Assembly (NCBI GenBank): GCA_028280355.1
Contig: JANQMB010000248.1
Location: 1 to 44,061 of the forward strand
Origin: Verrucomicrobiales bacterium
GTDB taxonomy: Bacteria > Verrucomicrobiota > Verrucomicrobiia > Verrucomicrobiales > DEV007
Length of the DNA: 44,061 nt
Direction of reading: 5' to 3'
Made by a program: the position numbers and the translations under genes. Positions within the stretch are counted from its first letter, which is position 1. Each line of letters begins with the position of its first letter. Of the stretch, positions 1 through 44,061 are shown one piece after another. Below the pieces are notes generated by a model. The model worked only from the letters and a program-made list of their open reading frames with translations, searched no databases and was not told the DNA's origin.

Positions 1-1
1 C

Positions 2-1135
2 GGCCGCCTGTTCCTCCCGCCGTTCGACGGCTTCGCCCCGGACAAGGCGGCGATCCCATTCCAGCTCAAAGCCGGCAAAGGCCAGAACTTCACTGTCACG
101 TACCGGACGACCGACGGAACCCAGGCCTATCGGCTGTCGGGCAGCGAGCCGGTCCTGCGCATCCCGGCGCTCCTCGTCGACGAGACCCAGAGCTTCGCGG
201 TCTCGGTCGCAGCCCCCATCGGCCCGCTGGTGCCGGTCTGGGAGTTCGGGGCGGCGGACGGCCTGCGCCAGTCGGCCAGCGCGAGCTTCAACGTCGTCAC
301 CCCCGACGGCTCGGCCGCCACCGGCGCCTTCTCGGTCGGCTGGGTGGGGGAGGGCGCCACCGGCAGCTATCGCAGCGGCGAGCCGGCGACTTTCTCGCTC
401 CCGCTCCCGGGCGGGGGCGCCCTGCGCAAGATCGGCGCGCTGAAGTTGGACCTTGAGCACGGCGGGAAGACTTACTCCTTCCTGCGCGGCCTCGAAGTCT
501 CCCGCAACCTGACCCTCGGCCAGGCGGTGCCGATGGCGAGAGCCGACCGCTATCGGGAGGGCGGGGGATCGGCGCGCAGCGATGTCACCTTCCGGGCCTC
601 CGCCGACCAGGCCAAGCTCACCCTCGTCCACGAGATCGCGACGCCGCTGCGCAAGGTCGGGGGTAAGGCGGCGCCGTACTACCTGGAGATCCAGATCGAC
701 GCCCGCCCGTATGGCAAACGCCGCAACTTCGGCTTCACCGACTTCGTCCGCCTCACCCCACAGCCGGACGGCGGGGTGAAGACGAGCCAGCTCCGGCCGG
801 CGGTCTTCGGCAACGGATACGCCAAAAAACTAGACCGCACCGGGATCGCCGTCGGCCGGGAACCCCTGCCCGGGGGCGGCGAGCGGCTGCGCGTCGAAAT
901 CCCGCGCCCCTATTTCTATCTCCACGAGTGGGCCCTGGGCAACGGCAACAGCACCCTCGGCATCAACACCCGAATCTTCGTGCAGAACGACAACTCCACC
1001 GTCGACGCCCCGTTCCACCCCGACGGCAGCTACCTGTTGGTCAACCCCGGCATGACCCGTCACAACGCCCAGGCGCTGGGCGTCCTCGAGCTCTCCGAAC
1101 GCCCTAGCAAACGCTGGAGTTCACGGCTCTATTAG
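2..1135 (+). CDS. hypothetical protein, 5' end outside the window
   Basis: The reading frame is open from the first bases of the window, so the true start lies upstream; 377 codons are visible before a TAG stop. The visible part has no membrane segment and I recognise no catalytic motif. It is rich in Gly, Pro and beta-prone stretches, which suggests an extracytoplasmic or beta-rich protein. The end (PRPYFYLHEWALG, then NTRIFVQN) looks like the close of a conserved domain. It is followed by a palindromic repeat and then by the convergent DAHP synthase gene. Family and function are unknown; that it is a gene is clear from its length and codon use. Confidence 0.75.
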   Translation, partial: GRLFLPPFDGFAPDKAAIPFQLKAGKGQNFTVTYRTTDGTQAYRLSGSEPVLRIPALLVDETQSFAVSVAAPIGPLVPVWEFGAADGLRQSASASFNVVTPDGSAATGAFSVGWVGEGATGSYRSGEPATFSLPLPGGGALRKIGALKLDLEHGGKTYSFLRGLEVSRNLTLGQAVPMARADRYREGGGSARSDVTFRASADQAKLTLVHEIATPLRKVGGKAAPYYLEIQIDARPYGKRRNFGFTDFVRLTPQPDGGVKTSQLRPAVFGNGYAKKLDRTGIAVGREPLPGGGERLRVEIPRPYFYLHEWALGNGNSTLGINTRIFVQNDNSTVDAPFHPDGSYLLVNPGMTRHNAQALGVLELSERPSKRWSSRLY

Positions 1136-1212
1136 GAGGCGTTTGACAACGGGCCCACCAACCCCAGGGGCCTAGCTGACCTTTCTCCCCCAAACGGGAA
1201 CAGCGGCTGGAA

Positions 1213-1271
1213 GGGGCGGCATCTTGCCGCCTCGTTGAGAACGGGTCGAGCGGGCGGCAAGATGCCGCCCC
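1213..1271. repeat. REP/BIME-like paired palindrome, copy 1
   Basis: A perfect 19-bp inverted repeat (1213-1231 and 1253-1271) is separated by 21 nt. Each arm contains the unit GGCGGCA-n3-TGCCGCC, itself a small hairpin. Related pairs occur at 25099-25145 and 29465-29530, always between genes. Here it lies between two convergent genes and could also act as a transcription barrier. Confidence 0.8.
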
Positions 1272-1290
1272 TCCTTGGGTTGCGCGATCC

Positions 1291-2370
1291 CTACGCCCCT
1301 CGCCGCGCCTGCACGTTCCGCGCCAGCCCCTCCAGCAGGGTCTCGGTGTCCTCCCATCCTAAGCAGGCGTCGGTCACGCTCTGCCCGTAGGTGAGCTTCG
1401 AGCGGTCCGGGTCGATCTTCTGGTTGCCCTCGACGAGATGGCTCTCCACCATCACCGCGGCGACCTCCCGGCCGCCGGCCGCGATCTGCGCCCCGAGATC
1501 CGCCGCCACCTCTGGCTGCTTGCGGTGATCCTTGCAGCTGTTGCCGTGGCTGCAATCGACCATCAGCTGGCGCCGCAGCCCGCTCGCCTCCAGCCGGTCG
1601 GCGGTCTCGCCGATGAACTCCGCCGAGTAGTTCGGTCCGGCCGACGAGCCGCGCAGGATCACGTGGCAGGTGTCGTTGCCCTTGGTGCCGACGATGGCGC
1701 TCACGCCCTGCTTGGTCACCGAGAGGAAATGGTGGGCCCCCGCGGCGGCGCGGATGCCGTCGATGGCGATCTGGACGCTGCCGCCGGTGCCGTTCTTGAA
1801 GCCCACCGGCATCGACAGGCCCGAGGCCAGCTCGCGGTGCACCTGGCTCTCCGTCGTGCGGGCGCCGATCGCGCCCCAGGCGATCAGGTCGGCCACGAAC
1901 TGCGGGCTGATCGTGTCGAGGAACTCGGTCCCCGCCGGCATCCCGAACTCGGCCAGGTCGACCAGCAGCCCGCGCGCCAGCTGCAGCCCTTCGTTGATGT
2001 CGAAGGAGTCGTCCAGGTGCGGGTCGTTGATCAGCCCCTTCCAGCCCACTGTGGTGCGCGGCTTCTCGAAATACACCCGCATGACGATCAGCAGGTCATC
2101 CGCCAGCCGCCCGGCGACTGGTTTGAGCTTCTGAGCGTAGTCCATCGCCGCCGCCGTATCGTGGATCGAGCACGGCCCGACCACCGCCAGGAGGCGGTCG
2201 TCCTCGCCGGTCAGGATGCGCGTCGCGGCCTCGCGGGTCTCGCTCACCAGCCGGGCACCCGACTCGCCCGCCGGCAGGTCGGCCATCAGGACGGCCGGCG
2301 CGATCAGCGGCCGGATCTGCGCGATCCGCAGGTCGTCGGTCTCGTAGCTGCTGTGGTCGGAGTGAGGCAT
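1291..2370 (-). CDS. aroG: 3-deoxy-7-phosphoheptulonate synthase (DAHP synthase, class I)
   Basis: This enzyme condenses phosphoenolpyruvate with erythrose 4-phosphate, the first step of the shikimate pathway to aromatic amino acids; it is cytoplasmic. The 359-residue product matches the length of AroG/AroF/AroH enzymes (about 350). It shows the family blocks VVGPCSIHD, MRVYFEKPRTTVGWKG, GARTTESQVHRELASG, VGFKNGT and VDCSHGNS. The start at 2370 (MPHSDHSSYETDDLRI) fits the family N-terminus. The frame stays open further upstream, but that extension runs into the promoter region of the divergent LOG gene and looks non-coding. An N-terminal segment of about 20 residues precedes the barrel, as in feedback-regulated enzymes, but the effector cannot be read from the sequence. 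Confidence 0.95.
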   Translation of the reverse strand: MPHSDHSSYETDDLRIAQIRPLIAPAVLMADLPAGESGARLVSETREAATRILTGEDDRLLAVVGPCSIHDTAAAMDYAQKLKPVAGRLADDLLIVMRVYFEKPRTTVGWKGLINDPHLDDSFDINEGLQLARGLLVDLAEFGMPAGTEFLDTISPQFVADLIAWGAIGARTTESQVHRELASGLSMPVGFKNGTGGSVQIAIDGIRAAAGAHHFLSVTKQGVSAIVGTKGNDTCHVILRGSSAGPNYSAEFIGETADRLEASGLRRQLMVDCSHGNSCKDHRKQPEVAADLGAQIAAGGREVAAVMVESHLVEGNQKIDPDRSKLTYGQSVTDACLGWEDTETLLEGLARNVQARRGA

Positions 2371-2522
2371 CGGCGACCTATCGCTGAGCCGACCCGCGAG
2401 TTCAAACCGATTTCCACCCCGGCCGCACCTTCTCCATCGACAACGGACAGGGGGCAACCCGGCGGCAGGGGAACCCCACCAGATCCGGCGTGGGAATTTC
2501 GACGCTATCCATAGAAAATCCG

Positions 2523-2550
2523 GTGCCGACAAGGCTGCCAACGCTATACT
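2523..2550 (+). promoter_or_regulatory. possible sigma-70 promoter of the LOG-family gene
   Basis: TATACT at 2545-2550 is a good -10 box, 22 nt before the ATG at 2573. A weak GTGCCG -35 lies 16 nt upstream of it. The region separates divergent genes, so a promoter is expected here, but the -35 is poor. Confidence 0.3.
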
Positions 2551-2572
2551 TTCCCCGACTATCAACCTGACC

Positions 2573-3679
2573 ATGGCCGAACCTGACCCGAAAAAGACTG
2601 CGCCCGAGCGCGACTACACCGCCGGCGGCATCCTCGCCTCCAAACCCCACCACGGCACCACCGGCAACGACGAGATCGACGCCAAGGTCGCCGAGCTGGT
2701 GAGCGAATGGAGGGTGGGGGACAAGCAGGCCCTGATCGAGGAGATGATCATCACCGCGCTCAACGTCGGCCACGACGAGATGGGCTTCGGCGAACTCAAG
2801 CTGCTCAACCGCAACCTCAAGGAGCTGCGCCTGGCCGATAACGTGTTCCGCCCCTACGGGCACCGCAAAAAGGTCACCGTCTACGGCTCGGCGCGAACCG
2901 AGCCGGGCGAGCCCGAGTTCGAGGCCGCCAAGACCTTCTCCGCCAAGATGCTCGAACACGGATACATGACCATCACCGGCGCCGGCGACGGCATCATGGG
3001 CGCCGCCAACCTCGGAGCCGGGCGCAAGGACAGCTTTGGGCTCAACATCGACCTGCCCTTCGAACAGAGCGCCAACGAGACCATCGACGGCGACCATAAG
3101 CTCATCAATTTCAACTACTTCTTCACCCGCAAGCTGACCTTCGTGAAGGAGGCCGACGCGGTGGCGCTGTTCCCGGGCGGCTTCGGCACCATGGACGAGG
3201 GTTTCGAGCTTTTGACCCTCATGCAGACCGGCAAGGCCAAGATCCTGCCCATCGTCATGGTCGACGCCCCCGGCGGCACTTATTGGAAAACCTGGGTGCA
3301 GTTCCTGGAGGAACACCTGCTGCGCCGCGGGCTGATCTCGCCGGAGGATTTCTCCCTGTTCAGGGTCACCGATGACCTCGAGGTCGCCATCGACGAGATC
3401 CTCGGCTTCTACAGAAACTTCCACTCCTACCGCTATGTCGGTGACCAGCTGGTGTTCCGGCTCCAGCGCCCCCTCACCGCTGCGGCAATCGAGAAACTGG
3501 GCGAGGACTTCGCCGACCTGCTGGCCAAACCCGGCTTCCGCATCTGCCCAGCGCTGAAGGCCGAACAGAACGAACCGACCCTCGCCGAACTGCCACGACT
3601 GGTCTGCCGCCCGAACCATAGCAAATTCGGTCGCCACCGGCTCCTCATCGACGCCATCAACCTCGCCGAATGCGAGTAA
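2573..3679 (+). CDS. LOG-family (lysine-decarboxylase-like / phosphoribohydrolase) protein
   Basis: The protein belongs to the Rossmann-like LOG family, shown by VTVYGSAR, ITGAGDGIMGAAN and the signature PGGFGTMDE, with a later QTGKAKILPIVMVD strand. In characterised members the PGGxGTxxE motif hydrolyses cytokinin ribotides or other nucleoside 5'-monophosphates to base plus ribose 5-phosphate. At 368 aa it is much longer than small LOGs (about 190 aa). It has an extra helical N-terminus of about 100 residues and a C-terminal extension after the core, so it belongs with the long predicted Rossmann-fold nucleotide-binding proteins. Its substrate is unknown. It is followed after 26 nt by tlyA on the same strand. 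Confidence 0.88.
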   Translation: MAEPDPKKTAPERDYTAGGILASKPHHGTTGNDEIDAKVAELVSEWRVGDKQALIEEMIITALNVGHDEMGFGELKLLNRNLKELRLADNVFRPYGHRKKVTVYGSARTEPGEPEFEAAKTFSAKMLEHGYMTITGAGDGIMGAANLGAGRKDSFGLNIDLPFEQSANETIDGDHKLINFNYFFTRKLTFVKEADAVALFPGGFGTMDEGFELLTLMQTGKAKILPIVMVDAPGGTYWKTWVQFLEEHLLRRGLISPEDFSLFRVTDDLEVAIDEILGFYRNFHSYRYVGDQLVFRLQRPLTAAAIEKLGEDFADLLAKPGFRICPALKAEQNEPTLAELPRLVCRPNHSKFGRHRLLIDAINLAECE

Positions 3680-3686
3680 CGCATTT

Positions 3687-3707
3687 ATTTACGCGATTCG
3701 CGTAAAT
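3687..3707 (+). promoter_or_regulatory. perfect hairpin overlapping the tlyA start codon
   Basis: ATTTACGCG (3687-3695) and CGCGTAAAT (3699-3707) form a 9-bp stem with a 3-nt loop. The tlyA ATG begins at 3706, so its first two bases lie in the 3' arm. No Shine-Dalgarno sequence is visible. It could mask initiation, act as an operator, or be a weak intercistronic structure. Confidence 0.5.
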
Positions 3708-4437
3708 GCCTAGACCGCGCCTAGATCAACATCTTGTCGCCATTGGGCTCTGTGAGAGCCGCGAAATGGCCAAGCGGCTGATCCTGGCGGGCGAAGTGCG
3801 CATCGACGGCCATCGCGCCGACAAACCGGCGACGCCAGTGCCGGAAGACGCCGAGGTCACGATCCGCGAGCGCCCCAAATTCGTCAGCCGCGGCGGCCTG
3901 AAATTGGAGGCGGCTCTGGATGCCTTCGGAATCGACGTCGAAGGGAAGATCGGTCTCGACATCGGCGCCTCGACTGGCGGCTTTACGGACTGCTTGCTGC
4001 AGCGAGGCGCCGCCAAGGTCTACGCCTTCGACGTCGGCACCAACCAGCTGGCCTGGAAGATCCGCAGCGATCCGCGGGTGGTGTCGCGCGAACAGTTCAA
4101 CTGCCGCGACCTGCAGCCCGAAGACCTGGACGAGCCGCCAGATCTTGTCGTCTCGGACGTCTCGTTCATCTCGCTGACGAGAATCCTGCCTGCGGCGACC
4201 CGGGTGCTGGCTGCTGGCGGCGAACTCGTTGTGCTGATCAAGCCGCAGTTCGAACTGGAGCGCGACCAGGTCGGCAAAGGCGGCATCGTCCGCGACCCGG
4301 CGTTGCGCCAGCTCGCAGTCGATAAGATCTGCACCTTCGCCACGACCGAACTCAACCTGCGAATCGGCGGCGTTATCGACTCTCCAATCGAGGGCGCAAC
4401 AGGGAATCGGGAGTTCCTGGCCTGGCTACAGACCTGA
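3706..4437 (+). CDS. tlyA: TlyA-family rRNA 2'-O-methyltransferase (S4 domain + FtsJ domain)
   Basis: TlyA enzymes 2'-O-methylate cytidines in 16S and/or 23S rRNA using S-adenosylmethionine. Residues 3-65 form an S4 RNA-binding domain (RLDQHLVAIGL...AGEVRIDG). The FtsJ-like methyltransferase follows, with the SAM loop DIGASTGGFTD at 85-95. Residues K66, D151, K179 and E236 have spacing that matches the K-D-K-E tetrad known for TlyA. The length of 243 aa is typical (about 250-270), and the start fits the family N-terminus. It shares strand and close spacing with the LOG gene, so the two may be co-transcribed. A small-RNA gene and the prophage lie directly downstream. Confidence 0.93.
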   Translation: MPRPRLDQHLVAIGLCESREMAKRLILAGEVRIDGHRADKPATPVPEDAEVTIRERPKFVSRGGLKLEAALDAFGIDVEGKIGLDIGASTGGFTDCLLQRGAAKVYAFDVGTNQLAWKIRSDPRVVSREQFNCRDLQPEDLDEPPDLVVSDVSFISLTRILPAATRVLAAGGELVVLIKPQFELERDQVGKGGIVRDPALRQLAVDKICTFATTELNLRIGGVIDSPIEGATGNREFLAWLQT

Positions 4438-4660
4438 GGGAAAACCCGCCAAGACGCCGTTTTTGCCTATATTTTGGGGCTTCCGGCTCTTCGGCAACCC
4501 GCCATATAACTTCCAACAATGGGGGTAATGACGAATCGGATACTTTTGCGGCCTTAGCAATTGCCCCCTTTTGCTAGGAGTGTATGATGGAGCCCTGCCC
4601 CGGGTGTTCTTATCAGGTTTACTCGGGGCGTTTTCCCCGTCATCGCCCATGACTGGGAAG

Positions 4661-4692
4661 CCCCCGGCGGCTGCTACCGCCGGGGGTTTTTT
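4661..4692 (+). terminator. rho-independent terminator of the left small RNA
   Basis: A perfect 10-bp GC stem (CCCCCGGCGG / CCGCCGGGGG) with a 6-nt loop is followed by six T residues. The same stem occurs at 13267-13298. Confidence 0.92.
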
Positions 4693-4697
4693 CTTTG
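4676..4697. repeat. candidate attL core of the prophage
   Basis: These 22 bases, covering the 3' arm of the terminator, its T-tract and CTTTG, are identical to 13282-13303. They are the last shared bases before the two flanks diverge. They are the longest perfect direct repeat bracketing the phage genes and so the best candidate recombination core. Confidence 0.55.
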
Positions 4698-4721
4698 ACG
4701 GCCGCGGCGCGATCGGATAAT
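4695..4721 (+). promoter_or_regulatory. candidate promoter at the left end of the prophage
   Basis: TTGACG (4695-4700) and GATAAT (4716-4721) are near-consensus sigma-70 boxes but with a short 15-nt spacer. It lies just inside the predicted left end and reads toward the replication genes. The TTGAC box straddles the predicted junction. Confidence 0.4.
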
Positions 4722-4860
4722 TCCGTATTTATCGCACGGATGTAGCAGCGCCCACGCGATCCCGGTAGCAGCCGGGTTTTCACGCAAAACCTGATAAAAC
4801 CTGAAGACGCGACAAAAGTGCGCCGCCCGGCCGAAGCTGGGTTTCGAGAAGGGACAGCCG

Positions 4861-5283
4861 GTGGTCTGGCGCCCCGGTCGCCGCAAGAGCTGGCGGTTTG
4901 TCTCCTACTGCCCTCCGGCGTCCTCCAACCGCACCCCGACCCACTGCTGGGTGGTGTGCGTCAGCCACCCGGCTGTCCCCGTCCTCAAGGTTCTCCTGCG
5001 CAATGTCGATCCCGTCGCCCCAGAGCAGTTCACCTTTGACCAATACCTCACCCGCGAAGTCCGAGCTGGCCGCGTTGATTGCGGAAGTCTCACGTTGTCG
5101 GTCGGAGGTGTGGGCGGCCGGCCGTCTTCTCCAGGAGGCGGCGCTAGACCAGGGCTCGGCGGAGGTTCGGCTGTTGACCGCCGGCGGCTGGGAGCTTGGC
5201 GGCAACGGGTTATGGAGTCACCCGAGCGACCCTGCGCAGGCGGGGCTGGCTCGACATCAGGCGGTAACGACGATCTGCGGTAA
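4861..5283 (+). CDS. possible early phage gene, frame uncertain
   Basis: This frame is open from 4798 and reads as plausible protein from about 4801 to about 5080, for example KLGFEKGQPVVWRPGRRKSW and a stretch containing CWVVCVSHPAVPVLKVLL. After that it becomes Gly/Pro/Arg-rich like an out-of-frame reading. Starts available are CTG at 4801 and GTG at 4861. At the point where it loses quality the next frame becomes protein-like (5003-5290). The two may be overlapping genes, one frameshifted gene, or a site of programmed +1 frameshifting. No family is recognised. Confidence 0.35.
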   Translation: MVWRPGRRKSWRFVSYCPPASSNRTPTHCWVVCVSHPAVPVLKVLLRNVDPVAPEQFTFDQYLTREVRAGRVDCGSLTLSVGGVGGRPSSPGGGARPGLGGGSAVDRRRLGAWRQRVMESPERPCAGGAGSTSGGNDDLR

Positions 5284-5290
5284 GCTGTGA
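5003..5290 (+). CDS. possible small early phage protein
   Basis: Ninety-five codons start with ATG at 5003. The middle (KSELAALIAEVSRCRSEVW, then AAGRLLQEAAL) looks like a real amphipathic helical segment. It overlaps the 3' half of the frame from 4861. Function is unknown; it sits at the head of the replication gene cluster. It may be the C-terminal half of a protein whose N-terminal half lies in the upstream frame. Confidence 0.4.
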   Translation: MSIPSPQSSSPLTNTSPAKSELAALIAEVSRCRSEVWAAGRLLQEAALDQGSAEVRLLTAGGWELGGNGLWSHPSDPAQAGLARHQAVTTICGKL

Positions 5291-5311
5291 GTGCTCGGGA
5301 TACATTGTCCG

Positions 5312-5587
5312 ATGGCAAAGATGGATTGGGTGTCGCCGCGCAAGGACGCGCAGCGCGCCGCTTTGAAGGTGCTGGTGGCCGCTCGGCGGGACTACCTGCA
5401 GTCGCGGAAAGAGTATCGGTTCAGGCGCGCCGCCCACGAGGCGTCGGCGCGCGCCTACCTGAAGGCGTGGCGCTGGAAGGAACTTCCGGGCGGCTGGGTC
5501 AGCGAACACATACTCGGGGTTTTCACCCTTCGGGACGCCGTCCGCGCCCAGCTGAAGGAAGACCCCCGCGCCACTAAGAAATCATGA
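5312..5587 (+). CDS. small basic phage protein
   Basis: The 91-residue product begins MAKMDWVSPRK and is strongly basic and helical (AARRDYLQSRKEYRFRRAAHE), so a nucleic-acid-binding or coiled role is possible. A GTG at 5291 would add seven residues. Its stop overlaps the next start in an ATGA at 5584-5587, which shows translational coupling within the replication operon. It matches no family that I recognise. Confidence 0.65.
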   Translation: MAKMDWVSPRKDAQRAALKVLVAARRDYLQSRKEYRFRRAAHEASARAYLKAWRWKELPGGWVSEHILGVFTLRDAVRAQLKEDPRATKKS

Positions 5588-5832
5588 GCGAGGAAGCCCC
5601 CCTTAGCCCCGAAGAGTCCGCGCAGGCCGGCGAGAGCACGCTGGCCGTCATCGCCGCGATGTTGAGCGACAGGTTGCGCGGTTGTGGGAACCACCTCCAC
5701 AACCGCCTTGCGAACGGCGAGCGCATCAGCGCCCGGGAGATGTCTATCAAGCTGCGCCACGCCGCCGGCCTCTGTGACGCCATCGACGCCATCTATTTCG
5801 AGGAGGATCGGGGTTTCCCGTCGTTGGGATGA
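5584..5832 (+). CDS. small acidic phage protein upstream of rep
   Basis: The 82-residue product (MSEEAPLSPEES...) is acidic at both ends with a helical middle (TLAVIAAMLSDRLRG; MSIKLRHAAGLCDAIDAI). It is coupled by ATGA overlaps to the gene before and to rep after it, so it belongs to the replication operon. No DNA-binding motif is certain. A regulatory or copy-control role would fit the position but is only a guess. Confidence 0.65.
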   Translation: MSEEAPLSPEESAQAGESTLAVIAAMLSDRLRGCGNHLHNRLANGERISAREMSIKLRHAAGLCDAIDAIYFEEDRGFPSLG

Positions 5833-6758
5833 TCATCATGCGAGCGCAGACCCCGGACTGGTTCACCGCGGAGGGCGCGGGGCTCAAGCTCGCCCAGATC
5901 CGCCGCCGCGGCATCCCGTGGATGACGAATTGGCGTTTCACGACGCTCACCGTTGACCCCGAGCGCTTCGGCTATGATGAGCGCGCGTGCTACGAGGCTG
6001 GCAAGGCGCACATGCGCCGTTTCCTGGCCGCCCTCCGCGATCTCGTCGGCCACGACTTCCGGTGGTGCTGGAAGATGGAGTTTCACCGCAGCGGCTTCGT
6101 CCACTGGCATCTGTGTTGGGATCACCGCTCGAAGCTGCCCCCCTGGCAGCTAGAGGAGATCGGCCACCTCTGGGGTCTCGGCCGGGTCGAGACCAAGCGC
6201 ATCCGCTCCGGCACCCTAGACTACCTTTGGAAATACATTGCCAAGGAGTCCTTCAGCGACGGCCGGGGTCTCGGTCTGCCCGGCTGGTTCCTCGACCACC
6301 GCCACCAGTCGGGTTCCGACCGCCCCCAGACCTACGACCGCGTCCGGTTCTGGCAGACCTCGCGGGGTTTCTACACCGGTGAGCCGGACAGGAACCCCCC
6401 GCCGCCTCCGCCCCGCTCCAGCATCCTCCCCCGCCGCGTCCGCGACCTCGTCGAGGAGAAGCGGCGCAAGGCGCGGGTGGTCGCGCTCGGCCTCTGGGGT
6501 CAGCCCGTCAAGAGCGCCACCGTCGTCCTCAAGCGCCCCTGGCGTGAGGTCTCCGGCCTCATGGGTCGCCTGATACTCCGCGGCCGCGCCGCCGCCCGAA
6601 CCATCTCACAATACGTTGCTCAAGATAGAGTTATAGAGAACCTGATAACAAGACCATGCCTACTGAAGCTAAGCCCCGTCCGAAAAGCGAACCTGATACC
6701 ACCCCATCGCCTGATAGCCCACCAGATGCGCCTGATGGGGCTGGCAACGCCCTTCTGA
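5829..6758 (+). CDS. rolling-circle replication initiation protein (HUH endonuclease)
   Basis: The 309-residue product has the three motifs of HUH Rep proteins: FTTLTVDP (37-44, motif I), GFVHWHLCWD with H92-W-H94 as the metal-binding HUH (motif II), and DYLWKYIAKE with Y132/Y136 as candidate nucleophiles and K135 (motif III). Such enzymes nick the plus-strand origin and stay covalently bound during rolling-circle synthesis, the role of gene II protein in Ff phages. It starts in an ATGA overlap with the upstream gene; ATG at 5838 is an alternative. The C-terminus after the Pro run (about residue 192) is basic. Its last 103 nt overlap the next gene in another frame. Confidence 0.88.
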   Translation: MIIMRAQTPDWFTAEGAGLKLAQIRRRGIPWMTNWRFTTLTVDPERFGYDERACYEAGKAHMRRFLAALRDLVGHDFRWCWKMEFHRSGFVHWHLCWDHRSKLPPWQLEEIGHLWGLGRVETKRIRSGTLDYLWKYIAKESFSDGRGLGLPGWFLDHRHQSGSDRPQTYDRVRFWQTSRGFYTGEPDRNPPPPPPRSSILPRRVRDLVEEKRRKARVVALGLWGQPVKSATVVLKRPWREVSGLMGRLILRGRAAARTISQYVAQDRVIENLITRPCLLKLSPVRKANLIPPHRLIAHQMRLMGLATPF

Positions 6759-7039
6759 GTCTCATTGGCGAGGGCGCCGGCCTCCGCTATCAGGGGCTTG
6801 TCGTCGCAGCCGAGGAGCCCCGCTCCGGTGTCAGCCGCGAGGGCAACCGCCCCTGGGCTCGCCAGACGTTCAAATGCACCGATGGCAAGACCACCATCGG
6901 CCTCAACCAGCGTGCCGACACTATCGACCAGCTCCCGCCCGCCCTCCCCATCGGTTCGGTCGTCGAGGTTCTGGTCACCTCCGTCCAGCAGGCCAATTTC
7001 GGGGAGATCACCATCGGCGGCGATATCTCCATCGTGTGA
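6656..7039 (+). CDS. putative phage single-stranded DNA-binding protein
   Basis: This 127-residue protein directly follows rep, the usual place for the inoviral ssDNA-binding protein (gene V role: coating plus strands before assembly). A Pro-rich disordered N-terminus of about 28 residues is followed by a beta-rich segment (GLRYQGLVVAAEEPRSG, ARQTFKCTDGKTTIGL, GSVVEVLVTSV) that could form a small OB-fold barrel. There is no diagnostic motif, so the function rests on position and predicted fold. It starts 103 nt before the end of rep; a later start would remove the overlap but also the disordered tail. Confidence 0.6.
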   Translation: MPTEAKPRPKSEPDTTPSPDSPPDAPDGAGNALLSLIGEGAGLRYQGLVVAAEEPRSGVSREGNRPWARQTFKCTDGKTTIGLNQRADTIDQLPPALPIGSVVEVLVTSVQQANFGEITIGGDISIV

Positions 7040-7046
7040 AAGACGC

Positions 7047-7079
7047 GGGCGCCGCGGTGCCGCCCGGAGGGCGGCGCCC
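7047..7079 (+). terminator. GC-rich hairpin between replication and structural genes
   Basis: GGGCGCCG (7047-7054) pairs with CGGCGCCC (7072-7079), and inner GC pairs are possible. It follows the ssb stop by 8 nt. There is no proper T-tract, so it may be an attenuator or mRNA-stability element. Confidence 0.4.
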
Positions 7080-7124
7080 GGCGCCCCCCCTTTCCTTGTT
7101 AGATACATGCATAACTGACACGGC

Positions 7125-7247
7125 ATGACCTCGGATCATCTCCTCTCTTCGGTAATGGCGGGGTTCTGGCTCGCGGCCGGCGTCTACTGGGCGTGCCGGG
7201 GCGCCGCGTTCATGTGGATGGCCTTTAAGATTCCAGCTGGGGACTGA
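7125..7247 (+). CDS. 40-aa single-pass membrane protein, possible minor coat protein
   Basis: This short ORF encodes a 40-residue peptide starting MTSDHLLSSVMAGFWLAAGV, with one hydrophobic segment and a lysine near the C-terminus. Filamentous phages carry one or two such tiny proteins (pVII/pIX type) next to the coat gene. It lies between ssb and the major coat protein on the coding strand. There is no Shine-Dalgarno sequence, and the call depends on size, hydrophobicity and position. Confidence 0.55.
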   Translation: MTSDHLLSSVMAGFWLAAGVYWACRGAAFMWMAFKIPAGD

Positions 7248-7311
7248 ACGGCGGGCGCCCTGCGCTCCGTCACAAGCCGGGAGAACCGGATAACCAAACC
7301 AGGAAAACGAT

Positions 7312-7476
7312 ATGCTTCCTATCCTCGGACAAGCTACCCCGCCGGTCGATCTGGCGCCCACCGGCACTACCATCGCCGGTTTCGTTGCCACGGCAGCGAC
7401 CGCGGGTCTCGGCATCATGGCGGCGATCTATGGCCTCAAGGTCATGATTCGCGCGTTCAAGACCGCCGCGAAGTAG
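7312..7476 (+). CDS. putative major coat protein (pVIII-like, no leader peptide)
   Basis: The 54-residue product has the inovirus major coat layout: a short N-terminus with a single acidic residue (PPVDLAPTG), a helix of about 25 hydrophobic residues starting IAGFVATAATAGLGIMAAIY, and a basic end (KVMIRAFKTAAK) that would face the DNA. There is no cleavable signal, as in Pf3 coat protein. AGGA at 7301-7304 gives a Shine-Dalgarno sequence 7 nt before ATG, one of the few good ones nearby and fitting for a highly made protein. A strong hairpin follows the stop. Confidence 0.8.
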   Translation: MLPILGQATPPVDLAPTGTTIAGFVATAATAGLGIMAAIYGLKVMIRAFKTAAK

Positions 7477-7484
7477 CGCAACAC

Positions 7485-7523
7485 GGCGCTGTCGGGGGTT
7501 CCTCCCTGACCTCCGGCAGCGCC
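7485..7523 (+). terminator. strong hairpin after the major coat gene
   Basis: GGCGCTG (7485-7491) and CAGCGCC (7517-7523) pair, and the stem extends inward by CGG and GG with small bulges. It sits 8 nt after the coat stop, where Ff phages have a terminator that keeps coat mRNA abundant. No T-tract follows, so termination is unproven. Confidence 0.45.
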
Positions 7524-7534
7524 ACCCCACCCTC

Positions 7535-7735
7535 ATGGCTCAATTTCTCACAGGCGTCTATCTCCTCGTCCCGGTCTTCTTTGGCGTCCTCGCTTTGATC
7601 GGTGCCGCCAAGGTAGCCTTCAGGATCTATTCCGAGGCGAGGCGCCTGGATTCGGACGGCGCGGAGCTTCTTGAGGACGATCCCCCCGGTTTCGACGGGG
7701 GCGAGCAACCCGGCGACCGGGATCTAGACTTGTGA
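7535..7735 (+). CDS. small membrane protein, putative minor coat protein
   Basis: The 66-residue product has one long hydrophobic segment (residues 5-27, starting LTGVYLLVPVFFGVLALIG), a basic stretch (RIYSEARR), then a very acidic C-terminal tail ending DRDLDL. It starts after the coat hairpin and overlaps the next gene in GTGA. The layout suits an inner-membrane minor virion or assembly protein. No family is recognised. Confidence 0.65.
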   Translation: MAQFLTGVYLLVPVFFGVLALIGAAKVAFRIYSEARRLDSDGAELLEDDPPGFDGGEQPGDRDLDL

Positions 7736-8145
7736 GGATCACCTTTGCCATCTGTTTCTTTGCTACCCTTGCACCGGCCGCCGCCGTGCATTGCCACGTC
7801 TTCAACCTGAGCGGCGACGGCACCGCCCCCAATGCGCAGATCTACTATACCCCCCAATCGTCGCCTTCGGCGACGGCGCGGCCTCTGGTTGTTGACCCGG
7901 GCGCTGGCGAGGTCTTGCTCGATTGCTCACGCCTGGGGCGTTCGGCGGCTTCTCTCGTTGATCTTTCGACGTTAGGGGTGCCGGAGGTCTGTGTCGTGCT
8001 CGCCGCTGACGGCACCCTCCAGATCGAGCCTTGGCTCGCTCCCGGCGTCTCGTCCCAGACCTTTTCGCTTTCGGCGCTCGGCATCGCGGTCGGTGTCCTC
8101 CTCTTCTTCGTCACCGTGGCCGGTTTCAGGGGGTTTATTTCGTGA
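7732..8145 (+). CDS. secreted/anchored minor virion protein
   Basis: The 137-residue product starts at GTG in a GTGA overlap with the gene before. Residues 1-19 form a signal peptide (MRITFAICFFATLAPAAAV). A small beta-type periplasmic domain with three cysteines follows, and a C-terminal membrane helix (about 113-131, starting LSALGIAVGVLLFFVTVAG) closes it. This is the topology of a small virion-tip protein. The next gene again overlaps by GTGA. Confidence 0.65.
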   Translation: MRITFAICFFATLAPAAAVHCHVFNLSGDGTAPNAQIYYTPQSSPSATARPLVVDPGAGEVLLDCSRLGRSAASLVDLSTLGVPEVCVVLAADGTLQIEPWLAPGVSSQTFSLSALGIAVGVLLFFVTVAGFRGFIS

Positions 8146-9626
8146 GGCGCGTAGTTTCCATATTCTTGTTAATGTCGTCGTTTCCATCCGGCGCCAAAGA
8201 CATCGCTTTCGAGTTGAGCGGCAACGGTGCCAACTGGGGTTTTTCGGTTTACGGGGCGGGTTCTGACCTTGGCGCGTCAACCAATCTCAGCGGTTGGGGC
8301 GCGCCGATCAAGACCGGCCAGGGCATCTCGGTCAAGGTCGATCTTACGAACACGAGCCCGTCGGAGAAGACCTACTATTGGTATCCTCCTGACGTGAGCA
8401 CGGGGACCATCGTCGGCACCGGTTACACGAAGTCCTTCGACTGGTGGTCTTACGGTCTCCGCACGACGGTCGTCCCGGCTGGCCAGACCGTCCCCGTGAT
8501 TCTCGCCGCGGAGATGCGCCCGTGGTTTACCTTCGCTTTCGACTCGACGCAGCCGAACGCGTTCCTGAGCCAGCAAGCTTTCTCCGGCGAGACGGTTTTC
8601 ACCGTCCGCCTGGCCGACGCCGCGGGCGTCCCGAACGGCCAGGCGTTCTCGGCCAAGTATTCGTATTCCTCGTCGGGCATCACCGCCCGCGCCGAGCCCC
8701 GTTTCGACGTGACCTATACGGGCGGCGACAGCGAGGTCGTCATCGAGGTCACCGACGCCCTGCCGGTCGTCATCGACGCCAATGTCGGGTTCGCCCTCGG
8801 CCTCGCCAACTACCGCGAGGGCGCCGACAAGGTCGAGCTTTGGGTCGATGGGTCGAAGGTCTACGAGCAGGATATGACGGGGCACGTCGATGGTGTCGCC
8901 GTCGTCGCCACCTACGACGCGGTGTCGACCAACGGGAGCCTGCACGGCAAGGCCTACGAGTGGCGGCTCGCCAGCGACAGCCGCGTCTTGGCGTCTGGCA
9001 CGACTCCGGCTTGGGTTGTGTCGGTTGACCCCGAGACGGGCGGCCAGGTCGGCAACTCGTTTCTGGCGAAGGATACGGCCGTTCTGAACGGGGCGAACCC
9101 CTTCTATGACATCGAAACGGAGCCTGGCACCGATCCGCGGGAGTCGGTAGATAACTGGGCTGCCCCTGACGCGGACGGCGACGGCATAGCGGGCTCGCCT
9201 GGCGACCCCGCGCTTGATCAGATGAAGAAGTCGGATTTCTACGACGCTTTCCGGGGCGCCATCGAGGGCGCGGCTGCGGAGGGTCCAGCGCCCCCGAAGG
9301 AGGTTGGGCAAGCTGACTTTCTCGGCGGCGGTGACGCCAACGCCCTCGGTGGCTCCGGCCTCGCCTCGGCCGCCTCTAGCGCGCGCTCTGGCGTCGATTC
9401 GCTGACGTCCGGGCTCGGCTCCGCCGTTCCTGGCCTCCCCTCGCTCCCCTCGCCCAGCGGCCGGACGTTCCAACACCCGGTGACGCTCCCCATCGTCGGC
9501 TCTTTCGTAATCGATTTCAGCGAGCATCAGGGCGTGATAGACGCCATCCGCAACCTCATCTTGCTCTGTGTGTCCATCCTCACGTGGTATTATTTTGTGA
9601 AGATTGTTAGGGGGGCAAGCTCTTAG
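8142..9626 (+). CDS. pIII-like adsorption/tip protein
   Basis: I place the start at GTG 8142, inside a GTGA overlap, because it yields a signal peptide (MRRVVSIFLLMSSFPSGA); the frame is open upstream but that would overlap the previous gene fully. The 494-residue product has a large beta-rich, Gly/Ser-rich extracellular part, an Asp-rich segment with DADGDG near residues 343-348 resembling a calcium-binding loop, a Ser/Gly/Pro linker, and a C-terminal membrane anchor (LILLCVSILTWYYFVKIV). Length, topology and position before the pVI-like and Zot genes identify it as the host-recognition protein, which binds a receptor or pilus and completes release. The receptor cannot be read from the sequence. 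Confidence 0.78.
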   Translation: MRRVVSIFLLMSSFPSGAKDIAFELSGNGANWGFSVYGAGSDLGASTNLSGWGAPIKTGQGISVKVDLTNTSPSEKTYYWYPPDVSTGTIVGTGYTKSFDWWSYGLRTTVVPAGQTVPVILAAEMRPWFTFAFDSTQPNAFLSQQAFSGETVFTVRLADAAGVPNGQAFSAKYSYSSSGITARAEPRFDVTYTGGDSEVVIEVTDALPVVIDANVGFALGLANYREGADKVELWVDGSKVYEQDMTGHVDGVAVVATYDAVSTNGSLHGKAYEWRLASDSRVLASGTTPAWVVSVDPETGGQVGNSFLAKDTAVLNGANPFYDIETEPGTDPRESVDNWAAPDADGDGIAGSPGDPALDQMKKSDFYDAFRGAIEGAAAEGPAPPKEVGQADFLGGGDANALGGSGLASAASSARSGVDSLTSGLGSAVPGLPSLPSPSGRTFQHPVTLPIVGSFVIDFSEHQGVIDAIRNLILLCVSILTWYYFVKIVRGASS

Positions 9627-9628
9627 CC

Positions 9629-9994
9629 ATGAAGAAGCTTTTCTCTTGGATCGGCACCATCTTCCAGGCCGTAAAGGCCGGGTTCAGGATGATCGGCCAG
9701 GCCTGGGTCGCGGTCAGCGGTTTCATCATCGCGGTGGTCACGATGACCATCGACTCTATCCAGTGGGTCGTGGCCAAGATCCCGGAGTTTCTCGGCATGG
9801 TCGCCCAGCTGGTGACGATGGGGCAGAACTCCAGCATGTTTTCACAGGGCTCGGCGGAGCTGAACATGCTGAACACTGCCAACGTGTTCTTCCCGCTCAA
9901 CGAGACCATATCGGCCGTCGGGTTCCTGGCCGCCACGTGGCTCGTCGCGACGTCGATAAGGACGGTCAAGGCGTGGATCCCGACGCTCGGCTAG
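9629..9994 (+). CDS. pVI-like minor coat protein
   Basis: The 121-residue product lies two bases after the adsorption gene and four before zot. It has an amphipathic N-terminus (MKKLFSWIGTIFQAVKAGFR), a hydrophobic helix (AWVAVSGFIIAVVTMTI) and a C-terminal hydrophobic segment (ISAVGFLAATWLVATSI), as in the pVI/DUF2523-type proteins found between pIII and Zot in many inoviruses. In Ff, pVI caps the virion together with pIII. The call rests on synteny and topology. Confidence 0.7.
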   Translation: MKKLFSWIGTIFQAVKAGFRMIGQAWVAVSGFIIAVVTMTIDSIQWVVAKIPEFLGMVAQLVTMGQNSSMFSQGSAELNMLNTANVFFPLNETISAVGFLAATWLVATSIRTVKAWIPTLG

Positions 9995-9997
9995 CCT

Positions 9998-11197
9998 ATG
10001 GCCATCGAGGTTTTCGAGGGCAGGCTCGGTGGTGGCAAGAGCTATTCGGCCGTCGAGCGGATCGCGGCCGTCCTCGCCAGGGGCGGCACGGTCTGCACGA
10101 ACATCGATATCGTGTGGCCGGAGATGGTGGCCTTCTGCGCTTCCCGCTTCGGGGTGAAGCTCAAGGCCGGGCAGCTGCGCCATCTCTCCGAGGGTCAGAT
10201 CCCGAACTTTCACCTCCACACGCCCGGGGGCACCATGGATTGCCCCACCTTGGTCGTCATCGATGAGGCGCAGCTGTATTGGAACGCCCGAGACTTCAGC
10301 AAGACGGACAAGGATCAGCGCGAGCTCCTGAAGTTTCTCACGCAGAGCCGGAAGGCCGGCACCGACGTCATCTTCATCACGCAGAATGTGAAGAACGTCG
10401 ATGCCCAGTTCGTCCGCCTCGTCCAGTTCGTCTGGCGCTTCAGGGATATGAGCAAGTATCGCGTGCCCGGCCTCGGCATCCGTTGGCCGTTCGACCAGAT
10501 CCTCCAGGTCTGTTTCGACTACGACGGCAAGACCCAGCAGTCACGCCGCCTGGCGAGGAAGGACAAGGCCATCTTCAAGCTCTACGACACGACGGAACTC
10601 CTCCAGTCTTTCGACCGCGCCGGCACCGTCGGCCGTGTCACCCTCGAACGCGCGAAACCGAAAAGGAAACTGAAGATGAAATGGATTGTGCTCGCCCTTG
10701 TCGCCTCCGGGTTTGCTATCTACAAGCTTGTTAGTGGAGGGTTGCCCTTTGTCCCGTCCGACCCCGCGCCAGTGGCCGCGTCGGCTCCTGCCCCGGATGT
10801 GGTTTTCCGCGATAGCCAGCCAGTTCCCTCCTTCGCCGACAGCCCCCCCGCCCCATCGGCCGCCGGTTCTGGACTCGAGCCTGGCGAGCCCGTCTGGGCG
10901 GGGAGGTATTTCGTGGTGCTAGAGGGGCTGAGGGGGGCCGGCGTGTCCAGGGTGGACGGGCTGCCCTACCTCGTCACCTCCGGCGGAACCTACCGCCTCG
11001 GCAAGAACTGCCGATACGGGCGGGTGGAGAAGGTCCAGGGGCGCAAGGCGCGGGTCAGGATGCGCGACGGCCGGACGATGGTCGTCGAGACGTTCGACGA
11101 CTCCCGCGAGCGCTGGGCGGAGTTCCGGCGCCGCCAGAGCGACCCTGAGCCCCTTGCCGAGGAGCCCTCCCCCGCCCTCTCGCCGGCCGTCTTCTGA
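9998..11197 (+). CDS. zot: Zot-family phage assembly ATPase (pI-like)
   Basis: The 399-residue protein carries a Walker A loop GRLGGGKS (8-15), a Walker B strand LVVIDEAQ with D89-E90, and the family pattern FLTQSRKAGTDVIFITQN. A membrane helix lies at about 229-246, followed by a Pro-rich linker and a small periplasmic domain. This is the standard layout of inovirus morphogenesis proteins, which use ATP at the inner membrane to strip ssDNA-binding protein and extrude the phage. The name Zot comes from a Vibrio homologue; nothing here suggests toxin activity. It is the most diagnostic inovirus gene in the element. Confidence 0.93.
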   Translation: MAIEVFEGRLGGGKSYSAVERIAAVLARGGTVCTNIDIVWPEMVAFCASRFGVKLKAGQLRHLSEGQIPNFHLHTPGGTMDCPTLVVIDEAQLYWNARDFSKTDKDQRELLKFLTQSRKAGTDVIFITQNVKNVDAQFVRLVQFVWRFRDMSKYRVPGLGIRWPFDQILQVCFDYDGKTQQSRRLARKDKAIFKLYDTTELLQSFDRAGTVGRVTLERAKPKRKLKMKWIVLALVASGFAIYKLVSGGLPFVPSDPAPVAASAPAPDVVFRDSQPVPSFADSPPAPSAAGSGLEPGEPVWAGRYFVVLEGLRGAGVSRVDGLPYLVTSGGTYRLGKNCRYGRVEKVQGRKARVRMRDGRTMVVETFDDSRERWAEFRRRQSDPEPLAEEPSPALSPAVF

Positions 11198-11406
11198 TGC
11201 GCCTCGCCCTTTCGAGTGCGTTTTGGGGCGCCCTTGGCGCCCTGCCTGTCGCCGGCCTGGTAGCCGGCGGCTCCACCGTAGACGTCTTGGTCGTCATCCC
11301 TGCGCGAGCCGGGCGGGATTCGCTCGTCCTTGCCGTCCCGCTGATGCTCGCCGTCTGCGGGCTCCTCGCGTGGCGCTTGGGGCGCCCTAGGGGCACCTCC
11401 GGGTGA
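11197..11406 (+). CDS. small two-helix membrane protein after zot
   Basis: The ATG shares its A with the last base of the zot TGA stop, a tight coupling. The 69-residue product has two hydrophobic segments (SSAFWGALGALPVAGLVAGG and LVLAVPLMLAVCGLLAW) and a basic end. It closes the plus-strand structural operon. The last 20 bases overlap a convergent minus-strand gene. Function is unknown; an assembly or export accessory would fit. Confidence 0.5.
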   Translation: MRLALSSAFWGALGALPVAGLVAGGSTVDVLVVIPARAGRDSLVLAVPLMLAVCGLLAWRLGRPRGTSG

Positions 11407-11578
11407 AGGTGTGCTGGCCGCCGGTCATCTTCAGCCACCCCGCCGGGATCGTGTTCCCGCCCACCGAGGCGACCTCGGCTCCGTCTTGTGAGAGTGTGAG
11501 TTTCATCGCCCAGACCGTCTCGGTCAGTTCGATGTGGAATTTCGCTTTGGGCGCCGTGCTGTGTTTGATGCTGTTCAT
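11387..11578 (-). CDS. small phage protein on the minus strand
   Basis: The 63-residue product starts MNSIKHSTAPK and is preceded by an excellent Shine-Dalgarno sequence (AGGGGGG, 2-3 nt before ATG on the minus strand). Its second half (MKLTLSQDGAEVASVGG) resembles the start of the protein at 12318-12512 (MKYSIKYEGTEVAR): both show MK, alternating hydrophobics, D/E-G-x-E-V-A. A plus-strand frame over the same bases (11403-11615) has no comparable support. Function is unknown; the location suggests a regulator or superinfection function. Confidence 0.55.
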   Translation of the reverse strand: MNSIKHSTAPKAKFHIELTETVWAMKLTLSQDGAEVASVGGNTIPAGWLKMTGGQHTFTRRCP

Positions 11579-11602
11579 GACCCCCCTAGCGCAGGGAGCC
11601 TT

Positions 11603-11688
11603 GGAAAAGGCCTAAGCTTTTCGCCCTTTTTTTGGGGGCTACAAAGTAGCCGGTTCCAACAAAAATGGCGAAAAGCGTGGCCTTTTCC
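11603..11688. repeat. large nested inverted repeat, candidate origin or packaging signal
   Basis: Arms at 11603-11625 and 11667-11688 are complementary over about 20 of 22 positions (GGAAAAGGCC, two or three variable bases, then GCTTTTCGCC). Nested inside is a 6-bp hairpin GGCTAC-AAA-GTAGCC at 11637-11651. It sits between divergent genes (minus 11387-11578, plus 11860-12078), so a terminator is less likely. Filamentous phages keep replication origins and the packaging hairpin in such a gene-free region. Confidence 0.7.
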
Positions 11689-11821
11689 CAGCCCCTGCTA
11701 GCTTGGGGAATGAACGGCGGCAAACACGGTATGGCGCCTGTGGATTGCTTGGAGTGACTGCGGTATTGTAGTTTTTGTCGATCTCCAAAAAGGTGACGCT
11801 GGCGGGCTCGCCAGGTCGCCC

Positions 11822-11850
11822 TTGCCGTCGTTCTCGCTGCGCGCTATAGT
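11822..11850 (+). promoter_or_regulatory. sigma-70-type promoter for the gene at 11860
   Basis: TTGCCG (11822-11827), a 17-nt spacer and TATAGT (11845-11850) give a near-consensus promoter. The ATG at 11860 lies ten bases downstream, so the message would be leaderless or nearly so. Confidence 0.65.
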
Positions 11851-11859
11851 CTGCTAGCT

Positions 11860-12078
11860 ATGATTGGAGATATCCGGCAGTTGCTCGCGGCGAATCCTTT
11901 TGAGCCGTTCATCGTCGTCACGACCGGGGGCAATAGCTATACGGTTCCGACCTCTGACCATGCGGGCATCAGCCCGTCTGGGGGTCGCCTGGTCATCTGG
12001 TTCGATGACGACAGCAGCGTGACCATCGCCGGTTTGCACATCGTGGCTCTTGAATCGGGGAATTCGGTTTCCGCGTGA
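11860..12078 (+). CDS. small conserved-looking hypothetical protein
   Basis: The 72-residue product (MIGDIRQLLAANPFEPFIVV...) has an N-terminal helix followed by short beta strands (NSYTVPTSDHAG, RLVIWFDDDSSVTIAG, LHIVALE). It resembles small regulatory-type proteins of the same layout in related phyla, but I can name no family. It has its own promoter and no Shine-Dalgarno sequence. It is convergent with the minus-strand gene at 12087-12299. Confidence 0.65.
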   Translation: MIGDIRQLLAANPFEPFIVVTTGGNSYTVPTSDHAGISPSGGRLVIWFDDDSSVTIAGLHIVALESGNSVSA

Positions 12079-12086
12079 CTGGTTTC

Positions 12087-12299
12087 TCAGGGTTTGAAGA
12101 TCCCGGTGATTTGCATCCGCTTGGTTTCGTCCGACCTTCTGTAGAGTTGGTAGTAGGTCTCGCCCAGCTCAGAGTAAAGGTCTGACCAGCCCTCTCCTTC
12201 GATGTTGGTGCATAGGTCTTGCGCCATTTCGAGGTGCCGGGCTGCCATCCGTATCAGGTTTGCGATTGTTAGTCGTTGGTCGTCGTGCTCTTTTTTCAT
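12087..12299 (-). CDS. small helical protein of the right-end module
   Basis: The 70-residue product (MKKEHDDQRLTIANLIRMAARHLEMAQDL...) is charged and mostly helical, with normal soluble composition (LYSELGETYYQLYRRSDE). It is the last gene of a minus-strand series (12509-12628, 12318-12512, then this one). No DNA-binding motif is certain and no family is recognised. No Shine-Dalgarno sequence is visible. Confidence 0.6.
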   Translation of the reverse strand: MKKEHDDQRLTIANLIRMAARHLEMAQDLCTNIEGEGWSDLYSELGETYYQLYRRSDETKRMQITGIFKP

Positions 12300-12317
12300 C
12301 GGTTTGTTGTTTTTGGG

Positions 12318-12512
12318 TTAGGCCTTCGTTGCGCACGGGCTCCGGTCAGCCCTGTAGAGCCACCGCCCCTTGCGGGCGATTGCGATGATGAGCGTCCCGG
12401 CGCTCACGTAGAACGGCGCTGGGTGGTCGGTCGAGGCCGCCAGGGCGATGTCGTGGGGCGGGAACGGCGATCTTGCCACCTCGGTTCCCTCGTATTTGAT
12501 AGAGTATTTCAT
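12318..12512 (-). CDS. small phage protein with MK-x(6)-G-x-EVA start
   Basis: The start at 12512 is fixed by a strong Shine-Dalgarno sequence (GGAGGG) eight or so bases upstream; a longer reading in the same frame is rejected. The 64-residue product (MKYSIKYEGTEVARSPF..., ending RADRSPCATKA) is basic at its end. Its N-terminus resembles the internal MKLTLSQDGAEVAS segment of the protein at 11387-11578, so the two may be paralogues. Its start overlaps the stop of a 39-codon reading frame (ATGA). Confidence 0.6.
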   Translation of the reverse strand: MKYSIKYEGTEVARSPFPPHDIALAASTDHPAPFYVSAGTLIIAIARKGRWLYRADRSPCATKA

Positions 12513-12628
12513 TTTTGATCCCTCCAGATCCAGTAGGTTATTAGCGCCACGATCCCGGTGGCCACGATTAGCGCCGGCATCTCGAAGTCCTCTTGGGTCG
12601 TTAGTGTTTGTGCTATTGTTGCGATCAC
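12509..12628 (-). CDS. 39-aa membrane microprotein
   Basis: A GTG-started frame of 39 codons encodes a soluble tip followed by one membrane helix (MPALIVATGIVALITYWIW) and a basic end RDQK. Its TGA overlaps the next ATG in ATGA, and the Shine-Dalgarno sequence of that next gene lies within its coding part. An in-frame stop just before the GTG limits the length. Size and layout suit a tiny virion protein, but the start lacks a Shine-Dalgarno sequence and coding status is unsure. Confidence 0.4.
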   Translation of the reverse strand: MIATIAQTLTTQEDFEMPALIVATGIVALITYWIWRDQK

Positions 12629-12639
12629 TTGTCTTCATG

Positions 12640-13120
12640 GTGTTGTTATCTCTCGGTTGCTGCGGCCGCCCTCCTCTTGAATGACTGCAAGGAATGGCCC
12701 CGCCATTTTTTGTTTCACAGCTCGCTGTGATAACGAAAAGCCGCCCCCGGATAGGGGCGCTTGTCCAAGCGGAATAGAGGTCGGCCGTCGAAAAGGTTCC
12801 GCTTGATTAGCGCCCCTTCGGGGGCTCCGGAGACATCCGGCCGCAGGCCGCAGGAAGCCCGCCCCGGCCACTTGTGGCCGCCTTATTTTGGGGTCTTGAT
12901 TGTTAGAACTGCGAGTCCGCTCCCCTCCCCCACCCCACCGTGCCGGAAAAAATTTCGATCGTTTTTGAGGCTCCCTATTGTCCCTGAGACGCGGGTTTCC
13001 CCGCGTCGATTTTGCCGGAAGTTATGTTTTTGTTAGTAGGATTTCTTGTATCCATCGCCCGAGAAAACTTGCCTTCACCCGACTCATTGACGATATTGAA
13101 AAGATGCGTAAGTCGTTGAT
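12640..13120. other. gene-free, hairpin-rich right-end region of the prophage
   Basis: No convincing gene lies in these 480 bases. Several short stems are present: CACAGC-TC-GCTGTG, CGCCCC-CGGAT-AGGGGCG, AGCGCCCC-TTCG-GGGGCT, GGCCAC-TT-GTGGCC, and GACGCGG...CCGCGTC. Base composition shifts from GC-rich to AT-rich toward the right-hand RNA gene. It may hold a complementary-strand origin or packaging structures. Confidence 0.5.
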
Positions 13121-13266
13121 TTCCAACACTATGCGTAATGACAAATCGGATACTCTCGTTTCCGATTGCCCCCTTCTGCTTTGGAGTGTAATGCTCGCCC
13201 TGTTCCCGGGGGCGTTCTTACGTGTTCTTCCCCGGGTCATTCCCTGTCGCGCCCATGACTGGGATG

Positions 13267-13298
13267 CCCCCGGCGGCTGTCACCGCCGGGGGTTTTTT
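13267..13298 (+). terminator. rho-independent terminator of the right small RNA
   Basis: It has the same perfect 10-bp stem as at 4661-4692, with loop CTGTCA instead of CTGCTA, followed by six T residues. Confidence 0.92.
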
Positions 13299-13303
13299 CT
13301 TTG
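13282..13303. repeat. candidate attR core of the prophage
   Basis: These 22 bases are identical to 4676-4697. The flanks diverge directly afterwards (GCGA here, ACGG at the left). Confidence 0.55.
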
Positions 13304-13639
13304 GCGAACTCCCCAACGGATTGATCTCCGGCTCCAAGACGGTGTGCGGCGATCGACTTGGGCGGCATCGCCGTGGACACAGTCTAGATAGGCTCCCGGC
13401 GCTATTCGATGCGACTCCGCATCTCGATTTTTCGGGATCGGGCGCGCTCGGCCAGCCGCACCGAGTTCGTCCTGCTCGCTCCCGCGTAGCCAATCAGCCC
13501 GCCGTTCCGATTACACAATCGGGAGCGCATTGTAGTAGCGGCGCACTCTGGCCGTTGGTCTAGTGATGCAATTCGAAAGATGAATGAGTGCACGCGCGAT
13601 GACCTCATATACGCGGGCAAAATAGGCACATGTAGCCAA
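13304..13639. other. intergenic stretch right of the prophage
   Basis: No gene is supported here. Readings on both strands lack start signals and protein-like composition. It would be the chromosomal sequence that originally followed the left small RNA. No tRNA fold is visible. Confidence 0.5.
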
Positions 13640-13713
13640 CCCCAACCCTTCAGTCCAACTTGTCCTGCAGAGCAGAACAAGCGCCTTCAGGCGGGTGGCT
13701 GATCCAGGACGTC
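13640..13713 (+). repeat. attC-like imperfect palindrome, copy A
   Basis: The site shares CCTTCAGTC (13647-13655) and CGGGTGGCTGAT (13692-13703) with copy B at 14381-14463. CAGTC can pair with GGCTG through one G-T pair. Between them lies a variable hairpin (CTTGT...ACAAG) and a short CGCC-TTCA-GGCG stem. The end GACGTC lies 8 nt before the next ATG. Conserved ends with a variable centre recall integron attC sites. Confidence 0.45.
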
Positions 13714-13720
13714 GCCGAAG

Positions 13721-14209
13721 ATGAAACGATTCCCCCCGCCGTGGATTGCGGACACGTTGTTTCCCGCGACGGTGGTCGGATACTTCGCCTGGTGGACCCA
13801 CCTTCACTTCCTCTCCGACCTCTGGCACGGCGTTTGGGGTTACTCGTACTACGCGCCGCTGCCCTATTACTCGGGAGAGTGGGCAAGCAGCTCATACAGC
13901 CTGCCGGATCAGTTTCTGTTCATCACGTTTGCCGCAGGCGCAATGGCTATTGGAGCCCTACTCTGGACCATGCCGCGATCGCTCCCAGGAAAGATGATGA
14001 CCCTTCTTGCGCTACTGTGCGTGTTCGGGAGCGCGCTCTACTCCACTACATCTCATCGCCGGCAGGAACTTTTTGCCGATGGGACACGACAGCTTATCCT
14101 GCGCCTAGAGAGTAAGGAGCGGCTTGATTCCTATGATGAACACATCCTCGAAGCAGCGAAGGCTACGTATGACGAATACGTTCGCCGCAAAGGGCAAATT
14201 CAAGAATGA
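13721..14209 (+). CDS. membrane protein of unknown function (cassette-like gene)
   Basis: The 162-residue product has a first hydrophobic segment near residues 8-25, an aromatic-rich loop (YSYYAPLPYYSGEW), two more membrane helices (FLFITFAAGAMAIGALLW and MMTLLALLCVFGSALY), and a charged cytoplasmic tail (ELFADGTRQLILRLESK...YVRRKGQIQE). It is preceded closely by an attC-like palindrome, as a gene cassette would be. Its GC content is lower than that of the chromosome genes. No family is recognised. Confidence 0.65.
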   Translation: MKRFPPPWIADTLFPATVVGYFAWWTHLHFLSDLWHGVWGYSYYAPLPYYSGEWASSSYSLPDQFLFITFAAGAMAIGALLWTMPRSLPGKMMTLLALLCVFGSALYSTTSHRRQELFADGTRQLILRLESKERLDSYDEHILEAAKATYDEYVRRKGQIQE

Positions 14210-14380
14210 GGTGCAACACCGCAATGCAACTGAACATGACGAGTTACATTTCCTTTCCTCCAGAAACCCCTACATTCGTAGGACGAGGAGTTCCGGCCGG
14301 AACGAAAGGCTCTGAGACGGCCAATGACCTATATGTTGCACTTACCTTTGAATCCCCACATTGATCCTACAAGAGTATGC

Positions 14381-14463
14381 ACTCAACCCTTAATCCTTCA
14401 GTCACGGCACCTGTGAAGCAGGTGCGCCCCCCCGACAACGGGTGGCTGATGCCAGACGTTCAG
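14381..14463 (+). repeat. attC-like imperfect palindrome, copy B
   Basis: ACTCAAC (14381-14387) fits the RYYYAAC box of attC. TCAGTCAC pairs with GTGGCTGA with one G-T pair. The centre is a perfect 7-bp hairpin (GCACCTG/CAGGTGC). The right end GACGTTCAG has GTT but not the full GTTRRRY box. It shares its 9-nt and 12-nt end blocks with copy A. Confidence 0.48.
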
Positions 14464-14464
14464 A

Positions 14465-14923
14465 ATGAACGACGCTACTGAAGTTACCGTGAACGCCCAA
14501 TCGGAGTTCTTCCGAAGCGGCCTCGTCGCAGTTGGGGTCGGGGGCTTATCTTGGCTTGTTCAGATCCTTGGTCATGGCGGCTTCGCATTTGCTGGCTTCG
14601 CTTGCGCTGTAGCTTTCGGAGCGCATGCCTTAAGCTCTCTGTACCGCGGTGATCGGACTTTACGTGTAGACAATGATGGAATTTCCTGGAGATCGAAACG
14701 AGGCCGTGAGCGATCGATAGAGTGGCGCGATGTATCTGCTGTGCATCTTGAGCGCACGGTGACGAGGCCGTATACAGGACCCAAGAGTGTCACGTTGAGT
14801 GTTGAAGGGCGTTGGACTTCCGTTGAGATACCCCGGGAGTTTTCGAGCAACAGAGATTTGAACTCTGCGTTGATTGAATTGGCAGGACAGAAGACGAACG
14901 TAGAAAGGGGTTGGATCTACTAG
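14465..14923 (+). CDS. membrane protein with PH-like domain (cassette-like gene)
   Basis: The 152-residue product has two hydrophobic segments in residues 19-58 (LVAVGVGGLSWLVQILG and FAFAGFACAVAFGAHAL). A soluble beta domain follows (TLRVDNDGISWRSKRGRER, SIEWRDVSAVHLERT, SVTLSVEGRWTSVEI), which resembles bacterial PH-like domains fused to paired helices. It lies 2-5 nt behind an attC-like site. Its role is unknown; the fold call is a resemblance only. Confidence 0.62.
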   Translation: MNDATEVTVNAQSEFFRSGLVAVGVGGLSWLVQILGHGGFAFAGFACAVAFGAHALSSLYRGDRTLRVDNDGISWRSKRGRERSIEWRDVSAVHLERTVTRPYTGPKSVTLSVEGRWTSVEIPREFSSNRDLNSALIELAGQKTNVERGWIY

Positions 14924-15312
14924 ACGCCTTCCTTTCATATACCAGCTCCACCCTCGCTTTCTTGCATCGCCCTGGCGCTCCGATGGCGCCTAGCGCCTTC
15001 CTCGCGTTCTCCCGGCTGGCGTTATTCCTTCGCCTCCTCGGGACGCATGTCCCACCTCCCCTGTGCCGTCCAGTAGAAGTCGGCCGCCGCTTTGGGGTGA
15101 CGAGCGGCCACCCTCCATCAGCGCTCCGGCGCCCCCGTTCGCGGTGCTCCAGAATCATCCGGTCGCGCTGAAGATTGAGACGGAAGCGGGACGGAAACTC
15201 AGACGATTGACCCCCAAAAGATGCGGCCACGAGTGACCGGGACGGACTTCCTGCGGCCTGCGCCCCCCCTGACATTGACCGCTTAATAAATAGATGGAAA
15301 ATAACAAAAAAC
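14924..15312. other. intergenic stretch without a supported gene
   Basis: Readings through these 390 bases lack initiation signals and typical composition. The left two thirds is GC-rich. The last 40 bases before the NERD gene are strongly AT-rich and probably hold its promoter. No attC-like block is found here. Confidence 0.45.
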
Positions 15313-15327
15313 ATGATAATTATAACC

Positions 15328-15882
15328 ATGTCGGTGGTTCGGGGATGGATCGGTGAGGTTGTTGTGGGGCTCTCAATGCGGCTTTCTCTTGATCGGAAGG
15401 TCTATCGTCCCTTCCACAACATCATTGTCCCCTCGAAACGTGGGACGGCACAGATCGATCACCTTCTGGTTTCCCCATTCGGGATCTTCGTTGTTGAGAC
15501 CAAGAATTTCAGTGGTCACATCTTTGGGTCAGAACACTCCCAGCGTTGGACTCAATGCTTCGGGCGAAATAAGTTCACCTTCCAGAACCCACTTCGGCAG
15601 AATTTTGGGCACATCAAAGCTCTGTCGAGCTATTTGGGGCTCAAGAACCAGTATTTTCATTCGGTGATTCTCTTCGTGGGCGATTGCTCGATTCGGACTC
15701 CAGTCCCCGACAACGTCATCTGTGGAGGCGGGCTCTCTTCCTTTCTCGGTCGGCATCGCGAGGTTCACTTCTCGGATTCTGAGGTCGCCAGGATCTCGGC
15801 TGTGTTGGGCGCTCTCAAACGTGATCGCTCCCTCAACCGGCGAGCGCATCTGAAGTCTCTTCGGGAGCGTTTTGGGGTCTGA
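15328..15882 (+). CDS. NERD-domain (nuclease-related) protein
   Basis: The NERD core is clear: RGWIGEVVV at the start, then RGTAQIDHLLVSPFGIFVVETKNFSGHIFG, with the D of QIDH and E-x-K of VETK as the restriction-endonuclease-like catalytic residues. The product is 184 residues from ATG 15328; ATG 15313 would add five. NERD proteins are predicted DNA nucleases and often accompany plasmids, helicases or defence genes. Here it stands alone in the accessory island with an AT-rich upstream region. The C-terminal half has no further domain that I recognise. Confidence 0.85.
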   Translation: MSVVRGWIGEVVVGLSMRLSLDRKVYRPFHNIIVPSKRGTAQIDHLLVSPFGIFVVETKNFSGHIFGSEHSQRWTQCFGRNKFTFQNPLRQNFGHIKALSSYLGLKNQYFHSVILFVGDCSIRTPVPDNVICGGGLSSFLGRHREVHFSDSEVARISAVLGALKRDRSLNRRAHLKSLRERFGV

Positions 15883-16058
15883 CTCTTGCGCTCCTCCGAC
15901 CGTTCTCGATGTTCAGAATTGCCCCGCTGCTCTGCTCCCCCACCTCACCGACCAACTCCCGCTCGGATAAGTGTGCCACAGCTATATATAGTCTTGACCT
16001 CGCTACCCGCCGCGACCGGTCATAGCTCGTCATAGCTCTTCGCTGAGAACCAGATCAC

Positions 16059-16898
16059 TTAGGTTTTCTGCTCTCCTTTGAGCCTATCTCTTCCTGGGCT
16101 TGCAACATTGGTAGAGCCGGTGCCTATTCTGCGTGAATTCTTGGCGAAGATCCTCTCAAGCGGCTCAAGCCACCAGTCAATTGGGTGACAGTCACGAACG
16201 TCCCATCCTGTTTTCGCAAAGAGGGAATCTCTGAGTGCCGAACAGAGCGAATGAGCTGTCTGGCAAGCCCAGCGTGCTACAGAACGGTCTTCCATGATCG
16301 TTCGGAATCCGGGAGTGTAATCTCTTGTAATTGGGTGAGCTCGATGCCCGATTCGAGATATGAGCTTATCAAGTTCCTTCCCTCTGCTAACGACATCTCC
16401 TCTGTTGCGCATCTTCGTTTGAGACGCTTTTGGGTGAACTATAGCGTTACGGACATCGCATAGGAGGGCATAATTCTCGTGAAGATCTCCGCCCTTATCG
16501 AAAGCGGAGCTACCGAGCTGGTGGAATGCGCGTTGATATTTGAGTTTCGGTGAAGCTTTTAGGTCTTCTAGATCCTCTAGCCAAGACCCCAGAACTGCGA
16601 GATCCCTGAGCTCATCGCAGAGACTACCTGCTTTCTTTTCGCGTGGCAGGGTAAACGCAATGTCCTCGATGAACCCTTCGCAAGCGATGGCTGCGAAAAG
16701 AATGGACTCGCGGGAACGTATCGTTTGTGAGTAGTCGGGACTCCATGACCCAGACCAGTTCGGCGGCGGTTTGGATTGAGCTTCAGAGGCTTGCAGGGCA
16801 ACTGCAGCTGAACTAAACCAAGGCGGCGACGCTGGCTCAGAGGCGTAGTAAGTATATCGAGGATCATCGTCCCTTGGCTCGTCACGTTGCCTCGTCAT
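16059..16898 (-). CDS. HEPN-motif protein, possible RNase or abortive-infection factor
   Basis: The 279-residue product shows RNAIVH (R150-x4-H155), the R-x4-6-H signature of HEPN RNases, in the context LLCDVRNAIVHPK. An earlier helix (RESILFAAIACEGFIEDIAF) resembles the conserved acidic helix of such all-alpha domains. HEPN proteins are RNA-cutting effectors in toxin-antitoxin, Abi and other defence systems. Tail and N-terminus are charged and probably disordered. Position beside NERD and HicBA supports a defence role, but the HEPN call rests on motif and helical pattern only. Confidence 0.6.
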   Translation of the reverse strand: MTRQRDEPRDDDPRYTYYASEPASPPWFSSAAVALQASEAQSKPPPNWSGSWSPDYSQTIRSRESILFAAIACEGFIEDIAFTLPREKKAGSLCDELRDLAVLGSWLEDLEDLKASPKLKYQRAFHQLGSSAFDKGGDLHENYALLCDVRNAIVHPKASQTKMRNRGDVVSRGKELDKLISRIGHRAHPITRDYTPGFRTIMEDRSVARWACQTAHSLCSALRDSLFAKTGWDVRDCHPIDWWLEPLERIFAKNSRRIGTGSTNVASPGRDRLKGEQKT

Positions 16899-16935
16899 AG
16901 CATCTAGTCATTCCTCCAGTTTTGGTTTCGGGAGA

Positions 16936-17055
16936 CTACGTTGCCGCGCGTACGACCAGGAGGCCGACGGCGGCCGCCGCCAGAAAGGCAGTCCCCACAC
17001 TCCCACACCACATATCCCTCATTTGCCCGATCGTGTGCCGATGAGGTGTGCTCAT
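16936..17055 (-). CDS. possible 39-aa membrane peptide
   Basis: This short frame (MSTPHRHTIGQMRDMWCGSV...) ends in one membrane helix (TAFLAAAAVGLLVVRAAT) and lies 37 nt upstream of the HEPN-motif gene on the same strand. Such a peptide could be a membrane partner of the downstream protein. There is no Shine-Dalgarno sequence, and the composition could also arise by chance in GC-rich DNA. The 260 bases between it and hicB hold nothing that I can support. Confidence 0.3.
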   Translation of the reverse strand: MSTPHRHTIGQMRDMWCGSVGTAFLAAAAVGLLVVRAAT

Positions 17056-17314
17056 GCAAACGGGAAACTCGGAGAGTCTACAATATTCACCGGAGCCAGT
17101 GGCCGAGGAATCACCCACACCCCCGTTTTTCAGGCATCCTCAATATAGAAGACGGACTCCCCCAACCCATTAGTGAGTTATGGAGAAAGCCATGAAACGT
17201 GGAAATTATAGGCAAATGGCACCTTCCTGTGTTATCTTCCCTATCCTTCCACTGCTGGTTTCACACGACGCACCTTGATTCCGACCCCCTGTTCGATACA
17301 TCTTCAGATACACG

Positions 17315-17680
17315 ATGAAGGTTGGCGATGAGATCCCCCTGCGGGTTGTGATCTACCAGGAGGACGGCGAGTGGATCGCCCACCTCCTGGAGATGGATCT
17401 CGTGGGCTCGGGCGACACTCCGGAGGAAGCGGAGGCCGAACTCGCAGAAGCCTTCGCGGCCCAGATCACGTTCTGCATTCAGAAGGGCATTAGCCCTTGG
17501 CGGCCGGCACCTCGGAAGTACTTTACCCTCTGGAACAAAATCCAGGAAGAGAGGCTGACTGGCGCCTTCGGGGAGGCGCCGGCGAGAAGCGAACGGATGG
17601 TCAGTTCGATGAGCTACCGGAGCTCAGACCGTCGCAAGTATCTGCGACGGGCGGGGTTTGAGATGGTGGGGGCTGGCTAG
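17315..17680 (+). CDS. hicB: HicB-family antitoxin
   Basis: The 121-residue product opens with the HicB fold: LRVVIYQEDGEWIAHLLEMDLVGSGDTPEEAEAELAEAF, the partial RNase-H-like domain typical of HicB. The C-terminal part is basic and may bind DNA or the toxin. It lies directly before hicA with no spacing (the stop codon ends at 17680, hicA begins at 17681). HicB antitoxins block the HicA RNase and often repress their own operon. The order hicB-hicA is the less common one but is known. Confidence 0.82.
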   Translation: MKVGDEIPLRVVIYQEDGEWIAHLLEMDLVGSGDTPEEAEAELAEAFAAQITFCIQKGISPWRPAPRKYFTLWNKIQEERLTGAFGEAPARSERMVSSMSYRSSDRRKYLRRAGFEMVGAG

Positions 17681-17914
17681 GTGGCGAAGGCTCTCACTTA
17701 CCAAGAGGTTCTGAAACGGCTGAAGAAGCATGACCGCCGCTTCGCCTTCTACGCCAGTGGCGGCAAGGGAAGCCACCAGATGATCGAACACCCGGACATC
17801 AACGGAGAAGCGCGATCCGCACCGATCCCCTGCCACAAGGGGAAGACCGTCTCCAAGGGTGTTCTCGGCAGCATCAGGCGAGCATTCGATCTGCCGAAGG
17901 ATATCTGGGAGTAG
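17681..17914 (+). CDS. hicA: HicA-family mRNA interferase toxin
   Basis: The 77-residue product starts at GTG directly after hicB. It has the HicA double-stranded RNA-binding-like pattern: YQEVLKRLKKHDRRF, then GGKGSHQMIEHP with H32 as the likely catalytic histidine, then PCHKGKTVSKGVLGSIRRAF. HicA toxins cut mRNA independently of the ribosome and are neutralised by HicB. The motif set is complete, so the pair looks functional. It lies at the right edge of the accessory island. Confidence 0.87.
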   Translation: MAKALTYQEVLKRLKKHDRRFAFYASGGKGSHQMIEHPDINGEARSAPIPCHKGKTVSKGVLGSIRRAFDLPKDIWE

Positions 17915-18094
17915 GATGCATGTGCGTGCTTGCCGAACAGAATATTCGGTTTGCAACCGTTGCAAACCCCATCTCGGACACGATGGTCAAACAAATCGGT
18001 TGATCGAATCGACCGCCGCGAGGATGTAGCGAGACGCCCCCCCCTCCCAGGCTGCGACCTCGCGTCGCAGTAACGTATCCGCCCCCCCAAGCAA

Positions 18095-18646
18095 ATGTTG
18101 AACATGCTCCCCACCAAATCGCTTCTCCGAACCGCCCTTTTCACTCTTGCCCTCACCGCGACCACCAGCTCGCCGGCAGGAGATCTGAGCGACAAAGACT
18201 TCGCCGTCCTGGAGAAGGACATCAAGGCGATGTCGCAAGCCTTTGCGGACGGCAATCTCGAGGTCTTCTTAACCAAGACCCATCCGGCGATCTATAAGAT
18301 CACGGGCGGTAAAGAGAACTTTGAGACCATCCTGAAAGAGGGCGTCAAACAGCTTAGGGAGACCGGGATCAAGATCCTCTCGGACGAAGTCCAGAAACCC
18401 GATCGCACCTACCTCTCCGGGAAAGACGAGGTCTGCTTTGTCCCCAAGACCTCCATCATGAAGATGGGTGAGCAGAAGGTGAAGTCGAAGGGCTTCATGC
18501 TCGCCGTCAGGAGCGCCGACGGCCCGTGGCTCTATCTGGACGGCAGCGGCTTGGCGAAGAACCCCGATCTGCTCTGGACCCTGTTCCCCGACTTGCCGAA
18601 GGACCTGAAGATGCCCGATTCGTCGATGGAGCTCATCGAGGAATAG
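18095..18646 (+). CDS. secreted protein of unknown function
   Basis: The 183-residue product has a signal peptide (MLPTKSLLRTALFTLALTATTSSPAG; ATG at 18104 would be a shorter start). The mature part (DFAVLEKDIKAMSQAFADGN, then LEVFLTKTHPAIYKITGG...) looks like an NTF2/SnoaL-like alpha-beta protein, with a terminal LPKDLKMPDSSMELIEE. Proteins of this type are common in Verrucomicrobiota but uncharacterised. It converges with the gene at 18769-19446, and a stable hairpin lies between. Confidence 0.78.
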   Translation: MLNMLPTKSLLRTALFTLALTATTSSPAGDLSDKDFAVLEKDIKAMSQAFADGNLEVFLTKTHPAIYKITGGKENFETILKEGVKQLRETGIKILSDEVQKPDRTYLSGKDEVCFVPKTSIMKMGEQKVKSKGFMLAVRSADGPWLYLDGSGLAKNPDLLWTLFPDLPKDLKMPDSSMELIEE

Positions 18647-18712
18647 GTGCGCCTTCAGAGCGTTTTAGAACGCGTGGTTATCCTCTAGGTGGGAGTCGGC
18701 ATCGCACCCAAC

Positions 18713-18733
18713 GGCGCTCTCATCGAGAGCGCC
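18713..18733. terminator. hairpin between convergent genes
   Basis: A perfect 9-bp stem (GGCGCTCTC/GAGAGCGCC) with a 3-nt loop lies between two convergent genes. There is no T-tract on either strand, so a terminator role is inferred from position. Confidence 0.45.
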
Positions 18734-18768
18734 CTACCCGCGCTGTCGCGCGAAGGTTCAGGAAGCCC

Positions 18769-19446
18769 CTACTGTCGCCTATCCGCCGGCTTTGAGGTCG
18801 AGCGATAGAACTTCTGCGGGTTCGCCCCGACCGGCACGCTGGCCAGGGTGCTGGGGGTCGCCGATGGGCCGACGAGCTGTTGCCCTTCGACGCCCCAGGT
18901 CTTGAGGTCGGTGGAGCTCTCGGTGGTCACCACCGAGGCGACCGTCGGCGCGGGGTCGACTTTGAGATCGAGCGTGCCGGCGGCGGCACCGGCCACCAGC
19001 GCGAGCCCCTCGGGTTTCTGGGCGGGGCGGCTGGCGAACAGCTGGTTGGTCGGGATCAGCAGGCCGAAGAGGCTCAGCTGGGCGCTGCTGCCCGCGGTGA
19101 TCGGGAAGCGGATGCGCCAGCCGGCGGCGACGAAGATCGGCTTCTCGAAACTCTGGGTGTAGTACTCGGTCGTGGTCGTGTCACTCGGGTTGTAGTTGCG
19201 CAGGAAATACGGGTGCGTGATGGCACCGGTGGGGGCGATCAGGTCGAACTTCTGCTGCGAGGGGTTCGCCCTGTCCGCGGTGGCGACGTCGATACGGACG
19301 TGGAAGCCGGCGGGGACGATGTACTGGGAGTTCGAGCCGATGAGCTTGGCGGCGAAGGGCGCGGTCTGGGCGGCGCCCTCGGTCGGGGCGGCGAGCTGGA
19401 TGGCGGCGAGGGCCAGGATGCTGACGGGGAGTGCTTGTCTTTTCAT
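18769..19446 (-). CDS. secreted protein with verrucomicrobial STDLKTW...KFYRS tail
   Basis: The 225-residue product has a signal peptide (MKRQALPVSILALAAIQLAAPTEGAAQ), a beta-rich middle (YIVPAGFHVRIDVATAD, YTQSFEKPIFVAAGWRIRFP), and the C-terminal motif TESSTDLKTW...NPQKFYRS. This tail is a recurring end of exported verrucomicrobial proteins, so it supports the taxonomic guess. No enzyme motif is seen. It lies upstream-to-downstream after putA on the same strand with 70 nt between. Confidence 0.8.
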   Translation of the reverse strand: MKRQALPVSILALAAIQLAAPTEGAAQTAPFAAKLIGSNSQYIVPAGFHVRIDVATADRANPSQQKFDLIAPTGAITHPYFLRNYNPSDTTTTEYYTQSFEKPIFVAAGWRIRFPITAGSSAQLSLFGLLIPTNQLFASRPAQKPEGLALVAGAAAGTLDLKVDPAPTVASVVTTESSTDLKTWGVEGQQLVGPSATPSTLASVPVGANPQKFYRSTSKPADRRQ

Positions 19447-19517
19447 ACCACCCTATAGCCTAGCGGGGCCAGGCGCCCGGTGGACAGCACATTCGCAGAA
19501 GTCCCCGCCAGCTGCCG

Positions 19518-22500
19518 TCAGGTGGATTCGCGGAAACGCGGCAGCACGTTGCCGTATCGGTGGGTGGTCTCGGAGACCGCCTGCTCTTTGAACCAGTGCC
19601 GCAGCTCGAGCCTGCCGTTGGCCAGAATGGGGTCGGTGATGACCGGGGCGTGGATCCGGTTGGCGAACTCGTAGACCTCGAGCGGCGCCCCGCCGGGGGC
19701 GCGGATCACCGAGGGCAACTCGTCGTCACCGAGGTGGCGCAGGCGCCTGGCGAACTCGCTCTCCCCCTCGCGCACCAGGCGCAGCCCGGGGATGCGCTCG
19801 CAGGCGTCGAGGTCCTCGGAGGGCTCGCCGCCCGGGACGCTGAGGTCGAGGGGGATGCCGGTCACCGCGGTGGCCAGCGCCGCCAGCGTGCAGGTGCGCT
19901 CGAGCTCGCTCCCCCCGCTCGCCCGGAACAGCATGCGGCGGTGCGGCCGGTAGCGCAGGACGTTGCGCTCGCCGAGCAGGCCGCTGGGGTCGTGCTCGGC
20001 GCAGAAGATCTTACGGAAGGCCCAGCCGTAGTTCCAGCCGGCGACCCCCAGGCGCTCGCGGTCCTCGGGCGAGATCAGCCTCTTGCGAACCTCACCCAAG
20101 AATTTGCTAGCGACATCCCCCGGAGTCTCGCGCTGTTCGGGCAGGGCGACCTGCTCCCAGTCCGCGAAGGCCAGCACGTAATCGGGCCCGCCCGCCTTGG
20201 CCCCCGGCCCGAACACCGAGTGCCCCCAGCCCCCGAAAGGCTGCCGGCGGACGATCGCCCCGGTGATCGGGCGGTTGATGTAGGCGTTGCCCACCTCCAC
20301 CTTCGCGCCCCACTCGGCGATCTCCCGCGAATCGAGGCTCTGGATGCCGCCGGTGAGCCCGAAGTCCCCCGAGTTCTGCAGGGCGATCGCCTCCGCGAGG
20401 TTCTTCACGCAGACCAGCCCCAACACCGGCCCGAAGCACTCGGCCTTGAAGAACTCGCCGTCGGGGCGCACCCCGAGCTTGATGCCCGGCGACCAGAGAT
20501 GGGGGTTGTCGCCCACCTGCCTGGGCTCCAGGAGCCACTCCTCACCCTCGTCGAGCTGGGTCAGGGCGCGGGTGAGATCCCTGCCGGGCGGGTCGACGAG
20601 CGGCGTGACGACCGACTTGGTGTCCCAGGCCGGCCCCACCTTCAAACTCTGCGCCGCGTCGCGCAGCTGGCGGCGGAAATCGATGCGCTCGTAGACCTCC
20701 TTCTCGACCAGCGCCAGGCTGGCCGCCGAGCACTTCTGGCCGGCGTGTCCGAAGGCCGAACGCGCGAGGTCCTTGGCCGCCTGTTCGGGGTCGGCGGCGG
20801 CCGTGATGACCATGGCGTTCTTGCCGCTGGTCTCCGCCATCAACCGGATGTCCGGCTTCCAGCCGCGGAACATGTCGCCGGTGTCGTAGGCGCCGGTGAG
20901 CACGACCGTGTCGACGCGGCGGTCGGTGATCAGGGCCTTGCCGACCTCGTCGTCCGGACAGGGCAAGAACTGCAAGACGTCCTTCGGCACCCCCGCCTCC
21001 CACAACTGCTTGGCGAGCAACGAGGAGCTCAACACCGCCTGGGGCGCGGGTTTGAGGATCACCGCGTTGCCGGCCATCACCGCGGCCAGGACCCCGCTGG
21101 CCGGGATCGCGTAGGGGAAGTTCCACGGCGGCGCGACCACCACGACCCCCCTGCCCTTCGGGACGCAGTCGGCCAGCCCCTCGGCCTCGAAGGCGCGCGC
21201 GTAGTAGTTGGCGAAGTCGGTCGCCTCCGACACCTCGACGTCGGCCTCGGCGACCGCCTTGGCGCCGTCGAGGACCATGCAGCCGATCGCCTCGTCGCGC
21301 CCCTGGGCGATCACCGCCGCGACCTCGCGCAGGACCCGTGCGCGCTCCTCGTCCGGCTTCAAGCTCCAGGTCTGGAAAGCGCGCGCGGCCACGCGCAGCG
21401 CCTCGTCGACATCGGCCTCCCCGGCCAGCGCGTGCCGGTAGGCGACGCGCCCCGGGCAGGAGCGGTCGAACACCTCCGCCTCCGCCGCCCCGTCCCGTTC
21501 GTCCCCGTCGATCTGGAGCGGGACGAACTCGGGCTCGCCGTCGCGCCAGCGGTCGAGGGCCGCAGAGATCCAGCGCCTGTTCGCCGGCAGGCTCCAATCG
21601 GTATCGGGGGCGTTCGCGAAAGGTTGGCCGGCAGGGTCGGCCACGATCTCCTCGCTGCCCCGGTCCTGAACCCTCCTGGGCTCGGACGACACCGTCAGGA
21701 CGCGCGCGCAGGCGTCGAGGAAGCGCCCCTTCTCGCTCTGCCACTCGGCCGAGCCCGGTTTCATCGGAAACAGGTTGCGCAGGAAATTCTCCTCCGAAGT
21801 GTTCTCGTCGAGCCGCCGGATCAGGTAAGCCAGGGCCGAGTGAAAGTTGTCGCGGCGTGCGACCGGAGCATAGACGAGGATGTCGGAGGCCGCCTCCTTC
21901 AGCGCCGCCACCTGGTGGTTCGCCATGCCCTCCAGCATCTCGAACTCGACCCGCTCGGCCGTCCCATACATCTCGGCGGCGAGCATCCCGTAGGCGACGT
22001 CGAACAGGTTGTGGCTGGCGATCCCGACGCGCACCGCCGCGGCGTGGTCGGCGCGGCAGGCGAAGTCGACCATCTTCTTGTAGTTCGCATCGACGTCGAC
22101 CTTGTTGTCGTACGGCGCCTGCTCCCAGCCGTGCAGCGAGGCCTCGACCTGCTCCATGGCCAGGTTCGCCCCCTTGACGATGCGCACCTTGATGCCCGCC
22201 CCGCCGCGGGCCTGGCGGACCAGCGCCCAGGCGGTGAGGTCGGCCTGCACCTGGGCCGAGTCGGGGAGGTAGGCCTGCAGGACGATCCCCGCCTCGAGGT
22301 CGACGAACTCTGGCTCGTCGAGCACCGCCTTGAAGGCCTCGGTGGTCAGGTGCAGGTCGCGGTATTCCTCCATGTCGAGGTTGACGAACTTCCGGTGCGC
22401 CCTGCCCCCCGCGTCGATGTACGGGTGGGTCTGCGCGGCGCGGTAGATGGCGCGCAGGCGCTCCTTCACCTCCTCCAGGCTGGCCTCGAAGGCGACCAGG

Positions 22501-23114
22501 TTGATCTGGCTGTAGATCGCCGAGAGCTTGACCGAAATGTAATCGACCCGCGAACTGCGCAGGCGCCCGATCACCGCGTCCAGCCGGCGCGCCGCCTCCT
22601 CCTCGCCGAGCACCGCCTCGCCCAGCTGGTTCAGGTTGATCTCGACGCCGCGCCTCCGGCGCGACTCCATGTACTCGCCCAGCGGCCCCTCCTCGCTGGG
22701 CAGGATCACCGAGCGGCTCTCGGCGCGCATCTTGCGCGAGATCATCGGCACCACCAGCGACGGGGCGAGCAGCGACGCCGCACCGCCGGCCGCCATCATC
22801 CCCCGCTCCCAGAACGGCAGGTAGTGGGGCACCCCATGGTCGCGGATCAGATGCCGGAACTGGTTCGCCGACCTCCGCGCCGCGTGGCTGCGGAACACCT
22901 GGTCGGCGAGCAACAGCGTCATCGCCTTGCCGCGGGGGTCCTCCATCAGGCGCGCCATCCGCCGCCCCTGCCGGCGGTCGGCGAAGCGCATCTTCCGGCG
23001 CGCGAGTTTCAGGAGATCCGCCGCCAGCTCCACCGCCTCCTCGCCCAACGCCTCGGGAATCAGCGCTTTGCCCCGCACCCCGCGCAGGCGATCTCGAATC
23101 GATTCTAGCGACAT
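19518..23114 (-). CDS. putA: bifunctional proline dehydrogenase / L-glutamate-gamma-semialdehyde dehydrogenase
   Basis: PutA oxidises proline to glutamate in two steps, with FAD in the proline dehydrogenase part and NAD in the aldehyde dehydrogenase part. The 1198-residue product begins with helices and the PRODH barrel (VDYISVKLSAIYSQ; RIVKGANLAMEQ; IASHNLFDVAYG). The ALDH domain follows (PPWNFPYAIPASG; VVLTGAYDTGD; SGKNAMVIT; catalytic Cys in FGHAGQKCSAAS; FGPVLGLV). An extra C-terminal domain of about 200 residues resembles the ALDH-like tail of long PutA forms. I start at MSLESIRD (23114); the open frame extends 17 codons further. No DNA-binding domain is seen, so self-repression as in E. 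coli is unlikely. Confidence 0.95.
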   Translation of the reverse strand: MSLESIRDRLRGVRGKALIPEALGEEAVELAADLLKLARRKMRFADRRQGRRMARLMEDPRGKAMTLLLADQVFRSHAARRSANQFRHLIRDHGVPHYLPFWERGMMAAGGAASLLAPSLVVPMISRKMRAESRSVILPSEEGPLGEYMESRRRRGVEINLNQLGEAVLGEEEAARRLDAVIGRLRSSRVDYISVKLSAIYSQINLVAFEASLEEVKERLRAIYRAAQTHPYIDAGGRAHRKFVNLDMEEYRDLHLTTEAFKAVLDEPEFVDLEAGIVLQAYLPDSAQVQADLTAWALVRQARGGAGIKVRIVKGANLAMEQVEASLHGWEQAPYDNKVDVDANYKKMVDFACRADHAAAVRVGIASHNLFDVAYGMLAAEMYGTAERVEFEMLEGMANHQVAALKEAASDILVYAPVARRDNFHSALAYLIRRLDENTSEENFLRNLFPMKPGSAEWQSEKGRFLDACARVLTVSSEPRRVQDRGSEEIVADPAGQPFANAPDTDWSLPANRRWISAALDRWRDGEPEFVPLQIDGDERDGAAEAEVFDRSCPGRVAYRHALAGEADVDEALRVAARAFQTWSLKPDEERARVLREVAAVIAQGRDEAIGCMVLDGAKAVAEADVEVSEATDFANYYARAFEAEGLADCVPKGRGVVVVAPPWNFPYAIPASGVLAAVMAGNAVILKPAPQAVLSSSLLAKQLWEAGVPKDVLQFLPCPDDEVGKALITDRRVDTVVLTGAYDTGDMFRGWKPDIRLMAETSGKNAMVITAAADPEQAAKDLARSAFGHAGQKCSAASLALVEKEVYERIDFRRQLRDAAQSLKVGPAWDTKSVVTPLVDPPGRDLTRALTQLDEGEEWLLEPRQVGDNPHLWSPGIKLGVRPDGEFFKAECFGPVLGLVCVKNLAEAIALQNSGDFGLTGGIQSLDSREIAEWGAKVEVGNAYINRPITGAIVRRQPFGGWGHSVFGPGAKAGGPDYVLAFADWEQVALPEQRETPGDVASKFLGEVRKRLISPEDRERLGVAGWNYGWAFRKIFCAEHDPSGLLGERNVLRYRPHRRMLFRASGGSELERTCTLAALATAVTGIPLDLSVPGGEPSEDLDACERIPGLRLVREGESEFARRLRHLGDDELPSVIRAPGGAPLEVYEFANRIHAPVITDPILANGRLELRHWFKEQAVSETTHRYGNVLPRFREST

Positions 23115-23294
23115 CTCGGCATTGCTGGCGGACTCCGCCGTGCGCCACGATCTCCGGGCTCCCACGGCACGCGCCGCGGACTATCTAGACGCAGCACACC
23201 CGCGGCGCAATTCGCTTCCGGCCCGCAGAGCCGCTTTGTGCCCCCGCCCCCGCCGACCATCTCCACGCGGGCGGCCACCTCGCCCGGGGGGAAT

Positions 23295-23735
23295 CTATTT
23301 GGCGATCAGCTTGGGGTAGTTGGCGTCGCCGCGCTTGATCATGCCAGGCCGGTCGACCTTCCATTTCCTCACCGTCCTCTTGCTGTAATTGAGGTAGAGT
23401 TTGCCGCCATAGAAATCGAACAGCTTCGGGTCGGACTTGACCAGGTCGTTCTGGGCGGCGGCGTACGCACAATACCCGCCATACTGGGGGGCATATTTCT
23501 GGGGGTCCGCCTTGAACAGGGCGAGGTTGGCGGCCGAACTGAAGTGCCAGGTGGCGCCCTTCCAGGTATGGGAGTGCTCGCCGCTACCCTTCACCGCCTT
23601 GTTCTCGGTGAAATAGGAGACGGTGTCGTATCCGCCGATGGCTTTGTCCTTAGAGCTGTAGATGGGGTCGGCGGCCCTGGCGGACAGGGTCGCGGAGAGG
23701 GCGGCGGCAATCAGGATCGGGGTGGTCGTCTTCAT
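23295..23735 (-). CDS. exported YHS-domain protein
   Basis: The 146-residue product has a signal peptide (MKTTTPILIAAALSATLSARAA) and a YHS domain: IGGYDTVSYF, TWKGATWHFSSAANLALFKADP, KYAPQYGGYCAYA. YHS domains are small, cysteine-containing and often thought to bind metal; here one Cys remains in GGYCAYA. Many such periplasmic proteins accompany copper or iron handling, but no partner gene is next to it. The C-terminus (KLYLNYSKRTVRKWK) is basic. Confidence 0.88.
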   Translation of the reverse strand: MKTTTPILIAAALSATLSARAADPIYSSKDKAIGGYDTVSYFTENKAVKGSGEHSHTWKGATWHFSSAANLALFKADPQKYAPQYGGYCAYAAAQNDLVKSDPKLFDFYGGKLYLNYSKRTVRKWKVDRPGMIKRGDANYPKLIAK

Positions 23736-23799
23736 CGTTCTCTTCCGGTCGTTGCACGTTGGAGACCGGAAGGGGCGATATCTTCCCCGGGGCGCCCGC

Positions 23800-24942
23800 C
23801 TACTTCTTGCTCAGGCGCCTGAACAGCCAGATCCCCAGGCCGATGAACACCAGGTTGGGCAACCACATGAGGTACTGGGCGGAGCTCTTGTCGCGCGCGG
23901 TATCGGCGATGATGATGAACAGGAAGTAGACGACGGCGATGACCAGGCTGAAGGCGAAGCCCACCGAGGTCTCTCGCCGCTGGGCGGTGACGCCGAGGGG
24001 GATCCCGATCAGGGCGAAGGTGAAGCAGGCCAGCGAGAACGAGTAGCGCTTGCTGATCTCGGTCTTCATCGCGTTCTTCTGGGCGCTGGTGAGCTCCCCC
24101 CCCTGTTCGTTGATCCGCCGCTGTAGCTCGGCGGTGTCGAGCGTGCTCGGGCGGAGCTTCTGCGACTTGGCCCGCAGCTCGGTGAGGTCGATGCGCAGGT
24201 TGGACAGGGCGGCCAGGGTGCCGGGCTTGATCTCGTCGAGGTCCTTCGGGTTGTCCGAGTCCTTGTCCACCCGCATCATGTTGCTGAGCGCGAGCAGCAG
24301 CGAGTCGGTCTCCTCCTCATATTCCAGCTGCGCGCTCTCGGCGTGGATGTAGCCGATCGGGTAGTCGAACTTGTTCAGCTGGATGATGTCGAGGTTCTTC
24401 AGCTCGTCGCCCTCGCGCCGCTCCGCGTAGATGGTGAAGCCGTCGAAGTCGGTGATCACCCGGTCGGGGACGAACAGGGCCATCGGGTCGTCGACCACCA
24501 TGCTGTACATTGCCTCCTTCATCTCCGCCTGGGCGCGCGGCGCCACGGTGGTGTTGATCCACAGGCTGAAGGCGACGAGGGAGAGCGCCAGGAAGAAGAC
24601 CGGCCGGCAGATCCGCCCCATGCTCATCCCGGCCATCCGGAACGACACCAGTTCGTTGTCGGCCGAGAGCCGGCCGAACACCAGGAGGACCGCGGTGAGG
24701 AAGCCCCAGGGGATGGTGAAGATCAGCGAGAACGGCAGGATGTAGGCCATGAACTTGAGCACCGACTCGATCGGCAAGTTCTTGTCTACCAACAGCTTGA
24801 AAACCTCCTTGAAGAGGTTCCCGAAAACCAGCACCAGGCTGAGCACCGCCACCCCGAGCAGGGTCGACGTCAGCACCTGGCGACCGACGTAGCGGTCGAT
24901 GATATGCACCCCGGCGAACAAGCCCCGACTAACGCCCGCCAA
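23800..24942 (-). CDS. LptF/LptG-family lipopolysaccharide export permease
   Basis: The 380-residue product has the YjgP/YjgQ layout: DRYVGRQVL near the start, three membrane helices in residues 24-125, a large periplasmic beta domain, then three C-terminal helices (ACFTFALIGIPLGVTAQR, LVIAVVYFLFIIIADT, PNLVFIGLGIWLF). With its partner and LptB it drives LPS from the inner membrane to the LptC/LptA bridge. Only one of the LptF/LptG pair is here. GTG at 24909 would give MHIIDRYV, closer to the family start than ATG 24942. It shows the organism has an LPS-type outer membrane. Confidence 0.9.
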   Translation of the reverse strand: MAGVSRGLFAGVHIIDRYVGRQVLTSTLLGVAVLSLVLVFGNLFKEVFKLLVDKNLPIESVLKFMAYILPFSLIFTIPWGFLTAVLLVFGRLSADNELVSFRMAGMSMGRICRPVFFLALSLVAFSLWINTTVAPRAQAEMKEAMYSMVVDDPMALFVPDRVITDFDGFTIYAERREGDELKNLDIIQLNKFDYPIGYIHAESAQLEYEEETDSLLLALSNMMRVDKDSDNPKDLDEIKPGTLAALSNLRIDLTELRAKSQKLRPSTLDTAELQRRINEQGGELTSAQKNAMKTEISKRYSFSLACFTFALIGIPLGVTAQRRETSVGFAFSLVIAVVYFLFIIIADTARDKSSAQYLMWLPNLVFIGLGIWLFRRLSKK

Positions 24943-25098
24943 GCGCCATCCGGCAAGCCGCGGGGCGGGATCCTTGCAGAAAATTAATCTTGGGGATTGG
25001 CGCAGGGTACGGGATCCCTAGGGCGTGTTCACGCATCGGCGGTGTGGTGGATGCACCGGGGGAGGTTTCTTGTTGTAGGGGATGGTGGCGTCGGACGT

Positions 25099-25145
25099 GG
25101 GCGGGAGGATGCCGCCCCTCCTGGGAGGGCGGCATCCTGCCGCCC
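25099..25145. repeat. REP/BIME-like paired palindrome, copy 2
   Basis: Two inverted units (25099-25121 and 25124-25145) match except for one base and one gap and are separated by only 2 nt. Each holds a GGCGGCA-GGA-TGCCGCC-like hairpin. It lies in the 375-bp gene-free stretch between the LptF/G gene and dhaK, which otherwise holds nothing I can support. Confidence 0.8.
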
Positions 25146-25318
25146 ATGGGGTAGGCACCGTTTCTACCTCAAGGGGCGATCCTCCCAGCCGCTGGATCTC
25201 AGGCTCTGCATCCTCGCTTGGCTGGCTACGACTGCCCTGGCGACGACCCCAAGCACGTCCGCGACACCCGCGCCGCCGAGGGCGTCTGAAGGCATCGCGT
25301 ATCGGGGTAGGGCGTTTG

Positions 25319-26332
25319 TTAGAGCTTGGTATAGCAGACGGACTCGCAGGGCGGCTCCCAGTAGCCCTTGAGCTCGTCGTCCAGCTTGGTGATGCTGAAC
25401 GAGAGACCCGCCATCTCCTGGCAGGTCACCAGCGGACCGACGATCGTGTCGTGGACGACGACGCCCCGCTCCCCCAGGTAGCGTTTGACGCGCCGCAGGC
25501 AGATCAGGCATTCCATCATGGTGGTCGAGCCGAGGCTGTTGACGAACAGCAAAACCTCGTCGCCCTCCCCCAGGGCGCCGATCTCCGGGTCCGCTGCGAA
25601 GTCGTCGAACACGAGGTCGAGCATCCGCGGCGTGAGTTCGTCGGCGGTGGTCATCGGGATCTCCGAGACGCCGGGTTCGCCGTGGATCCCCATGCCGAGG
25701 CCGATGAGCCCCTCGTCGATCTCGAAGGTCGGTTTGCCGGTCGCCGGGATCGAGCCTGGCGACATCGACACGCCCACCGAGCGTGTATGTAGCACCGCCT
25801 TCTTCGCCGCCGCCTCCAACTCGTCGAGCGAGCCAGCGGTCTGCGAGGCGGCGCCCACCATCTTGACGATCGGGACGAGGCCGGCGATGCCCCGCCGCTT
25901 GTCCTTCTGGTCATGCGGGGCCGAGCAGACGTCGTCCCAGATCAACACGGTGCGCACCTCGATCCCCTCCTCTTCGGCGAGCTCCGCACCGATGTCGAAG
26001 TTCATCACGTCCCCGGCGTAGTTGCCGTAGAGGTAGAGCACCCCCTTGCCCCGCTCGACCGCCTTGGTGGCCTCGAGGACGATGTCTGGGGGCGGGGCGG
26101 CGAAGATATCCCCACACGCGGCGCCATCGGCGAGGTTCGTCCCGACCAGCCCATGGTAGATCGGCTCGTGCCCCGAGCCGCCGCCCACCAGCAACGCGAC
26201 TTTGCCAGCGGGGATGTCCTTCTTCACGATCGAACGCGTGCCGACTTTCTCACATTCCCCGTCGTAGGCTTCGACGAGCCCTTCGAGGAGTTCGTCGGCA
26301 ACTTTGAGGGGATCGTTGATGAGTTTTTTCAT
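25319..26332 (-). CDS. dhaK: dihydroxyacetone kinase, DhaK subunit
   Basis: DhaK binds dihydroxyacetone covalently through a histidine and passes phosphate to it from DhaL. The 337-residue product shows LVGGGSGHEPIYHGLVG (48-64), the acid-rich GNYAGDVMNFD, and GMGIHGEPG with H217 as the substrate-binding histidine (E. coli H218). Length and motifs are complete. No dhaL, dhaM or ATP-dependent fusion partner is in the window, so its phosphoryl donor is encoded elsewhere or is unusual. It is flanked by a palindromic repeat downstream and a minus-strand small gene upstream. Confidence 0.93.
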   Translation of the reverse strand: MKKLINDPLKVADELLEGLVEAYDGECEKVGTRSIVKKDIPAGKVALLVGGGSGHEPIYHGLVGTNLADGAACGDIFAAPPPDIVLEATKAVERGKGVLYLYGNYAGDVMNFDIGAELAEEEGIEVRTVLIWDDVCSAPHDQKDKRRGIAGLVPIVKMVGAASQTAGSLDELEAAAKKAVLHTRSVGVSMSPGSIPATGKPTFEIDEGLIGLGMGIHGEPGVSEIPMTTADELTPRMLDLVFDDFAADPEIGALGEGDEVLLFVNSLGSTTMMECLICLRRVKRYLGERGVVVHDTIVGPLVTCQEMAGLSFSITKLDDELKGYWEPPCESVCYTKL

Positions 26333-26435
26333 GAGCGGGGGCTTTTATAGGCGAAGACGGCGCAGGGGGACAAGCCCACAACTCGCCGCCAGGTCGGAAA
26401 AGGACCGGCCATTCCCGCGTATGCGGGACGCCGCG

Positions 26436-26768
26436 CTAGCGCCGCTCGTAGACCTCGAAACTGTCGAGGAACACCTCGCTCGTCGAGCCCGCCAGGGCCG
26501 CCACGCCGTCGAAGTGCAGCTGGTCTTCCTCGTTCTCCCAAGGCACCTCCTGATACTCGGTCACGTAATCGACGGCCCGCACGCCGAGGTCGCGGTCCTC
26601 GAACTCCTCCTCGATCCGGTCGAGGGCCTCTCGCACGTCGTAGGCGCGGACGAAGGCGTAGACTAGCCCGCCCTCGAAGATGCCGTGTTGGGCGGATCCC
26701 TCTTCATAGGTGAACTCCACATTCGCCCAATAGACCCTGTTGTCTTCCTGTGGGATTTTGTCGGACAT
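26436..26768 (-). CDS. small acidic hypothetical protein
   Basis: The product is 110 residues from the ATG at 26768 (MSDKIPQEDNRVYWANVEF); 23 more codons upstream are open but not protein-like. It is acidic with an alpha-beta pattern (GLVYAFVRAYDVREALDRIEEEF, VRAVDYVTEYQEVPWENEE). No family or localisation signal is recognised. It may share a transcript with dhaK, 103 nt downstream, but nothing else links them. Confidence 0.7.
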   Translation of the reverse strand: MSDKIPQEDNRVYWANVEFTYEEGSAQHGIFEGGLVYAFVRAYDVREALDRIEEEFEDRDLGVRAVDYVTEYQEVPWENEEDQLHFDGVAALAGSTSEVFLDSFEVYERR

Positions 26769-26887
26769 CTGGGATGTGCAACCCGGCGGCGGCGGGACGA
26801 CTCTATGTTTTGATCGGAATCCCGGAGAGTCAAACAAAAGGCCGCGCTGGCAATGCCCGCCATCCTCGCTAAGCTATCTGCTTGCCG

Positions 26888-29422
26888 ATGAGCTTCCCGC
26901 TGCTTGCGACCGCGATCCTATGCCTAACCGCCGGGGTCAGCGCGCCGGCTCAGACCGGAGCCGGTGGCGCGGACACCGCCGGTAGCAGGATCGGCGCCGA
27001 AGATGCCGTCGATAGTGGGACCGACGGCAGGGATGCCATCGATAAGGAACTGGCGGCGGTCCCCGGTTGGCCTGAGGCGCAGGCCGCCCATCGCGACCGC
27101 CTGGCGGAGGTCGCCGCCTCGAAGCTCGCCATCGCCGCCGGACACGCCGGGCTGTCGCCCGAGGCCGCCGAGCGGATACGCCGGCTGCGCGTCGAGTCGC
27201 TGGTGCGCAGCGGCCAATACGAGGCCGCCCTCTCCGTCGCGCAGGGGGATGAGATGCCTGCCTGGCGCGGCCTGGCGCTAGCCGGGCTCGGCAAATTGGC
27301 GGAGGCCCGCCCCCTGCTCGCCCCCTGCATCGCCGACCCCGACCACCCGATGCGCGAACAGGCGCTGCTCACCCTCGTCTCGAGCCTGTGCAAGGGGGGG
27401 CAGCTCGACCGCGCCATCGAGCTGCTACAGGAAGTCGGAAACCTCTCCGGCCGCATCCCCCTCGTGCTGGCCGAACTCCATATCGAGCAGGGCAACCACC
27501 AGGCCGCGCTCGACTGCCTCGGCAAGAGCGAGAGACCCTCGGGCGCGAGGGCCATGGCGGCGGACCTCCTCAGAGCCGAGGCGCTGCTCGGCCGCGGCAG
27601 CCCCGAGGAGGCGGAGCGCGTCCTCGGCGGGATATTGGCGGCGCCCCCCGACGCCGTGCCCGCCGGGCTACAGAACCGCGCCAGGCTGCTGCTCGCCGAC
27701 GCCATCGACGCTTCGGGGGAACGCGCCAAGGCGGTCGGGATCTTGAAGGGCTACATCGACAATGCGACCGAAAGCAGCGGCGTGCTCCCCGCCTTCGACC
27801 GGCTCGCCCGAATCGGCATCTTCGCGGAGGCGGAGGGCGCCGAGCTGTTGCGCGGGTGGCGTTCCTCGCCCAAGCCCCGTGTGGCGGCGGCGGCGCGCCT
27901 CTACCAGAGCATGGCCGACGGCAGGGGCGAAAAACGGGCGGAGGCGATCGAAAACCTCGAGCAACTGGCCGCAGGACAGGGGCCGATAGCGACCCGCGCC
28001 ACCCTGTTGCTCTCCGAGCTGTGGATCGAAGACGCCAACAAGGAAAAGGCGCTGACCGCGCTGGCCACCCTGAAAAAAGCCTCCCGCGACCCCGCCGTGG
28101 CCGCCCGCGTCGCCTTCGTCGAAGCGAGAGCCCACCACGCGGCGGGCGAATTCAAACTGGCCGCCGACCGCTTCACCGAGGTCGCGGCCGCAGACGCCAG
28201 CGACGCCGGCTCCTTCAATGCCGCGCTCTCCGCGCTGATGGCGGGTGACGACGCCGCGTTTCGCGCGCGCTCGGCACTGCTGCCGGAGGTCCACGGCGAC
28301 CGCTCCCGCGGCGAGCTGGCCCTCGAACGCGCCTTGCTTATGGCCTCGAAACAGAACCCGGGCGCCCAGGAGGCCCTCGTCGAGTTCCTACGCACCCATC
28401 CTGGCCATCCGCGCGCCGGCGACGCCCACCTCGCCCTGGCCGGCCTTTATATACTCGACTGGCCACCGAAGGCCAAGTCGGCGCGCGAGTCGCTGGCGGC
28501 CGCGCGGGCGCTCGACCTCGACGACGCTGACGCCGAGCAGGCCGACTACCTGGCGTTCTGGATCGAGGAGAGCATCGGCGAGGACGAACGCTCGGTCGCG
28601 CTGGCGGACGCCTTCGTCGAGCGCTGGCCGGAATCGGACCTCGCGCCCGAAGTCAGGATGCGCCAGGCGGAAGTGTTCTTCCGCAACGGCGACTACGTCG
28701 ATGCGCTGCGCCACTTCGGGCAGTTGGCCGCCGACTACCCAAAGTCGGAGCTGGCCGACCCCGCGACCTTCTTCGCCGGCCGCGCCGCCATGCTGACATC
28801 TACCGAGGAGGGCTCGAAACGCGCCCTGACCTTGTGGCAGAACCTGATCGACGACGAGAGCCCCCTCGCCGCACTCGCCAGGCGACACCAGGCGCAGTTG
28901 AAGCTGCGCCAGGGGGAACAGGCCGAGGCGCTGACCCTGCTCGACGCCATCCTGGCCGACGAACCGGCGCAGCCCCTGCGGACCTCCACCCTCCTCCTCA
29001 AAGGAGAGGCGCTCTATGTCCTGGGCAGCAGCGAACCCAAGAGGCTCGAGGAGGCGCTGAAGGTCTTTGACGAGGCGCTCGCCGACCCCGAGATCACCAC
29101 CGCCTCCCGCAACGAGATCCTGTTCCGCAAGGGCAAGGTCTACGAGGCGCTCGGGCAAGTGACCGAAGCCCTGGCCTCCTACCATGAGGTGGTCACGGCG
29201 CCACGTCCCCCTCTCGGGAGCGGTGAGAAGCCCGAGTTTCGCTGGTATTACCGCGCCGGGTTCGAGAGCATCCGGATCCTCGAGAGGCGCAAACGCCCGC
29301 AGGACATCGCCGCCGCGATCGCCATCGCCGACAACCTCGCCTCGACGCCCGGCCCGCGCACCGACGAGGCGCGCAAGACGGGCGAACAGCTGCGCCTAGA
29401 GAACTTCATCTGGGAGGAGTGA
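26888..29422 (+). CDS. exported TPR-repeat protein
   Basis: The 844-residue product has a signal peptide (MSFPLLATAILCLTAGVSAPAQ) and then helical TPR-like repeats along its whole length, for example SGQYEAALSVAQGDEMPAWR, GNHQAALDCLGKSE, DYVDALRHFGQLAADYPKSE and VTEALASYHEVV. Such periplasmic scaffolds resemble BamD/YbgF-type or PVC-specific tetratricopeptide proteins that organise envelope complexes. I use the ATG at 26888; a TTG two codons earlier is possible. No catalytic domain is present. Confidence 0.86.
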   Translation: MSFPLLATAILCLTAGVSAPAQTGAGGADTAGSRIGAEDAVDSGTDGRDAIDKELAAVPGWPEAQAAHRDRLAEVAASKLAIAAGHAGLSPEAAERIRRLRVESLVRSGQYEAALSVAQGDEMPAWRGLALAGLGKLAEARPLLAPCIADPDHPMREQALLTLVSSLCKGGQLDRAIELLQEVGNLSGRIPLVLAELHIEQGNHQAALDCLGKSERPSGARAMAADLLRAEALLGRGSPEEAERVLGGILAAPPDAVPAGLQNRARLLLADAIDASGERAKAVGILKGYIDNATESSGVLPAFDRLARIGIFAEAEGAELLRGWRSSPKPRVAAAARLYQSMADGRGEKRAEAIENLEQLAAGQGPIATRATLLLSELWIEDANKEKALTALATLKKASRDPAVAARVAFVEARAHHAAGEFKLAADRFTEVAAADASDAGSFNAALSALMAGDDAAFRARSALLPEVHGDRSRGELALERALLMASKQNPGAQEALVEFLRTHPGHPRAGDAHLALAGLYILDWPPKAKSARESLAAARALDLDDADAEQADYLAFWIEESIGEDERSVALADAFVERWPESDLAPEVRMRQAEVFFRNGDYVDALRHFGQLAADYPKSELADPATFFAGRAAMLTSTEEGSKRALTLWQNLIDDESPLAALARRHQAQLKLRQGEQAEALTLLDAILADEPAQPLRTSTLLLKGEALYVLGSSEPKRLEEALKVFDEALADPEITTASRNEILFRKGKVYEALGQVTEALASYHEVVTAPRPPLGSGEKPEFRWYYRAGFESIRILERRKRPQDIAAAIAIADNLASTPGPRTDEARKTGEQLRLENFIWEE

Positions 29423-29464
29423 CCGGATCGGCCGGCACCCAGAGACATCGCGATGCCCTCCCTA

Positions 29465-29530
29465 TGGGCGGCAGGATGCCGCCCCTCCGATGGCATGCCC
29501 CCCCAAGGGGGGGCGGCATCCTGCCGCCCA
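29465..29530. repeat. REP/BIME-like paired palindrome, copy 3
   Basis: Perfect 21-bp inverted arms (29465-29485, 29510-29530) surround a C7-AA-G7 hairpin. Each arm holds the GGCGGCA-GGA-TGCCGCC unit. It lies between the convergent TPR and SNF2 genes, where it may stop transcription from either side. Confidence 0.85.
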
Positions 29531-29590
29531 CCTGACTGCCCCCGCCAGCTCCACAGGAGGCGAGCGGCACCCTCCTTGCTCAAACGCACC

Positions 29591-32500
29591 TTAGGACAGG
29601 ACGAAATCGAGATCCTCCCGGGTCAGGGAGGACATGAGCGGGCGGCGGTCGTCGAGGGCGGCGTCGATGACCCCCCGTTTCCGCTCCTGGAGCTGCAAGA
29701 TCTTCTCCTCGACGGTCCCCGTCGCGATCAGTTTGTAGGCGGTGACCGGGCGAGATTGTCCAATGCGGTGGGCGCGGTCGGTCGCCTGGGCCTCGACCGC
29801 CGGGTTCCACCACGGATCGAAATGGATCACCGTATCGGCCCCGGTCAATGTCAGCCCGTATCCCCCCGCCTTGAGCGAAATGAGGAAAATCGGCAGGTCC
29901 CGGCTCCCCTGGAACGCCTCGACCTGCTCGGCGCGCCGCTTCGCCGGCGTCGCACCATCCAGATAGGCATAGCGATGCCCCGCCTCGTCCAGATGCCCGC
30001 GCAGCAGGCTCAGCATGCCGACGAACTGGGAGAACACCAGCACCCGATGCCCACCCGCCAGGCTCTCGGTGATCAGGGTATCGAAGGCGTCCAACTTCGC
30101 CGAGTCGCGCGGGCTTGCCCCCTCCCCACCCAACAGCCGCAGGTCACAGCAGGTCTGCCGCAACCGCAGCAGCACCGTCAACACCTCCAGTGGCGACTGC
30201 GGGAGCCCAGTCTCCACAATACTTTTTAAATTATTACGCCCCTCTCGTAATAATTTTTCATAAACAGCTCTTTGCTTGCGAGTTAGATCACAATAGAGCA
30301 CCCGCTCAAGCCGCCCAGGCAGGTCGGTGGCGACCTCAGCTTTGGTACGGCGGAGCAGACAGGGGGCAATTCGCTGGCGGAGACTCCGCGTCGTCCCGGG
30401 ATCGTCCCCCGAGAAGCGGGCCAGGAAATCGTCCCGGCGACCGAGGTAGCCGGGGTTCGCAAACTGCATGATCGACCACAGATCTTGGATCGAGTTCTCA
30501 ACCGGAGTCCCCGTCAAAGCCAACCGGGCGGTTGCCGACAACTTGAGAACCGCCCTCGCCGTCTTCGTGCGCGGGTTCTTGATCGCGCTCGCCTCGTCCG
30601 CCACCACAAGCCGGAAGCAAATCTCCTGATAGCGCTCGACGTCACGAACCAGGGATCCGTAGCTGGTGATGACGAGATCCACCCCAGCGATCCGATCGAA
30701 GTCTCTCTCCCGCCCCGAACCGTGGAGAACCAGCACGGTGGCCGCAGGGAGAAATGTTGCCGCCTCGCGCTCCCACGTCCGGATGAGCGAGGTCGGACAG
30801 ACGATGAGGGTCGGCCCGAGCGATGCAGTCTCCTCGTCATCGGCAAGGTTGCCAGCCATCGCCGCCACCACCGCCAAGCTCTGCACCGTTTTCCCAAGCC
30901 CCATCTCATCCGCCAGGATGATCCCGTGGCGACGCCTGAGCCGTCGCCACATCCAGCGAACCCCATCCTGTTGATACGACCTCAGCGCGGCCGTCAGACC
31001 CGGTGTCGATGGGTCGCTCTCCTGCCCTTCCCCACCCGAAGAATCTGACGCCAAATCATTTTTAACTCCCTCTAAATAAAAGAATTGCGAATTGTTTATC
31101 CGTCTTTCGGTAGAGCTGGCTACCGCCTGCTCGGCGTCGGCCAGTTCGAGCGCCTCGAAGACTTGTGTAACCGCCGCTTGGTCGATGGCCACCTTGCGCC
31201 TGCCGTCGAGTTTGCCGACGCTCCGCCCAGTGGCCATGAGGCGCCTCACCTCCCCCTCGTCCAAGGCCTCGCCATCGCCCGCGACAAAGGAGAGGTCAAA
31301 GGACAGCCAATCAGTCTCCTGACGCAGGGCACCGATCTGAGGTCGCACCTTCTCGATCTCGCGGGTGAGACCCGCGAAGCGTTCACCGATCTGGATCTGC
31401 CAGCGCCCCTCCGCGATCAGGCGATCCAACTCTCCGGCGTAGAACCCCAAGACGTCGTTCTCCCCCCTGATGAACAGCTGAGCCGAACGCCGATACGGCT
31501 GACCTTGCTCTGCCCGAGACAAATCCGCTCCCCGGCTTGGACGCGATCCCGAGCTCGGGATCCTTCGGATCGCAGCGGCCTCGAAGGCGGGGTTGGCGAC
31601 CTCCCCCGCCCGATAGTGGAAGCCAAACTTTAGGTCGATCCGGTTGAGCGAACCCTCCACGCTCAGGGTGACCTCGGGAACCGCCGGCACCACCCGCAGA
31701 ACATCAATTAACTCATCTGAACATTCCATGTGGAACATGCAATGCATTTCATCCAAGTGCCCGAGGAGCCACTCCAGACTGACTGTCGCCGCCACCTGTT
31801 CTGCCGGTTTTTCAAACAGCGACTCCAGTTGACGCAGAACCTCAGACGGATCGCCCCCAACGCCAACGCGTATGGCCTGCCGCTCCGCAAACTTGATTGC
31901 CCAGACCTCTGCCCCCCCTCTCAGCAGGCCGGTATCCGGCAGCGCATCACGCCGCAGGCAAACCTCCTCTGCACCCCCATCATACCTCGCACGCAGAGGG
32001 AGGCGGGTGCGAGTCTCAGCGACCGAAAACCTGTGACTCGAACGCCCCTCCCCCTCTTCTCGCTGCCGGATGGGCAGCTCACCCCCTGCCGCCGCCGCGA
32101 GCAGCTGGGAGAATTTCGATCGATCCAAACTCAACAGTTGCTCTTTCTCCCCGAGCTCTATCCCCCACTGATCAAACAGCTCGAGAAGAGGCGGGCGAAT
32201 CGCGTTCAGAGCCTCCGCATCGGGATCGGCCGGCGCAGTGAGCCGGAGCCCAAGCGATCGCTGTAGGCTGCCGTCCGACGGCGGTTCCAGCAGAGCTGGC
32301 AACCACGCGAGGCGCGGAGAATTCATCTCGACACGCTTATTTTCAGGGAGTTGCGACCCATTTCCCGCGTCGTCTTCAAGCTTTGCCTCGAGAGCCTTTA
32401 GAGCGACGGCGACGGAGTGTTCACAGATCTGGCCACCCCCCTGCGCCTGCCGACAGGAGCATCGGTTGTCGGCCTCGGAGAGCGAGCGGACGACCAGCGT

Positions 32501-32677
32501 GCACACGTACTTCCGCCGTCCTTCCACCACCACCCCCGCCACCGAAGCGGCTCCCGCGGCACCGTCCCCCTGCGTCAACCGGGCCTTCATGACGGCGCCG
32601 GCGGCGACCAGGGACCGCGCCTTCTTCACCGCCTGCCACCCGGCCAATTCCGGGAGATCCTTCATCGCTAGCTGCAT
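29591..32677 (-). CDS. SWIM-domain SNF2-family helicase/ATPase
   Basis: The 1028-residue product has a SWIM zinc finger near residues 58-95 (RCSCRQA...ICEHSVAVALKAL), a middle region, then an SNF2 ATPase: DEMGLGKT (about residue 590), a box II reading VVADEAS (about 693; usually DEAH or DEAQ), SATARLALTGTPVEN, and the C-terminal lobe VLVFSQFVGM...DPWWNPAVEAQATDRAHRIGQ. Bacterial SNF2 proteins of this kind resemble RapA-like or chromatin-remodeler-like translocases on dsDNA; their cellular roles are poorly known. The A+T dip in the middle is local. It is divergent from parA. Confidence 0.92.
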   Translation of the reverse strand: MQLAMKDLPELAGWQAVKKARSLVAAGAVMKARLTQGDGAAGAASVAGVVVEGRRKYVCTLVVRSLSEADNRCSCRQAQGGGQICEHSVAVALKALEAKLEDDAGNGSQLPENKRVEMNSPRLAWLPALLEPPSDGSLQRSLGLRLTAPADPDAEALNAIRPPLLELFDQWGIELGEKEQLLSLDRSKFSQLLAAAAGGELPIRQREEGEGRSSHRFSVAETRTRLPLRARYDGGAEEVCLRRDALPDTGLLRGGAEVWAIKFAERQAIRVGVGGDPSEVLRQLESLFEKPAEQVAATVSLEWLLGHLDEMHCMFHMECSDELIDVLRVVPAVPEVTLSVEGSLNRIDLKFGFHYRAGEVANPAFEAAAIRRIPSSGSRPSRGADLSRAEQGQPYRRSAQLFIRGENDVLGFYAGELDRLIAEGRWQIQIGERFAGLTREIEKVRPQIGALRQETDWLSFDLSFVAGDGEALDEGEVRRLMATGRSVGKLDGRRKVAIDQAAVTQVFEALELADAEQAVASSTERRINNSQFFYLEGVKNDLASDSSGGEGQESDPSTPGLTAALRSYQQDGVRWMWRRLRRRHGIILADEMGLGKTVQSLAVVAAMAGNLADDEETASLGPTLIVCPTSLIRTWEREAATFLPAATVLVLHGSGRERDFDRIAGVDLVITSYGSLVRDVERYQEICFRLVVADEASAIKNPRTKTARAVLKLSATARLALTGTPVENSIQDLWSIMQFANPGYLGRRDDFLARFSGDDPGTTRSLRQRIAPCLLRRTKAEVATDLPGRLERVLYCDLTRKQRAVYEKLLREGRNNLKSIVETGLPQSPLEVLTVLLRLRQTCCDLRLLGGEGASPRDSAKLDAFDTLITESLAGGHRVLVFSQFVGMLSLLRGHLDEAGHRYAYLDGATPAKRRAEQVEAFQGSRDLPIFLISLKAGGYGLTLTGADTVIHFDPWWNPAVEAQATDRAHRIGQSRPVTAYKLIATGTVEEKILQLQERKRGVIDAALDDRRPLMSSLTREDLDFVLS

Positions 32678-32742
32678 GGGTTTCTGTCGCCGGTATAGGA
32701 TTGATTTTCTCGACGGCTTGGCGGATTAGGGAGGCCGGGTTG

Positions 32743-33513
32743 ATGAAGATTGTAGCGATCGCAAACCAAAAGGGCGGAGTCGGCAAGACCACCACTTCGA
32801 TCAACCTCTCTACCTGCCTCGCCGGCTTGGGCAAGGAGCGGGTTTTGTTGATCGACCTCGACCCGCAGGCCAACGCCACCAGCGGTCTCGGGTTCGCCCC
32901 CACCGCCGGCACCAGCCTCTACGAGGTGCTGATCGGCGCCGCGAGCCTGGCCGGCAGGGTTCTGCCGACCCGCTTCGAGAACCTGTCGCTGGTCCCCTCC
33001 GACATGGAACTGGCCGGCGCGGAGGTCGAGCTGGCGCAGGCCGAGGACCACCTGACGCGCCTGCGTGAGGTGCTGTCCCAGCTCCGGGTGGCCTCGATGT
33101 ACGACTACGTTTTCCTCGATTGCCCGCCTTCGCTCGGCGTGCTGATGACCTCCGCGCTGGCCGCGGCGGACGAGCTGCTCATCCCCCTCCAATGCGAGTT
33201 CTTCGGCCTCGAGGGCCTGGCGAAAATCGTCCATGTCCAGGAGCAGGTCCGGCTCTCCGGCGCCAACCCGAACGGCCGGATCGAGGGCATCGTGATGACC
33301 ATGTTCGACGGTCGGACCAACCTCTCCAAACAGGTCGTCGAGCAGGTCCGCGAGCATTTCCCCGACCAGGTCTACCAGACGGTGATCCGCCGCTCGGTGC
33401 GGCTCGGCGAAGCCCCCAGCTTCGGGCAGGCGATCATCGAATACGACGGGGCGAGCACCGGGGCGGTAGATTACCGCTCGCTGGCGCAGGAGTTCCTCGC
33501 CCGCCACCGCTGA
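32743..33513 (+). CDS. parA: ParA/Soj-family chromosome-partitioning ATPase
   Basis: The product is 256 residues from ATG 32743, with Shine-Dalgarno AGGGAGG nine bases upstream; this start gives MKIVAIANQKGGVGKTTT, the deviant Walker A of ParA at residues 8-16. Further motifs are LIDLDPQANAT, VFLDCPPSLG and a late SVRLGEAPSFGQ, all typical of chromosomal Soj proteins. ParA binds DNA with ATP and moves ParB-parS complexes. No parB follows here; the next gene is secA. Confidence 0.92.
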   Translation: MKIVAIANQKGGVGKTTTSINLSTCLAGLGKERVLLIDLDPQANATSGLGFAPTAGTSLYEVLIGAASLAGRVLPTRFENLSLVPSDMELAGAEVELAQAEDHLTRLREVLSQLRVASMYDYVFLDCPPSLGVLMTSALAAADELLIPLQCEFFGLEGLAKIVHVQEQVRLSGANPNGRIEGIVMTMFDGRTNLSKQVVEQVREHFPDQVYQTVIRRSVRLGEAPSFGQAIIEYDGASTGAVDYRSLAQEFLARHR

Positions 33514-33650
33514 GCCCACCCCGCCCCGACCGGGCCAGGTTTTGGTTTCCAGATGGCGGATTTCCGCTTTATTGGCGCTCCCCGCAGCAGGGGCGCCGGG
33601 ACCGGCGGCACCAATTTGCAACAACACCCTGATTCCCAAGGCTCAACGAG

Positions 33651-36767
<3,117 letters not shown>

Positions 36768-36888
36768 TCGCGTTCCCAATCGTCTTAAATCACCCCTCGA
36801 GGAATAGCCTCGCCAGACGAGGACTCCAAGCGGTAGATAGACAGCGCACCCCACCGGTTGCGCCCCCTTGAAAACCCGTACGCCCACT

Positions 36889-39144
36889 ATGCAGCGCGCC
36901 TTCGCCCTCCTCGCCCCGATCCTCACCTGGCTCGCGTTCACTTCCAGCGCACGCGCCCAAGATCCGGTCCAGCTCGAACTGCTGAGCGATGTCGTTGCGG
37001 TGGAGCCCGGCGGGACGTTTAAGCTCGCCGTGCGCGCCCAGATCGAACCGGGCTGGCACATCTATTGGACGAACCCCGGTGATAGCGGGCTGCCGACCTT
37101 GGTGGAGTGGACGGCTCCGGACGGGTTCGAGGCTGGGGCGCTGCAATACCCGATCCCCCACCGTTACGTGCAGAAGGTCGGCGATGACTTCATGCTCGTC
37201 AGCCACACCTTCGAGGGTGAAGCCTACTTCATCTCCGAGTTCAAGGCGCCCGAGGGGATCGCCCCGGGATCGGCCGTGACCATCTCAGCGAGCGTCGACT
37301 GGCAGGCCTGCAAAGAGGTCTGCACACCGCCGATGAACACCCCGCTCGAGATCGAGCTATCGGTCGCGGATACCGCCGCCCCTTCGCCGGACGCCGCAGC
37401 CATTGCCAAGGCTTGGGGGGGCGGCCAGGCGGGCGCCGAGGTCGCGAGGGCGACGGTGGCGAACGACGGGGGACAGCTGGCGCTGGTCGCGAAACTGCCG
37501 GACGGCAAGGAGGAGCAGTACAGCGGCGACCTCTTCTTCCTGCCGGCGGCCGCGGAGATTTCCGCCGCGGCGAGCGAGCAGATCGCGGCCCGCGAAGGAT
37601 CGCAGCTCAGCATCTGGACCGACCTCGCCAAAAAGGACGTCGAGATCCCGGAAGTGGTCCGAGGGTTCGTCGTCGGCGAAGGCGCCGCCCCGCTGTGGGT
37701 CGAGGCGATGTTGGTCAAGTCGACCGAAACCCCAGTCAGCTCGCCCACTGAGAAGCCCACACCTACATCGAGCGGTGCCGGGAGCTATCCGCCCAGCGCC
37801 AGCCCCGAGGCGGAGCCGATCCGCGCAGCCATCAAGGAATTGGCCAGCGGCATCGAGAAGAAGTCGATCTCCTTGCTGCTGATGCTCGCCGCGGCCTTCC
37901 TCGGAGGGATCATTCTGAACCTCATGCCCTGCGTGTTCCCGGTCTTGGGCATCAAGATCTTGGGCTTCGTGCAACAGGCGGGCAGCGACCGCGCGAAGAT
38001 CCGGCGCCACGGCTGGGTGTTCGCCCTCGGGGTGATCTTGTCCCTGTGGGCGCTGGTCGCCGTGCTACTGATCATCCGCGCGGCGGGCGCCAGCGCCGGC
38101 TGGGGCTTCCAGCTGCAGGAGCCGTGGTTCGTGATCTTCCTGATCGCCATCATGTTCATCTTCGCCCTCAACCTCGCTGGCGTGTTCGAATTGGGCACGT
38201 CGCTCACCGGCACGGGCGCCGGGCTACAGGCGCAACATGGCTATGGTGGTTCCTTCTTCTCCGGCGTGCTGGCCGTGCTCGTTGCGACGCCCTGCACCGG
38301 GCCGTTCATGGGACCCGCCTTGGGCTTCGCGCTCTCTGGCCCAGCCTATACCGGGTTCGCCATCTTCACCGCCTTGGCGCTCGGCCTGGCCTTGCCCTAC
38401 GTGGTGCTCTCCTACTTCCCGGCTCTGATTGAGAAACTCCCGCGTCCGGGGCCGTGGATGGAAACTTTCAAGCAGGCGATGTCCTTCCCGCTCTTCGCCA
38501 CCGTCGTCTGGCTGCTCGCCGTGCTCGGCAAAGGGCAAGGGCAAGGAGCGATCCTATGGGTGCTGATCGGCCTGATCGTGCTCTCCCTCGGCTTCTGGCT
38601 CTACGGCCGCTACGCGACACCGCTCAAAAAGCCGCCGACCCGCTGGACCGCCCGCGCCGCGACGGCGCTGGCTGTGCTGAGCTTCGTCTACATCGGCAGC
38701 AAGGCGGTGGATAGCGGGGAAAGCGGGGCGATCGCCTCGGCCTCAAAGACGGTGCACGGGCTCGAATACGAACCCTTCGACCCCGTGAAGGCGCTGGAGT
38801 ACGTGAAGGCTGGAAAGAACGTTTTCGTCGACTACACGGCCGTCTGGTGAGCGACCTGCAAGACCAATGAACAGTTTGTTCTGCACACCGAAGAAATCAG
38901 CTCCAAGATCAAAGAACTCGGCATCATCCCGATGATCGCCGACCAGACCGACAAGGAGAACTGGGTGCTCAGCGAGTTCCTCAACGAGATGAAGCAGCCG
39001 AACATCCCCTACTACCCGCTGCTGCTCGGCTCGAAAGAGGGCAAGGTCGTCGAACTGCCGGCCCAGTTGTCGCCACCGGCGATCCTCCCTGGACCGGCCA
39101 AGGCGAAATTCATCGAAGCGCTCGAGGAAGCCGTGGGGAGCTAG
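36889..39144 (+). CDS. dsbD: DsbD-family thiol:disulfide interchange protein, predicted selenoprotein
   Basis: DsbD carries reducing power from cytoplasmic thioredoxin across the inner membrane to periplasmic partners. From ATG 36889 the product has a signal peptide (MQRAFALLAPILTWLAFTSSARAQ), an N-terminal domain with C141-KEV-C145, a membrane part with LMPCVFPVLGIK (C348) and ATPCTGPFMG (C469), and a C-terminal thioredoxin domain. The frame meets TGA at codon 654, in W-TGA-A-T-C, where the first redox Cys belongs, then runs uninterrupted for 97 codons to TAG. The TGA read as selenocysteine gives U654-A-T-C657, and all partner cysteines remain. A SECIS-like hairpin follows. The alternative is a nonsense mutation (TGC or TGT to TGA). 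The N-terminal TTG at 36868 is a less likely start. Confidence 0.85.
38848..38850 (+). other. in-frame TGA, predicted selenocysteine codon
   Basis: This TGA replaces the first Cys of the thioredoxin-domain W-C-x-x-C motif, giving FVDYTAVW-Sec-ATCKTNEQF. Upstream and downstream frames are the same and there are no other stops. Replacement of a redox Cys by Sec (U-x-x-C) is the usual pattern in bacterial selenoproteins of thioredoxin fold. Confidence 0.75.
38869..38881 (+). promoter_or_regulatory. candidate bacterial SECIS hairpin
   Basis: GAACA (38869-38873) and TGTTC (38877-38881) form a perfect 5-bp stem with loop GTT. The loop G is 23 nt after the TGA, inside the 16-37 nt window described for bacterial SECIS elements, which need a small loop with G in the first two positions. 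Flanking TGCA/TGCA could extend it with a bulge. Confidence 0.5.
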
Positions 39145-39171
39145 CCAGACGCCCGACGGAAGGGGCGGCGC

Positions 39172-40938
39172 TCACTTCGTCTCCGAGCGGAGCTTCGCCA
39201 TGTCGTTGGCGAGGATCGACTGCGGCTGGGGTTTGAGGATCTCCTCAGCGAGCCCCAGCGCCTCGCGGGCGTCCCCCTCCCTGCCCCCGCGGAGACAGGC
39301 CTGGACGTAAGGCTGGACGAGATTGTAGAACAGGTGGCCGCCGGCGTTGCGCTTGAAGCGCCTCATCACCCGCGCGTACTCTTTGGCCGCGTCCCCCCAC
39401 TCGCCGGCCTCCTGGTGGGCGAAGACGGCGTCCGCCGCCACCGCGATACCCAGGTCGAAACGCTTCGAACGGTTCTCGCTGACGATCTGCCGCGCCAGCC
39501 GCTCCGCCCCACTCTCGTCGCCCGTGGCGCGCAGCACCCGCAACAGGGCACGCTGCCCCTTCGCCTTCATGTCGCGCTCGCCGGCGAAGTTGGCGACCCA
39601 GCGCTCCCAGAACCTCTTGCGCATCGCCAGCTCCGCGCCCGACGAGGCGAGCCACTCGGCCTCCAGCTCCCACGGCTCGAACACCCGCGGCATCGCCCGC
39701 TGGGCGGCATGGAGGATCTCGGGATAGCTGTCCTCCCCGGCGTTCATCGCCGCCCAGGCGAGCACCAGCCGGCCGCGGGCGACCGACGGGCTGTCCCCCT
39801 CCCCCTTGATCGAGAACTCCATCTGCTGGTCGCTAAAGCGGCGCCAGGTCTGCGGGTCGAAGGCGGTGCCGATCGGGTAGTTCTCGCCGCGCCAGCGGGC
39901 GGCGTCGAGCGTCCAGCGCCCGCGCCCGGTGAGGAACCCGACCCAGGCGTGATCCCCAGAGCGCCCCTGGCCCATGAACAGGACGGTGGGGACGCCGAGC
40001 GATTTGCCGGCATGGGCGACGAAATAGGCCTGATCCATGCAGATGCCGCCCCGCTTGCCGATGTCGATCAGGCGATACCGCCCGTGCGGCCACCCGTATC
40101 GCCCGGCGGCGATGCGGCCGTTGTCGTAGGGCACGGCGCGGTAGAGTTGCTCCAGCTTGGAGATATTCTTCATCTTCACCTGCTGCACGTAGCCCAGCTC
40201 CCGCAGTTCGACCGGCGTGTCGACGACGAAAGTGAGCTCGCGGACCGTCAGCGAGTCCGGGTCGAGGAGGAGCTTCCCAGCACGCTGCGAACCGACGTAG
40301 AACGCGAACCGTTTTTCAGGCTCTGGGTCGCCGCGGGGGATGTCGCCCTCCCCGACGTTCTGGTGCGGCCACCCCGGGGGCGTCGGCTGATCCCAGACGA
40401 CGGCGAAGGCGACGGCGAGTTTCTGGAATTCGACAAAGGCGCGAGGGTGGGCGCGGTGGATGGTGCACAGCACCTGGAGCGCGGCGGCGGGCTCGTCGCG
40501 CGTGCTGAGAGACTTCGCGACCAGGGCCGGAAACCCATCGATGCGGGACAGTTCGCGGAAGCTCTCGAACCCCTCCGCGCGGGAGAAATAGGGGTGTCCG
40601 GCATGGTCCTCCGGGAACATCTGGATCCAGCGGAGATGGGTCAGCCACCCCATGAAATGGGAGTTCGACAGGCAGCGTGACAAACCCTGCTTGGCCTGTG
40701 CGGCACGCAGCGCCGCCAGCAGCTCCCGGCGGCCGGACACCACCTCGGCGGGTGTCAGGTGCTCCGCCCACCAGCGCTCCTGCGCCTTTCCGTTCCAGAG
40801 CTTGAGCCGCGGTGCGTCCTCAGCGGAGATGGCCACCCAGGAAGAGGCCACATAGAGGAGGAATGCAAGCCATCGCCAGCCCCACCGCCAGGCGCCTCCG
40901 ACCCGGCTCCGGCCCGTCCTGTGGGTCGCTTGCGCCAT
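39172..40938 (-). CDS. membrane-anchored transglutaminase-like protein
   Basis: The product is 588 residues from ATG 40938 (MAQATHRTGRSRVGG); the open frame continues far upstream but over another gene. A signal or anchor helix (about 20-40, ending VAISA) is followed by a helical region, then a transglutaminase/papain-like core with GGICMDQ (C300), GDHAWVGFL (H330) and WTLDAARW (D345), a Cys-His-Asp triad in the right order. The C-terminal 200 residues are helical and TPR-like. Substrate is unknown; such proteins may act as proteases or cross-linkers at the cell envelope. It is convergent with dsbD. Confidence 0.82.
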   Translation of the reverse strand: MAQATHRTGRSRVGGAWRWGWRWLAFLLYVASSWVAISAEDAPRLKLWNGKAQERWWAEHLTPAEVVSGRRELLAALRAAQAKQGLSRCLSNSHFMGWLTHLRWIQMFPEDHAGHPYFSRAEGFESFRELSRIDGFPALVAKSLSTRDEPAAALQVLCTIHRAHPRAFVEFQKLAVAFAVVWDQPTPPGWPHQNVGEGDIPRGDPEPEKRFAFYVGSQRAGKLLLDPDSLTVRELTFVVDTPVELRELGYVQQVKMKNISKLEQLYRAVPYDNGRIAAGRYGWPHGRYRLIDIGKRGGICMDQAYFVAHAGKSLGVPTVLFMGQGRSGDHAWVGFLTGRGRWTLDAARWRGENYPIGTAFDPQTWRRFSDQQMEFSIKGEGDSPSVARGRLVLAWAAMNAGEDSYPEILHAAQRAMPRVFEPWELEAEWLASSGAELAMRKRFWERWVANFAGERDMKAKGQRALLRVLRATGDESGAERLARQIVSENRSKRFDLGIAVAADAVFAHQEAGEWGDAAKEYARVMRRFKRNAGGHLFYNLVQPYVQACLRGGREGDAREALGLAEEILKPQPQSILANDMAKLRSETK

Positions 40939-40992
40939 CGTCCCAATGTCTGCTAGGCTGCCACATCGGCAATCCCGAATTCGCCCCTCCCG

Positions 40993-41511
40993 ATGTGTCG
41001 CCCCCTCGCCCTCGCCGCCCTCGCCAGCATCCTGTTCTCCTCCTGCAAACGTGACGACGGAGGCTCGAAGCGGTTTCGCCCCACCCCACCCAACAACGAC
41101 TACCGCAAACGGGACGAGGTCTACCCCTTCGAGCGCAGGCTCGTCGACGAGGCCGGCCGGAAGCTCGACGTGGTAGTGGTCGGCCGCTCCAAGACCAAGG
41201 TGGTGTTCCAGAAGCGCGACTCCCCCAAACGCATCCACTACCCGCTGGACTCCCTGTCTGAGGAAGACAGGGTCTTCCTCGGCTCGTTGCCGATCAAGGA
41301 GTGGGATGGGGATGGCCAGAAGGGCGCCGATGTCGGCTGGCTGGAACAGGAGCGCCTTCGCCTCGAGGGGAAGATCGCCGAGTTAAAGAAAGAGCGTGAG
41401 CGCACCCCAGATGCCGCCACCCGGACCCGCGCCCTCAACCGCAAGATCACCGAACTGGAGAACGAGCGCAGGGAGATCCTGACCGAGCTGCGCGGCCGCG
41501 GCCGGCGCTAG
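40993..41511 (+). CDS. putative lipoprotein with SHD1-like domain
   Basis: The 172-residue product has a short hydrophobic leader and Cys18 (LALAALASILFSSCK), so it is probably a lipoprotein, though the lipobox FSSC is imperfect. The middle (ERRLVDEAGRKLDVVVVGRSKTKVVFQKRD, then HYPLDSLSEEDRVFL) follows the SHD1 pattern (Sla1 homology domain 1) common in exported proteins of Planctomycetota and Verrucomicrobiota. A charged coiled coil (RLEGKIAELKKERE...ELENERREILTEL) ends it. It is divergent from the transglutaminase-like gene and just upstream of the ligase-family gene's 3' end. Confidence 0.8.
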   Translation: MCRPLALAALASILFSSCKRDDGGSKRFRPTPPNNDYRKRDEVYPFERRLVDEAGRKLDVVVVGRSKTKVVFQKRDSPKRIHYPLDSLSEEDRVFLGSLPIKEWDGDGQKGADVGWLEQERLRLEGKIAELKKERERTPDAATRTRALNRKITELENERREILTELRGRGRR

Positions 41512-41518
41512 CTCGACC

Positions 41519-42226
41519 TCAGCGCCAGCGCTGGCGGCGCTCCCTCCACTCCAGCGTACGGTATTTCCTCTCCGCCAGTTCCTCCGCCATCGCCAACACA
41601 TCGTCTGCCACCGAGACAGTGGCGACCCTCTGGGCGAGGTGGCGGGCAAACGCCCCAGCGAAGGGGGGAGCAAGACCGATCCCCTGGATGCTCCCCTGGT
41701 GGAGCAAGCCCTTCCTCGACCGCCGTAGGGCACCTCCAGCGAGCTTCAAGCCATCGGGCCCGAGCACATCGTCGCGCACCGGATTGGCAAAACAGGCGCC
41801 CCCCTTTGACTCTCCAGCCGACGTCGCCAGCGCGGTGGAATGACCCGCGCCGTCGAGCGCATTGGCGAGAGCGCGGTGGACGATCCGATAGACTGCCGTC
41901 GCCCGCAGGCGGGATTCGGGGAGAGCCGGCGGCACACCCAGCGAGAAGGTGGCATCCAGAGCCCCACCGTGATCGACCCTCCCCCCGCCGGTCCAACGTC
42001 GGACCCAGTGCCGCCCCGCCATCTCATCGGCGGGAGGCGGCTCCGAGAAGTAGCCGACCGACACTGTCGGCCGATCCCAGGCGTACCAACGCAGCCAGGG
42101 TCGCTCGCTCGATTCCAGCAACACCTCGTCGAGCGCCATGTTCAGATCCCCATCGCGGCCGCACCCGGCGTCCTCGTAGAGGAGAATGGTGGGAAATTTT
42201 GGCTCAGAAAGATCGACCATTGTCAC
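41519..42226 (-). CDS. lipoate/biotin protein ligase-family protein (LplA/LipB-like)
   Basis: Members attach or move lipoyl, octanoyl or biotinyl groups onto carrier lysines. The 235-residue product has NMALDEVLLE, WDRPTVSVGYFSEP, the glycine-rich binding loop RRWTGGGRVDHGGALDATFSL (about 75-95), and the lysine motif GLKLAGGALRRSRKGLLHQGSI. These fix the BPL_LplA_LipB fold. LipB-type Cys in its usual place is not clear, so lipoate ligase or octanoyltransferase LipM-like activity cannot be told apart. Starts at 42226 or 42220 are possible. An AT-rich stretch with a hairpin lies upstream. Confidence 0.82.
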   Translation of the reverse strand: MTMVDLSEPKFPTILLYEDAGCGRDGDLNMALDEVLLESSERPWLRWYAWDRPTVSVGYFSEPPPADEMAGRHWVRRWTGGGRVDHGGALDATFSLGVPPALPESRLRATAVYRIVHRALANALDGAGHSTALATSAGESKGGACFANPVRDDVLGPDGLKLAGGALRRSRKGLLHQGSIQGIGLAPPFAGAFARHLAQRVATVSVADDVLAMAEELAERKYRTLEWRERRQRWR

Positions 42227-42641
42227 CTAGCCACTCAAACTTTTATCTTGATTAAAAAAATCACCACCTTGAGACCGGAAATATAGCGATGAAAAAAATT
42301 ACCAAAACAGCTTGCGTTTCCAGAACCAAGAGGTTTATAGTTAGACTTCATTAAGCAAAGTGTTTTCGCTTTGTTTATGTGTTGAGGGGATACGGGGTGG
42401 CGCTGGCATTTAGGGTTGAGGTTCCTTGCCAGCGTCACCTCACTCTCTTTAAGGGTAAGGCGGAATCTGCGGCGCTGGCCATCCGATCTTGAGCGGCGAC
42501 GCTATTCGGGGTGAGCTGGCATCTGGGAGAGATGGCGATCCCCATCTGAACAACGCGCATTTCCTCGTTGGGTCGAGCCCCTGGGGTGCGCCCCTCCTGA
42601 GGGCAAGTCTCGGGCGCCGGCCGATCCGCTATCGGCTCCCC
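42227..42641. other. AT-rich intergenic region with a long hairpin
   Basis: About 410 bases hold no gene I can support. The first 150 bases are markedly AT-rich and probably carry the promoter of the ligase-family gene. GGTGGCGCTGGCA (42396-42408) pairs with TGCCAGCGTCACC (42427-42439) with one mismatch, a 13-bp stem with an 18-nt loop. Confidence 0.5.
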
Positions 42642-43469
42642 TCAGCGCCGCCCCCCACGCCTGATCTGCTTGGAGGTTCCAGGGCGTTGATAACGCGCAT
42701 CGCGGCGGTTGTGATAGACCGCCTCCCCTTTGAAGATCTTGCTGAAACTGTCGCCGATCGAGCGGAACCCCTCCTTCACTCTCCCGCCAGCCCCTTCCAA
42801 TCCTCCGGTGGTGCGCGCGATCACTGCACCCTGCCCGACCTGGCCGGATCCAGTGTGGCCGACCTCGCTGGGCTCCCTGCCATACGAACGGACAGCGCGC
42901 CGGTCCATGGTGGCGGGGTCGGGCAGGATCGGCTGCCGGTCGACCTGCCGGGCAGCGAACCACTCCTGCCGGAGGATACGGCCGTCCTCCCCCGCGATCT
43001 CGAGTTGACCCACATCTCGCCCCTCGGCGTCCCGCAGGTAGAGCACCCACAGCGGCGCGTTGCCGTGTGCGGCAGCACGCAGTTCGTAGTCGACGGCGTC
43101 GAACCCCACCTTGGACTGGGTCGCCGCCCGGTTGGCAATGCGGAAGGCTTCCACCGAGTCGACACGCAGCCGTCGCGTATCGACCGCCACCCCCCCTCCG
43201 GACGAATACACCGTGTCGGCGACGATCCTACCCCCGCGCAGCACAAAAACCCGTTCGCCATCTGGAATCCGCGTCACCACCTCCCACGCCTCCGGCTGAT
43301 CCTGGCCGCGGTGCCCGCGGAGTTGGGTGACGTTGTTGACCGCACCAGAACCGCGCTCCGCCTTCAGTGTGTCGAGCACCTGCCAGGCGCTCTCCCCAGG
43401 AGCCTTCGCCAAGGCCAACAGGACACAGGCGAGGAGGATCCAGGGAAGGTAGCGGCTCTTCAATGACAT
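42642..43469 (-). CDS. exported protein of unknown function
   Basis: The 275-residue product has a signal peptide (MSLKSRYLPWILLACVLLALAKAPG) and a soluble alpha-beta part (GERVFVLRGGRIVADTVYSSGG; VGFDAVDYELRAAAHGNAPLWVLYLRD; VGQLEIAGEDGRIL), which resembles PepSY-type repeats (GNAPLWVLYLRDAEGRDVGQ). The C-terminal third is charged and Gly-rich and probably disordered. No enzyme motif is seen. It is flanked on both sides by AT-rich intergenic DNA. Confidence 0.75.
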   Translation of the reverse strand: MSLKSRYLPWILLACVLLALAKAPGESAWQVLDTLKAERGSGAVNNVTQLRGHRGQDQPEAWEVVTRIPDGERVFVLRGGRIVADTVYSSGGGVAVDTRRLRVDSVEAFRIANRAATQSKVGFDAVDYELRAAAHGNAPLWVLYLRDAEGRDVGQLEIAGEDGRILRQEWFAARQVDRQPILPDPATMDRRAVRSYGREPSEVGHTGSGQVGQGAVIARTTGGLEGAGGRVKEGFRSIGDSFSKIFKGEAVYHNRRDARYQRPGTSKQIRRGGRR

Positions 43470-43711
43470 CGGATGCGATCTGGCTGAATGGCAATAGCTA
43501 ACATTTATTAAATACTCAGTTTATCAAGATTTTTTCCAAAATTATCAGAATGCAATTTTCCTATTTTTCAGCCTAGTAACTGGCTTTCCTCCCACTGGGC
43601 ATAGTCGGTCTCAAACCAGTAGGAAGCGCGCTGGCGAGCGATGGGAGAACAGAGCTCGTCGCCGAAGATAGGGGGGCTCCGACATGCCCACGGGGCGCCC
43701 TCCCGGACGGC

Positions 43712-44061
43712 TTATGGGACGGCGGGGGGCGGGACTTCGCCGGTCACCGGGGTGCTTTCGAGCCCCTGGCGATACCGCGTCGCCAACAGCTCGATCATCG
43801 CGGGGTGCTCGGAGAGGAGGTCTGCCCGATGGATGTTGAGGCCGGGGTGGGCCTCCTCCGCCCGCTGGCAAATCGCATCGATGTCGCCCCCACGGCCGGC
43901 ATGGCCACCCGGTGACATCAGCAATAGGGCGAGGACGACATCGCCAGTGAAGCCCTCGGCGCCGAGCAGCGTTTCGAGCAGCGGCTCGTTGAAATCGTAC
44001 TCCGCCCCGGGGCGGCGCTCCATCGACGCCTCCCCCACCCGCTCGAAGGCCGCGCCGAGCC
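43712..44061 (-). CDS. CbiX/sirohydrochlorin chelatase-like protein, 5' end outside the window
   Basis: The frame is open to the window edge, so the N-terminal part is missing; a GTG at 44038 is probably an internal Val (LGAAFERVGEASMERR). The visible 115 codons show LALLLMSPGGHAGRGGDIDAIC and LLSEHPAMIELLATRYRQGL, the second-half pattern of CbiX/CbiK-type chelatases that place Co or Fe in sirohydrochlorin for cobalamin or siroheme. The usual catalytic His of the first half is not in view; the H of GGHAG is the second-half one. The 240 bases after its stop hold nothing that I can support. Confidence 0.65.
   Translation of the reverse strand, partial: LGAAFERVGEASMERRPGAEYDFNEPLLETLLGAEGFTGDVVLALLLMSPGGHAGRGGDIDAICQRAEEAHPGLNIHRADLLSEHPAMIELLATRYRQGLESTPVTGEVPPPAVP

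What the first reader, a model, noticed from the sequence alone, without database searches (positions are those of the whole stretch)
36889..39144. DsbD with an in-frame TGA at the redox cysteine: a predicted selenoprotein DsbD
The thioredoxin domain of this DsbD reads W-TGA-A-T-C, with the TGA exactly where the N-terminal, nucleophilic Cys of the CxxC should be. The frame goes on for 97 codons with normal composition and ends at a TAG next to the convergent gene. All other DsbD cysteines (C141/C145, C348, C469, C657) are present. Sec at the attacking position of U-x-x-C is the known pattern for bacterial thioredoxin-fold selenoproteins; a Sec version of the whole trans-membrane DsbD would make the last relay step faster or more strongly reducing. 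Standard annotation would truncate the gene and call a separate 70-aa fragment.
Basis: partly seen in the sequence, partly recalled or inferred. Interest (0 to 1): 0.9.

Follow-up and report, generated by a model that had tools for sequence, protein, structure and literature searches.

The report
Selenocysteine-containing DsbD/ScsB membrane reductase
A Verrucomicrobiales bacterium appears to make its membrane-spanning periplasmic electron-relay protein (DsbD/ScsB type) with selenocysteine instead of the key reactive cysteine, and at least 24 related genes do the same, so this is a conserved selenoprotein that standard annotation cuts short rather than a broken gene.

Summary
Window 36889-39144 (+) reads as a 751-aa DsbD-superfamily protein with one in-frame TGA (38848-38850, residue 654) in W-U-A-T-C and a TAG stop. 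It is not an error or pseudogene: the same TGA occurs in 25 distinct verrucomicrobial loci, aligned with the nucleophilic Cys of Cys homologues. The genome has SelA, tRNA-Sec(UCA), a SelD that itself carries Sec, and a contig-edge SelB fragment; UGA is otherwise a stop (secA). A hairpin with a G-bearing loop 20-27 nt after the UGA occurs in 22/24 Sec loci against 21/108 Cys loci. The frame after the UGA is under purifying selection and completes the thioredoxin fold.

Corrections: the alpha region is ScsB-like (PDB 6c29), and the Sec sits in the middle of the relay (TM to gamma to alpha), not at its last step.

Prior art limits novelty. A UxxC "Thiol:disulfide interchange protein" selenoprotein family is in print (2006, 2008, 2026), in 2008 under cd02953, from memory the DsbD-gamma domain; TsoB is another DsbD-like selenoprotein. 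The 119-family inventory of 2026 does not name a full-length Sec DsbD/ScsB. New variant of a known kind; well supported, moderately interesting.

The parts
36889..39144 (+). Full coding sequence of the Sec-containing DsbD/ScsB-type protein (751 aa, ATG ... TAG)
   Evidence: Pfam DsbD_N, DsbD_TM, Thioredoxin_7 all above cut-off; homologues of the same length
36889..36957 (+). Probable signal peptide (residues 1-23, MQRAFALLAPILTWLAFTSSARA)
   Evidence: by inspection; hydrophobic helix 2-18 in the model, low confidence there
36958..37713 (+). Periplasmic alpha region (residues 24-275), beta-rich, ScsB-like; carries C141 and C145
   Evidence: DsbD_N 37-151; Foldseek best hit ScsB N-terminal domain 6c29, TM-score 0.68 by target; profile hit to 6c29, E 8e-10, over 229 positions
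37876..38520 (+). DsbD_TM membrane domain (residues 330-544) with the relay pair C348 / C469
   Evidence: Pfam PF02683, E 3e-17; both Cys invariant in A1
38761..39141 (+). Gamma (thioredoxin-fold) domain, residues 625-751, split by the UGA after its first core strand
   Evidence: Thioredoxin_7 640-699; aligns with E. coli cDsbD 2fwe/1uc7; secondary structure of the model
38848..38850 (+). In-frame TGA = predicted selenocysteine 654 (U of the UxxC motif; resolving C657)
   Evidence: aligned with Cys in Cys homologues and with TGA in 24 other loci
38869..38881 (+). bSECIS-like hairpin GAACA-GUU-UGUUC; G of the loop is nt 24 after the UGA
   Evidence: sequence; equivalent hairpins in 22/24 Sec loci against 21/108 Cys loci. 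The window's own hairpin is weak: 53-nt MFE -6.8 kcal/mol, z = 0
33651..36767 (+). secA, upstream neighbour on the same strand; ends in TGA, so UGA is a normal stop codon in this genome
   Evidence: Pfam SecA domains; secA-dsbD order kept in G014 and G016
39172..41238 (-). Convergent downstream ORF (688 aa, no Pfam hit), conserved beside dsbD in G011 and G014

Best explanation
This is a genuine selenoprotein gene. The UGA at 38848 is read as selenocysteine by the organism's own SelA/SelB/SelC/SelD system, aided by a small stem-loop just downstream. The product is a full-length DsbD/ScsB-type reductant conduit: periplasmic alpha region, multi-pass membrane beta domain, thioredoxin-fold gamma domain. 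By analogy with E. coli DsbD, electrons pass from cytoplasmic thioredoxin to C348/C469 in the membrane, then to U654-x-x-C657 of the gamma domain, then to C141/C145 of the alpha region, and on to periplasmic thiol proteins. Sec is the attacking residue of the gamma domain. Shown by sequence: the frame, the conserved UGA, the machinery, the hairpin, the domain layout and the cysteines. Inferred: actual Sec insertion, the electron route, and a kinetic benefit. In E. coli the gamma nucleophile is held at an unusually high pKa of 10.6 by two acidic residues (PMC3961690). Their counterparts D648 and E661 are kept here, yet a selenol would be ionised anyway, so I expect the Sec form to be a faster, less gated donor.
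For: TGA at the same column in 25 distinct loci: 21 genomes of the family, G423 of the same order, and three Akkermansiaceae MAGs. SelA 402 bits; tRNA-Sec 63.7 bits against a gathering score of 47, anticodon TCA; SelD 354 bits with its own Sec motif CGUAAK; SelB C-terminal 218 residues, 53% identical, cut by the end of contig C124. Of 21 family genomes with the TGA form, 20 have SelA, the exception being 54% complete; of 41 with a Cys form, 23 have SelA (Fisher p 0.0013). Stem of 5 bp or more with a G-bearing loop 20-27 nt after the codon: 22/24 Sec against 21/108 Cys (p 3e-11); mean stem 5.8 bp against a maximum of 5.1 in 500 synonymous resamplings. After the UGA, dN 0.19 against dS 0.48 and 73% identity to the nearest relative. 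The Sec/Cys label needs 3 changes on the tree against 22 when shuffled. D648, U654, C657 and E661 align with E. coli D455, C461, C464 and E468.
Against: No direct evidence of selenium in the protein. A complete selB was not recovered (the MAG is 85.6% complete), and the fragment lacks the GTPase part. The window's own hairpin folds weakly (-6.8 kcal/mol against a published threshold of -7.5). Two Sec loci (L033, L035) lack the simple hairpin. Sec loci are related, so the counts are not independent. The electron route rests on analogy.
Confidence: 0.9

Rival explanations
1. It is not new: it is one more member of the already catalogued UxxC selenoprotein family 'Thiol:disulfide interchange protein' (Trx-like 2, cd02953), found here in Verrucomicrobiales. 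The mechanism is the same as in the best explanation; only the novelty differs.
For: PMC2398784 lists cd02953, UxxC, 22 Sec sequences; PMC1794560 lists the family in Syntrophus and Geobacter; PMC13188914 lists it as PF13098, WP_011366075.1. cd02953 is, from memory, the DsbD-gamma domain of CDD.
Against: The catalogue assigns PF13098 (Thioredoxin_2), whereas this protein hits PF13899 plus DsbD_TM and DsbD_N, and only 2 of 14 relatives hit PF13098. No held paper that I found describes a full-length DsbD or ScsB with Sec, and Verrucomicrobiota are not mentioned in the selenoprotein papers searched for them.
Confidence: 0.4
2. The UGA is a real stop that yields a truncated alpha-beta protein (653 residues, no complete gamma domain), with the 70-aa remainder a relic or a separate product.
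For: This is what standard gene calling gives. The truncated form could be made when selenium is short.
Against: The UGA cuts the thioredoxin fold just after its first core strand. The tail is under purifying selection, and the TGA is kept in 25 loci with no other stop in the frame.
Confidence: 0.04
3. Sequencing error, assembly error or a decayed gene.
For: The genome is a fragmented MAG.
Against: The same TGA was assembled independently in many genomes of several genera, always in the first position of CxxC where read out, and with selA in all but one of the family genomes.
Confidence: 0.01
4. UGA is reassigned or suppressed with an ordinary amino acid (e.g. Trp, Cys) in this lineage.
For: The frame reads through a TGA.
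Against: UGA ends normal genes here (secA at 36765-36767). A TCA-anticodon tRNA of the Sec class exists, with SelA and SelD. The position is a nucleophilic Cys in Cys homologues.
Confidence: 0.02

Closest known systems
Selenoprotein family 'Thiol:disulfide interchange protein' (Trx-like 2; cd02953 / PF13098; WP_011366075.1)
   Same: UxxC motif in a thioredoxin-fold domain, Sec at the attacking position; cd02953 is (from memory) the DsbD gamma domain
   Different: Listed under a thioredoxin domain only, from Deltaproteobacteria and short ocean reads; no full-length DsbD/ScsB architecture and no Verrucomicrobiota described in the held texts. The architecture of WP_011366075.1 could not be checked here
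TsoB (NF045694), rhodanese/DsbD fusion-like selenoprotein
   Same: DsbD-like membrane and thioredoxin region with Sec; best NCBIfam score of the window protein (152.8 bits, residues 321-703)
   Different: Far under TsoB's cut-off of 805; TsoB has a UxxxxU motif with two Sec; this protein has one Sec in UxxC, a DsbD_N region and no rhodanese domain
ScsB (DsbD superfamily; Proteus mirabilis, 6c29)
   Same: Large periplasmic alpha region of the same fold (TM-score 0.68 by target), then the TM domain, then the gamma domain
   Different: Known ScsB proteins have Cys in the gamma domain (from memory); no scsC/scsD gene was recognised beside this one in the window
E. coli DsbD (PRK00293; cDsbD 2fwe)
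   Same: Three-part layout, six relay positions, D455/E468 counterparts D648/E661
   Different: Sec instead of C461; 751 aa with a much larger alpha region; 129.5 bits against a cut-off of 330

Membership tests
Bacterial selenoproteins (Sec-UGA) | In-frame UGA aligned with a conserved redox Cys of homologues | tested here: met
Bacterial selenoproteins (Sec-UGA) | UGA kept at the site in other Sec-using organisms | tested here: met
   25 distinct loci
Bacterial selenoproteins (Sec-UGA) | Sec machinery selA, selB, selC, selD in the genome | tested here: met
   selA, selC, selD complete; selB only as a C-terminal fragment at a contig end
Bacterial selenoproteins (Sec-UGA) | bSECIS: 4-16 bp stem, 3-9 nt loop with G in its first two positions, 16-37 nt after the UGA, MFE <= -7.5 (model in PMC13188914) | tested here: inconclusive
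   Window: 5-bp stem, loop GUU, loop begins after 23 nt: geometry met, energy not (-6.8). Relatives: 22/24 have the hairpin
Bacterial selenoproteins (Sec-UGA) | Selenium physically present in the protein | not testable with these tools
   needs 75Se labelling or mass spectrometry
DsbD superfamily | Alpha domain, DsbD_TM domain and thioredoxin-like gamma domain in one chain | tested here: met
   PF11412, PF02683, PF13899 above cut-off
DsbD superfamily | Three redox pairs (alpha, TM, gamma) | tested here: met
   C141/C145, C348/C469, U654/C657 invariant in A1, counting U as C
DsbD in the narrow sense (NCBIfam NF001419 / PRK00293) | Score over the curated cut-off of 330 | tested here: not met
   129.5 bits; so 'DsbD superfamily', not DsbD sensu stricto
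ScsB | ScsB-type alpha region | tested here: met
   Foldseek E 2.5e-9 and profile E 8e-10 to 6c29
ScsB | Encoded with scsC/scsD partners | tested here: not met
   neighbours are secA and an ORF without a Pfam match; partners elsewhere in the genome were not sought
TsoB | NF045694 score over 805, two Sec in UxxxxU, rhodanese domain | tested here: not met
   152.8 bits, one Sec, UxxC, no rhodanese hit
'Thiol:disulfide interchange protein' selenoproteins (cd02953 / PF13098) | UxxC in a DsbD-gamma / Thioredoxin_2 domain | tested here: inconclusive
   UxxC met; PF13098 not hit by the window protein and hit by 2 of 14 relatives; CDD not available here

The most novel reading that the evidence does not exclude
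A previously undescribed, long-established subfamily of full-length DsbD/ScsB reductant conduits in Verrucomicrobiales uses selenocysteine as the gamma-domain nucleophile. It would be the first described case of a whole trans-membrane periplasmic thiol-reduction relay that runs on selenium, bypassing the high-pKa gate that protects the Cys enzyme.
Probability: 0.5. Interest if true: 0.65.

Novelty: new variant of a known kind. Interest (0 to 1): 0.5.

Why it matters
It adds a membrane electron conduit to the selenoproteins and shows selenium used in periplasmic protein reduction in a phylum barely covered in the selenoprotein literature. It gives a natural test of a finely tuned enzyme: the E. 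coli gamma nucleophile is kept unreactive by a pKa of 10.6 (PMC3961690), and here evolution put a low-pKa selenol into the same electrostatic frame. It is also an annotation warning, since such genes are called as truncated DsbD plus a fragment.

Tried and rejected
Rfam on the region: no hit. A single fold of 53 nt after the UGA is not more stable than shuffles, so the SECIS argument rests on comparison, not on the window's own energy. A first alignment was wrong because minus-strand loci were not reversed; corrected. A TIGR00475 search gave only EF-Tu-like hits for selB in this genome; a relative's SelB as query found the fragment at the contig end. Conserved gene neighbours as a clue to a partner: only secA (2 relatives) and the convergent ORF (2 relatives), so no partner found. 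Enrichment of Glu at +7 in Sec forms (25/27 against 33/112) was considered as an active-site signal, but the same codon (GAA/GAG) is the 5' arm of the hairpin, so it may reflect the RNA. Kryukov and Gladyshev 2004 and Haft and Tolstoy 2025 are not held.

Full report
OBSERVATION. The region 36889-39144 (+) was read with TGA as U: 751 residues, one U at position 654, stop TAG. The TGA (38848-38850) lies in FVDYTAVW-U-ATCKTNEQ; 97 codons follow it. Table-11 ORF calling ends at 38850. Pfam finds DsbD_N, DsbD_TM and Thioredoxin_7.

NOT CHANCE. The window lies in a 4.42-Mb, 85.6%-complete MAG. tblastn of the read-through protein over 57 relatives showed '1 TGA' inside the match for many, and the alignment put each TGA that was read out at the first Cys of CxxC. 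Over all 75 family genomes held, 21 carry a TGA form; further ones were read out. Named MAGs place the family in Verrucomicrobiales: contigs NYVP01000084, JAPYUT010000028 and JAACDM010000177 have the same lengths as G030:C166, G016:C118 and G027:C524. Three Akkermansiaceae MAGs also carry the TGA, as does G423 of another family of the order. In all, 25 distinct loci.

DECODING SYSTEM. SelA 402 bits. tRNA-Sec 63.7 bits with anticodon TCA. SelD 354 bits, with its own in-frame TGA in TCGUAAK, the known Sec site of SelD. SelB: the family model found only EF-Tu-like matches, but a relative's SelB matched 218 residues of the C-terminal part at 53% identity, 4 bases from the end of contig C124, so the gene is cut by the assembly. 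UGA is otherwise a stop: secA, just upstream, ends in TGA. Among family genomes with a readable DsbD gamma domain, 20 of 21 with the TGA form have SelA (the exception is 54% complete), against 23 of 41 with the Cys form; Fisher p 0.0013, counts made by hand, test. Relatedness is not corrected for.

SECIS. In the window, GAACA-GUU-UGUUC starts 18 nt after the UGA, with the loop G at nt 24. The published bSECIS model asks for a 4-16 bp stem, a loop of 3-9 nt with G in its first two positions, 16-37 nt spacing and MFE at or under -7.5 (PMC13188914). Geometry is met; the 53-nt MFE is -6.8 and no better than shuffles. In relatives the hairpin changes sequence but keeps pairing, e.g. UGAAGC-GGUCA-GCUUCA, UGAGAAG-CGUGU-CUUCUCA, CGAGGGC-CGUGU-GUUCUCG. 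Stems of 5 bp or more with a G-bearing loop at this place: 22/24 Sec, 21/108 Cys (p 3e-11); the Sec mean (5.8 bp) exceeds all 500 synonymous resamplings. None of ten Cys loci from the nearest relatives has it.

SELECTION AND FOLD. Between the window and its nearest relative the tail after the UGA has dN 0.19, dS 0.48 and 73% identity, more conserved than the part before (63%). In the AlphaFold2 model (mean pLDDT 77.7) the UGA falls between the first core strand (644-650) and the active-site helix (655-665) of the gamma domain; stopping there would destroy the domain.

EVOLUTION. In a tree of 132 DsbD proteins built with the redox residue masked, the Sec rows fall in one region (28 rows: 24 Sec, 4 Cys), needing 3 label changes against 22 when shuffled. 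Most Cys DsbDs of the same family sit in a different deep clade, so genomes seem to carry one or the other subfamily; G455 has a Sec copy and two copies without TGA. One old Cys-to-Sec event with two reversals, or two to three events, both fit.

WHAT IT IS. The alpha region matches the N-terminal domain of ScsB from Proteus mirabilis by fold (E 2.5e-9, TM 0.68 by target) and by profile (E 8e-10). DsbD alpha domains come second by fold; the DsbD entries in the profile search match the gamma domain. NCBIfam scores are below cut-off for DsbD (129.5/330) and TsoB (152.8/805). It is best called a DsbD-superfamily protein of ScsB type.

MECHANISM. In E. coli the gamma domain takes electrons from the membrane domain and gives them to the alpha domain, and its nucleophile C461 has a pKa of 10.6 because of D455 and E468 (PMC3961690). 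The PDB alignment maps these to D648, U654 and E661. A selenol ionises at neutral pH (general chemistry), so the electrostatic gate should not hold it protonated; I infer faster, less gated transfer. Electron route and benefit are inferred. No operon partner was found.

PRIOR ART. Sec in 'Thiol:disulfide interchange protein' with UxxC is tabulated in 2006, 2008 (22 ocean sequences under cd02953) and 2026 (PF13098). cd02953 is, from memory, the DsbD gamma domain. The 2026 inventory of 119 families names no full-length DsbD or ScsB; its only DsbD entry is the rhodanese/DsbD fusion-like TsoB. So Sec in this domain type is known, while the full-length verrucomicrobial subfamily appears undescribed in the texts I could read. 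Two key papers were not held.

VERDICT. Selenoprotein: very likely (0.9 with the outline mechanism). New variant of a known kind. Interest 0.5.

Noticed in passing
window 4800-12000 (core genes 5829-6758 + and 9998-11197 +): A replication protein of the REP_ORF2-G2P family and a Zot/pI-type ATPase with small ORFs between them: looks like an integrated filamentous (Inoviridae-like) prophage in a Verrucomicrobiales genome.
   Followed up: no
L043 (G000:C274:6896-7816): The genome's selD is itself a selenoprotein gene (in-frame TGA in TCGUAAK), which independently points to UGA decoding in this organism.
   Followed up: yes
L180:78-932 (G000:C296): A second, 285-aa secreted protein with only the DsbD_N/ScsB-alpha-like part; similar ~300-aa proteins occur in nearly all relatives. 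A possible stand-alone partner or paralogue of the alpha region.
   Followed up: partly
Sec loci, codon +7 after the UGA: Glu in 25 of 27 Sec forms against 33 of 112 Cys forms (mostly Lys); either active-site tuning or a side effect of the hairpin's 5' arm.
   Followed up: partly
L033, L035 (genus g4, G034 and G003): Sec-DsbD genes without the simple hairpin found in the others; atypical SECIS.
   Followed up: no
L169 and G455 (three dsbD copies): One genome carries a Sec copy and two copies without an in-frame TGA, so both types can coexist.
   Followed up: partly
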